Source: a virus. Taken from it: DNA of 41,511 nt. Both the position numbers and the translations under genes were made by a program. Location of the stretch: IMG/VR virus record IMGVR_UViG_3300008262_000166, positions 1 through 41,511 of that record; one strand, given 5' to 3'. Numbering within the stretch: the first letter of the stretch is position 1; each line of letters starts with the position of its first letter. Below the pieces are notes generated by a model. The model saw only the letters and a list, made by a program, of their open reading frames with translations, did no database searches and had not been told where the DNA came from. Shown here one piece after another: positions 1-41,511 of this stretch.

Positions 1-63
1 TCTTGGAAAGAAGAAAAGAGAGAGAATCTCAAAAAACAAATAAATAAATTTATTAAAAATTAA
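1..63 (+). other. Possible 3' end of an upstream gene
   Basis: Reading frame 1 is open from the first base to a TAA at 61-63 and would encode about 20 mostly Lys/Glu/Asn/Ile residues, ending 4 nt before the next start codon. The other two forward frames are also open for most of this short stretch, so the frame cannot be decided. The stretch from 41 is almost pure A/T and also serves as the leader of the reductase gene. Confidence 0.25.
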
Positions 64-67
64 AACT

Positions 68-1927
68 ATGGATGAATCGCAAAAGATTTTGTCTGACATT
101 ACTGTCTACATGAAGTACGCAAAGTTCGTTCCCGAACTAAAAAGAAGAGAAACTTGGGAAGAACTCGTAACAAGAAATATGAATATGCACATCAAGAAAT
201 ATCCAAAACTTGAAAGTGAAATTAGAGAGGTATACAAATACGTGTATGCTAAAAAGGTATTACCTTCTATGAGATCAATGCAGTTTGGTGGTAAACCAAT
301 TGAAATTAGTCCAAATAGGATCTATAACTGTGCATATCTTCCTATTGACTCATTAGATAGTTTTTCAGAAGCGATGTTCTTACTTCTTGGTGGAACCGGA
401 GTTGGGTATTCTGTTCAAAAACATCACGTGGATCAACTTCCTGAAATCAGAAAACCAAATTCTAACAGAAAAAGAAGATTCTTAATTGGTGATTCAATTG
501 AAGGTTGGGCCGATGCAATTAAAGTATTATTCAAATCTTATTTCGGAGAACAACTTTCAACTCCTGAGTTTGATTTTTCAGATATCAGACCAAAAGGTGC
601 TCAACTTGTCACATCAGGTGGTAAAGCCCCCGGTCCTCAACCACTTAAAGATTGCTTACACAAACTTCAAAGTATGTTGGATGCAAAACAAGATGGTGAG
701 AAACTTGAAACAATTGAGGTTCACGATATGGTTTGTCATATTGCTGACGCAGTTCTTGCCGGTGGTATTAGAAGAGCTGCACTTATCGCTTTATTCAGTG
801 CTGATGACCAAGAAATGATCTCTTGTAAGTCAGGGGCTTGGTGGGAAAACAATCCACAAAGAGGTAGGGCAAACAACTCCGCAGTTCTTTTAAGACATAA
901 GATCACAAAAGAATTCTTCTTGGATCTTTGGAAAAGAGTTGAGGCGTCAGGAGCGGGAGAACCCGGTATATATTTCACAAATGATAAAGATTGGGGAACT
1001 AATCCTTGTTGTGAGATCGCTCTCAGACCTAATCAGTTCTGTAATCTTTGTGAGGTTAATGTATCTGATATTGAATCTCAAGAAGATCTTAACAATAGAG
1101 TTAAAGCGGCGGCATTCATCGGAACACTTCAAGCGGGATATACAGATTTCCATTACTTAAGAGACATTTGGAAAAGAACAACAGAAAAAGACGCACTTAT
1201 CGGTGTATCTATGACAGGTATCGGATCAGGTGTTGTATTGGGATATAATATGAAAGAAGCCGCAAAATGTGTTAAAGAAGAAAACGCAAGAGTTGCCGAC
1301 CTTATCGGAATCAATAGATCCGCAAGAACAACAACAGTAAAACCTGCGGGAACAACATCATTAACTCTTGGAACTTCATCCGGAATTCACGCTTGGCACA
1401 ATGATTATTATATCAGAAGAGTTCGTGTAGGTAAAAACGAATCTATCTACACTTATCTATATATTAATCACCCTGAACTTGTGGAAGATGAGTTTTTCAG
1501 ACCACACGATACGGCGGTTATCTCTGTCCCACAAAAGGCACCTGAAGGAGCTATCCTCAGAACAGAAAGTCCGTTCCAACTTCTTGAGAGAGTTAAAAAG
1601 ATCACACAAGAGTGGGTTAGACCCGGACACAGAAAAGGAGAAAACACCCACAATGTATCTGCAACAATCAGTTTGAAACCTGAAGATTGGGAACTTGCCG
1701 GTGAATGGATGTGGGAGAATCGTGAGTTCTATAATGGATTATCAGTATTACCTTATGATGGTGGAACTTACACTCAAGCTCCATTTGAAGATTGTGATAA
1801 AGAAACATTTGATAGAATGTATAAAACACTTCACTCAATTGACCTAAGCAAAGTTGTTGAACTACAAGACAACACAGATCTCAGCGGTGAACTAGCTTGT
1901 GCGGGTGGTGCATGTGAAATTAAGTAA
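68..1927 (+). CDS. nrdJ: Adenosylcobalamin-dependent (class II) ribonucleoside-triphosphate reductase
   Basis: Reduces ribonucleotides to deoxyribonucleotides in the cytoplasm using coenzyme B12, supplying dNTPs for phage replication independently of oxygen. The match is to the monomeric Lactobacillus leichmannii type (about 739 aa); this protein is shorter, 619 aa. The active-site signature N312-P-C314-C-E316 places the thiyl-radical cysteine at C314 and the general base at E316. C325, eleven residues further on, and C88 in IYNCAYLP fit the redox pair (C408, C419 and C119 in the Lactobacillus enzyme). The C-terminus CAGGACEIK supplies the swinging pair C611 and C616 for re-reduction. A GGTGVGYSV segment lies near residue 107. 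The leader is A/T only, with no Shine-Dalgarno sequence. A DUF5522-type gene follows after 4 nt. Family call firm; NTP versus NDP preference inferred from the resemblance. Confidence 0.93.
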   Translation: MDESQKILSDITVYMKYAKFVPELKRRETWEELVTRNMNMHIKKYPKLESEIREVYKYVYAKKVLPSMRSMQFGGKPIEISPNRIYNCAYLPIDSLDSFSEAMFLLLGGTGVGYSVQKHHVDQLPEIRKPNSNRKRRFLIGDSIEGWADAIKVLFKSYFGEQLSTPEFDFSDIRPKGAQLVTSGGKAPGPQPLKDCLHKLQSMLDAKQDGEKLETIEVHDMVCHIADAVLAGGIRRAALIALFSADDQEMISCKSGAWWENNPQRGRANNSAVLLRHKITKEFFLDLWKRVEASGAGEPGIYFTNDKDWGTNPCCEIALRPNQFCNLCEVNVSDIESQEDLNNRVKAAAFIGTLQAGYTDFHYLRDIWKRTTEKDALIGVSMTGIGSGVVLGYNMKEAAKCVKEENARVADLIGINRSARTTTVKPAGTTSLTLGTSSGIHAWHNDYYIRRVRVGKNESIYTYLYINHPELVEDEFFRPHDTAVISVPQKAPEGAILRTESPFQLLERVKKITQEWVRPGHRKGENTHNVSATISLKPEDWELAGEWMWENREFYNGLSVLPYDGGTYTQAPFEDCDKETFDRMYKTLHSIDLSKVVELQDNTDLSGELACAGGACEIK

Positions 1928-1931
1928 TCAT

Positions 1932-2138
1932 ATGAAAAACATAGATGACAAAATAAGGGAGAAGGGAAAACTTCTCCCTTCTTTATACTACATAAATGAA
2001 AAAGGTTTGTTAGTATTTACTGAAGAATACCATCTTCAGAGGGGGGATTGTTGCGGAAAAACTTGTAAACATTGTCCTTTTGAACCGGTGGGAATAAAAG
2101 GTAATACAAACGTAAGAGATGATCTCAGAAATAATTGA
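1932..2138 (+). CDS. Small Cys-rich DUF5522-type protein
   Basis: A 68-aa protein starting MKNIDDK. The core, VFTEEYHLQRGDCCGK followed by TCKHCPF, matches what I recall of the DUF5522 family (a short protein with a CCGxxCxHCP motif in bacteria and eukaryotes). The four cysteines plus a histidine look like a metal site; the function of the family is unknown. I chose the ATG at 1932, 4 nt after the reductase stop, over an upstream in-frame start at 1899 that would overlap the reductase C-terminal codons. The following gene starts inside its last 20 nt, so the two are probably co-translated. The first codons contain a perfect 10-bp inverted repeat (separate entry). Confidence 0.8.
   Translation: MKNIDDKIREKGKLLPSLYYINEKGLLVFTEEYHLQRGDCCGKTCKHCPFEPVGIKGNTNVRDDLRNN
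1955..1980 (+). promoter_or_regulatory. Perfect 10-bp hairpin inside the start of the DUF5522 gene
   Basis: AAGGGAGAAG (1955-1964) is the exact reverse complement of CTTCTCCCTT (1971-1980), with a 6-nt GGAAAA loop. It lies about 21 nt after the ATG at 1932. Only a weak T-rich stretch (CTTTATAC) follows, so it is not a classic Rho-independent terminator. It could end or stabilise the reductase mRNA, or tune translation of the small gene. The structure is seen in the sequence; the role is inferred. Confidence 0.45.
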
Positions 2139-2520
2139 TATTTGTAAAAATGTTATTGAATTCATAAGACAGAGGGATGAAGTAGAAAAAGAAAGTATTG
2201 AAAAGATATCCAATATTTTGAATGATATATCCAATGTATTGAATGATACTGCTGAGAAATTATTAAAAGATGAATATCCCCACGATAATTGTGTGATAAT
2301 GCAAAGGTTATCTAAGGATTTACATACAAATTTACTGGGTTATTTACCGAAAGAAGAGATTGATATATTGTATAATGCTCTTATGGAATCATCTATGGTA
2401 GAAAAACAATTTGCGTTAAGGGGAGATCCGGACACTATTCCATCAATTGAAAGGGCGTCCGGGGAATTTAAGGCGATGTCAATGGTAATAAAATTTAGAA
2501 AATCTTCACCAAAAAAATAG
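2119..2520 (+). CDS. Unknown 133-aa helical protein
   Basis: I do not recognise this protein. Residues 1-50 are rich in Ile, Glu, Asp, Lys and Asn with spaced hydrophobics (for example SIEKISNILNDISNVLND), so a helical or coiled-coil N-terminus is likely. The rest is soluble and mixed, ending in a basic tail (KFRKSSPKK). There is no signal peptide or membrane segment. It overlaps the preceding small gene by 20 nt, which supports translational coupling. It is the last gene before the baseplate genes and is separated from them by an 18-nt gap holding a TATTTAT element, so it could be the end of the reductase operon rather than a virion gene. Confidence 0.7.
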   Translation: MISEIIDICKNVIEFIRQRDEVEKESIEKISNILNDISNVLNDTAEKLLKDEYPHDNCVIMQRLSKDLHTNLLGYLPKEEIDILYNALMESSMVEKQFALRGDPDTIPSIERASGEFKAMSMVIKFRKSSPKK

Positions 2521-2527
2521 AAGTGAA

Positions 2528-2534
2528 TATTTAT
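2528..2534 (+). promoter_or_regulatory. TATTTAT element, 4 nt before the gp25-like ATG
   Basis: One of a set of TATTTAT elements found in gaps before structural or adhesion genes. The distance to the ATG here is 4 nt, like the N5 spacing before the genes at 32598 (+) and 23883 (-). It is proposed as the core of a late promoter or a leader signal; no other consensus was seen around it. Confidence 0.4.
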
Positions 2535-2538
2535 CGGT

Positions 2539-3000
2539 ATGGCTAATGGAAGAACATTTGGTATTGCGTTTCCGTTTAATGACTCAACAACCGGTAAATA
2601 TTTAAAACTTACTGAGACGAGCGACGATGAAATAAGATCAAATCTTATTCATTTATTATTAACTAGAAAAGGTTCTAGATATTTTTTACCTGATTTTGGA
2701 ACAAGATTATATGAATATATCTTTGAACCATTGGATAGTCCCACTTTTAATAATATAGAATCTGATATTAGAGATGCTTGTGAAAAGTTTATTCCTAATT
2801 TAAGAATTACCGATATTTCAATTACTGCGGCATCGAGCGAAGAAGAAACAATTTCAGTGACAACCGCTGGAAATACAATAAATAAAGAATTTTCGATGCC
2901 AAATCAGGGTCAAATTGAATATACCGCAAAGGTTAGAATTGAATATACTGTGACAGATAGTGTTTTCGGTAGTAAAGATTTCGTTATAATTAATATTTAA
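2539..3000 (+). CDS. Baseplate wedge protein, gp25-like (GPW/gp25 family)
   Basis: A 153-aa protein of the gp25/GpW family, the small wedge component that contacts the sheath in contractile-tail baseplates. The family core is clear: IRSNLIHLLLTRKGSRYFLP, then DFGTRLYEYIFEP, then an acidic helix with an IRDAC segment and the LRITDISI strand. The segment corresponding to the T4 gp25 lysozyme-like fold occupies roughly residues 30-100. The C-terminal 45 residues form a polar beta-rich extension ending IEYTVTDSVFGSKDFVIINI. The gene is followed after 4 nt by the gp6-like wedge gene, the order expected for contractile tails. The start is fixed by the ATG at 2539, 18 nt after the preceding stop. 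Confidence 0.92.
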   Translation: MANGRTFGIAFPFNDSTTGKYLKLTETSDDEIRSNLIHLLLTRKGSRYFLPDFGTRLYEYIFEPLDSPTFNNIESDIRDACEKFIPNLRITDISITAASSEEETISVTTAGNTINKEFSMPNQGQIEYTAKVRIEYTVTDSVFGSKDFVIINI

Positions 3001-3004
3001 TAGT

Positions 3005-4846
3005 ATGGCAGAAAAAAGAATATCATATACAACAAGAGATTTTCAATCTATAAGAACTGAATTAATAAATTTTGTTAAAATTTATTATCCTGAATTGGTT
3101 GATAATTTTAATGATGCTTCCGTTTTTTCTGTTTTTTTGGATTTAAACGCTGCAGTATCCGATAACTTACATTTTCATATTGATAGAAGTATTCAGGAAA
3201 CTGTCTTACAATACGCTCAGCAAAAATCTTCCGTATTTAACATAGCAAGAACTTATGGATTGAAACTACCAGGACAAAGACCATCTGTTGCTATGGTTGA
3301 TTTTTCCATAACAGTTCCGGTTTTTGGTGATAAAGATGATGAAAGATATGAGGGAATATTGAGAAGAGGAAGTCAGGTCTTGGGCGCGGGGCAAGTGTTT
3401 GAAACAGTCTATGATATTGATTTCGCATCTCCATATGATGCGAAAGGGTTTCCAAATAGATTGAAAATACCAAACTTCAACGCTAACAATATCTTGATTA
3501 ATTATACTATTGTCAAAAGAGAACTTGTTGTTAATGGTATAACAAAGGTATTCAAACAATCAATCTTACCCTCTGATGTGAGACCATTTTATGAGTTATT
3601 TTTACCTGAAAAAAATGTTTTGGGTATAACTTCAGTTATTCAAAAAGACGGTACTAGTTATGCTAACGTCCCTACCTCTCAAGAATTTTTAACTAATGAT
3701 GGTAGATGGTATGAAGTAGACGCTTTGGCTCAGGATAAAGTTTTTGTTGAAGATCCTACAAAACCATCTGATGATCCGGGAATAAAAGTTGGTAGATATC
3801 TTACCACTAGTGATAGATTCATAACAGAATTCACACCTGAAGGGTTTTTGAAAATGACTTTTGGAGGTGGAAACACATCTGCGGAAGACCAATTAAGAGA
3901 ATTTGCAAGATCGGGAGTTAATGTTCAACCTATGCAATCTTATTTGAATAACTTTTCTTTAGGTAGCACATTGAGACCGAATACGACTCTATTCATTCAA
4001 TACAGAGTTGGTGGGGGTTTAGGGACAAATATTGGTGTTAATGTGATAAACCAAGTAGGAACTGTTGATTTTTTTGTTAGTGGTCCTTCACAAGATATTA
4101 ACACGTCAGTTATTAATTCTTTAAGTTGTAATAATATAACCGCGGCAATTGGAGGTTCCGGATTACCAACATTAGAAGAAGTTAGAAATTTTGTTTCATT
4201 TAATTTTTCGGCACAAAACAGAGCGGTCACAATAAATGATTATGAGGCTTTGATAAGAAAAATGCCGGCACAATTTGGAGGCCCTGCAAAAGTTGCGGTC
4301 GTAGAAGAAGATAACAAAGTTAAAATTAAGATATTAAGTTATGATACCTCCGGAGCACTAACTCAAATTGTATCAAATACTTTGATATCAAATATCGCCG
4401 AATATCTTTCAAATTATAGAATGTTAAATGATTACATCTCTGTTGAAACTGCGGATGTTATTGATTTGTCAATTGATATCTCGGTTGTATTAGATTCAAG
4501 TCAAAATCAAGGATCTATTATAACATCTATAATTAATAAAATAACCACTTTTTTTAACCCCTTATCAAGGCAGTTGGGTCAAAATATTAATACATCAGAT
4601 TTAAATAGAATCATTCAAAATGAAAATGGGGTTATGTCTATAACCTCAATACAATTCTTTAATAATGTTGGTGGGCAATATTCATCTTCTGAAACATCTA
4701 TGGCGTATGAAAATGCGGAAACAAGAGAGATTAAACCTGTAGATGGGACTATTTTTGCATTACCCAATCAAATTTATCAAATAAGATTCCCTAATAAGGA
4801 TATTAGGGTTAGAGTTAAGAATTTCCAAACAGTTACCATATCATAA
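3005..4846 (+). CDS. Baseplate wedge protein, gp6/gpJ-like
   Basis: A 613-aa homologue of the T4 gp6 / P2 gpJ wedge protein, which forms the inner baseplate ring and connects wedges. The N-terminus has the usual form: a YTTRDFQSIRTELINF segment, then YYPELVDNFNDASVFSVFLD (residues about 28-47), then a helix with a DNLHFHIDRSIQETVL segment and QKSSVFNIARTYGLKLPGQR. The middle is beta-rich. The C-terminal third has a gp6-like arm domain with LEEVRNFVSFNFSAQNRAVT and NDYEALIRKMPAQFGGPAKV. T4 gp6 is about 660 aa, so the length fits. It lies directly behind gp25. An 88-nt gap with two TATTTAT elements and an imperfect hairpin follows. Confidence 0.9.
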   Translation: MAEKRISYTTRDFQSIRTELINFVKIYYPELVDNFNDASVFSVFLDLNAAVSDNLHFHIDRSIQETVLQYAQQKSSVFNIARTYGLKLPGQRPSVAMVDFSITVPVFGDKDDERYEGILRRGSQVLGAGQVFETVYDIDFASPYDAKGFPNRLKIPNFNANNILINYTIVKRELVVNGITKVFKQSILPSDVRPFYELFLPEKNVLGITSVIQKDGTSYANVPTSQEFLTNDGRWYEVDALAQDKVFVEDPTKPSDDPGIKVGRYLTTSDRFITEFTPEGFLKMTFGGGNTSAEDQLREFARSGVNVQPMQSYLNNFSLGSTLRPNTTLFIQYRVGGGLGTNIGVNVINQVGTVDFFVSGPSQDINTSVINSLSCNNITAAIGGSGLPTLEEVRNFVSFNFSAQNRAVTINDYEALIRKMPAQFGGPAKVAVVEEDNKVKIKILSYDTSGALTQIVSNTLISNIAEYLSNYRMLNDYISVETADVIDLSIDISVVLDSSQNQGSIITSIINKITTFFNPLSRQLGQNINTSDLNRIIQNENGVMSITSIQFFNNVGGQYSSSETSMAYENAETREIKPVDGTIFALPNQIYQIRFPNKDIRVRVKNFQTVTIS

Positions 4847-4851
4847 TAATT

Positions 4852-4858
4852 TATTTAT
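4852..4858 (+). promoter_or_regulatory. TATTTAT element in the gp6 / 1807-aa gene gap (upstream copy)
   Basis: The first of two TATTTAT copies in the 88-nt gap. It lies 7 nt before an ATG at 4866 that opens only a 4-codon frame, so it does not clearly serve a gene. It may be part of a double element with the copy at 4912. Confidence 0.25.
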
Positions 4859-4877
4859 TCTCATAATGGTTTATGTT

Positions 4878-4913
4878 TAGTTATTACGCCTGTAAAAAAC
4901 AGACGATTAACTA
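4878..4913 (+). terminator. Imperfect hairpin between the gp6-like gene and the 1807-aa gene
   Basis: TAGTTA (4878-4883) pairs with TAACTA (4908-4913). Inside it, CG then CTGT pairs with ACAG then CG around an AAAAA loop, giving about 13 pairs with one mismatch and a small internal loop. The downstream tract is CTATTTATAAATT rather than a T run, so termination is uncertain. The 3' arm overlaps the TATTTAT element at 4912-4918, which could make it a processing site or operator instead. Confidence 0.3.
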
Positions 4914-4918
4914 TTTAT
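4912..4918 (+). promoter_or_regulatory. TATTTAT element, 16 nt before the 1807-aa gene
   Basis: Shares AACTATTTATAA exactly with the element upstream of the gene at 14072. The distance to the start codon is also identical (16 nt), and the element before 24952 is at 17 nt. This fixed spacing is the best reason to regard it as functional. Confidence 0.45.
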
Positions 4919-4934
4919 AAATTAAAAGATTTAG

Positions 4935-7900
4935 ATGGGTAAATCATATAGGATAAGAACCACACCCGGTGAAGATAAAAATATCGTTGTCCAAGTAGAT
5001 CAAGATTTTGAGCAGTTAGAAATACTTTCACTTAAAATAAGACAGACAGATGTTTACGATAGAATGTGTTCTGATTACGGTATTATTGCGGGTAGAGTTT
5101 TTGCTAACAGAGGGTATGGTATTCCAAATGCGAAAGTTTCAATTTTTATTCCGGTATCTGATGAAGACGCTCAAAATCCGGTTATTTCTACGATTTACCC
5201 GTTCAAAACTTTAGAACAAACAAATGAAGATGGGTATAGATTTAATTTATTACCTTATTTACCATCATATCCAGGGCATGTTCCAACTGGCACTTTTCCA
5301 TCAAGATTAGATTCAGTTGTTGATCAAACCGCCATAGAGATTTATGACAAGTATTACAAATATACGGTAACCACAAACGAAAGTGGTGATTATATGATTT
5401 TCGGAGTTCCTCTTGGAACTCAAACAATCGTAATGAATGTTGATTTATCGGACATTGGTGCGTTTTCGTTATCTCCACAAGATTTGATAAGAATGGGGAT
5501 GGCAACTGAAGAACAGTTTGACGGTGTTAAGTTTAGGTCATCTCCAAATTTTTATGAACTACCTCAAATTATTGTTATAAATAAGACGATAGATATCCAA
5601 CCATTTTGGGGTGAACCAGAAGTTTGTAGAATTGGAATTACAAGAACTGACTTTGATTTAAGTGCGGAGGCGAATATCGATATCCAACCTACGGCTATTT
5701 TCATGGGATCTGTCATGAGCACTAACGAGAAGGCGTCATTGAGAGCGAACGGAGCTTCTCAAAAATCAACGGGAGAGTTGTGCAAATTAATTACGGGTCC
5801 TGGAGAAATTATTGGTATTACTCAAACAATATTCCAAGATAATAATGGTCTACCTGTGCTAAGAAGGGCTGAATTACCTAACGGAGGAAAATTAATAGAC
5901 GCAAATGGCACTTGGTTATTTGATGTTCCTATGAATAGGGATTATGTATTCACAAACGAGTTTGGACAGCAAGTTTTGTCGGATGATCCAAGTATTGGGA
6001 TACCAACAAAAGGTAAATATAGGTTTAAAATCAAATGGCAACAATCTAGTAATTTGAATGAAGATTATAAAGTTGGATATTACTTGGTGCCAAATATTAG
6101 AGAAAGAGGTTGGGGGGCAAACGTTGACCCTGCAACACTTTCACGCACAACACCTGAATGGAATGATTTTCAAAAATCCTATGGTTTCAGTTTAGATTGG
6201 AGTGGATACACGACAGGATTAATTAACCTGAATAATAGAGATATACGAAATGCGATAAATTGTGAGGATACTTTTTATGAATTTGATTATAATAAAGTGT
6301 ATACAGTTGCCGGACTTGTGGATAACTATAAAATAACTCAAGCAAAATCAAATTTGATTCAAAACTTGTTTTTTAATGTTAATCACAGAGAAAGATTTGT
6401 TGGAATAAAAAGAATTGAGGATGATACTTGTGAAGACACGACAAATAGATACCCTGTTAACGATGGGGTATTTAGAGCAACATTGATATGGCGTGTTTTC
6501 GATTTTCTAATTGCGTTAGTGGGTCTTATTGGGCTTGTTATTATAGTAGTATATTCTATAGTCGCATTTGTTTGGAATTGGTTGAAAGTCTTTTTGGGTG
6601 TTTTTTTAGTGTTTATGTTAGGAAAAGAATCCGCGACTTGGTTTGTAAAGTTTGTCACCCCATTAGTTAGTGGTAATGCCGGAGGTCCTGTTATTATATG
6701 GGATTGGAAGGCGTTTGCTTTTTTCATTTTATATGCGGGATTGGCTGTTGCTATGGCGGCTATTTTCGCTAGATTATTAAACTACAATTTCAAACCTATA
6801 AAATTACCAATGCTAACTTATCCGGATTGTACTAGTTGTGATTGTTCTGGTGGAAACTCGGATGGAGGGACTACTTTGGGCGGAGATGAAGGTGACCAAA
6901 ATAATACTACCGAAAATTCCGGAGCAATTAAAAATCCTCAATATAGTTTAGGTGAGTATTTATCCTCTGATTGGGAAACGGTAGCCCCTGTTTTCACAGG
7001 TCAAAATGGATGTCAAGTTTTTTGGCAAGAAGAGGATATGTCGATTATGACCCCACTAATTTTAGGTTCAGAGTTAAGTAAAAATAAAAAAAATAAAGCG
7101 TTCAAAGTTACACCCAAATACGTAATAAAACAAGGAAGCAATCAGAGATTTTTCACTAATAGTTTACCTTTAAGTGAAATTATAAACTTATATAATTTAA
7201 AGGCTAATTATTTTTACAATCAAAAAAATTCCTGTAATAGTATCGGTGTTAGAGTAGAACCTAGTTTGAATCCGCAGTCCAACGTACATATGGACAATGT
7301 ATTAGTTTTTTTTAGTGAAATGGAAAATGATCAGGTGATTCCTGGAACTATGTATTCATTTGTAAATCCTGAACTATCTAAAGACACTAATGATATTTCA
7401 GGAGGAACTGGCAACTCAACTATTAAAGGGATAACAGGGACTACAAATTATTTATCTCAAGTCACAATAACATATGCCGATCCGCAATCACCGAACCAAC
7501 AAAATTTTCAAACTACATATCAATTAACGGCGTCCGCGGTAACAACCAATCTTTTTTATAATTATAAATCAGATATTGAGTATTACCAAGTCATCACTGC
7601 AATAACTTATTCTGAATTTTTAAATTTGGTTCCATCTAATAATTTAATACAAAATTCTTTTGGTTATTTGATGAAAAGTGGTGAAACGAAATTATCAAAA
7701 ATAGACCATTTCGGCGAAGACGGAAGAAATGAATGTGGTTGTGACTTTTGTAGTAGTAAATGGAATGTGTCAAATGTAAATATACCGTATAGATCTTACA
7801 TTAACCCGGCAACTAAAGTCGTTTTCATGATGAGGGGTGTTGATCCATACTCACCAAAATATGAAACAGAAGTTTCATTAGATAGGATTTTAGGGTATAA

Positions 7901-10358
7901 CACAAATTACTTAAATGGGTCAAATAATTGGCAATTTAAGATAAAGGCTAATCTAAGATTGAATATTCCGATACAAAATCCGACAGTGAATACTAATAGA
8001 CATATAGTCCCTATACATGATAACTTCACAACTACAAATGGTATGATAGATACATCTAGTGATCAATACTTATTTTATCCATCATACTTTTTTAATCCGG
8101 ACCAAACTAAATTCATTAACTTCACGACAAATCTTCACCGGTATTATTCTGCTTTGGATTTCACTAAATCAACCTATGAGGTTGAAATTGGTAATAATAG
8201 AACACAACTTAGTTCTCATGCTAGATTTGTTAGTGATTTCAACAGTGATCGTGACTCACGGGTTAATAACACTTTTACTTGTACTAATATTACTAATATT
8301 TCAACAAATGCTTTCATTCAAAACGGGGCGCCTTTTGCTTATGATAAATACAACAATGAAGATTCTGTTGCGGGGGGGACTTTCATGTACAGAGGATTAT
8401 TTACGTGGTATCAACCCTGTTTCATTAGTAATGATGTAGCTTTTGGACCATGCCTAAATTTGTCTCAATTTACCAATATATGGACGGCTTTTGATATTTG
8501 TAGAGGATGGTCTGAACCAACTTATTTCAGTTTTATTTATGATTCATCAATAAATTTGAATTTTAATGACGCTAATAGAATTGTTATGAGAACGGACAGG
8601 TTACCTTCAAGTAGTACGTTGGCTAAATTTTCAACCGGTGCGACAAATCCAACATCTACTAATGCAAAAGGTGAAAACACATCTATTTTCGTTCAGAATG
8701 ATAGCTTTTCGATGTACCAAATTACTGAAGAGGGTGTTTTATCTATTGGAGGTGGAGTCCCAACTCCTCAATATGGTGAGGGAGAAGTTGTTTCAGGGTC
8801 AAATGAGTTTTATGGTAATGTTTTTAGTACATTCGATTGTGAAGGTATGGTTGAATTAGATTGCTATGAACAATCAGGATTAGAGTTTAAAGTTAATCCA
8901 ACTTGTTCGACTAAAGATGTTGTTGAAAATGGGTGTTATGTTTTCGTCAAAGAACCATTGATAGGGTTATTTAAACCAAAAGGGAATACTGATTTAGATA
9001 ATTGGTCTGAGTATATTATGAGGTATCGTTTCTTTTATGGATTATGTCAGGGGGTATTTTCAACTGTTTTCATAAATAATTGGGTGAACGGTAACCTATT
9101 TGCTTTTTCTTTCAAAGTTGACACTTTTTATAACTCATTGAATGAAGTTTATAAAAGGGTGTATCCGAAAGATGTTATAGTTTTACAAGAAGATAGTAAT
9201 AATTTTTACTATAGATCATCTCCTGTTCAGTATAGTTCTCAATTATCTACAACACCAAGATTTATAGGGTCACAAGGTGGTCAAGAATCCGATGGACAAA
9301 ATACAAGGAACTTGAAGTATCCGACAACACTTCTGAATTTGGGACCAAGAGATGGATTCCTTAAGTTTTTAACTATGAATTCTAATTTTGATGGTTATAA
9401 CATTAATCAATTACCACAAACAACTTATAGTGATTTATCTGATATGATAAACTTTTTTTCAGTTATAAGATTGTTAGATGTTGGATTTTGGGATGGGTTT
9501 GTTAGTAGAAACCAACTTACAAAACTTTTTTCTAGAGGAAGTTTCAAGAATTCAGCAAAAGTCGATGGGGATTTTGCGCAGTCAGCATCCGTAAATTCAG
9601 AATTAGGTGTTATACCATTTGATTCTGAATATTATTCAAGTTCAGGACCCAATCCATCACTAATTTCTGCCGAAGGATTCAAAAAAGAAAGAATGATGGG
9701 TGTTTATTATTATTCACCTTTGGATGATCTACAGATAAGAGATTTAATTTCTCCTATGAGAATTATAAGATATAAAAATATTTCACAAAATCAGTTTTTT
9801 TATCAGAACTTGTCTGAAAAATCCCAAATAGTACCAAATTATAAATGGAGAATAGATAGTGCGGGAACCACAATTTTCGGAACTCAGAGAAATACTTGGG
9901 CAACAAATTCAGGTGTCATTAGAAACGGATATAGATATCAAGATTTAAATAGAATTACAAGTGGATATTTTAGTGATGGTGATTTGACTAACGATACATT
10001 TTATAGGGGTTATATTCATGCTTATGAATTTGGACCTAAAACACAAACAAGTGATACTCCCTCAATGTTAATAATTGGGAATTCTTATACTATTTTAGAA
10101 TATAACACCGGAGATGATTTTTATGGTAATAACTCGGTAGGTGCGACTTTTAAATATACCGGTATAACTAATTTCGATTGGACAAATGGGTCAAAACTCT
10201 TTTATGAGGGTAAATTTTTATATACACCTAAAAAATCAACACCTGTGGTACTTGTCGGAGCTCCTTGGCATTTTTATTTTGGTGTCACCAAAGGAGCCAC
10301 GGCCATAAATAGATTCTTTACAAAATATTTAGGAATAGAAGAATTCAATGAGCAATAG
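4935..10358 (+). CDS. Giant tail/baseplate structural protein with carboxypeptidase-regulatory-like N-domain and hydrophobic segment
   Basis: An 1807-aa protein, the largest in the window and placed among baseplate genes. Residues about 50-110 (GIIAGRVFANRGYGIPNAKV, then NEDGYRFNLLP) and about 138-175 (TTNESGDYMIFGVPLG) look like carboxypeptidase-regulatory / transthyretin-like beta domains. Residues about 516-620 hold two long strongly hydrophobic stretches (starting DFLIALVGLIGLVIIVV, and FAFFILYAGLAVAMAA) separated by a polar loop. A Cys cluster (CTSCDC, around residue 631) and a Gly/Asp/Asn linker follow. The remaining 1,150 residues are polar, Asn/Tyr/Phe-rich and beta-like, without domains I recognise. 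The next gene starts inside its last 11 nt. A virion location is inferred from context. The membrane-type segment is unusual for a baseplate protein and may act in membrane contact during ejection. Confidence 0.75.
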   Translation: MGKSYRIRTTPGEDKNIVVQVDQDFEQLEILSLKIRQTDVYDRMCSDYGIIAGRVFANRGYGIPNAKVSIFIPVSDEDAQNPVISTIYPFKTLEQTNEDGYRFNLLPYLPSYPGHVPTGTFPSRLDSVVDQTAIEIYDKYYKYTVTTNESGDYMIFGVPLGTQTIVMNVDLSDIGAFSLSPQDLIRMGMATEEQFDGVKFRSSPNFYELPQIIVINKTIDIQPFWGEPEVCRIGITRTDFDLSAEANIDIQPTAIFMGSVMSTNEKASLRANGASQKSTGELCKLITGPGEIIGITQTIFQDNNGLPVLRRAELPNGGKLIDANGTWLFDVPMNRDYVFTNEFGQQVLSDDPSIGIPTKGKYRFKIKWQQSSNLNEDYKVGYYLVPNIRERGWGANVDPATLSRTTPEWNDFQKSYGFSLDWSGYTTGLINLNNRDIRNAINCEDTFYEFDYNKVYTVAGLVDNYKITQAKSNLIQNLFFNVNHRERFVGIKRIEDDTCEDTTNRYPVNDGVFRATLIWRVFDFLIALVGLIGLVIIVVYSIVAFVWNWLKVFLGVFLVFMLGKESATWFVKFVTPLVSGNAGGPVIIWDWKAFAFFILYAGLAVAMAAIFARLLNYNFKPIKLPMLTYPDCTSCDCSGGNSDGGTTLGGDEGDQNNTTENSGAIKNPQYSLGEYLSSDWETVAPVFTGQNGCQVFWQEEDMSIMTPLILGSELSKNKKNKAFKVTPKYVIKQGSNQRFFTNSLPLSEIINLYNLKANYFYNQKNSCNSIGVRVEPSLNPQSNVHMDNVLVFFSEMENDQVIPGTMYSFVNPELSKDTNDISGGTGNSTIKGITGTTNYLSQVTITYADPQSPNQQNFQTTYQLTASAVTTNLFYNYKSDIEYYQVITAITYSEFLNLVPSNNLIQNSFGYLMKSGETKLSKIDHFGEDGRNECGCDFCSSKWNVSNVNIPYRSYINPATKVVFMMRGVDPYSPKYETEVSLDRILGYNTNYLNGSNNWQFKIKANLRLNIPIQNPTVNTNRHIVPIHDNFTTTNGMIDTSSDQYLFYPSYFFNPDQTKFINFTTNLHRYYSALDFTKSTYEVEIGNNRTQLSSHARFVSDFNSDRDSRVNNTFTCTNITNISTNAFIQNGAPFAYDKYNNEDSVAGGTFMYRGLFTWYQPCFISNDVAFGPCLNLSQFTNIWTAFDICRGWSEPTYFSFIYDSSINLNFNDANRIVMRTDRLPSSSTLAKFSTGATNPTSTNAKGENTSIFVQNDSFSMYQITEEGVLSIGGGVPTPQYGEGEVVSGSNEFYGNVFSTFDCEGMVELDCYEQSGLEFKVNPTCSTKDVVENGCYVFVKEPLIGLFKPKGNTDLDNWSEYIMRYRFFYGLCQGVFSTVFINNWVNGNLFAFSFKVDTFYNSLNEVYKRVYPKDVIVLQEDSNNFYYRSSPVQYSSQLSTTPRFIGSQGGQESDGQNTRNLKYPTTLLNLGPRDGFLKFLTMNSNFDGYNINQLPQTTYSDLSDMINFFSVIRLLDVGFWDGFVSRNQLTKLFSRGSFKNSAKVDGDFAQSASVNSELGVIPFDSEYYSSSGPNPSLISAEGFKKERMMGVYYYSPLDDLQIRDLISPMRIIRYKNISQNQFFYQNLSEKSQIVPNYKWRIDSAGTTIFGTQRNTWATNSGVIRNGYRYQDLNRITSGYFSDGDLTNDTFYRGYIHAYEFGPKTQTSDTPSMLIIGNSYTILEYNTGDDFYGNNSVGATFKYTGITNFDWTNGSKLFYEGKFLYTPKKSTPVVLVGAPWHFYFGVTKGATAINRFFTKYLGIEEFNEQ

Positions 10359-12060
10359 AATAGATACAAAAATTATTTTAGGAAAAGAAAGATTTAAGTC
10401 CGCTATCAATACCGATTTATCTCTAAATCTTCCTTTGGACAACACTCAAAAAGAGATGGATGAGTTTGACCGTAGTGTTGTTTTGACTTTATCAGACATT
10501 TTTGACGAGGAAAGACAGGCGAGTTCAACATTTAGGTTTACGTTTAATTTAAGTTTTTTATTTTTTAATTCCTATTTTGGAACTTCATTATATGATACTT
10601 TCAGGAATCAACTTTACTATCTTGACCCTGAAAATTCATTCCAAACTGATATTTGGACTGGTTATCCGCAGTATCAAGAATTTGATTTTATAAGAACTGA
10701 TAATGACGTAGTTGGTTACACTAAAAATCCCAATTCTCACTTATTATTTATAAATGAAAGGTCAACATTTTACAATTGGAATTTATATTTGACTTATCCA
10801 TATCTAAATGACTCCAATAAAAGATTGAGATGGGATCTATCCCAAAGTCAAAATATTGTTTGGGCAGCATCACAAGGGATACCATATCAAATCATTAACC
10901 CTTATACATCAAACGGTCAAAATTTTATATCGTTAAAATGTCCAGTAAAACATAATTTCTCAGTTGGTCAATATGTTGAAATAACATATAATAATAAAAA
11001 ATATATAGAAGAGGTATTATCTATCGGTAATGAGGGTTATAACTCGGATCATTATATAATTAATATCAGTCCTGTAAAGTTATTGAATATTCTTCCTAAT
11101 GGACAGACAGGTACATTAAAAAGAATTGTTGACATAAATAGTAGTGGAGAATCAATTTCGATATATTATGTTAGAAAACACAGGGTTATAACAAATCATG
11201 ATGATGTAAATCTTAACAAAGCGGGGTTTCAACAAAATGGTTTCGGGGTAAAAAATCAGTATCAATTTAGTGGTATTACACCTAATAACGTATCAAGGAT
11301 TGCTCAAAGGCATGGTAATCAAACATATAATGTAACATTTAAAAGAGACATTAATACCCTACCGTTGAGGGACAATTTAAATAGACCGGTATCTGAAATG
11401 TATTTGACCGTGATTAATAAAGGATTTTTTGGATGGTTCCATGAACCTATCACCAATAATATTGGTATGAGGGAAGGATATGAATTTAATTTAACAAATT
11501 TTATTTCTCCTTATTGGAGTAATAATAATACTCTGATGAATATTTCAAACATCCAATTAGGCAACTATTCATCTAATGGTAGAACTTTTTATTATAACCA
11601 AAATTTGACAATTGGTGATGTTGTTAATGGTGACTTTTGTGAGTTTAATCAATATGAACAAAGAGAATATCTTTTATCTGATTTTTATCACAAAATGTAT
11701 TTTAATAAAAATCATTTTACTATTAACGGTGTAGATATAAATAATCCCCCCGGATATTACTACAAACCACACCACAAAGTTCAATTAAGAGTTTATTCTG
11801 ATTATTTAGAGGAGGCTCCGATAGACGATGTTGCGGGGGTTCCGGATTATGCTTATTATTCTCAATCTAAAGGAGTTCTAATTTGGAGAGACATATATAC
11901 TTATGGGTATGTTGATGATAGAGGGGTGGGTGTTGATTTTCCTTTTATAAATGGAACTCATTATCCATCGGAAAATATAATATTCAGATTAAAACCTGAA
12001 GGAAACGTCCAACAAGACATAACCGCGATTGCAACACCGACTATAGATGAGTGTGAATAA
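10348..12060 (+). CDS. Putative tail/baseplate structural protein (570 aa)
   Basis: Not recognised by family. It is a soluble, Asn/Tyr/Phe-rich protein without a signal peptide or membrane segment, similar in composition to the neighbouring virion proteins. The N-terminal 60 residues contain an acidic helix (DEFDRSVVLTLSDIFDEERQ) and then alternate short strands. It overlaps the preceding giant gene by 11 nt and the next gene by 14 nt, so the three are almost certainly one translationally coupled unit. A baseplate or tail-fibre-attachment role is inferred only from this position. Confidence 0.7.
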   Translation: MSNRIDTKIILGKERFKSAINTDLSLNLPLDNTQKEMDEFDRSVVLTLSDIFDEERQASSTFRFTFNLSFLFFNSYFGTSLYDTFRNQLYYLDPENSFQTDIWTGYPQYQEFDFIRTDNDVVGYTKNPNSHLLFINERSTFYNWNLYLTYPYLNDSNKRLRWDLSQSQNIVWAASQGIPYQIINPYTSNGQNFISLKCPVKHNFSVGQYVEITYNNKKYIEEVLSIGNEGYNSDHYIINISPVKLLNILPNGQTGTLKRIVDINSSGESISIYYVRKHRVITNHDDVNLNKAGFQQNGFGVKNQYQFSGITPNNVSRIAQRHGNQTYNVTFKRDINTLPLRDNLNRPVSEMYLTVINKGFFGWFHEPITNNIGMREGYEFNLTNFISPYWSNNNTLMNISNIQLGNYSSNGRTFYYNQNLTIGDVVNGDFCEFNQYEQREYLLSDFYHKMYFNKNHFTINGVDINNPPGYYYKPHHKVQLRVYSDYLEEAPIDDVAGVPDYAYYSQSKGVLIWRDIYTYGYVDDRGVGVDFPFINGTHYPSENIIFRLKPEGNVQQDITAIATPTIDECE

Positions 12061-12868
12061 ATATAAAATATTATTTTCTGAAGTCGTTGAAAAAGGACTT
12101 GACATTCCAATCGAGATGAACTGGGATTTTTTGGGTAGAGGTATGGATTTGGATGCTTACCAGGAGAAAACAAGTAGAGAGGTTTTGAACTTGGATAAGG
12201 ATTTTGAAGTTGCTAGATTTGCTCATTCAAAAAAAACAAATCCAAATAATATCGAGGCGACTGACATCAATTATGAGTTTTATTTTGTTAGCACTGGAGT
12301 AACGGCGCCAGATGTTCCTCTTGCGGTATGGGGTGCTGATTACAGAACACAAGGGTTTTCGGCAAAAAATGTTTATTTTTTTTCAAACCCGTTTAAAAAA
12401 TCTTTTTTTAAGTTAGATTTTTATGATTCACCATTACAAAGTGGTCAAACAAACTATTTCACAATTATTTTACCAACACAACAAGGATTAACAACACCTG
12501 CAAATATAGGTTTCCAATTAAACGCCGACATAAAAACACCAAAATTCAAATTGGATTTTGTGGGTGATAAGGAAGGGTTTTTCATTTATTGGTTGAAAAA
12601 TAGAGATTTTTTGGATATTTCAACATTTTATATGAGTGCTAAATTTTTTGATGCTAAGTCAGGAATATATATTAAAATGATGAACACAATACAAAAAAGT
12701 CCTAGTTTAAATGGAAATTACTTTAATTTTAAGCCGGAAGATTATTTTTATTACAAGGTTAAGTTGAACTATACGGATTTTACATATAAAGTTTATGATG
12801 TAAAAACAAACGGTCTTGTTGGATTTGACGGTAATCCGATAAAATGGTACGAATATGTTAATCCCTAA
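12047..12868 (+). CDS. Putative virion structural protein (273 aa)
   Basis: Not recognised by family. It starts MSVNKYKILFSEVVEKGLDI inside the last 14 nt of the previous gene and shares one base with the next (TAATG), so it lies within a tightly coupled operon. The sequence is beta-rich with many Phe/Tyr/Lys, and contains a probable jelly-roll-like middle (around SPLQSGQTNYFTIILPTQQ). There is no transmembrane segment. Small structural or baseplate subunit is a context-based guess. Confidence 0.68.
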   Translation: MSVNKYKILFSEVVEKGLDIPIEMNWDFLGRGMDLDAYQEKTSREVLNLDKDFEVARFAHSKKTNPNNIEATDINYEFYFVSTGVTAPDVPLAVWGADYRTQGFSAKNVYFFSNPFKKSFFKLDFYDSPLQSGQTNYFTIILPTQQGLTTPANIGFQLNADIKTPKFKLDFVGDKEGFFIYWLKNRDFLDISTFYMSAKFFDAKSGIYIKMMNTIQKSPSLNGNYFNFKPEDYFYYKVKLNYTDFTYKVYDVKTNGLVGFDGNPIKWYEYVNP

Positions 12869-14028
12869 TGACTGAAGATAGATACTATATAAAAATTTCA
12901 CCTGAAAATATATTAAGTGATCTTGTTCAAGTTCCTTATACTGCATCTTCTTTTGTTATTACCGCAATTACAGGAAATTGTTGTTTTGTTACGACAATAC
13001 CGAAAGGGGTTGGGTTCGTGACAGGAACAACCGGATACTACGTCCCCATGCAAAAGTTATTGAGTGGAGGAACAAAAGGAATTTCGACTTTAACAGGACT
13101 TACAATTCCAATACTTATGAGACAGAATAATGTGGATATTGGTTTTTATTCTGTATTTGATGGGGCAATTCTGCAAAAAGATGTTGTGACAAATTTTGTT
13201 TTTTCGGCTAGAACAAACCAACCGTATAGATATTATATTTTTAACACATCTGAAAAAGATTTGAAAAACTTTTTATCGTTATCTTCTTATCGAGTAAATT
13301 GGGGGGACGGATCTGAAGATAATTTACTTACAACATCGAAAGACCATGTTTATGCAAATTCAGGAACTTATACTATAACCTTGAAACAAAAAACTCCTTG
13401 GGGATTAAACATTGTAACTAAAACTATTGTTGTTCCGTATACTAAAATTTCGATACCCGATCCATATGGAAATGCGACTTTTACTCCAAATATAGGATCT
13501 TGGTCGGCAACTCCGGTTTCTTATGATTTTATATTCACTGGAGATTCGATTAATTTAATATCAAGTCAAACATCAGATAATTATGTTTCAATACCGATAA
13601 TGATTAGTGGATATACCCAATCAAGAATTGAGGAATTAAGACAATATGGAAAAATTCCATTCGAAACTGGAAAATGTATAGAAAAGGATGGAGAAAAATG
13701 TTGGGGTGTAATTACAACAGATATAACAACACCAAATCCATTTACGGGATATACTATACAAGGAACAAATTACATTGATTTCGAAGATGGGTATACGGTA
13801 TATATGTTTAATAGTAGTGGATTGACATCAAATTGGATGGTTCAATCAGCCATGACAAAAAATGAGGCATTACTAAATGTCGTATTCGATCCGGAAGTTC
13901 AGTCTGACATTTTTATCGAACGAGGTAAGAATAGTGCTCAAGAAAGAGTAGAAAGAATTGGGGAGGTTGATAATATTGGTGACTTACAAAATTATGGATA
14001 TGGATTTTTTAATTTGGAAACTCAATAA
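12868..14028 (+). CDS. Virion structural protein with a PKD-like domain (386 aa)
   Basis: The middle of the protein, residues about 140-190, has the hallmark of a PKD (polycystic kidney disease) Ig-like fold: VNWGDGSEDN, then DHVYANSGTYTITLKQKTPW and a closing TIVVPY strand. PKD modules occur in extracellular adhesins and in fibre or baseplate proteins. The N-terminal 130 residues (SFVITAITGNCCFVTTIPKG) look like another beta domain. The C-terminal 70 residues are more helical (IERGKNSAQERVERIGEVDN). The start codon overlaps the preceding stop (TAATG). The gene closes the coupled cluster that began at 4935; a 43-nt gap with a TATTTAT element follows. Confidence 0.78.
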   Translation: MTEDRYYIKISPENILSDLVQVPYTASSFVITAITGNCCFVTTIPKGVGFVTGTTGYYVPMQKLLSGGTKGISTLTGLTIPILMRQNNVDIGFYSVFDGAILQKDVVTNFVFSARTNQPYRYYIFNTSEKDLKNFLSLSSYRVNWGDGSEDNLLTTSKDHVYANSGTYTITLKQKTPWGLNIVTKTIVVPYTKISIPDPYGNATFTPNIGSWSATPVSYDFIFTGDSINLISSQTSDNYVSIPIMISGYTQSRIEELRQYGKIPFETGKCIEKDGEKCWGVITTDITTPNPFTGYTIQGTNYIDFEDGYTVYMFNSSGLTSNWMVQSAMTKNEALLNVVFDPEVQSDIFIERGKNSAQERVERIGEVDNIGDLQNYGYGFFNLETQ

Positions 14029-14048
14029 TATAAAAAAACAGTATAAAC

Positions 14049-14055
14049 TATTTAT
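14049..14055 (+). promoter_or_regulatory. TATTTAT element, 16 nt before the 301-aa gene
   Basis: Part of AACTATTTATAA, identical over 12 nt to the element before the 1807-aa gene and at the same 16-nt distance from the start codon. It lies in a 43-nt A/T-only gap. Proposed late promoter core for the operon 14072-21251. Confidence 0.45.
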
Positions 14056-14071
14056 AATAAAACAATAAAAA

Positions 14072-14977
14072 ATGGCAGTTGGAACATACGGAACCATTAG
14101 ACCGGCGGATGTATCTCCGGAAGATGTTGAAATAATATTGAACTACACACCATCAAGAGATGTAACTGACGATTTTACGTTAAAAAAATTAAACGCGGCA
14201 AACATTTTAAGACCTTATTTTAATAATAACAATACAGGTGGAAACCCGGTTGAAATTTTGGGGGGCCTATATAATCTGAGATTACCTGCTGAAGAGTTTA
14301 ACAGATTAGGTATTTACACCTTATATGTAAGACCTGCTCAGATTAGAACTCAAATCACAGATTGTGGAGTATTATCCGCATTACCAAATGTTAAAGGATT
14401 GGTTATTAATTTAGATAACGTACCAAGCGATGCTAGAAATAAATTTGTGGCTCAAGGAATGGTTGGTTTCAGAATTGAATATTTGAATGATAATGGAACG
14501 AAAATTCCTAATTTTTTCAGAATTGTAACTTCGAATTTCTTTTGTGAACCGGTATTACAAAACTTAACGAATACTGCTCAAAAAGCGGTCAGATACAGGT
14601 ATGTTGATGGAGAAACAAATTTGATGTTCCTTACATTATCACCATCATCCTCACCATCAAACAAACCAAACGCAACACCATTTATTGGGCAACCCGCTCA
14701 AAATATCATTTTAACTAATACCTTCTTCAATCCGATAACAATTGATATAGAACTTGTAGATCAAGACATATCAACACTTGCAATTGCCCTTTACGGCAAT
14801 CAAACCAAGTCAATTGATGACGGTATCTATACAATATACGATTCAAGTAATAATATATATAAACAATACAATCTATATGAAATTAGAGATGAATTTAATT
14901 CTCTCCTTTATGAGGTTAGACAAGATAGAGGTGATAATGTAGATTTTAGCAAAAACTTTTCAACCATAACTCAATAA
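14072..14977 (+). CDS. Putative tail/baseplate structural protein (301 aa)
   Basis: No family recognised. The N-terminus (GTYGTIRPADVSPEDVEIIL) contains a short acidic helix, and the rest alternates strands. Residues about 190-215 form a low-complexity Ser/Pro/Asn linker (SPSSSPSNKPNATP). The C-terminal part, IYTIYDSSNNIYKQYNLYEI, then FNSLLYEVRQDRGDNVDF, looks like a repeated hairpin. It is the first gene of the unit after the TATTTAT element at 14049 and overlaps the next gene by one base (TAATG). From its position between baseplate genes it may be a wedge component, but no sequence motif proves it. Confidence 0.7.
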   Translation: MAVGTYGTIRPADVSPEDVEIILNYTPSRDVTDDFTLKKLNAANILRPYFNNNNTGGNPVEILGGLYNLRLPAEEFNRLGIYTLYVRPAQIRTQITDCGVLSALPNVKGLVINLDNVPSDARNKFVAQGMVGFRIEYLNDNGTKIPNFFRIVTSNFFCEPVLQNLTNTAQKAVRYRYVDGETNLMFLTLSPSSSPSNKPNATPFIGQPAQNIILTNTFFNPITIDIELVDQDISTLAIALYGNQTKSIDDGIYTIYDSSNNIYKQYNLYEIRDEFNSLLYEVRQDRGDNVDFSKNFSTITQ

Positions 14978-17922
14978 TGGCTAGAAAATTTTTTAGATAT
15001 CCCCCAAGACCTTCAAGTGGAGCTGGAACTTTTTCAGACAATATTGTGGGATTGCAACTCGTAGATGGGGGTGGACTTACTTTAGGTAATTTTGATTTTA
15101 CGACTGGTGTTACTGAAAAAGTTAACAGGAATTTCAGTATTGGAGCATTTTCAGATCCAATAAACTTGGACGCCCTTAAAATCTATAATATAAATGAGTC
15201 AAGAGAAATTACGGCAAAAGAATTTAGAGTTTATCCAAATTTTGATTTAAGTGAAATTTCCACATTTAATCTTTATGGGTCATTATCCAAAAGAATCTCA
15301 ACATCGGTAGAAAAGATAATCAACTATTTCCCCGCGTCGATTGAGGTCTTCAGTTTGAAGTCGACATTTCTAACTGGGTATACGGCCTATAATATAATTT
15401 ATGATCCATTAGAAAACGCTACAACTTTTGACATTCAAGTACAAGATATTACTAATCCATTCGGTATTGATTTTTCAGTAAATGCGACTAGAAACCTCTC
15501 CATGAGAGAGATGAAGGTTTCACAATTAAGAAATCTAACTGTTGAGTATGAAAAATACTCTTTATATATTGGTGAGGAGGAGTACGGTGTTTTATTTTTA
15601 ACACCTTCTCAAAGTCTATTCAATGGGGTTATAAGTTTAATAGTCGATGGTAATCCATTCAAAGGTAATAATATATCTGCGGTAGATTATATAATAAGAC
15701 CTAACGATTTTTATTCCGATAAAGCATTTATTGAACAATTTGACGAGGTAGAACAGTTTTTATTGAACAGGTTAATTGTTCCAAAATATACTGCGGTTTT
15801 TCAAGTGCCTAAAGAATCTGATGATGGGACCACTTTTATACAAAATCAAACCGTTACATGGCCTTTGGACGGTATTTGGAATATAGATATAAGAACTCCG
15901 AGTTTTGATTTTTACTTGAGTCAATTGAACGAAATTTCAAGTTCTTTTGATAGTTTTAGAACAAATTTAATTGCTAGGTTTTTAACCACAGAATCATTCA
16001 AAGAGTTTGATACTGAAGATAGGAAAGTTCAAAAAATATTAGAATTATATGGTAGAAGTTTTGATGAGGTGAAAAAATTCATAGATGGTTTATCACATAT
16101 GACATCAGTGAATTATACAATTAAAGATGATATACCATCTCAACTTCTAAAGAATTTATCGGAAACATTAGGTTGGAAAATTAATATTTCCCCTATTGCA
16201 AATGAGGATTTTTTATCTTCAGTTTTTGGTAATACAAATAAAATTGAATATCCCGGGTTTTCAAGAGCATCAACACCTACTGAATTAAATTATCAATTTT
16301 ATAGAAATTTGATATTGAATTCTGCTTACTTATTTAAATCTAAAGGAACGAGAAAATCTATTGAATTTCTTTTAAGATTGGTGGGGGCTCCCGAAGCGAT
16401 AGTCGAATTTAATGAACACATTTATATTGCCGGACAAAGAATCAATATGAATGAGTTCGAAAAAAAATATATTGATATATCTGATGGGATATATATTCAA
16501 GAACTACCGGTTTTAAATACTCAACCAAGTGGGATATTCAAATTTAACGGAAATGTATATACCGCTTTCACAACTGAACAAACATATTTGGCGGTTAATA
16601 TTGATAGGGAAGATTTTCCTGTTGATGATGAGGGTTATCCTACAGCACCTGTTGATACTGAAGATTATTACTTCCAAAAAGGTGCCGGGTGGTTTGAGTT
16701 AGTTAAAGAACACCAAAGTCCTCAGCAAGTCAATCAAACCGCAAGTACATTCACAGGTCAAAATTTCAATATTCAAACCGAGTTCGAAAATTTCACTTAC
16801 GGACAAAAGTATTTGGATAGATTTAGAAACTTTCCTTATATCTCCGAAGGTTTCAAACTTATAAGAACTTCTGATAACAGGAAAAGTTGGCCATCAACCG
16901 ATGTTAATTTGAGAGTTGGTAATGGATCCGCGAAATTTGATGCTTATTATTTTACACAAGATGAAAGGTTCATTCTTAATGTGAAAAATGTTGACATATT
17001 TATGAATCCGGCTCAAGGGTTGGTATATGACGTTTGGAGTATGTCAAATAGATATAACTATCCAATACCAAGTACTGGGTTAACAATTCCATATCCAGTA
17101 CCTGATGGTGTGGATTGGACTTTCATTAATCCGCAACCAACGAAGAAAACATTTTTCGAATTTGCTCAAACTTTTTGGAGAAATACGATTAACGTAAGAA
17201 ATAGACAATTTATTTCTGATGGTAAGACAGGGGGTTATCCCACATTACAATCAATTTATTTTAATTACTTAAATTCACAACAAAATATTAACATACCAAA
17301 TGACAATTTTACATATAAAACAATGATTGATTATGTAAATGGTCTTGGTGATTATTGGGTAAGGTTGGTTGAGCAAATGATTCCCGCAACTACTATTTGG
17401 ATGACGGGAACCAAATATGAAAATTCAATATTTCACAGGCAGAAATTTGTATATAGGTTGCAAAGAGGTTGTCCTGTTGTTCCGGTTCCTTGCGATCCGT
17501 GTTTCTTTACGACTTCGTTGTTTGATTTTAACTGTTTTGATGATAGCGTGTCTTGCAATTTATATCCCCAAGACCCGTTTAGTGTGATATTGTCAAATAT
17601 TATGAATAATTATCAATCCACAAATTCATTATCTTGTGATTTAAATACTCTACAAACAAAATGGTATTTGGATTTAAGATTAGATAACCAAACAATTCTA
17701 AAAGAGTTGGTTTATAACGGTAATGGAAGTTTGGATGTTCCGACAAATCAAATTTGGGAAACTTCAATACAAAATTATCTACCCCAACTTATCAATCAAG
17801 GTATCTATTATTCAATTAGTGGAAATACTTTATATATTTATAATTCCGGTTGTGATAATTATTTAAGTAATAAGAACTTAAAAATAAACGTAGGATTAGA
17901 TTTTTCAGTAAGTTGTAGTTAA
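14977..17922 (+). CDS. Large baseplate/tail protein with P2 gpI-like segment (981 aa)
   Basis: Residues about 370-475 resemble the P2 gpI-type tail protein family: LLKNLSETLGWKINI, then FYRNLILNSAYLF and KSKGTRKSIEFLLRLVGAPE, a signature of wedge proteins that bridge the baseplate and fibres. An EKYSLYIGEEEYGVLFLTP segment and a helix-rich zone around residues 330-370 precede it. The size (981 aa) and position are compatible with the role of T4 gp7, but I see no direct T4 gp7 match. The C-terminus (17626-17919) is a Cys-flanked domain also found in the next gene. It overlaps both neighbours by one base. Baseplate assignment good; exact subunit uncertain. Confidence 0.75.
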   Translation: MARKFFRYPPRPSSGAGTFSDNIVGLQLVDGGGLTLGNFDFTTGVTEKVNRNFSIGAFSDPINLDALKIYNINESREITAKEFRVYPNFDLSEISTFNLYGSLSKRISTSVEKIINYFPASIEVFSLKSTFLTGYTAYNIIYDPLENATTFDIQVQDITNPFGIDFSVNATRNLSMREMKVSQLRNLTVEYEKYSLYIGEEEYGVLFLTPSQSLFNGVISLIVDGNPFKGNNISAVDYIIRPNDFYSDKAFIEQFDEVEQFLLNRLIVPKYTAVFQVPKESDDGTTFIQNQTVTWPLDGIWNIDIRTPSFDFYLSQLNEISSSFDSFRTNLIARFLTTESFKEFDTEDRKVQKILELYGRSFDEVKKFIDGLSHMTSVNYTIKDDIPSQLLKNLSETLGWKINISPIANEDFLSSVFGNTNKIEYPGFSRASTPTELNYQFYRNLILNSAYLFKSKGTRKSIEFLLRLVGAPEAIVEFNEHIYIAGQRINMNEFEKKYIDISDGIYIQELPVLNTQPSGIFKFNGNVYTAFTTEQTYLAVNIDREDFPVDDEGYPTAPVDTEDYYFQKGAGWFELVKEHQSPQQVNQTASTFTGQNFNIQTEFENFTYGQKYLDRFRNFPYISEGFKLIRTSDNRKSWPSTDVNLRVGNGSAKFDAYYFTQDERFILNVKNVDIFMNPAQGLVYDVWSMSNRYNYPIPSTGLTIPYPVPDGVDWTFINPQPTKKTFFEFAQTFWRNTINVRNRQFISDGKTGGYPTLQSIYFNYLNSQQNINIPNDNFTYKTMIDYVNGLGDYWVRLVEQMIPATTIWMTGTKYENSIFHRQKFVYRLQRGCPVVPVPCDPCFFTTSLFDFNCFDDSVSCNLYPQDPFSVILSNIMNNYQSTNSLSCDLNTLQTKWYLDLRLDNQTILKELVYNGNGSLDVPTNQIWETSIQNYLPQLINQGIYYSISGNTLYIYNSGCDNYLSNKNLKINVGLDFSVSCS
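17626..17919 (+). other. Cys-flanked C-terminal domain shared with the SprB-like fibre
   Basis: Starts SCDLNTLQ and ends KNLKINVGLDFSVSC. The copy at about 19746-20024 starts NCKLNTAEF and ends KNIEVDLGIEYYICC. Both share the opening Cys-x-Leu-Asn-Thr, an internal aromatic/Asp-rich core, a Cys about 30 residues before the end, and the closing KN-[LI]-x-[IV]-x-[VL]-G-[LI] strand. This may be a docking or trimerisation domain. Confidence 0.6.
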
Positions 17923-20900
17923 TGGCGTTAAATGTAAATATAGGTATAACGGGTGATTGCCAGAATAATTCTTCAGGTGCTATAAGTATTGTACCAACCT
18001 CAGGAACACCACCATATGATATAAATATTACATCTCCATTTATTAGTGCCTTTACATCGGTAACTGCGGTAACGTTAGTAAATTTATCGGCGGATGTGTA
18101 TAATATAGGTGTTATTGATAGTGCTATTTTAGTTGATTCGTTTTCAACTCAATTTGTTTTATCTTCCGGATTTTGTGTTGACCAAAAGTCATATATTAGC
18201 ACTTGTGGTTTAAATAATGGGGCGTTAAGTGTAAGTGCAACTTCTATAAGTTTACCAATTACTTTTAACTTATATAGTCAAACCTCGGGATTTATTGACC
18301 CCCCGATAACTGCTAATAACACTAGTGCCACATTTTTTAATTTGGCTCCCGATGTGTATTATGTTGATGTTATAGATTATTCAAACTGTACGGGTAGGAC
18401 GGCAACTTGTGTGATAAATAATTCGGGTGATATAGATTTTGATTTATTTACCATCAACAATTCTAATTGTACAAACACACCGACGGGTAAAATATACGTT
18501 TATAACGAGACGGGGGGAGTTCCGCCATATACATATCTTTGGTTACCAACTTTAGAAACGACTAAGTCAATCAGTGGATTGTCCGTAGGGTCGTATTCTG
18601 TTACAGTGACAGATAGCGTGGGTTGTGCTAAAACTAAATCAGTTAATATAATTGATGTTCCATTAGTTGGTGTGACAGGATTTGTGGCTCTTCAACCCCC
18701 AGATTGTTGGCAATCAAATGGTGTTTTACAGGTAACAATAACAGGAGGAACGGCGCCATACCTATACCAACTTAATAGTTTTGCACCTAAAATCAGTTTA
18801 TCGACAACCGAGGTTTTTTCAGGATTGTCTGCGGGTGTTTATAACCTTCAAGTGACAGATGCGGGACTCTGTTATGCGAACGGATCAACAACTTTGCAAA
18901 CGCCCGACTCATTTACGATTGTTGCTGTAAATGTAACACCCTCTTTTTGTAATAATGGTTCAGGTCAAATTCAAGTAATTCTAAATGGAGGTGCAACACC
19001 ATACAATTTTGAGTTAACTGATTCTTCTGGAACAACAAAAGTTATTTCAGGTGTAAGTCCTGTGGCGGTTTTTTCCCCTCTTCCGACCGGCAATTATCAT
19101 TTGAAAATTACTAATCCGAGTGCTTGTTTATACGAAGCGGATTACGTAGTGACTAATATTAATAAATTTGAAATTTTAACCACAACAAGTAATACAACTT
19201 GTGGTGGATCGAATGGTTCGATCACAATTTATGTTAATTCTGCTGGGACTTATTCTTATTTTATTGACAATCAAAGTTTTTTAAATACAAACCAATTATC
19301 GCACACATTTAATAATTTGACTCCGGGACTATATACTGTAGAAGTTAAAGACAATACAGGTTGTTCTCAAAAAACAATTGTTAGTGTTGGATCAAGTTCG
19401 AATGTTAATTTCACTTTAATACCATCTAGTTGTGGGTTAGGTAATGAGGGAACAATTACTACGGTTATAACTTCGGGAGAACCTCCATTTACATATAATT
19501 GGTCTTCGAATGTTAATGGTCAAACAGGTATATACTTAACAGGTTTGACTGCCGGGACTTATACTTTACAATTAATTGATTCTAACGGTTGTTCTTCTAC
19601 AAAACCGGTGGATATAACATGTTTAAAAAGATATTTCTCTTATGAAACTTATGAGTTATGTGATGGTAATTTCGTATCCTCTTCGGCAACCAAAAATGGA
19701 ATATTTGAAATGTATCATCAAGGGTTTCTTGATTTAACAAATGGAGAAATTAATTGTAAGTTAAATACTGCTGAATTTACGTTGAAAGTGGATGTGGCAG
19801 GAACTGCGTATACCAAAAATTTCTTCACAACAACTAGCTTATATTCATATCCGACTGATGATGACTACATAAACGCTTTGAAGAGTATTTTACAAGATAT
19901 TGATGGTATTGGTTCTGTGATTATAAATAAAAATGATAATACAATAAAAGTTAACACGGATTGTGAAAGAACATTAGCAGGTAAAAATATTGAGGTTGAT
20001 TTAGGTATTGAATATTATATATGTTGTGTAGCTCCAACTCCCACGCCAACTAATACACCGACAATTACTCAAACACCAACAAACACTGCAACACCAACTA
20101 ATACTTCAACAAATACACCCACACCAAGTATAACGCCTACAAATACTGAAACACCAACAGAAACTCCAACAAATACTCCGACTCAAACAAACACCCCAAG
20201 TGTGACCAAAACACCGACACAAACAAAAACTCCGGGGCTTTCTCCAGATCCGACCACAACACCAACAATGACTCAAACACCAACTAACACAGAAACACCA
20301 TCACAAACCCCAACTAATACAGAAACACCATCACAAACCCCAACTAATACAGAAACACCAACTCAAACGCCAACACAAACGCCATCACAAACTCCAACTT
20401 CTGTTATTTGCCAAGGTGGAAGTTGTGGATCGGCAGGTGTGGTAATTCAAGATTCATTCACAACAAGAGGTTCGGGTAATGGATTACCTGAACTTAATGG
20501 TGTATTATTTGTTGATGCGGACTTTTGTTTACCTGGTGGAGGAAATCAAATTGAATATTTAGTTCCAAATAATTTTACCTTTGGAATACCTGTAAAATAT
20601 TCCGATCCTACTGAAGTTTGCGATCCAATATTGAATCCTTGTGATGCTTTTTATTATCCTTTGTGTGTTTGTCAAAATTTAGGGATTGTTAATTATAATG
20701 TTGGTTATTATCTCAATAATGTTAAACAATCTGTGATGGGAGGTGTTTATGTGACAACTGTTATACCTCCTGGTGTAACTGCGTTAGATTGTTCTTCCGA
20801 ATGTAAAACTTATTTGATTGCGAATTCAGATATTAACACCCCTGGAGAGGTTCAAATTACTGATTGTTGTGATGACGTTGTCAAAACTGTCGTTATAAAT

Positions 20901-21251
20901 GTTCCGACACCTGGTGACGTTACACAAGTCCAATTGTGTAGTAAAACTAAACCGGTGAGAGTTTCGTCTTCCGTAAGTTTACAAATATATGCTTTAAGTC
21001 AACCTTGTAATAAAGATTGGCAAGGATCACCTTGTGTTCCATTACCTCAACCTGTAGAATGTTCTTCAACTTGTTTCAGATATTATTTTAATATAGGTCC
21101 GGGACAATCTGTTGATTATGTTCCTTGTTTAAGTTTTAATAATGGAAATACTGAAACTGCAACTATAAGTGGTAATTACTGTGTGTGTGGAGTGCCGGTT
21201 GCGGCTGGAGGGGCAATTATTACGCCACTTGGAACATCTTGCAGATCATAA
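17922..21251 (+). CDS. Fibre/adhesin with seven SprB-like repeats, a Thr/Pro stalk and a Cys-rich tip (1109 aa)
   Basis: Residues 1 to about 566 contain seven degenerate SprB-type repeats of 65-80 aa, each running from a Cys near the start, through a GG-x-PPY-x-Y turn, to a closing GLSAGxYxVxVxDxxGC motif (clear in GGVPPYTYLW with GLSVGSYSVTVTDSVGC, and GLTAGTYTLQLIDSNGC). SprB is the mobile gliding adhesin of flavobacteria. Next comes the Cys-flanked domain (about 600-700), a Thr/Pro/Asn/Gln/Glu stalk (about 704-826), and a Cys-rich C-terminus with two related modules beginning CSSECKTYLI and CSSTCFRYYF. There is no signal peptide, as expected for a virion protein. It overlaps the baseplate gene upstream by one base. 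Tail fibre or receptor-binding role inferred. Confidence 0.85.
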   Translation: MALNVNIGITGDCQNNSSGAISIVPTSGTPPYDINITSPFISAFTSVTAVTLVNLSADVYNIGVIDSAILVDSFSTQFVLSSGFCVDQKSYISTCGLNNGALSVSATSISLPITFNLYSQTSGFIDPPITANNTSATFFNLAPDVYYVDVIDYSNCTGRTATCVINNSGDIDFDLFTINNSNCTNTPTGKIYVYNETGGVPPYTYLWLPTLETTKSISGLSVGSYSVTVTDSVGCAKTKSVNIIDVPLVGVTGFVALQPPDCWQSNGVLQVTITGGTAPYLYQLNSFAPKISLSTTEVFSGLSAGVYNLQVTDAGLCYANGSTTLQTPDSFTIVAVNVTPSFCNNGSGQIQVILNGGATPYNFELTDSSGTTKVISGVSPVAVFSPLPTGNYHLKITNPSACLYEADYVVTNINKFEILTTTSNTTCGGSNGSITIYVNSAGTYSYFIDNQSFLNTNQLSHTFNNLTPGLYTVEVKDNTGCSQKTIVSVGSSSNVNFTLIPSSCGLGNEGTITTVITSGEPPFTYNWSSNVNGQTGIYLTGLTAGTYTLQLIDSNGCSSTKPVDITCLKRYFSYETYELCDGNFVSSSATKNGIFEMYHQGFLDLTNGEINCKLNTAEFTLKVDVAGTAYTKNFFTTTSLYSYPTDDDYINALKSILQDIDGIGSVIINKNDNTIKVNTDCERTLAGKNIEVDLGIEYYICCVAPTPTPTNTPTITQTPTNTATPTNTSTNTPTPSITPTNTETPTETPTNTPTQTNTPSVTKTPTQTKTPGLSPDPTTTPTMTQTPTNTETPSQTPTNTETPSQTPTNTETPTQTPTQTPSQTPTSVICQGGSCGSAGVVIQDSFTTRGSGNGLPELNGVLFVDADFCLPGGGNQIEYLVPNNFTFGIPVKYSDPTEVCDPILNPCDAFYYPLCVCQNLGIVNYNVGYYLNNVKQSVMGGVYVTTVIPPGVTALDCSSECKTYLIANSDINTPGEVQITDCCDDVVKTVVINVPTPGDVTQVQLCSKTKPVRVSSSVSLQIYALSQPCNKDWQGSPCVPLPQPVECSSTCFRYYFNIGPGQSVDYVPCLSFNNGNTETATISGNYCVCGVPVAAGGAIITPLGTSCRS
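17925..19620 (+). repeat. Seven SprB-like protein repeats
   Basis: Units of about 65-80 codons, diverged at DNA level, so they are old rather than recent duplications. Units 3 to 7 are the clearest, each with a conserved Cys at the start, a Gly-Gly-x-x-Pro-[YF] turn and an [AVS]-G-x-Y-x-[LV]-x-[VI]-x-[DN] closing strand. Units 1 and 2 are weaker. Confidence 0.75.
20031..20400 (+). repeat. Thr/Pro stalk 1, with three 30-nt tandem units
   Basis: About 123 codons that use almost only Thr, Pro, Asn, Gln, Glu and Ser. At 20281-20370 three consecutive 30-nt units are nearly identical and encode the 10-residue period NTETPSQTPT or [20 protein letters not shown] cassette interrupts the stalk around 20227-20256; a close relative occurs in the 850-aa fibre. 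Confidence 0.85.
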
Positions 21252-21264
21252 AACATAAAAAATT

Positions 21265-23706
21265 ATAACAATTCCGGCTTCAATTCAAATATCGAGTATT
21301 ACTGGAACTTCACCTTATGAAGTAATTGTTTGTGATATTTTCCAAAGTAATTGTGAAAATTATGGAACATATACATCTTTACCGATTGATGTTATACTAT
21401 CAAGTACGTTTGATGATGCACCGGCGGTTTTAATAAAAGTTATTGATAGTTTAGGGTGTGAAGCAGTACTAATTGATGATTGTATTCCTATGATTAGCCC
21501 AACTCCGACACAAACAAATACGCCAACACAAACTTCAACTCAAACACCGACAAATACTTCTACTGAAACCCCAACTCCAACATCTTCAGAAACGCCAACT
21601 CAAACACCCACAAATACTTCTACAGAAACGCCAACCCCTACATCGTCAGAAACGCCCACAAATACTCCGACTAATACACCAACGCCCGATCCTACTTTAA
21701 CCCCAACCAATTCTCAAACACCTACCAATACTGAAACTCCAACACAAACACCAACTGAAACTCCTACTGAGACTGCAACACAAACACCAACTGAAACTCC
21801 TACGGAGACTGCCACTCAAACACCTACCGAGACCACCACTCAAACTCCGACAGAAACTCCAACACAAACCCCAACTAATACAGAAACTCCAACACAAACT
21901 GCATCTGAAACTCCAACTAATACTCCAACTAATACAGAAACCCCAACTAATACACCCACACAGACTCCAACACCAACTGTAATATTACCGTCTTTTCAAG
22001 CGAGGGTAAACACAACTTTGACTAGTGCCGGTAGTTCAGGATCTAATCAATTTGCACTTCCGTTGGTAAGTGCGGGAACATATAATATGATAGTAGATTG
22101 GGGAGACGCGGGTCCTACAGATTATATAACGACTTGGAATAGTCCATTAACTGCTCACACATATACAACTCCGGGAATTTATGATGTGACGATTTATGCC
22201 TACCCGGGTAATTTAAGAGGTTGGAGATTCAATAACTCGGGAGATAGGTTAAAAATGTTACATGTTAATAGGTGGGGACCTTTACAACTTCAATCTACTG
22301 GAATAACATTTTTGGGTTCGTACTTTTATGGTTGTTCAAATTTGAGATTAACCGGGACCACAGATGTAATAGATTTGAGTGGATCTACTAACTTACGAGA
22401 AATGTTTAGATCTTGTACAAGTCTCACTACAATAAATAATGTTAATTCTTGGAACACGTCAAATGTTACGGTGATGAATAATATGTTCCAAGGGTGTACT
22501 TTATTCAATAATGATTTAAGTGGTTGGACGACTTCCGCTGTCACAACGGTGGCGTCAATGTTTTCATCTTGTAATACCTTTAACAAAAATATTGGTAATT
22601 GGGATACATCAAAAGTTACAACCTTCAACGCCATGTTTGAAAATGCTGTGAATTTTGATAATGCCGGTAATAATTCAATAAACAATTGGATTACTTCGGC
22701 GGCCACCGCAATGAACTACATGTTTTACAACGCTAATAAATTTAATAGAAATATTGGTTCTTGGGATGTTTCTAAAGTTCAGGCCTTTGGATATATGTTC
22801 GGGCTTGCCAGCTTATTCAATAATAATAATAATCCGTCAATAAGTGGTTGGACGACATCGGCGGCGACTCAAATGGGTCATATGTTTTTAAATAGTTCGT
22901 TCAATCAACCCATAGGAAGTTGGGATGTGAGAAATGTTACAACTTCAATCGCGAACAGTAACGGATTCCATAGCACGTTTGCTGGTTCACCGTTCAATCA
23001 AGATATTGGTGCGTGGAATGTCTCGGCGGCGACATTTTTTAGAAGAACATTTGGATCGGCATTCAATAATGGAGGAAGTCCATCAATAAGTGGGTGGAAC
23101 ACATCTAACGTTGTTGATTTTGGTTTAACTTTTCAAGGTACTGTGTTTAATCAACCTATAGGAACGTGGAATACCTCAAAAGTGACTAATTTCACACAGA
23201 TGTTCGCATCTTCTCCTTTCAACCAAAATATTGGTAATTGGAACACATCTGCAGCAACAACTATGAATGGTATGTTTTTATCTAATAGTTCTTTTAATAA
23301 TTCTGGTTTTACCACAATATCTGGATGGAACGTATCTAACGTTTTAGATATGTCATCAATGTTTGCCAGTGCAATTTCATTCAATCAACCAATAGATTCT
23401 TGGAATGTTTCTAATGTTAGGAATATGGTAGATATGTTCAGAAATGCAACCGCATTCAATCAGCCCATAAGTGGTTGGTCGGCATCCTCCGTTACCGCAT
23501 TTACAGGATTTATGACAGGAAAAACATTCTCAAATTATTCGACGGCCAACTATGATAGTTTATTGAATAGTTGGTCAACCAAAACATTAAAATCCGGATT
23601 AACGATTAATTTTGGAACTATAAAATATACTGTGACCGGTCAGCCGGGAAGAGATGTGCTTACAGGAAGTCCTTATAATTGGATAATTATTGATGGGGGG
23701 TTATAG
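21265..23706 (+). CDS. Fibre with DUF285/BspA-type repeats; probable AUA start (813 aa)
   Basis: The first ATG in frame is at 21490, but the frame is open upstream and encodes a 75-residue domain ([15 protein letters not shown], ending KVIDSLGC) that matches the N-terminal adaptor of the gene at 27518 (TSLTGSQPFDVYLCD, ending KVIDNNQC). At 27518 the start lies 13 nt after the preceding stop with leader ...AAAAATT-ATG; here the codon 13 nt after the stop is ATA at 21265 with leader ...AAAAATT-ATA. I therefore take 21265 as the start; ATT at 21262 is the alternative. Next come a Thr/Pro stalk (residues 78-238), a PKD-like piece ([11 protein letters not shown], then [14 protein letters not shown]), and about 13 DUF285 repeats of the form IGxWxTSxVTxMxxMFxxxxxFNQ (about 390-750). 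The C-terminus (YDSLLNSW, then NWIIIDGG) is typical for DUF285 proteins. It is probably a receptor-binding fibre. Confidence 0.8.
21496..21978 (+). repeat. Thr/Pro stalk 2, with 60-nt and 36-nt tandem units
   Basis: About 160 codons of Thr, Pro, Glu, Gln, Asn, Ser. Two 60-nt units lie at 21541-21600 and 21601-21660 (period [20 protein letters not shown] or close). Two 36-nt units lie at 21745-21780 and 21781-21816 ([12 protein letters not shown]). The units differ mostly at third positions, so the repeats are moderately old but still similar enough for slippage or recombination. Confidence 0.85.
22432..23520 (+). repeat. DUF285/BspA-type protein repeats (about 13)
   Basis: Units of about 24-32 codons with the skeleton I-x-x-W-[NDT]-x-S-x-[VA]-T-x-[FM]-x-x-M-F-x(5-8)-F-N. 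Clear members include [32 protein letters not shown] and [16 protein letters not shown]. Repeat 7 contains an insertion. In bacteria such repeats occur in surface adhesins. Confidence 0.85.
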
Positions 23707-23883
23707 ATTCTTATCTTTTTTTTGTTTGTCTATTTTGTTGATTTTTTCCATCAACTTAAGAGAATCTAAATAATTTTTTTCAAGTTGTTTAATTGTGTTT
23801 TCGTCGGCACACCTATCACAAGCGATATAATAATCTCTTTCGGCATCCTCAACAAGTTTTTGTATTGTTTTAATCAGTTTCAT
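23701..23883 (-). CDS. Small unknown helical protein, only minus-strand gene (60 aa)
   Basis: A Lys/Glu/Asp/Leu-rich protein ([20 protein letters not shown], a CDRC motif, and a helical Lys-rich C-terminus ending KKDKNL), probably coiled-coil. I accept it as real because its ATG is preceded, on the minus strand, by TATTTAT-N5, the same arrangement as at 32598, and because no + strand gene uses the region beyond 23706. It converges on the DUF285 fibre gene and overlaps its last 6 nt. No family recognised; a fibre chaperone or a regulator of the locus would both be speculation. Confidence 0.6.
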
Positions 23884-23888
23884 ATTTG

Positions 23889-23895
23889 ATAAATA
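23889..23895 (-). promoter_or_regulatory. TATTTAT element on the minus strand, 5 nt before the 60-aa gene
   Basis: The + strand reads ATAAATA; the minus strand therefore reads TATTTAT, then CAAAT, then ATG. Both the element and the 5-nt spacing match those before the gene at 32598. Confidence 0.4.
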
Positions 23896-23951
23896 TATCC
23901 AACATTCATCTATTTAGATTACAATAATAAATATTATTTTTTATTTTGATT

Positions 23952-24926
23952 ATGTCAAAATTAGTTTATGTTTCGGCTCAGCCTGATTTACCATATTTTC
24001 ATTGGCAGTGTGAGGTTTATGGATTTAATTTTGTGGAAAAAGGTATAGATCCATCTGATATTCATATGGTTTTTGGTATGGTAAATCCTGAACAAAAACC
24101 TTCGAAAAGTGCGATCGATCTGAGAAAATTAGGATATAATGTTCATTTTTATTCTGAAAATAGAGATGATAAAAATTATATTGCTAGTATAAAACCTTAT
24201 TTAATCTCAAATTGGTTAAGACATAACCCTGAATTTGGAAAATGTGTTTTTGTTCACGATTCCGATATAATTTTTAGAGAAAAACCTAATTATGATAGAT
24301 TTATTGATGATGACATATGTTATTTAGGGGATACAAAATTATATACTTCTTTTGATTATCTAAAAAAATGCTCAAAAAGATATGATGATAAATATAAAAT
24401 TGGTGAATTGGAGTTAATTAAAAGAATGACAGATGTTTTGGGTATCGATATTGATTGTTTGGAAAATAAAAATGATGTTTCCGGAGGTGCTCAATATATA
24501 ATAAAAGATACAAATTATAAAGATTGGTATAAGATTTATAAAGATTCAAATGAATTATATCACGTTCTAAATAATTTTCATAATCAATACCCAATAGATA
24601 ATGGAATTCAGGTTTGGACTGCTGAAATGTGGTCGTTACTTTGGAACTTATGGTGTATGAAAAAAGAAACAAGAATAGTAGATGAATTAGGATTTTCTTG
24701 GGCAACAGATACAATCGATATTTATAATAAGAAACCAATTTTACACATGGCTGGGGTACAACCTCACGAAAAAGAAAAAAAATTTTATAAAGGTGAATTC
24801 ACAAACATTAACCCAATTGAAAAATTGGTTGAGAATCAAGAATATTTCAAATATATAGATTCGAACAGCTCGACAATAAAATATATTGAAACTATGAAAT
24901 CTTTAATAAAAAAAACAAAAAACTAA
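23952..24926 (+). CDS. Glycosyltransferase resembling plant peptidyl Ser/Hyp O-glycosyltransferases (324 aa)
   Basis: The N-terminus MSKLVYVSAQPDLPYFHWQC (Trp18-Gln19 after an aromatic run), the acidic H102-D103-S104-D105 metal/nucleotide-sugar motif in VFVHDSDIIF, and the C-terminal T223-A-E-M-W227 segment follow the pattern of the plant SGT1/HPAT-type enzymes that sugar-decorate Ser and hydroxyproline in extensins. A GT-A fold is expected. No signal peptide or membrane segment is seen, so it acts in the host cytoplasm. I chose ATG at 23952 over a TTG two codons upstream. The gene sits between two Thr/Pro-stalk fibre genes, so those stalks are attractive substrates. The exact sugar and acceptor are unknown; sugar transfer to another target such as lipopolysaccharide is possible. 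Confidence 0.72.
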   Translation: MSKLVYVSAQPDLPYFHWQCEVYGFNFVEKGIDPSDIHMVFGMVNPEQKPSKSAIDLRKLGYNVHFYSENRDDKNYIASIKPYLISNWLRHNPEFGKCVFVHDSDIIFREKPNYDRFIDDDICYLGDTKLYTSFDYLKKCSKRYDDKYKIGELELIKRMTDVLGIDIDCLENKNDVSGGAQYIIKDTNYKDWYKIYKDSNELYHVLNNFHNQYPIDNGIQVWTAEMWSLLWNLWCMKKETRIVDELGFSWATDTIDIYNKKPILHMAGVQPHEKEKKFYKGEFTNINPIEKLVENQEYFKYIDSNSSTIKYIETMKSLIKKTKN

Positions 24927-24927
24927 T

Positions 24928-24934
24928 TATTTAT
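24928..24934 (+). promoter_or_regulatory. TATTTAT element, 17 nt before the 850-aa fibre gene
   Basis: Lies in the 25-nt gap after the glycosyltransferase. The 17-nt distance from the ATG at 24952 matches the 16 nt seen at 4935 and 14072. Confidence 0.42.
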
Positions 24935-24951
24935 ATTATTGAAGTCACATT

Positions 24952-27504
24952 ATGAGTTGTTTAGTTTATACTATAATTAATACCGGATCATCAAATTTAG
25001 CCATTGCTGATTTGGAGTCATATTTGGGAACGAGTTTAACTTGTACCCAAGATTATCCACCATTTTCTACAGGTGGTACAATATCACCGAGTCAAAGTGC
25101 CACCATAATTTTAACTGCTCCTGAGAAAACATTATTAGACCCTTCCGCGGATTGGGTGATTCTTGGACCCATAACTCCTACTCCTACACAAACTCCTACT
25201 AATACACCAACCCCAACTCAAACACCTACAAACACAGAAACTCCTACTAACACGCCAACTCAAACATCTACAGAGACACCTACAAATACACCTACTAATA
25301 CTGAAACACCTACTCAAACCACAACCGAAACTAATACTCCAACTCCAACACAAACACCAACTGAAACTCCAACCAATACCCCTACTAATACTGAAACACC
25401 AACCAATACACCTACTAATACAGAAACACCAACAAATACCCCTACTAATACAGAAACACCAACCAATACACCTACTAATACTGAAACTCCAACAAATACC
25501 CCTACTGAAACTCCAACTACGACCCCAACCCCAACACCAACACAGATTGTTTATACATTTGAAGATTGTTGTGATACGAACAACAGATTTAATGTTTCAG
25601 ATATTCCGGGAACATTATTTGTCGGCAATTTTTACTTCTTAAATACAAGTGTATTTTCGGGTTGTGCTCAAGTAATAACACTTCAGTCTGGACTACCTAT
25701 TTATACTTTGATTAATTCAACAAGTTATGGGGATTGTATAACTTGTTTGATTACGGAATCGGTAATTTGTTCTTCACCAACACCTACTAATACTCCAACA
25801 AATACCGAGACGCCTACTGAAACTCCAACTAACACACCTACAAACACAGAAACACCTACTAATACACCTACTAATACTGAAACCCCAACTAATACTCCAA
25901 CTAATACACCAACACCAACCGCAACAGAGGTTTGTCCAAATGTTTATTGTTTAAACACCGGAGGAGTTACCCCTTTCGATGGTGAATATTATTTGACAGG
26001 AATACATAATACTTATGATTATTATACGGGGGGAACGGGTACAACTGCATTTATTTATTATGACACTACAAAATGGTGTTTATCACTTGCATTAGATGGT
26101 CCTTGTATTTTATTTGGAAAAACACCTTGTAATAGTGTTTGCCCTGATTTATGTGATGAATTACAACCGGGATTATGTCCTCCCCCAATACCACCGGGTC
26201 CTTGTGAAACGTTTGAATTTGAGGCATTATTCGACTGTAATATTCCTTTACCTTCTAATACTCCATCAGTATCACCTACTACAACGACAACGCCTACACC
26301 AACAAATACACCAACAATTACTCAAAAATGTTTTAGTGTTGGAATGACCTTAAGTGCCACAACTCTTCCTACTCCTACAATGACGCCAACGCCAACAATC
26401 ACACCAACAAATATAGATAGAAATATATGTTTCATTGGGGCGGTAAATTATGAAATTTTCGATGAAACTTTGGTATGTAGTGAGTTGAATGTTTTGAAAA
26501 ATTGTGCAACAAATGCGTATTTTTATGTTATTGAACCTATAGAAATACAAGGAATTGAACTTCCTTCAGGTGTTACAATTAATGTTGTTATTGATGGTAA
26601 TAGTGAGTGTGTATATTATGAAGGTAAAAAATTAGCATCTAAAAACGCAACTCTTAATTCTGTTATTTCAGTAATACAAGATTGTAGTTTTTGTTCTAAT
26701 CTACCTCCGACATCAACACCGACACCGACTAAAACAACTGGGTTGACCCCTGAACCAACATCAACACCAACTAAAACACCGACACCGACTAAAACAACTG
26801 GGCTGACCCCTGAACCAACGACAACACCAACTATGACTCCAACCCAAACCAAAACTCCCGGATTAAGTGCTGAACCAACATCAACACCAACTATGACTCC
26901 AACACAAACTGAAACTCCTAATTCATGTAATCAAATGTATTTTGTTGTTTGTAAATCACCAAGTAGTTCGGCAACAACCATATCTGTTTCAGGTAATACA
27001 TTATACAACGGAAGACCATACTTTATATTAGAAAATAATTCTATGAATGTTGTTTATTGGGATAGTGGAACCACAAAATGGGTGTCTTCAGTATCTGGAT
27101 TAACTGGGACAACAATGAACAGTTTAGATAATAATAATAACCCTCTACCAATTGCAGATTCGACTTATCAGTGGGAATTTGATTGCGATACTTTGAGTTT
27201 TGTAAATAATGTAGTTGTAGATTCTTATACAGGACCTTGTATTACACCGACCATAACACCTACCGCAACTATAACACCAACTAAAACGAGAAACAATTGT
27301 TATCAATATGAGGTATTTGCTTTGGGTGGATCACCAGGACAATCTTATCCTTTCACATATACTAAATGTGATTTGACTCCGGGGACAGGATTGGTACAAA
27401 ATGGGGCACCACCAATTACACTTTGTGGTATTTCGAATTCGTTTACATCAACATCGCCATTTGTAAATTTTGGATCAAATGGACCTATTCCACCATGTCA
27501 ATAA
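24952..27504 (+). CDS. Multi-stalk modular fibre protein (850 aa)
   Basis: It begins with a Cys-containing N-domain ([20 protein letters not shown]) and then alternates folded Cys-bracketed modules with Thr/Pro stalks at 25171-25545, 25777-25923, 26242-26325, 26365-26412, 26704-26920 and 27241-27290. Between stalks lie modules such as [11 protein letters not shown]...GCAQV (about 25550-25770) and two relatives of a WD/TKW-type module (GEYYLTG with [19 protein letters not shown] with [10 protein letters not shown]). The last module ([19 protein letters not shown]) is related to the Cys-rich C-terminus of the SprB-like fibre. There is no signal or membrane segment. It is probably a long side fibre or decoration protein with several binding heads. 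The gene with the standalone adaptor domain follows after 13 nt. Confidence 0.8.
25171..25545 (+). repeat. Thr/Pro stalk 3, with four 30-nt tandem units
   Basis: The stalk uses Thr, Pro, Asn, Glu, Gln and Ser. Four consecutive 30-nt units at 25381-25410, 25411-25440, 25441-25470 and 25471-25500 are nearly identical and encode [10 protein letters not shown]. The preceding unit (25351-25380) is a more diverged copy. Confidence 0.88.
25777..25923 (+). repeat. Thr/Pro stalk 4 (same period as stalk 3)
   Basis: About 48 codons with the same [10 protein letters not shown] period as the preceding stalk, placed between two folded modules of the same fibre protein. Confidence 0.8.
26704..26920 (+). 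repeat. Thr/Pro stalk 5 with KTxGLxxEP cassettes
   Basis: Two almost identical DNA blocks of about 66 nt (starting near 26720 and 26786) encode [20 protein letters not shown] and a near copy. A third variant, [20 protein letters not shown], follows. A fourth relative ([16 protein letters not shown]) sits in the SprB-like fibre at about 20227. Confidence 0.82.
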
Positions 27505-27517
27505 AAATAAAAAAATT

Positions 27518-27739
27518 ATGTCAAAACTAGTAACCATAACGAGTTTAACAGGATCACAACCTTTCGATGTTTATCTATGTGATAATACATATAATAGTTG
27601 TATGTATATTTCAACTATCAATAATATCGATGTTCCATATTCATTTCTTGTAACATTACCCTATTTATCGTTAAATGAAGTTGGCGTGAAAGTAATAGAC
27701 AATAATCAATGCATAATTCAAAACAAAGTTAATATATAA
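27518..27739 (+). CDS. Standalone N-terminal adaptor domain protein (73 aa)
   Basis: The start MSKLVTITSLTGSQPFDVYL is at 27518, 13 nt after the preceding stop; an in-frame ATG at 27470 lies inside the preceding gene and is rejected. The whole protein corresponds to the N-terminal domain of the fibre at 21265, and more weakly to the N-termini of the proteins at 29124 and 31241: an ITG-x-x-P-[FY]-[DE]-V strand, a Cys-Asp, a P-x-x-F-x-V strand and a closing KVID-x-x-x-C. As such N-termini normally attach a fibre to the virion, this could be a free adaptor or connector, or the head of a fibre whose distal part is the next gene. It overlaps the next gene by one base (TAATG). Confidence 0.75.
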   Translation: MSKLVTITSLTGSQPFDVYLCDNTYNSCMYISTINNIDVPYSFLVTLPYLSLNEVGVKVIDNNQCIIQNKVNI

Positions 27740-29112
27740 TGTCTTGTATTAAAAATACATTAGGGTTTGATATAGATTCCAAGCAAATGGCGTGTGTCAA
27801 TTATTGGGTAAATCCTATTGATTATTTTTTAACCTGTAATTATAATACCAACCCTAATTTAAACATAAACTGTAGTGCATATACAGATTCTGGTTGCACA
27901 GTTTTCGTAAACACAAATGGTTATTTTTCTCAAAATAACACATTAAGACCCTATTCACCAAGCACTCCAAATCCGAATCTTAATCCGGTTGAAGCATGTT
28001 TGACAAGCTCATCTGTAAAAAAATGTTGCGGAGATGATGATACGGTTTACAAAATATCCAATTTAAGTTTAATATTAGGATTTGCAGCACCCGTTGGAAT
28101 TGTTTTGGATTTAGAAGTTACGGATTCTAATTTTAATATTTTTAGACAGTGTTTTGAAGTTGTTCCATCTGCAACCGCTGTAGTTCCATTATTAACCGCA
28201 AATAATGTTTTTGGTAAATATGCAATTGATGACTGTGATATTTGTAGAGATACAAATCCAAATTGTTATTTACCGGATGGGAATTTTACATTCCAAAATT
28301 GTAAAACAGGGTCACAAATTGTATTAACAATTGATGAAGCGAACACCATAAAAGTTGGTGATGTTGTATCATTTAGTGGTGAATGTTATTCGGCGACGAC
28401 AATCCCACCTGTATTACCGTCAACTGGATCTACAGGTCCGGTATTGGCGGGAGGATGTAATAACTCTTTTTGTAAACCAACACCTCCCGTAACTATACAA
28501 AGTGAATACGTTTCCGGATGTTGTGATGGAAGAGTTTATAAACTAATTTCAGGTAATAAATATAACGTTGGGTTTACTTTAAGTGTTGAACCTTTTAATT
28601 TCTGTTATACTGTTATAAATAAGCCTGCATCAACTGTTGTAGTTTATGATTTAAACGATTTTGCGGGAATAACAATAACAACGGGATGTGATAGTTTGGA
28701 ATGTCAAACTTGTCCTCCCGGACCACAACCAATACCAACTGGTTCTGGACCAACTGCTGATCCTTGTAATCCAATTACAATATTTGATATGTTTATCAAA
28801 TGTTTGGCTGTGAATCCAACATCAACAACATTTGGTTTATTATCTGTGGCGGTTACCGGAGGAACACAACCTTACACCTATACTTGGACAACACCTCAAG
28901 GAACAAAAATAAAAAATGTTAAAACTCTTATTAATCAACCTGAAGGAACTTATGAAATTGAGGTAGTTGATAAGTATGGTGATTTCATTAAAAAGGAGTT
29001 TTGTACATTAACGGAAATAAAAGATTGCACCTTCCAAGCTAGAATAAAATCAATATCTAATTTAGATTGTCAAAAAATAACGGCAATACAAGGATATTGT
29101 TTTAGTCCATAA
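27739..29112 (+). CDS. Cys-rich modular virion protein (457 aa)
   Basis: Starts one base inside the preceding stop. It is built of Cys-bracketed beta modules: KKCCGDDDTVYKIS (about residue 94), FQNCKTGSQIVLTID with VGDVVSFSGECYS (about residues 190-215), and SGCCDGRVYKLISGNKYNVG with FNFCYTV (about 258-290). The last 100 residues contain one SprB-like unit (TGGTQPYTYTWTTPQG, then PEGTYEIEVVDKYG). The FQNC/GECY module resembles the FEDCC/GCAQV module of the preceding 850-aa fibre. No signal peptide or membrane segment is seen. It is likely an adhesion-locus structural protein, working with the 73-aa adaptor. Confidence 0.75.
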   Translation: MSCIKNTLGFDIDSKQMACVNYWVNPIDYFLTCNYNTNPNLNINCSAYTDSGCTVFVNTNGYFSQNNTLRPYSPSTPNPNLNPVEACLTSSSVKKCCGDDDTVYKISNLSLILGFAAPVGIVLDLEVTDSNFNIFRQCFEVVPSATAVVPLLTANNVFGKYAIDDCDICRDTNPNCYLPDGNFTFQNCKTGSQIVLTIDEANTIKVGDVVSFSGECYSATTIPPVLPSTGSTGPVLAGGCNNSFCKPTPPVTIQSEYVSGCCDGRVYKLISGNKYNVGFTLSVEPFNFCYTVINKPASTVVVYDLNDFAGITITTGCDSLECQTCPPGPQPIPTGSGPTADPCNPITIFDMFIKCLAVNPTSTTFGLLSVAVTGGTQPYTYTWTTPQGTKIKNVKTLINQPEGTYEIEVVDKYGDFIKKEFCTLTEIKDCTFQARIKSISNLDCQKITAIQGYCFSP

Positions 29113-29123
29113 AAATATATAAT

Positions 29124-31235
29124 ATGACATTTACAGCTTCAACATGTTTAACTGATTTAGGGGGAACCACATTAACTGACCCAATAAAATTTTATTCGGA
29201 CGTGAATAATTTTTTGTTTGAGTTCGGAAGTGCGAATTTGTCTGAGTTAACGGGTAGTTCTTGTCCTTACATTCTTCAGAATATCCCTGACGGAACAAAA
29301 GTTGTAAAATTTGTATCAGAAAATAATTATTGTGCAACTGTTGATGTTGAAAAATTAGATTGTGATTATTTCAATTTTCAATTAATAACAAATAATGCCG
29401 TTAGTAGAATAATAACTGGAAATGTTTCTTTAAAAGCATCCAATACCAATCTATCTGATTATTCTATTGCTTGGTATGGGCCTGACAATAAAAATAATTT
29501 AGTATTTACATCAGGAAAAGGTAGTTTCAGTTATGATTTTACCGACCCGATAAATCAACCGGTTGAGGGTGGGACATATTATCCTGTTGTTCAAAATGTA
29601 AAATTTAATGGTAAAACATTTTCAAATACTGGTGGAACCGCTCAAATTTATGTGGATTTAGAAGATTGTTTAGAACCACAAGTAATTCAACCTTGTAATT
29701 GTGAAAATCGAACCTCTCAATTTGGGGATAAATATAATCATTCGTATCAATATATTGCAAAATCAAATGTAAATCCTGTCCCTATTAATGTTTCTTTAAC
29801 ATTATCGGCGGGAACTAAATATGTAGGATGGGCGTTTAAAGGGTATAACTTACCTGATAGGTTAACGGTATATTTCCAAGGTTCTGCATACCCGATACAA
29901 ATAGGGTTAGATGATTGGTTGATTGGGGACTTAGTCCCGGCTAATTCTATGAAACCGACTGACTTTCCCAAAAGTGCAAAAACAGAGTTCGATGCATTCA
30001 TTAGTAGAGTCATATCTTTAGAAAAATTTACAGTAAATGATAATGACAAAATTGTGTTCACTATAATCCCGAGTAATAATGAAACAGAATGGGATCTTAA
30101 ATATACATGTTTAGCCGATCAATTATGTTTACCCTGTCTTTTTGATCAAAACAACTACAGAATTCCAAAAAGCTCAATAACAGTAAATTATGATAGTGTT
30201 ACATGTGAAACTGAGATAAAATATCAAGTTCTGAATAATTGTCAATCTAATGGTAATTTTTTTAATTACAATTTAAATTTTAATTTTTTGTTTCCTTGGT
30301 TTATTCCAAACGCTAATTCGACACTTTTATATAGAGAATTTTATTACATAAACAAATTAATTTGTTCATATTATGATTTGGGACCTAAAGATAATCAGAA
30401 CGTAACTTGTGGTAATCCCTTAAAATTCACATTCGCCAATAATGGCTCGGTCAATACTCATACATTTAGTGGTGATCCTGCCGATATAAATTTTTATTAC
30501 AATCAGTTGATAACTTCGATACAAACATATTCAGGAACAACCACTACCGATAATCAACAACTTGACTATTATAATTATATCAATATAAACATACCATTAG
30601 ATACCGCTGAAAGTTGTGAAAAATTACCTATGAATGTATGGTCAATACCGGTATCGTCTAACATAATTAAAAGTGTGGATAACAAAACTTTAACAATAAC
30701 TCCTACATTATTGACCTATAATCCTGATGTTCTTAATACACTACCAAACAGTTCATGTAATAGTTGTGGTAAAACTCTCCAAGATAATGTCAATAGAGTG
30801 AACTCTTTGTCTTCGGCTAATTTTGGTACATATAGTTTGACAATTCCTAATGGAAGACCTAAGGATTTACTTTTTGCCTTTTATAAGGCATATGACTCAA
30901 TCAATACTTTTACCTCGAGAACTCAAACAGGGTATATAATTTACACTCCGGCACTATTGGATACAATACCATTTTCAGGAAGTAATGTTTTGATACCATC
31001 TTTGAGTGCGTCAACTTGTGATGTGTTAGAATGTGGAAATTTTGATAATAATACAGGAATTGGTATAAACACTAGATATTATTACACAAGTAAACTTTTG
31101 GATCCTTCTGATCCCACAGCATTTAAGATTACAACTAATTTAATACAGAACTGTATTACCACCAGTAATGAGATTGATATATACATATACTCCGGAGGAA
31201 CTGTTCAATATTTTGATCCAAATTATATAATATAA
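29124..31235 (+). CDS. Putative fibre/adhesin subunit (703 aa)
   Basis: The N-terminal 75 residues follow the adaptor pattern loosely (LTDLGGTTLTDPIKFYSDVN, then the C at YCATVDVEKLDC). The remainder is a long Asn/Tyr/Phe-rich beta region with scattered Cys pairs (QPCNCENR at about residue 190; CLADQLCLPC at about residue 330). No Thr/Pro stalk is present. There are no recognisable catalytic motifs. It lies 11 nt after the preceding gene and 5 nt before the next, so it is co-transcribed with the adhesion proteins. Virion fibre assignment rests on neighbours and composition. Confidence 0.68.
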   Translation: MTFTASTCLTDLGGTTLTDPIKFYSDVNNFLFEFGSANLSELTGSSCPYILQNIPDGTKVVKFVSENNYCATVDVEKLDCDYFNFQLITNNAVSRIITGNVSLKASNTNLSDYSIAWYGPDNKNNLVFTSGKGSFSYDFTDPINQPVEGGTYYPVVQNVKFNGKTFSNTGGTAQIYVDLEDCLEPQVIQPCNCENRTSQFGDKYNHSYQYIAKSNVNPVPINVSLTLSAGTKYVGWAFKGYNLPDRLTVYFQGSAYPIQIGLDDWLIGDLVPANSMKPTDFPKSAKTEFDAFISRVISLEKFTVNDNDKIVFTIIPSNNETEWDLKYTCLADQLCLPCLFDQNNYRIPKSSITVNYDSVTCETEIKYQVLNNCQSNGNFFNYNLNFNFLFPWFIPNANSTLLYREFYYINKLICSYYDLGPKDNQNVTCGNPLKFTFANNGSVNTHTFSGDPADINFYYNQLITSIQTYSGTTTTDNQQLDYYNYININIPLDTAESCEKLPMNVWSIPVSSNIIKSVDNKTLTITPTLLTYNPDVLNTLPNSSCNSCGKTLQDNVNRVNSLSSANFGTYSLTIPNGRPKDLLFAFYKAYDSINTFTSRTQTGYIIYTPALLDTIPFSGSNVLIPSLSASTCDVLECGNFDNNTGIGINTRYYYTSKLLDPSDPTAFKITTNLIQNCITTSNEIDIYIYSGGTVQYFDPNYII

Positions 31236-31240
31236 AAACT

Positions 31241-32584
31241 ATGGCGACAAGATTTATAGATATTCAAATTACAGGAGGAACCTCACCGGGTTTATATGAC
31301 ATTTATTATGATGTTGTTAATCCGGGATTAATAGTTTCTGCATTTACAATTACAAATACTTTTTTGGCGAAAAATCTAACACTTTCACAAATGCAAGGAG
31401 GATTCATAATAGGATTTCCCGATACTGCAAAGAAAGTTATATTATATAATCAAAAATGTAAAACATCTCAAATTTTTGATTTGGATCCTATACTAGCCAA
31501 TTATCCGGATATTTGTTTGTTAATTTTTGATTTACAAAACTCAACAACCGATAATTTACAATTTCAATATTCTAATGGTCTAGTAAATAATAAACCATTA
31601 TATGATGGAGGTTCATACAAACTTGTTTGGAACAATAATGGTTATTGGGATTTATCAGGATATACAAATAATGGAACAACATTCATATCAAACGACAATG
31701 ACAACGTTCCTGAAACAAATTGGAATGCAATAGGTTTGAATTCAAACGATTTTGTAGTTGTATCACAAACAGGAAATTGTTCAAATGTTGTTTCTAATTT
31801 TGTTTTTCTTAATGCTGAAGGATTTGATGCGGATTGTGGTGATTCAAACGGATCTATTTTGGCGACCGCTTTAGGAGGAAATCCACCGTGGGAGTATTCT
31901 ATTGACGGGGGATCGACTTTTCAACAAACGGGTTTATTTACGTCTTTGATTAAAGATACATATATTGTTGTTGCAAAAGACGCTGATGATACAATTGTCA
32001 GTGAAATTGTTGTTGTCGGAGGACCTGACGTAAATGAATTTTCTTTACAATCTCAATCTCAATCAACAAAAAAACTAAATAAAATAGGTTTTACACAGTT
32101 TTATGAAACAACTATAATTTATGATACTTCATTTATTCCTGTTGGAGAACAAATAACATTTAATTATGTTATGGAGTTTAATTTGAATTATGTTCAACCA
32201 GGATCTGCTAAATTTGAAATTCAATCTAGTAGTTTAGAAATATTAAAAAATAGCATACCACAAGGAATTCCTTCACAAGTTGATTTACAAAATCTTACAC
32301 AAGTCGGACCCTCAAGTTGTGATCCGTCATTTTCAATATATCAAGGATTTGTTAAATATAAAACAGGTCAAATTACATTGGACAACAACGACAATTTTGA
32401 AGTAAAATTTGTTTATGGAATAAATACGGACGAATTAGGCGCGTTTGACCCGGCAACAAATTGTTTTACACAGGCGGATGTCAATATTTCATCATATGTC
32501 ACGGATGTTCAATACAGTTGCGACTGTTGTAATTTAACAGATACAACTGTTACAACATCAATTAAGCAAATTTATCAACCATAA
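31241..32584 (+). CDS. Modular fibre protein with one SprB-like unit (447 aa)
   Basis: The N-terminus RFIDIQITGGTSPGLYDIYY has the adaptor-like form seen at 27518 and 21265. Residues about 105-180 carry the WD/TKW-type module also found twice in the 850-aa fibre (NNKPLYDGGSYKLVWNNNGY, then a DNDNVPETNW stretch). Residues about 195-265 are one SprB-like unit (DADCGDSNGSILATALGG, PPWEYSIDGG, then KDTYIVVAKDADD). The remainder is beta-rich and ends with a Cys-Asp-Cys-Cys cluster near the C-terminus. It combines modules found separately in neighbours, which supports module exchange. A TATTTAT element immediately follows its stop codon. Confidence 0.75.
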   Translation: MATRFIDIQITGGTSPGLYDIYYDVVNPGLIVSAFTITNTFLAKNLTLSQMQGGFIIGFPDTAKKVILYNQKCKTSQIFDLDPILANYPDICLLIFDLQNSTTDNLQFQYSNGLVNNKPLYDGGSYKLVWNNNGYWDLSGYTNNGTTFISNDNDNVPETNWNAIGLNSNDFVVVSQTGNCSNVVSNFVFLNAEGFDADCGDSNGSILATALGGNPPWEYSIDGGSTFQQTGLFTSLIKDTYIVVAKDADDTIVSEIVVVGGPDVNEFSLQSQSQSTKKLNKIGFTQFYETTIIYDTSFIPVGEQITFNYVMEFNLNYVQPGSAKFEIQSSSLEILKNSIPQGIPSQVDLQNLTQVGPSSCDPSFSIYQGFVKYKTGQITLDNNDNFEVKFVYGINTDELGAFDPATNCFTQADVNISSYVTDVQYSCDCCNLTDTTVTTSIKQIYQP

Positions 32585-32585
32585 A

Positions 32586-32592
32586 TATTTAT
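32586..32592 (+). promoter_or_regulatory. TATTTAT element, 5 nt before the 738-aa gene
   Basis: Situated in a 13-nt gap, directly after the preceding stop. The order is TATTTAT, then TCAAT, then ATG. The minus-strand gene at 23883 has TATTTAT, then CAAAT, then ATG, so both element and spacing agree. Confidence 0.42.
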
Positions 32593-32597
32593 TCAAT

Positions 32598-34814
32598 ATG
32601 GCATATATAATTAAAAGTAGTTCAGGGTGGTTAAATACAAGATTTACAGATGTTGGTAGACAAAAATTATCACAAGGTAAGTTAGATATAAGATATTTTC
32701 AAATCGGAGATAGTGAAGTTTCTTACGGTGCGATACCTAACTATGATCAGTCAAACAACATGATACTGGAAGCAGCATACAATGCTCAAAACGATACACA
32801 AGAACCTCAATCAAACAAAATGAATGTTAAATATCCATATTATGTGAATGGATCTACAGGTAGCACATATGGTCTTGTTTTACCAGAACCAAGAATTGAT
32901 TCAATATATAATACCGCAGCTCCTCGAGGATTTTTTCAAACAGGAACCACACTACCTTGGAGTGCAAAAACTTCATCTGCTTTTACTGTTAATTCTAATT
33001 ATACAATTAATACTTGTAATATTTGTAATACTAATGGGTATTTTTTACAAAATTCTTTTTGTAGTCCAACAACTGGAACTCCTAAAGTAGGAGATATTGC
33101 GGTTATTTATTTTGACGGTTCAGGATCATGTGGGACAATAGTGAATAATATACCTGTATTAACATATAGAATACAACAAGTTAGTGCGACGACTAGTGGA
33201 ACAACTTTGAGATTCGATAGGGATGTTCCAAGATATTATAATGACACAGGATGTTGTAAGACGGCTAGAGTTCTGATCTACCCTTCAGGAATGACACAAT
33301 TATATGACTACAACGATCCGATGCCATTTTGGCCTAATGATGTTATTAATTTTGAGTCAATATGTGATTTAGGTAATACTGACGTTAAAATTTGGAATAT
33401 GAATATTGTTTGGTCTGAAAATCCTGCGGGGATCAATTCGGCGTTGAATGAGGATTATTCCAATTTCGGATCAAGAGAATATATAGGAAGTAAAGAGTAT
33501 TTTGGTTATCAAAGTAGTAAAGGGCAAACTTTCTTTATAGATAGTAATATGAATGCTGAGACCACAGATTCTTTTTATTATAACTCTTTTGATGAGATCA
33601 TTAAGGTCCAACCGGAAGAACAAAAATCAATTGCAATTGTGCATTATACAAACAACGCGATTGATAGTTTTTATGGTGAAAAATTCGCAATGGAACCATT
33701 TGACCCGTTAGCTCAAGATACTATGGGAAGGGCTAGAAATTTCAAAGTGACAATACCATGGTTAATGTGGCATAAGTCAAAAACCGGAACTATAGGAGAA
33801 ACATTTTATGTAGATCCGAATGTTGGTCAGGCTAATTATTTTCAAGTTAGGTATTTACAATCTACTAAAAATTCTGACATGAATGAGCCCGGATTAAGAT
33901 ATTTTCACTTGTGGGATACTCATTTGAATGATGATGGAAATCCAAGTAGAGTAGGAAAAGTATTTCCTGATTTAAAGCAAATTGTTTTTGATGATGATGA
34001 AATAATTGCCGCTCTTTCATATAAATCAAATAGAAACTGGACTTTACCCGCACCTAAATTATCTTTACTAACACCTGACGCTTGTGATAATATTAATGAT
34101 GATTTTGGTTTATTAGGTGATGAAAATCAAGTTTTATATGTTACCTATAGGTTCAATTCGCAAACTTTTACTGATTCACTACATAGTAATTATTACACAA
34201 AAATTACCGGACCTCAAACATGTTATACAAATCAAAGGCAAGATGTTGCAATAAAATTTGGTCCTGAATTTCCATTTATGACTGAATGTTGTTTAAAAGG
34301 GTTTAATACTGAAGAATTTCAAGTTTTAGTTCAAACTGGTACAACGACGGGTAGACCTATTTCTTCACAATGGAAATTGATAGATTTTACAGATCAATTA
34401 TCTGCATCCACTTCAAATGGTTTTATAACTCAATCAGGAATGACAGGAAATACATTCATTATTAGATATAACGCATATGTAAATGCTCCAATATATAATT
34501 TGGATAATTTCATAGATTTACCCCAACCGTTCCCATTAGAAAAAGATAAATTGAATTTTGGTGATGAATATTTCTTTTATGGTAATATTGAAACAGATAT
34601 ACAGGCTACAATATATGAAATGAAATTTTTAGTGAATTTAGCCCAAACTCAATTTACTAATACAAGTAATCCAACTTGGACTGTAGGTAAACCATCTTAT
34701 ATAACTGAAATAGGTATCTATGACGCGGATAAAGATTTGGTTGTTATTAATAAGTTAACATCACCAACTTTAAGACAAGGATCTCAACAGTTTGCGATTA
34801 AACTTGACTTCTAA
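32598..34814 (+). CDS. Tail-fibre-like protein with collar-type N-terminus (738 aa)
   Basis: Residues about 10-45 (SSGWLNTRFTDVGRQKLSQG, then LDIRYFQIGDSEV) have the form seen in the N-terminal domain of tail-collar fibre proteins (T-x-x-G-R-x-K-L ... F-x-x-G-D), which anchors the fibre in the tail. The rest is a long Asn/Gly/Phe/Tyr-rich protein without Thr/Pro stalks, with one Cys-rich stretch (TINTCNICNTNG, about residues 136-147). No catalytic motif is visible. It is the last gene of the structural block: a replication gene starts 25 nt after its stop. Fibre role good; exact position in the virion unknown. Confidence 0.75.
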   Translation: MAYIIKSSSGWLNTRFTDVGRQKLSQGKLDIRYFQIGDSEVSYGAIPNYDQSNNMILEAAYNAQNDTQEPQSNKMNVKYPYYVNGSTGSTYGLVLPEPRIDSIYNTAAPRGFFQTGTTLPWSAKTSSAFTVNSNYTINTCNICNTNGYFLQNSFCSPTTGTPKVGDIAVIYFDGSGSCGTIVNNIPVLTYRIQQVSATTSGTTLRFDRDVPRYYNDTGCCKTARVLIYPSGMTQLYDYNDPMPFWPNDVINFESICDLGNTDVKIWNMNIVWSENPAGINSALNEDYSNFGSREYIGSKEYFGYQSSKGQTFFIDSNMNAETTDSFYYNSFDEIIKVQPEEQKSIAIVHYTNNAIDSFYGEKFAMEPFDPLAQDTMGRARNFKVTIPWLMWHKSKTGTIGETFYVDPNVGQANYFQVRYLQSTKNSDMNEPGLRYFHLWDTHLNDDGNPSRVGKVFPDLKQIVFDDDEIIAALSYKSNRNWTLPAPKLSLLTPDACDNINDDFGLLGDENQVLYVTYRFNSQTFTDSLHSNYYTKITGPQTCYTNQRQDVAIKFGPEFPFMTECCLKGFNTEEFQVLVQTGTTTGRPISSQWKLIDFTDQLSASTSNGFITQSGMTGNTFIIRYNAYVNAPIYNLDNFIDLPQPFPLEKDKLNFGDEYFFYGNIETDIQATIYEMKFLVNLAQTQFTNTSNPTWTVGKPSYITEIGIYDADKDLVVINKLTSPTLRQGSQQFAIKLDF

Positions 34815-34839
34815 TACCGTTAGTTTAGTATTTTACAAT

Positions 34840-35433
34840 ATGGAAATAAAAAATAACCCCAAGGTATTGGGTCTTGACATTTCAACCAAAACCATTGGAT
34901 GGGCTCTATTTGATATAGAGACAAAAGAACTATTAGAACTTACACACATTTCACCAATTCCCAAACCTAAAAGAGAAAACAAAATGGAAGAACTTTTGGT
35001 TAAGGCCGAGATGTTTAGAAGTAAGTTAATAGGTTATAAAGAACTTGGAATTACAGATGTTGTAATAGAAGAACCATTACTTAACTCAAATAATGTCTAT
35101 ACTGTAGGAACACTACTTAGATTTAATACTTTAATATTCAGAGAGATATATGATGTGTTGGGTATTATTCCCCAATTTATATCAACATACAATTCAAGAA
35201 AATTTGCATTTCCTCATCTTGTTAAGAAGAATGATGCAAACAAGTTTGTTCTGTTCGGAGGGTTTCCAAAAGATATTGATAAGAAGATGATTATTTGGGA
35301 ACTTGTGGCAAAAAGGGAACCACAGATCGTTTGGCACTACACAAAAAACAATACATTAAAGAAAGAGAACTTCGACCAAAGTGATGCTTACACTTGTGCT
35401 TTGGGTTATATGAAAGAAAAAGGAATTTGGTAA
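34840..35433 (+). CDS. RuvC-like Holliday-junction resolvase (197 aa)
   Basis: RNase-H-fold nuclease expected to cut branched DNA during replication or packaging. The four acidic positions of the RuvC family are visible: D13 in VLGLDISTKTIGWALFD, E77 in DVVIEEPL, and D179 and D182 in FDQSDAYTCALGY. The length, 197 aa, fits RuvC-type enzymes (170-200 aa). I chose the ATG at 34840 (MEIKNNPKVLGL); an upstream ATG at 34792 would overlap the fibre gene and add 16 residues unrelated to the fold. It opens the replication block. No clear TAnnTTTG-type promoter precedes it. Confidence 0.83.
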   Translation: MEIKNNPKVLGLDISTKTIGWALFDIETKELLELTHISPIPKPKRENKMEELLVKAEMFRSKLIGYKELGITDVVIEEPLLNSNNVYTVGTLLRFNTLIFREIYDVLGIIPQFISTYNSRKFAFPHLVKKNDANKFVLFGGFPKDIDKKMIIWELVAKREPQIVWHYTKNNTLKKENFDQSDAYTCALGYMKEKGIW

Positions 35434-35457
35434 TTTACCAAACAATACTTATTTTTG
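35426..35457 (+). promoter_or_regulatory. Bacteroidota-type promoter (TTTG-N20-TATTTTTG)
   Basis: TTTG at 35426-35429 and TATTTTTG at 35450-35457 match the -33 TTTG and -7 TAnnTTTG consensus of Bacteroidota housekeeping promoters with a 20-nt spacer. The primase ATG at 35474 begins only 16 nt after the -7 element. A 7-bp dyad overlaps the -7 element (next entry). Confidence 0.7.
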
Positions 35458-35474
35458 TGGGGTATAACCACAAA
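35454..35474 (+). promoter_or_regulatory. Inverted repeat over the primase promoter and start
   Basis: TTTGTGG (35454-35460) and CCACAAA (35468-35474) are perfect reverse complements around a 7-nt spacer. The left arm covers the TTTG of the -7 element and the right arm ends on the A of the start codon. It could be an operator, or a hairpin at the very 5' end of the mRNA. Confidence 0.4.
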
Positions 35475-36232
35475 TGGAAGAAGAAGTTCAAATAATATTA
35501 GATTTATTGGAAGAGGTCTTGGGCGATCCCAAAAAGACCAATAACTCCACACACCAGTATTCTTATAACTGTCCGGTTTGTGATGATGGTAAAGGTAAGG
35601 GTAATTTTGAGGTTAACTTGGATAAGTCGGTTTACCACTGTTGGAGTTGTGGTGATACTGAAGGAACTCACGGACCTTTGGGTAAGTTGTTTGATATATA
35701 TAAGCAGGCCAAAAATTATTTATCAAGTCGGGGTATTACAGATGAAATTATTGAGAAGTATCAGATCGGATTCTGTGACAGGGGTGAGTGTTCCGGAAGG
35801 ATTATTGTTCCGTCTTATGATCAGAATAATGTTCTGAACTATTATGTTGCAAGAAGTTGGGGTAATACAAAATTCAAATATAAGAACCCACAAGCTGAGA
35901 AAGATAAGATCATATTTAACGAACACCTAATAAATTGGGATGAGGACATCTATATTGTAGAGGGTGTGTTTGATGCGTTCTTCCTACCCAATCCAATTCC
36001 GATGCTTGGAAAACATTTATCAGAATATCTTTTTGAGTCCTTATATACGAAGTCAAAAAAAAATGTTATAATTTGTCTTGATGGTGACGCATTTACTAAT
36101 GCTATTAAGCTTTACAGGGAATTGAATGGTGGTGTGTTATATGACAGAGTCAAAATAGTTAAACTACCCGAGGATAAGGATGTATGTGATCTGAGGGGAA
36201 ACATAAATGATTATTATTATAAAATGAAATGA
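35474..36232 (+). CDS. DnaG-type DNA primase with CHC2 zinc finger and Toprim domain (252 aa)
   Basis: Makes RNA primers for DNA replication. The N-terminal zinc finger has ligands C33, C36, H55 or C56, and C59 (NCPVCDD; YHCWSCGD). A LSSRGITDEIIEKYQIGFCD segment is the expected linker helix of DnaG-like primases. The Toprim domain shows E163 in IVEGVFDAF and D203-G-D205 in CLDGDA, the metal-binding triad. At 252 aa it is well below the size of cellular DnaG (about 600 aa): it lacks the helicase-binding C-terminus, as is common for phage primases. It has its own promoter, and the next gene starts in its last 4 nt (ATGA overlap). Confidence 0.9.
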   Translation: MEEEVQIILDLLEEVLGDPKKTNNSTHQYSYNCPVCDDGKGKGNFEVNLDKSVYHCWSCGDTEGTHGPLGKLFDIYKQAKNYLSSRGITDEIIEKYQIGFCDRGECSGRIIVPSYDQNNVLNYYVARSWGNTKFKYKNPQAEKDKIIFNEHLINWDEDIYIVEGVFDAFFLPNPIPMLGKHLSEYLFESLYTKSKKNVIICLDGDAFTNAIKLYRELNGGVLYDRVKIVKLPEDKDVCDLRGNINDYYYKMK

Positions 36233-37071
36233 GAGATTTACACGAAATTGCAAAAGACATTAGGGAAACAATTGCTATGAAGCAAAAGGAGTTTGGTCTA
36301 ACCTTTAAGGAGGAAGATCACATTTATACTATGAATGGTAGAACCGATTATCCATCGGTATCAAAGGTGTTAAAGAAGTTTTATACAGAGTTTCCAACTG
36401 AACAAGCGGCTTATAATAAATCCGGTGGGGATCCTCAGAAACAAGAGGAGTTAATCGCCGAATGGGCGGCATCTGGAAGGTATGCAACAAATATGGGATC
36501 AAGGGTTCACTATGTATTGGAAAAGAAACTTATTGAACAGTATGATAACTACAAAGATGTGAGAGAACCCATATTTGAGTGTGATGTAATTCAGATGATG
36601 AAAAGTGATAGTATGATCTCTGCCGGATCAAAGTATCTGAAACTTATGAAAGAGAGGAATGTGGTATTACTTGATACTGAGACAGTTCTTGGACATCCTG
36701 ATTTGGGATATACCGGGCAACCCGATAAGTTTTGGTTAGTTGAAAGTAAGGATAAGACCGAATATGGACTTCTTATAACTGACTGGAAGACAAACAAACC
36801 CAAGAACTTTGAATCAAATAGATTTACAAAGAAGATGAAAGATCCATTCACTGATGTTGATGACACGGCTCTTGGACACTACTACGTTCAATTACCTTTA
36901 TACGTTAAGTTATTCCTTGAGATGATGAAGGGAACCAAGTATGAGAGTATGAGGGTGTTTGGGGGTATCATTGTATTATTACAGGATGATTCTGATTTTA
37001 AGGAGTATAGAATACCCAAACAAATTATGGGGACAGTCCTTGATATGGATATGAAAAAATATTTAATTTGA
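36229..37071 (+). CDS. PD-(D/E)XK nuclease, RecB/Cas4-like (280 aa)
   Basis: The RecB-type nuclease signature is complete: H94 in NMGSRVHYVLEK, D166 in GYTGQPDKFWLV, D185-W-K187 in LLITDWKTNK, and Q221-x3-Y225 in VQLPLYVKLF. Such enzymes are 5'-3' or dual-polarity DNA exonucleases used in recombination and repair. No Fe-S cysteine set characteristic of many Cas4 proteins is seen, so RecB-like is the safer label. Its start overlaps the primase stop by 4 nt (ATGA), which couples the two. A promoter for the next gene overlaps its last codons (37067-37097). Confidence 0.85.
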   Translation: MRDLHEIAKDIRETIAMKQKEFGLTFKEEDHIYTMNGRTDYPSVSKVLKKFYTEFPTEQAAYNKSGGDPQKQEELIAEWAASGRYATNMGSRVHYVLEKKLIEQYDNYKDVREPIFECDVIQMMKSDSMISAGSKYLKLMKERNVVLLDTETVLGHPDLGYTGQPDKFWLVESKDKTEYGLLITDWKTNKPKNFESNRFTKKMKDPFTDVDDTALGHYYVQLPLYVKLFLEMMKGTKYESMRVFGGIIVLLQDDSDFKEYRIPKQIMGTVLDMDMKKYLI

Positions 37072-37097
37072 AAAGTCAAATAAATTTATTATCTTTA
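37067..37097 (+). promoter_or_regulatory. Bacteroidota-type promoter (TTTG-N19-TATCTTTA)
   Basis: TTTG at 37067-37070 and TATCTTTA at 37090-37097 with a 19-nt spacer fit the consensus with one deviation (final A for G). The start codon at 37109 lies 11 nt downstream, giving a very short leader. An 11-nt ATAAATTTATT at 37080-37090 is also found before the reductase gene (44-54). Confidence 0.6.
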
Positions 37098-37108
37098 AAA
37101 TAAAAAAT

Positions 37109-37357
37109 ATGAGTAACGATTTATTAAAACCCAAAATTGATTTAAGACAACAACCTACGGTAGCTTGTGAATCTTGTGGTCACACTTACTTCAGAGAAGT
37201 TGTAATCTTAAAAAAAGTATCAAAATTATTAACCGGTTCTTCCGAGGATACACTCGTTCCATTTCCAACTTACAAATGTGATTTTTGTGGATATGTGAAC
37301 GATGACTTCAAGTTGTTTGATAACAACGACGAAGAATCAAAAATTGAATCTGTATGA
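37109..37357 (+). CDS. Small zinc-ribbon protein (82 aa)
   Basis: Two Cys pairs, C20-x2-C23 and C57-x2-C60, bracket about 33 residues, as in zinc ribbons (ACESCGHTYF and KCDFCGYVND). The C-terminus is acidic. The role is unknown; small zinc ribbons in phages often bind DNA or host RNA polymerase, but nothing here says which. The next gene begins in its last 4 nt (ATGA). Confidence 0.8.
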   Translation: MSNDLLKPKIDLRQQPTVACESCGHTYFREVVILKKVSKLLTGSSEDTLVPFPTYKCDFCGYVNDDFKLFDNNDEESKIESV

Positions 37358-37551
37358 AATATGAAGCAGAATATACAGTAAAGATCAAGTTAGAAGACAT
37401 TACTATGAGACCTGACACCACTGAGCAGGATTTACAAGAAAAAATAACTCTTTTAGGTAGAAACAATCTTAAAAAGTTCTTTGAGGGTGTATTATTGGAC
37501 CCGGACAAAAGAATTATTTGTGAAGAAATATTTTTCCAGGAAAAGAAATAG
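37354..37551 (+). CDS. Unknown small protein (65 aa)
   Basis: A charged protein (MKYEAEYTVKIKLEDITMRP), probably with two strands followed by a helix, then LLDPDKRIICEEIFFQEKK. Its start overlaps the previous stop by 4 nt, so it is translationally coupled to the zinc-ribbon gene and may act with it. No family recognised. Confidence 0.65.
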   Translation: MKYEAEYTVKIKLEDITMRPDTTEQDLQEKITLLGRNNLKKFFEGVLLDPDKRIICEEIFFQEKK

Positions 37552-37554
37552 TCG

Positions 37555-37562
37555 TATATTTG
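37555..37562 (+). promoter_or_regulatory. TATATTTG -7 element
   Basis: Exact TAnnTTTG match 18 nt before the ATG at 37581. The -33 region reads TTTTTC (37531-37536), a weak TTTG substitute at the right distance. A dyad ATTTGT (37558-37563) / ACAAAT (37572-37577) overlaps the element. Confidence 0.5.
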
Positions 37563-37580
37563 TAATCTAAAACAAATTTT

Positions 37581-37907
37581 ATGTCCGGAGGAAGATTCGA
37601 CTACGATCAATACAGAATTAGGAACATTTCAGATTCTATTGAATCCGTTATTGAAAAAAACGGAGCAAAGAAAACGGAAAGAGAACTCAAAGACGAAGGC
37701 TGGAGAGATCCGGAGTGGTATGATAAGTATCCGGAGGATATGTATCATTACAAATACCCCGATGAGGTAATTGAGAAGTTCAAAGAAGCGGTAGATATTC
37801 TTCGTAAGGCTGAGGTCTATGCTCAGAGAGTTGACTGGCTTCTGTCCGGTGATGATGGGGAGGAAACATTTCTTAAAAGATTAAAAGAAGATTTGGAAAA
37901 GTTATGA
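37581..37907 (+). CDS. Unknown 108-aa protein (MSGGRFDY type)
   Basis: The opening MSGGRFDYDQYRI, followed by ISDSIESVIEKN and a charged helical region with a WRDPEWYDKYP turn, is a form I have seen in uncharacterised phage proteins. The rest is helical (EVIEKFKEAVDILRKAEVYA). No function is known. The next gene overlaps its stop by 4 nt. Confidence 0.7.
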   Translation: MSGGRFDYDQYRIRNISDSIESVIEKNGAKKTERELKDEGWRDPEWYDKYPEDMYHYKYPDEVIEKFKEAVDILRKAEVYAQRVDWLLSGDDGEETFLKRLKEDLEKL

Positions 37908-38185
37908 GAGTAATCTGTATTGAGAATTCCTTATGTGTTGATGAAGAAGGTTATGGTAGTATCCGTACCCATAAAGGATCCATCTATCACGTTATTGATG
38001 TAATGAATGGTGAGGAAATGAAGGAGAAAACGGGTATCAACTTTGCATCAGGTCCTTGGTATGAATTCTTGGAGGTGGAAGGGAAACATCATCATATTAG
38101 GTTTCTTGAGATACCGGACGAAACGGAAGAGTTATTTGAATCAGTTAAAAAAAATGAGTATGACACCGAAAGAACAGGCTATTGA
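37904..38185 (+). CDS. Unknown 93-aa protein
   Basis: A small soluble protein (MRVICIENSLCVDEEGYGSI), probably a compact beta fold around residues 1-75 with an acidic C-terminus. The GSIYHVIDV stretch might be a short SH3-like barrel, but this is speculative. It overlaps both the preceding gene (4 nt) and the following one (about 30 nt), so it is an expressed part of the operon rather than a chance frame. Confidence 0.65.
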   Translation: MRVICIENSLCVDEEGYGSIRTHKGSIYHVIDVMNGEEMKEKTGINFASGPWYEFLEVEGKHHHIRFLEIPDETEELFESVKKNEYDTERTGY

Positions 38186-38417
38186 TTTAGTAAGTAGTAT
38201 GGGAATCTCAACATCGTGGGCAACCAATTATACCGGTGGAGAAGATTATCCAATGTATAAAAATCAATATGCAAAAGAATGTGCTTTAATTGCTGTTGAT
38301 AAATTGATTGAAATTGCTGAGGACGATGTTCATTTGAACTCAACAGTTTTTTCAGAGACACACAGGAATTATAAATCTTATTGGAGATTGGTAAAACAAG
38401 AAATTGAAAATTTATGA
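38154..38417 (+). CDS. Unknown 87-aa protein (MTPKEQA type)
   Basis: Starts MSMTPKEQAIDLVSSMG at 38154 (or at the second Met, 38160). An earlier in-frame ATG at 38043 lies deep inside the previous gene and is rejected. The segment AKECALIAVDKLIEIAED has the form of a helical motif known from many small phage proteins of the MTPKE type (Cys-Ala-Leu-x-Ala-Val-Asp). Function unknown. It overlaps the previous gene by about 30 nt and the next by 4 nt. Confidence 0.7.
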   Translation: MSMTPKEQAIDLVSSMGISTSWATNYTGGEDYPMYKNQYAKECALIAVDKLIEIAEDDVHLNSTVFSETHRNYKSYWRLVKQEIENL

Positions 38418-38620
38418 AATTTGAATTAACAGAAGATCAAGAAGCAAGATATCGTGTTTGGAAAAATTCTTTACCGATTATTCCTGAAGGACATTTTGGA
38501 GCTGCGGGTGGTGGATATTGGTTTAAGTTTATTCCTACCGGAATCGGAGATATCGTACTGGCAGGTAGAGATGATGTTCCGGAACTTGACATTAACTTAA
38601 CAGATTACGATAATTGGTAG
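38414..38620 (+). CDS. Unknown 68-aa protein
   Basis: Begins MKFELTEDQEARYRVWKNSL, a helical start, followed by a Gly-rich turn (HFGAAGGGYWFKFIPTGIG) and an acidic C-terminus. The start overlaps the previous stop (ATGA). No family recognised. Confidence 0.65.
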   Translation: MKFELTEDQEARYRVWKNSLPIIPEGHFGAAGGGYWFKFIPTGIGDIVLAGRDDVPELDINLTDYDNW

Positions 38621-38621
38621 T

Positions 38622-38888
38622 ATGAATAACGAATTAGATCCAAGAGATATAAAATACGGATTAATTGTGATAGATCCGGATCAAGAAGATGAAGATCTTG
38701 ATATACTTCATTTCTGTGGTTATTGGGGCAAACCAACAAAACAAGATGCGGATCATTTAAGGGAAGAATTAGTGACTGATGAATCTTTTGGATTAACGGA
38801 AATTGCTCATAGATTAGACATACTTCCTTGTCCGGATTATATTTTAGAACAATATTTGGAAGAAATTAGAGAAAATTATGAATATTGA
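38622..38888 (+). CDS. Unknown 88-aa acidic protein
   Basis: Follows the previous gene by one base. Acidic and soluble, with a LIVIDPDQEDEDLDILHFCG strand-turn and a C-terminal helix (PDYILEQYLEEIRENYEY). The next gene begins inside its last 11 nt. No family recognised; the acidity could suit a DNA-mimic or an inhibitor, but that is only a possibility. Confidence 0.62.
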   Translation: MNNELDPRDIKYGLIVIDPDQEDEDLDILHFCGYWGKPTKQDADHLREELVTDESFGLTEIAHRLDILPCPDYILEQYLEEIRENYEY

Positions 38889-39498
38889 TAACAAATATAT
38901 TATTGATGGAATTACCATTAGTAAGACAAAAGAAGAATATCGTGTTTTTACAATACCAACGCAACATTTCAATATTGTTAATTTAGATGAATTAACAAAT
39001 GAAAGGTTTGAACAGGAAATTAAAAGACAAGAACAGTATGAAAGAGATAGTTCTGAATTGTTTAGATTATATTATGAGGAAACAACTAAACAATATAAAG
39101 TTATGAATAAAGAACAGATTATTGATGAGACATATCAGAATTACCAAAACTATCCATTAGCTACAATACACGACCATCGTATAAATCTTCTTTATCAAAA
39201 TAGAGGTAAAGGTTGGTGTATGTTGAATGGTCGTTCTATGACATCTCCACATCCAACTCGTCATTTAACAAAAGAAGAATTCATCAACAAATGTAAAACC
39301 GACACAGAGTTCTCAGAAATGTGGGGACTAAAGATTGAGGAAAGGGAGTTGAGTTTGGAGGAACGTTCTAAAATATGGGATGAAACACATAACCCGGCCG
39401 GTAACATTTATACTCATAATCAGTATAATGAAAATAATATCCCAACCAAACTAATCACAATAACATACAAAGGAACCATAACAGAAGTTTATGAATAA
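38878..39498 (+). CDS. Unknown 206-aa protein
   Basis: Overlaps the previous gene by 11 nt and the next by 8 nt. The first 100 residues are helical and charged (RFEQEIKRQEQYERDSSELF). A distinct middle segment reads GKGWCMLNGRSMTSPHPTRH, followed by an acidic helix (KEEFINKCKTDTEFSEMWGL). The ending ITITYKGTITEVYE is a beta strand pair. No family recognised. Confidence 0.65.
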   Translation: MNIDNKYIIDGITISKTKEEYRVFTIPTQHFNIVNLDELTNERFEQEIKRQEQYERDSSELFRLYYEETTKQYKVMNKEQIIDETYQNYQNYPLATIHDHRINLLYQNRGKGWCMLNGRSMTSPHPTRHLTKEEFINKCKTDTEFSEMWGLKIEERELSLEERSKIWDETHNPAGNIYTHNQYNENNIPTKLITITYKGTITEVYE

Positions 39499-39859
39499 AG
39501 AAAAAATACCAATAACATTAACAAAATCAGATTGGAGTGATGTGCAAACGTGGGTGACTTCCGCAAGCCGAGAATCATTTGATAGGGTAGGTAAAGATTG
39601 GTTTGATAAATTATTAACGACAATCAAACCTTTTTATATGTCTTTATACTTTTCTAATGATTATTCTGCGATGGAGATACCACATGATTCAGAACACACA
39701 CTAGAAATTGAAAGAAATCATTTTAAGTTTTTGGTTTATTCAGTTGGAAGAATCGCCTATGATTTTGATGTTAAAACCCAAACAGCACAATCGGCTTTAG
39801 AAATAGTTAAAAAATTAGAATCACAGGGTGATGAACAATGGAAAAAAAATAGATGGTAA
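39491..39859 (+). CDS. Unknown 122-aa protein
   Basis: Starts within the last 8 nt of the previous gene. It contains an aromatic-rich helix region (SASRESFDRVGKDWFDKLLT), a beta segment (NHFKFLVYSVGRIAYDFDV) and a Lys-rich ending. No family recognised; it appears to be an operon member of unknown role. Confidence 0.62.
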   Translation: MNKEKIPITLTKSDWSDVQTWVTSASRESFDRVGKDWFDKLLTTIKPFYMSLYFSNDYSAMEIPHDSEHTLEIERNHFKFLVYSVGRIAYDFDVKTQTAQSALEIVKKLESQGDEQWKKNRW

Positions 39860-39860
39860 T

Positions 39861-40184
39861 ATGAATAAGAAACCACACCAAAGATTATTAGACGGTATGC
39901 CACCACACATTGCGGAGAAGGTGGATAAAATGGTTGGTAATATGAAAGAAGTATATGACCTTGCCATGGAATCTTGGGAAGGATGTGATGGTTGCACAGA
40001 AGACGATAAGCATTTTTTCATAAATGGTTTTATGAGAGGGTATAATCGTGCGATGGGGGACAACCAACCAAGATTAATGAATGGTGATGGATCTGAAATA
40101 AGATTAGATGATGAAAATATTGTAGATCTCAAACCAAAAAGTATTTTTGATTACAACCCCAAAAAAAATATATTTTCAATATAA
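39861..40184 (+). CDS. Unknown 107-aa protein
   Basis: Starts MNKKPHQRLLDGMPPHIAEK at 39861, one base after the previous stop; an in-frame ATG at 39828 is rejected because it lies inside the preceding gene. The middle (SWEGCDGCTEDDKHFFINGF) contains a CDGC pair and a small helix-turn, then NRAMGDNQPRL. The last 40 residues are polar. No family recognised. Confidence 0.65.
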   Translation: MNKKPHQRLLDGMPPHIAEKVDKMVGNMKEVYDLAMESWEGCDGCTEDDKHFFINGFMRGYNRAMGDNQPRLMNGDGSEIRLDDENIVDLKPKSIFDYNPKKNIFSI

Positions 40185-40192
40185 AAAATCCT

Positions 40193-40200
40193 TATCTTTG
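40193..40200 (+). promoter_or_regulatory. TATCTTTG -7 element
   Basis: Exact TAnnTTTG match, ending 4 nt before the ATG at 40205, so the mRNA would be essentially leaderless. The -33 region is weak (TTTTC around 40173). Confidence 0.5.
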
Positions 40201-40204
40201 TGAT

Positions 40205-41254
40205 ATGAAAGTCCTATTTTTAGATCACGATGGAGTTGTTTGCTTGTCAAACAATTGGGGTTCCCGACTTAAAAAACAAAAGAAGTGGGGTGGGAGAAAA
40301 ATGTCTATGACTTTAGGAGAGGTTCCAATCCAATATCGGTTTGACAACTTTGATAAAAAAGCGGTTAAGGTATTAAATGAGGTTTTGGAAGAAACAGGGG
40401 CTGAAATAGTTGTTTCATCTGATTGGAAACTTCATGCCGGTGTATCTGAAATGTCTGTTTACTACACAAGTCAGGGGATAACTAAAGTACCCTTGGATTT
40501 TACTCCAATAGTCAATCAGTCCGGCACATTAGAACTTCTCAGGTCATTGGAAATCCAACAATGGTTAGATAATAATAAAAATGTCACAAGTTGGGTTAGT
40601 GTGGATGATTTGGATATGAGTTTATTTTTGACACATTTAGTTATTAAAACAAACAACTACATACTTCTCACAAGTGATGAGGAGATTAAAGAAGGTGATT
40701 ATCATGTTGCTACAAGGATTGTAGAAACAAATGGTGATAAATCCATTGCATATACTGATGAAAAACAATTAAAAGCCATTTCTGAAATCGGTGGTGCAAA
40801 GAAAATAGTTGCTTACTTACCACTAAACAATTCACCTATCCTTGAAGGTGTACCACTTCTACCACCATTACCTATGACATTCCCTACTATTGAGTGTATA
40901 GGAGATAATTTATGGGAAGAACTTACGGGTGGTCAAGAGGTTTCTGTAAACAGAGCTGATTGGTCTTTTGGATTTGGAATAGGTTACAACAAAGCCAAAG
41001 AGAAATATAAATTCACAGAGGAGGATGTTATTAAAATAGTAGAAAAAAGTAGAGAAACAGGACTTACTGCTGAATATCTTATGTTATCCCTTTCACAAGC
41101 AAAACTTCCTGTTGGATTTAAGTGTGAAATAGAAGTTGAATGTACTGGTAACGACAATAATGGTTGCTTTATGGATGCGCCAGGACATAATTGCGGTTGT
41201 GTTAAAACAAAAATCCTCAACGGAGTGATGCAAGGAGAATGGATATTTGAATAA
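40205..41254 (+). CDS. HAD-family N-terminal domain fused to an unknown C-terminal domain (349 aa)
   Basis: The N-terminal MKVLFLDHDGVV has the HAD nucleophile/acid pair D7-x-D9, followed by VVSSDWKLHAG (motif II region) and WVSVDDLDMSLF (motif IV region), so residues 1 to about 155 form a HAD-like phosphatase/kinase-3'-type domain, of the kind found in RNA-repair proteins. From about residue 155 a separate segment (YILLTSDEEIKEGDYHVATR, with KAISEIGGAKKIVAYLPLNN) and a C-terminal region with a Cys cluster (GCFMDAPGHNCGCVKTK) follow. The fusion may link nucleotide-end processing to target binding. It is preceded by a TATCTTTG element. Confidence 0.75.
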   Translation: MKVLFLDHDGVVCLSNNWGSRLKKQKKWGGRKMSMTLGEVPIQYRFDNFDKKAVKVLNEVLEETGAEIVVSSDWKLHAGVSEMSVYYTSQGITKVPLDFTPIVNQSGTLELLRSLEIQQWLDNNKNVTSWVSVDDLDMSLFLTHLVIKTNNYILLTSDEEIKEGDYHVATRIVETNGDKSIAYTDEKQLKAISEIGGAKKIVAYLPLNNSPILEGVPLLPPLPMTFPTIECIGDNLWEELTGGQEVSVNRADWSFGFGIGYNKAKEKYKFTEEDVIKIVEKSRETGLTAEYLMLSLSQAKLPVGFKCEIEVECTGNDNNGCFMDAPGHNCGCVKTKILNGVMQGEWIFE

Positions 41255-41293
41255 CCAATTAAAATTATTTTAAGAAACTATAAACAAATAAAA

Positions 41294-41511
41294 ATGATTA
41301 ACAAAATAGTTCACTTCTCTGATCTTCATATCAGATTATTCAAAGATCACGATCTATACCGGGGCATTATAAGTAAGATGTTAAAACAGTTTGGAGAAAT
41401 TGCCCCGGATAGAATCGTATTCACCGGAGATCTGGTACATTCCAAAAACCAAATGACACCTGAACTTATTGAGATGGTATCTTGGGTTCTTACCGAATGT
41501 TCCAAAATTGC
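41294..41511 (+). CDS. SbcD/T4 gp47-like metallophosphoesterase, 5' part
   Basis: The visible 72 residues start MINKIVHFSDLHIRLF and contain the first two motifs of the calcineurin-like nuclease family: D10-L-H12 and G-D46-x-x-H49 (VFTGDLVHSKNQ). This matches SbcD/Mre11 and the T4 gp47 recombination nuclease, normally paired with an SMC-like gp46/SbcC. The gene runs off the window. The leader is A/T-rich without a Shine-Dalgarno sequence; no clear -7 element was identified. Confidence 0.85.
   Translation, partial: MINKIVHFSDLHIRLFKDHDLYRGIISKMLKQFGEIAPDRIVFTGDLVHSKNQMTPELIEMVSWVLTECSKI

Follow-up and report, generated by a model that had tools for sequence, protein, structure and literature searches.

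A membrane-like helical block in a giant protein encoded beside the baseplate wedge genes of putative Bacteroidota jumbo phages

Introduction

How the DNA of long contractile-tailed phages crosses the inner membrane is not well understood, and suspicion usually falls on the tape measure protein; pb2 of T5 is a tape measure protein with membrane-spanning segments. In the tape measure protein of TP901-1, groups of hydrophobic segments have been proposed to enter the host membrane at ejection, and deletion of the first region abolished both plaques and lysogeny (PMC5099701). A different arrangement occurs in the Cis13/Cis12 thylakoid-anchored contractile injection system (tCIS), in which the contractile tail is fixed to the membrane through a transmembrane helix of a protein associated with the baseplate; Cis13, part of a cell-bound machine, is a trimer resembling a tail fibre and has its helix at the C-terminus (PMC8894136). 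These two reports are the nearest found, and in the available text of the literature searched no phage baseplate protein with such a domain is described. Large phages with predicted Bacteroidota hosts have been reported as Jug phages (PMC12363816) and bS21 phages (PMC9723584), the latter source covering freshwater phages of up to 331 kb with Bacteroidetes as predicted hosts; the available text of both, and of PMC12810830 and PMC12619734, holds nothing on the protein considered below.

The present analysis concerns a 1807-aa protein, here called BIG, that is encoded in a 41,511-base IMG/VR virus record; this whole stretch of DNA is referred to as the window. BIG resembles tape measure proteins in being a large tail-gene protein with hydrophobic segments of the membrane type, but differs from them in following gp6, in the beta-rich character of its modelled part outside the hydrophobic block, and in the presence of a separate tape-measure homologue in related records; moreover, BIG has no match to the tape-measure family (PHROG, E 1e-3). 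Similarly, BIG is encoded among contractile-tail baseplate genes, as is Cis13, whereas its block is internal (residues 517–615 of 1807) and its system is a phage. New in this work are distant jumbo-phage relatives that combine one to three hydrophobic segments in BIG with a small M-x-C-x-C ORF, and the joint absence of these segments in one subclade.

Gene context and virus type

In the window, a ribonucleotide reductase gene is followed by a 133-aa ORF, the gp25-like gene, the gp6/Baseplate_J-like gene and BIG (Table 1), and only 8 of the 353 listed loci with BIG were set aside because no gp6 lay within 2.5 kb upstream. The earlier note had called BIG a baseplate protein; the position of the gene after gp25-like and gp6-like genes favours this description, but PHROGs and NCBIfam contain no family that BIG matches. 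Judged by gene order, BIG is probably part of the virion. In T4, gp7 comes directly after gp6, and BIG occupies the same place; yet it is the 981-aa ORF further downstream that weakly matches, by BLAST over about 190 aa (E ~1e-5), the large ORFs of the gp6-related phages immuto (1265 aa) and Mel-JY01 (1336 aa), which suggests that this ORF rather than BIG may be their counterpart. Three phages with gp6 at 26–28% identity have no convincing BIG homologue (best E 0.0026, 7.7 bits) and, within the stretch examined, no hydrophobic segment in ORFs of at least 300 aa downstream of gp6.

Records that carry BIG relatives reach 413 kb, and a tail-sheath match at E 0.001 was obtained in 10 of 12 of them (165–413 kb), in 3 above the family cut-off; because of the size of these records and their sheath matches, the window is taken as a fragment of a jumbo myovirus. 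The host is probably a member of Bacteroidota, since SprB repeats and a match to a T9SS sorting domain occur in a 1109-aa ORF of the window, and since Bacteroidetes are predicted as hosts of the freshwater phages (PMC9723584). The bS21 gene was found in 2 of 13 relatives' records, as in the bS21 phages; the likeness of Jug and bS21 phages to the BIG relatives is one of description. The 1109-aa phage ORF (17922–21251), in which the sorting-domain matches are internal, resembles Bacteroidota surface proteins, and a 738-aa ORF (21490–23706) contains six DUF285 stretches (E 7.6e-117).

Table 1. Positions of BIG, its neighbours and its internal features in the window (residues are those of BIG)
Feature	Position (nt)	Strand	Basis or remark
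gp25-like baseplate wedge gene	2539..3000	+	PHROG 261, E 3.9e-17
gp6/Baseplate_J-like gene, directly upstream of BIG	3005..4846	+	PHROG 219, E 9.7e-22; Pfam Baseplate_J
88-nt gp6–BIG gap, site of the small M-x-C-x-C membrane ORF in two-gene relatives	4847..4934	+	
BIG, 1807-aa ORF with hydrophobic block	4935..10358	+	ORF list and translation; relatives found
Transthyretin/CarboxypepD_reg-like beta-sandwich, residues 47–249	5073..5681	+	Model; in the conserved N-terminal part
NRYPVND, conserved anchor ahead of the block, residues 504–510	6444..6464	+	N504, P507 and N509 invariant in 55 sequences
Long helix, residues 517–578, strongly hydrophobic to about 562	6483..6668	+	KD 3.03; predicted helix, pLDDT 91–95 over 521–570
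Second hydrophobic helix, residues 591–615	6705..6779	+	KD 2.36; predicted helix, pLDDT 90–94
CTSCDC, residues 632–637	6828..6845	+	Y629, P630, C632, C635 and C637 invariant in 55 aligned relatives
NNWVNG motif, residues 1381–1386	9075..9092	+	Similar NDW(V/I)NG in several distant relatives
981-aa ORF	14977..17922	+	Weak BLAST matches to large ORFs of phages immuto and Mel-JY01

Family searches

BIG has no PHROG match at E 1e-3, no NCBIfam match and no Pfam family above cut-off, the sole match below cut-off being CarboxypepD_reg (E 0.0057), and PDB sequence profiles gave no match for either part of BIG at E 1. With tblastn, no match was found in 50,697 phage records, nor was a cultured member or a named family found; in one scan of metagenomes, by contrast, a relative was encoded by 439 of 452 pattern-matching stretches, so that the family is common there, yet the window's protein has no match in those phage records. 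Bacterial and archaeal genomes yielded 237 pattern stretches, of which none was confirmed, and no prophage or injection-system version was seen among them. Among five distant relatives, L113 matches phrog_32294 (baseplate wedge subunit; E 7.2e-5, residues 550–654) and L136 weakly matches phrog_2973; in tblastn searches of the phage records, L155 and L098 had no match, and L136 had the sole match LR756502, in its C-terminal part. The locus L098 (4559–6604, minus strand) encodes a distant 682-aa relative without the block and in a different gene order. The sole strong viral structure match, A0A8S5LA66 (BFVD; Myoviridae sp. ctPuP5), is a clear relative of BIG (Foldseek E 1.7e-49, 34% identity over 568 alignment columns) and is annotated as 'uncharacterized' only.

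The hydrophobic block and its predicted structure

The earlier note had placed two membrane-capable stretches followed by CTSCDC in the 1807-aa protein, and the sequence of BIG confirms this description. In the translation, residue 516 begins at nt 6480, and Kyte–Doolittle (KD) 19-mers peak at 3.03 (residues 525–543) and 2.36 (594–612), with all other non-overlapping 19-mers below 1.6; a hydrophobic segment is defined here as a 19-mer at KD of at least 1.6. The scale of Hessa 2005 marks the same two places. Shuffling of BIG's own residues equalled 3.03 in 1 of 5,000 trials and 2.36 in 160 of 5,000. The first stretch measures about 46 residues (517–562) and could cross a membrane once as a very long span or twice as short ones; the number two is thus to be read as a minimum. 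A positive-inside signal is not clear at the flanks of the window's block (−3, −1 and 0), and CTSCDC falls just beyond the interval 6480–6790 delimited previously. The only other window ORF of at least 130 aa with a hydrophobic segment is one of 457 aa (27739–29112), at most 1.94; the earlier view that such segments are rare in tail proteins agrees with the neighbours of BIG, but does not extend to the tape measure protein of TP901-1, which has them (PMC5099701).

Outside CTSCDC, cysteines 45, 231, 283 and 499 of BIG are invariant in 55 relatives, which seems unusual for a tail protein. An antisense ORF at 6383–6727 was rejected as a gene, because only 13 of 142 relatives have an open antisense frame of 110 aa or more, and is taken as a by-product of the hydrophobic codons.

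Residues 1–641 of BIG were modelled with AlphaFold2 from 129 of 146 rows (145 thinned relatives and the window, 17 rows being removed by hand for size or odd shape), with a mean pLDDT of 89.1 and a pTM of 0.75; 55 closer sequences had earlier given a poor model (pLDDT 51), and the second model alone was used. In this model, the block is predicted as two confident helices (residues 517–578 and 591–615), with ten-residue pLDDT means of 81–95 over 521–580, 90–94 over 591–620 and 58 in the loop between; the first helix runs for 62 uninterrupted residues, beyond the need of one crossing. The link to the beta-rich N-terminal part is weaker (pLDDT 56–82 between 461 and 520). The earlier note had regarded burial in a normal beta/alpha core as evidence against its reading, and the block is instead modelled as long helices and not as strands of the beta-rich part, the model being read for pLDDT and helix spans. 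Residues 47–249 reach VIA-align Z scores of up to 7.7 over about 80–100 residues, a level common among unrelated folds. PDB structure matches of the modelled residues 1–641 lie mainly in this beta-sandwich region, and the PDB Foldseek hits (TM by query length 0.07–0.14; many pilins, some pore-forming toxins) were set aside as chance or common folds.

Retention of the block among relatives

The block is present in all 80 relatives that were the best 80 of the 439 found in the first scan. A wider set was assembled from a DNA-pattern scan and from searches with two distant members (80 and 79 loci listed); relatives of the first scan and of both distant-member searches are at most the best 80 each, and counts of pattern-scan and second-search loci are to be read as "at least". 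These sources hold at least 353 loci with BIG, of which 301 are informative after removal of 43 cut BIGs, 8 loci without gp6 nearby and 1 fragment; the 301 contain some records twice, from different scans, and were thinned at 88% identity of residues 1–440 to 165. The earlier note had proposed to check whether relatives keep the segment, and 288 of the 301 informative listed loci do, some records being counted twice; in the thinned set, minus one artefact (L139), the block is kept in 156 of 164 listed loci.

In an alignment of 70 sequences (69 relatives and the window), columns 521–620 are poorly conserved, with block means from 0.58 to 0.18, while 64–81% of their residues are hydrophobic and the flanks are conserved; the letters drift in the window's clade while hydrophobicity stays. 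The first stretch has no charged residue across 33 positions in 111 of the 142 listed loci with the anchor, and in these 142 the first helix contains a histidine in 127 and a proline in 104, the window being without the histidine. Sequence comparison argues strongly that the hydrophobic helical module is real and selected.

One-gene and two-gene forms

The relatives fall into two main classes. The one-gene class, to which the window belongs, has BIG with the block and, by script, no small ORF between gp6 and BIG (156 of 301 listed loci). Across 155 of these loci, BIG has one, two, three or four non-overlapping hydrophobic 19-mers within the block in 22, 70, 45 and 18 cases, respectively, and additional ones elsewhere in 12. 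In the relatives L023, L024, L025, L026 and L046, the C-terminal half of BIG contains another strongly hydrophobic block, at residues ~1032–1084. The two-gene class (132 of 301) has BIG with a block of one to three segments and, between gp6 and BIG, a single-segment M-x-C-x-C ORF that measures 72–133 aa in a list picked without the cysteine pattern. In 10 further listed loci BIG is without the block, and the small ORF of 66–78 aa (one of 48) has the cysteine start and no segment at 1.6; the remaining 3 have neither block nor small ORF, and among them L139 is an artefact, with a truncated start and a block visible in another scan. After thinning, the listed loci comprise 87 with block and hydrophobic small ORF, 69 with block alone, 7 without both segments and 2 with neither (including L139).

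Hydrophobicity of the M-x-C-x-C ORF and of BIG agrees throughout: 132 listed loci have both, 10 have neither and none is discordant (87, 7 and 0 after thinning), the small ORFs of the 301-locus count being chosen by their cysteine pattern, which makes the shared motif partly one of construction. A CxxCxC or CxCxxC site occurs in BIG in 155 of 156 one-gene loci versus 4 of 132 two-gene listed loci; hence the cysteine site and the extra hydrophobic segments belong to one or other of the two, BIG or the small ORF. Of 160 sources of the one-gene class, 2 have a small M-x-C-x-C membrane ORF elsewhere near BIG, namely L072 (a minus-strand, chance-looking ORF) and L348 (a two-gene locus misfiled by script), and the same search pattern recovers 122 of 132 two-gene listed loci. 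Fusion of the small ORF and BIG in their present order was rejected as the route between the two forms, as the cysteines precede the span in the small ORF, which is the upstream gene, and follow it in BIG.

A quick tree of residues 1–440 from 71 rows (8 without block, 44 of 87 two-gene, 18 of 69 one-gene and the window) gives full support to the one-gene clade, and places the rows without block as one group (SH-aLRT 89, not starred; one row on a long branch) nested within the two-gene clade. The joint absence is therefore one loss event and one independent pair, which no test could make significant. When four small ORFs were compared with PHROGs and Pfam at E 0.1, no holin family was matched; the sole hits were to phrog_17238 (unknown, E 0.093) and, below cut-off, to DUF2981 (E 4.4e-4). 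In the gp6–BIG gap of L266, L271, L273 (same record as L106), L274 and L275, the M-x-C-x-C ORF is accompanied by another small hydrophobic ORF of 94–109 aa; these additional ORFs share a stretch that is partly basic, for example VTKRKIRRIRxLTKFKL.

Other candidates for the membrane step

In record G002, an ORF separate from BIG matches the tape measure family phrog_167 (E 2.1e-9), and counterparts in 11 jumbo records, one of them of the window's class, were identified as BLAST matches to this ORF or its homologues; the label is not firm for every record, as the G005 counterpart matches a tail lysin family instead. A 19-mer at KD of at least 1.6 is absent from these homologues in 8 of 11 records (highest 1.59, next 1.57) and present in 3, and the former suggest that another protein may perform the membrane step. 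A tail protein of ~2,200 aa, encoded in L374 (394–7014, record G005), L390 (G006) and L396 (G013), contains a hydrophobic segment in 2 of the 3 records where BIG is without the block, compared with 0 of 9 others, but values close to the threshold overlap (1.57 in the third no-block record, up to 1.57 in the others); it has a tail lysozyme domain in G005, and none was found in G001. The difference is a threshold effect and gives no more than a hint of a moved function.

Discussion

Alignment and model together support a block that is kept, helical and membrane-like. Its retention in nearly all relatives suggests insertion into a bacterial membrane by the tail or in the course of tail assembly; entry of the block into a membrane is likely, and insertion on ejection is plausible. 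A membrane-inserting block that acts at infection or ejection is, tentatively, the leading guess. BIG would be a tail-tip or baseplate-region protein of probable Bacteroidota jumbo myoviruses, with the helical block as its membrane-inserting module. The block would be shielded within the tail before infection; once the tail breaches the outer layers, the helices would enter the host membrane, most likely the inner one, where they may dock the tail end or line the DNA path. In the two-gene clade, the small CxC single-span protein from the adjacent gene would work with BIG, while in the window's clade the longer hydrophobic block and CxxCxC in BIG may replace the small protein's part. The insertion, its stage and its topology are presumed, as are the partnership with the small protein and any metal binding by the BIG cysteines. 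Against a role at ejection stand the single event behind the joint loss, the three hydrophobic tape-measure homologues, the flanks without clear positive-inside charge and the 62-residue helix.

The same membrane-like features could serve assembly instead, with BIG (and the small membrane ORF) tethering nascent baseplates to the cytoplasmic face of the inner membrane until detachment at lysis. Cytoplasmic synthesis fits the roughly 500 conserved residues ahead of the block, which by eye are not preceded by a signal peptide; the small ORF, with a lysine-rich N-terminus by eye, CxC and one span, looks like an ordinary inner-membrane protein, and in the cyanobacterial tCIS a protein bound to the baseplate provides, through its transmembrane helix, the attachment to the membrane (PMC8894136). 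Released virions, however, would carry exposed hydrophobic helices, and no phage precedent for such a baseplate protein was found in the literature searched, so that an assembly anchor seems rather unlikely.

The excess length of the first helix over the need of a bilayer, the polar or helix-breaking histidine and proline within it, and the one subclade that copes without the block would all suit helices that never meet lipid, lying inside a BIG oligomer or packed against another tail protein. This is improbable, because the stretch is hydrophobic throughout and mostly uncharged over 33 positions, drift of sequence with one to four segments is unusual for a packed core, and the adjacent small ORF resembles a membrane protein and co-occurs with the block. 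A membrane protein of the infected cell, active for example in host takeover or exclusion and merely located in the tail operon, would accord with the lack of any match to a known structural family; the steady position after gp6 in most loci, the size of BIG and an N-terminal beta-sandwich akin to adhesin/TTR-type folds make it a very improbable account.

For the membrane-inserting block favoured above, it is possible, if somewhat doubtful, that Bacteroidota jumbo phages have a dedicated baseplate module for membrane insertion apart from the tape measure, in which a giant protein of the wedge region contains an integral membrane domain, the module being built as one protein (with CxxCxC) or two (with a small CxC membrane partner) and losable as a unit. 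The hydrophobic domain lies in a protein other than the tape measure, conserved in position and with one-gene and two-gene forms, and the subclade without the block offers a natural comparison for the role of the domain. If true, and to judge from the literature searched, BIG would be the first phage baseplate protein in which an integral membrane domain is known.
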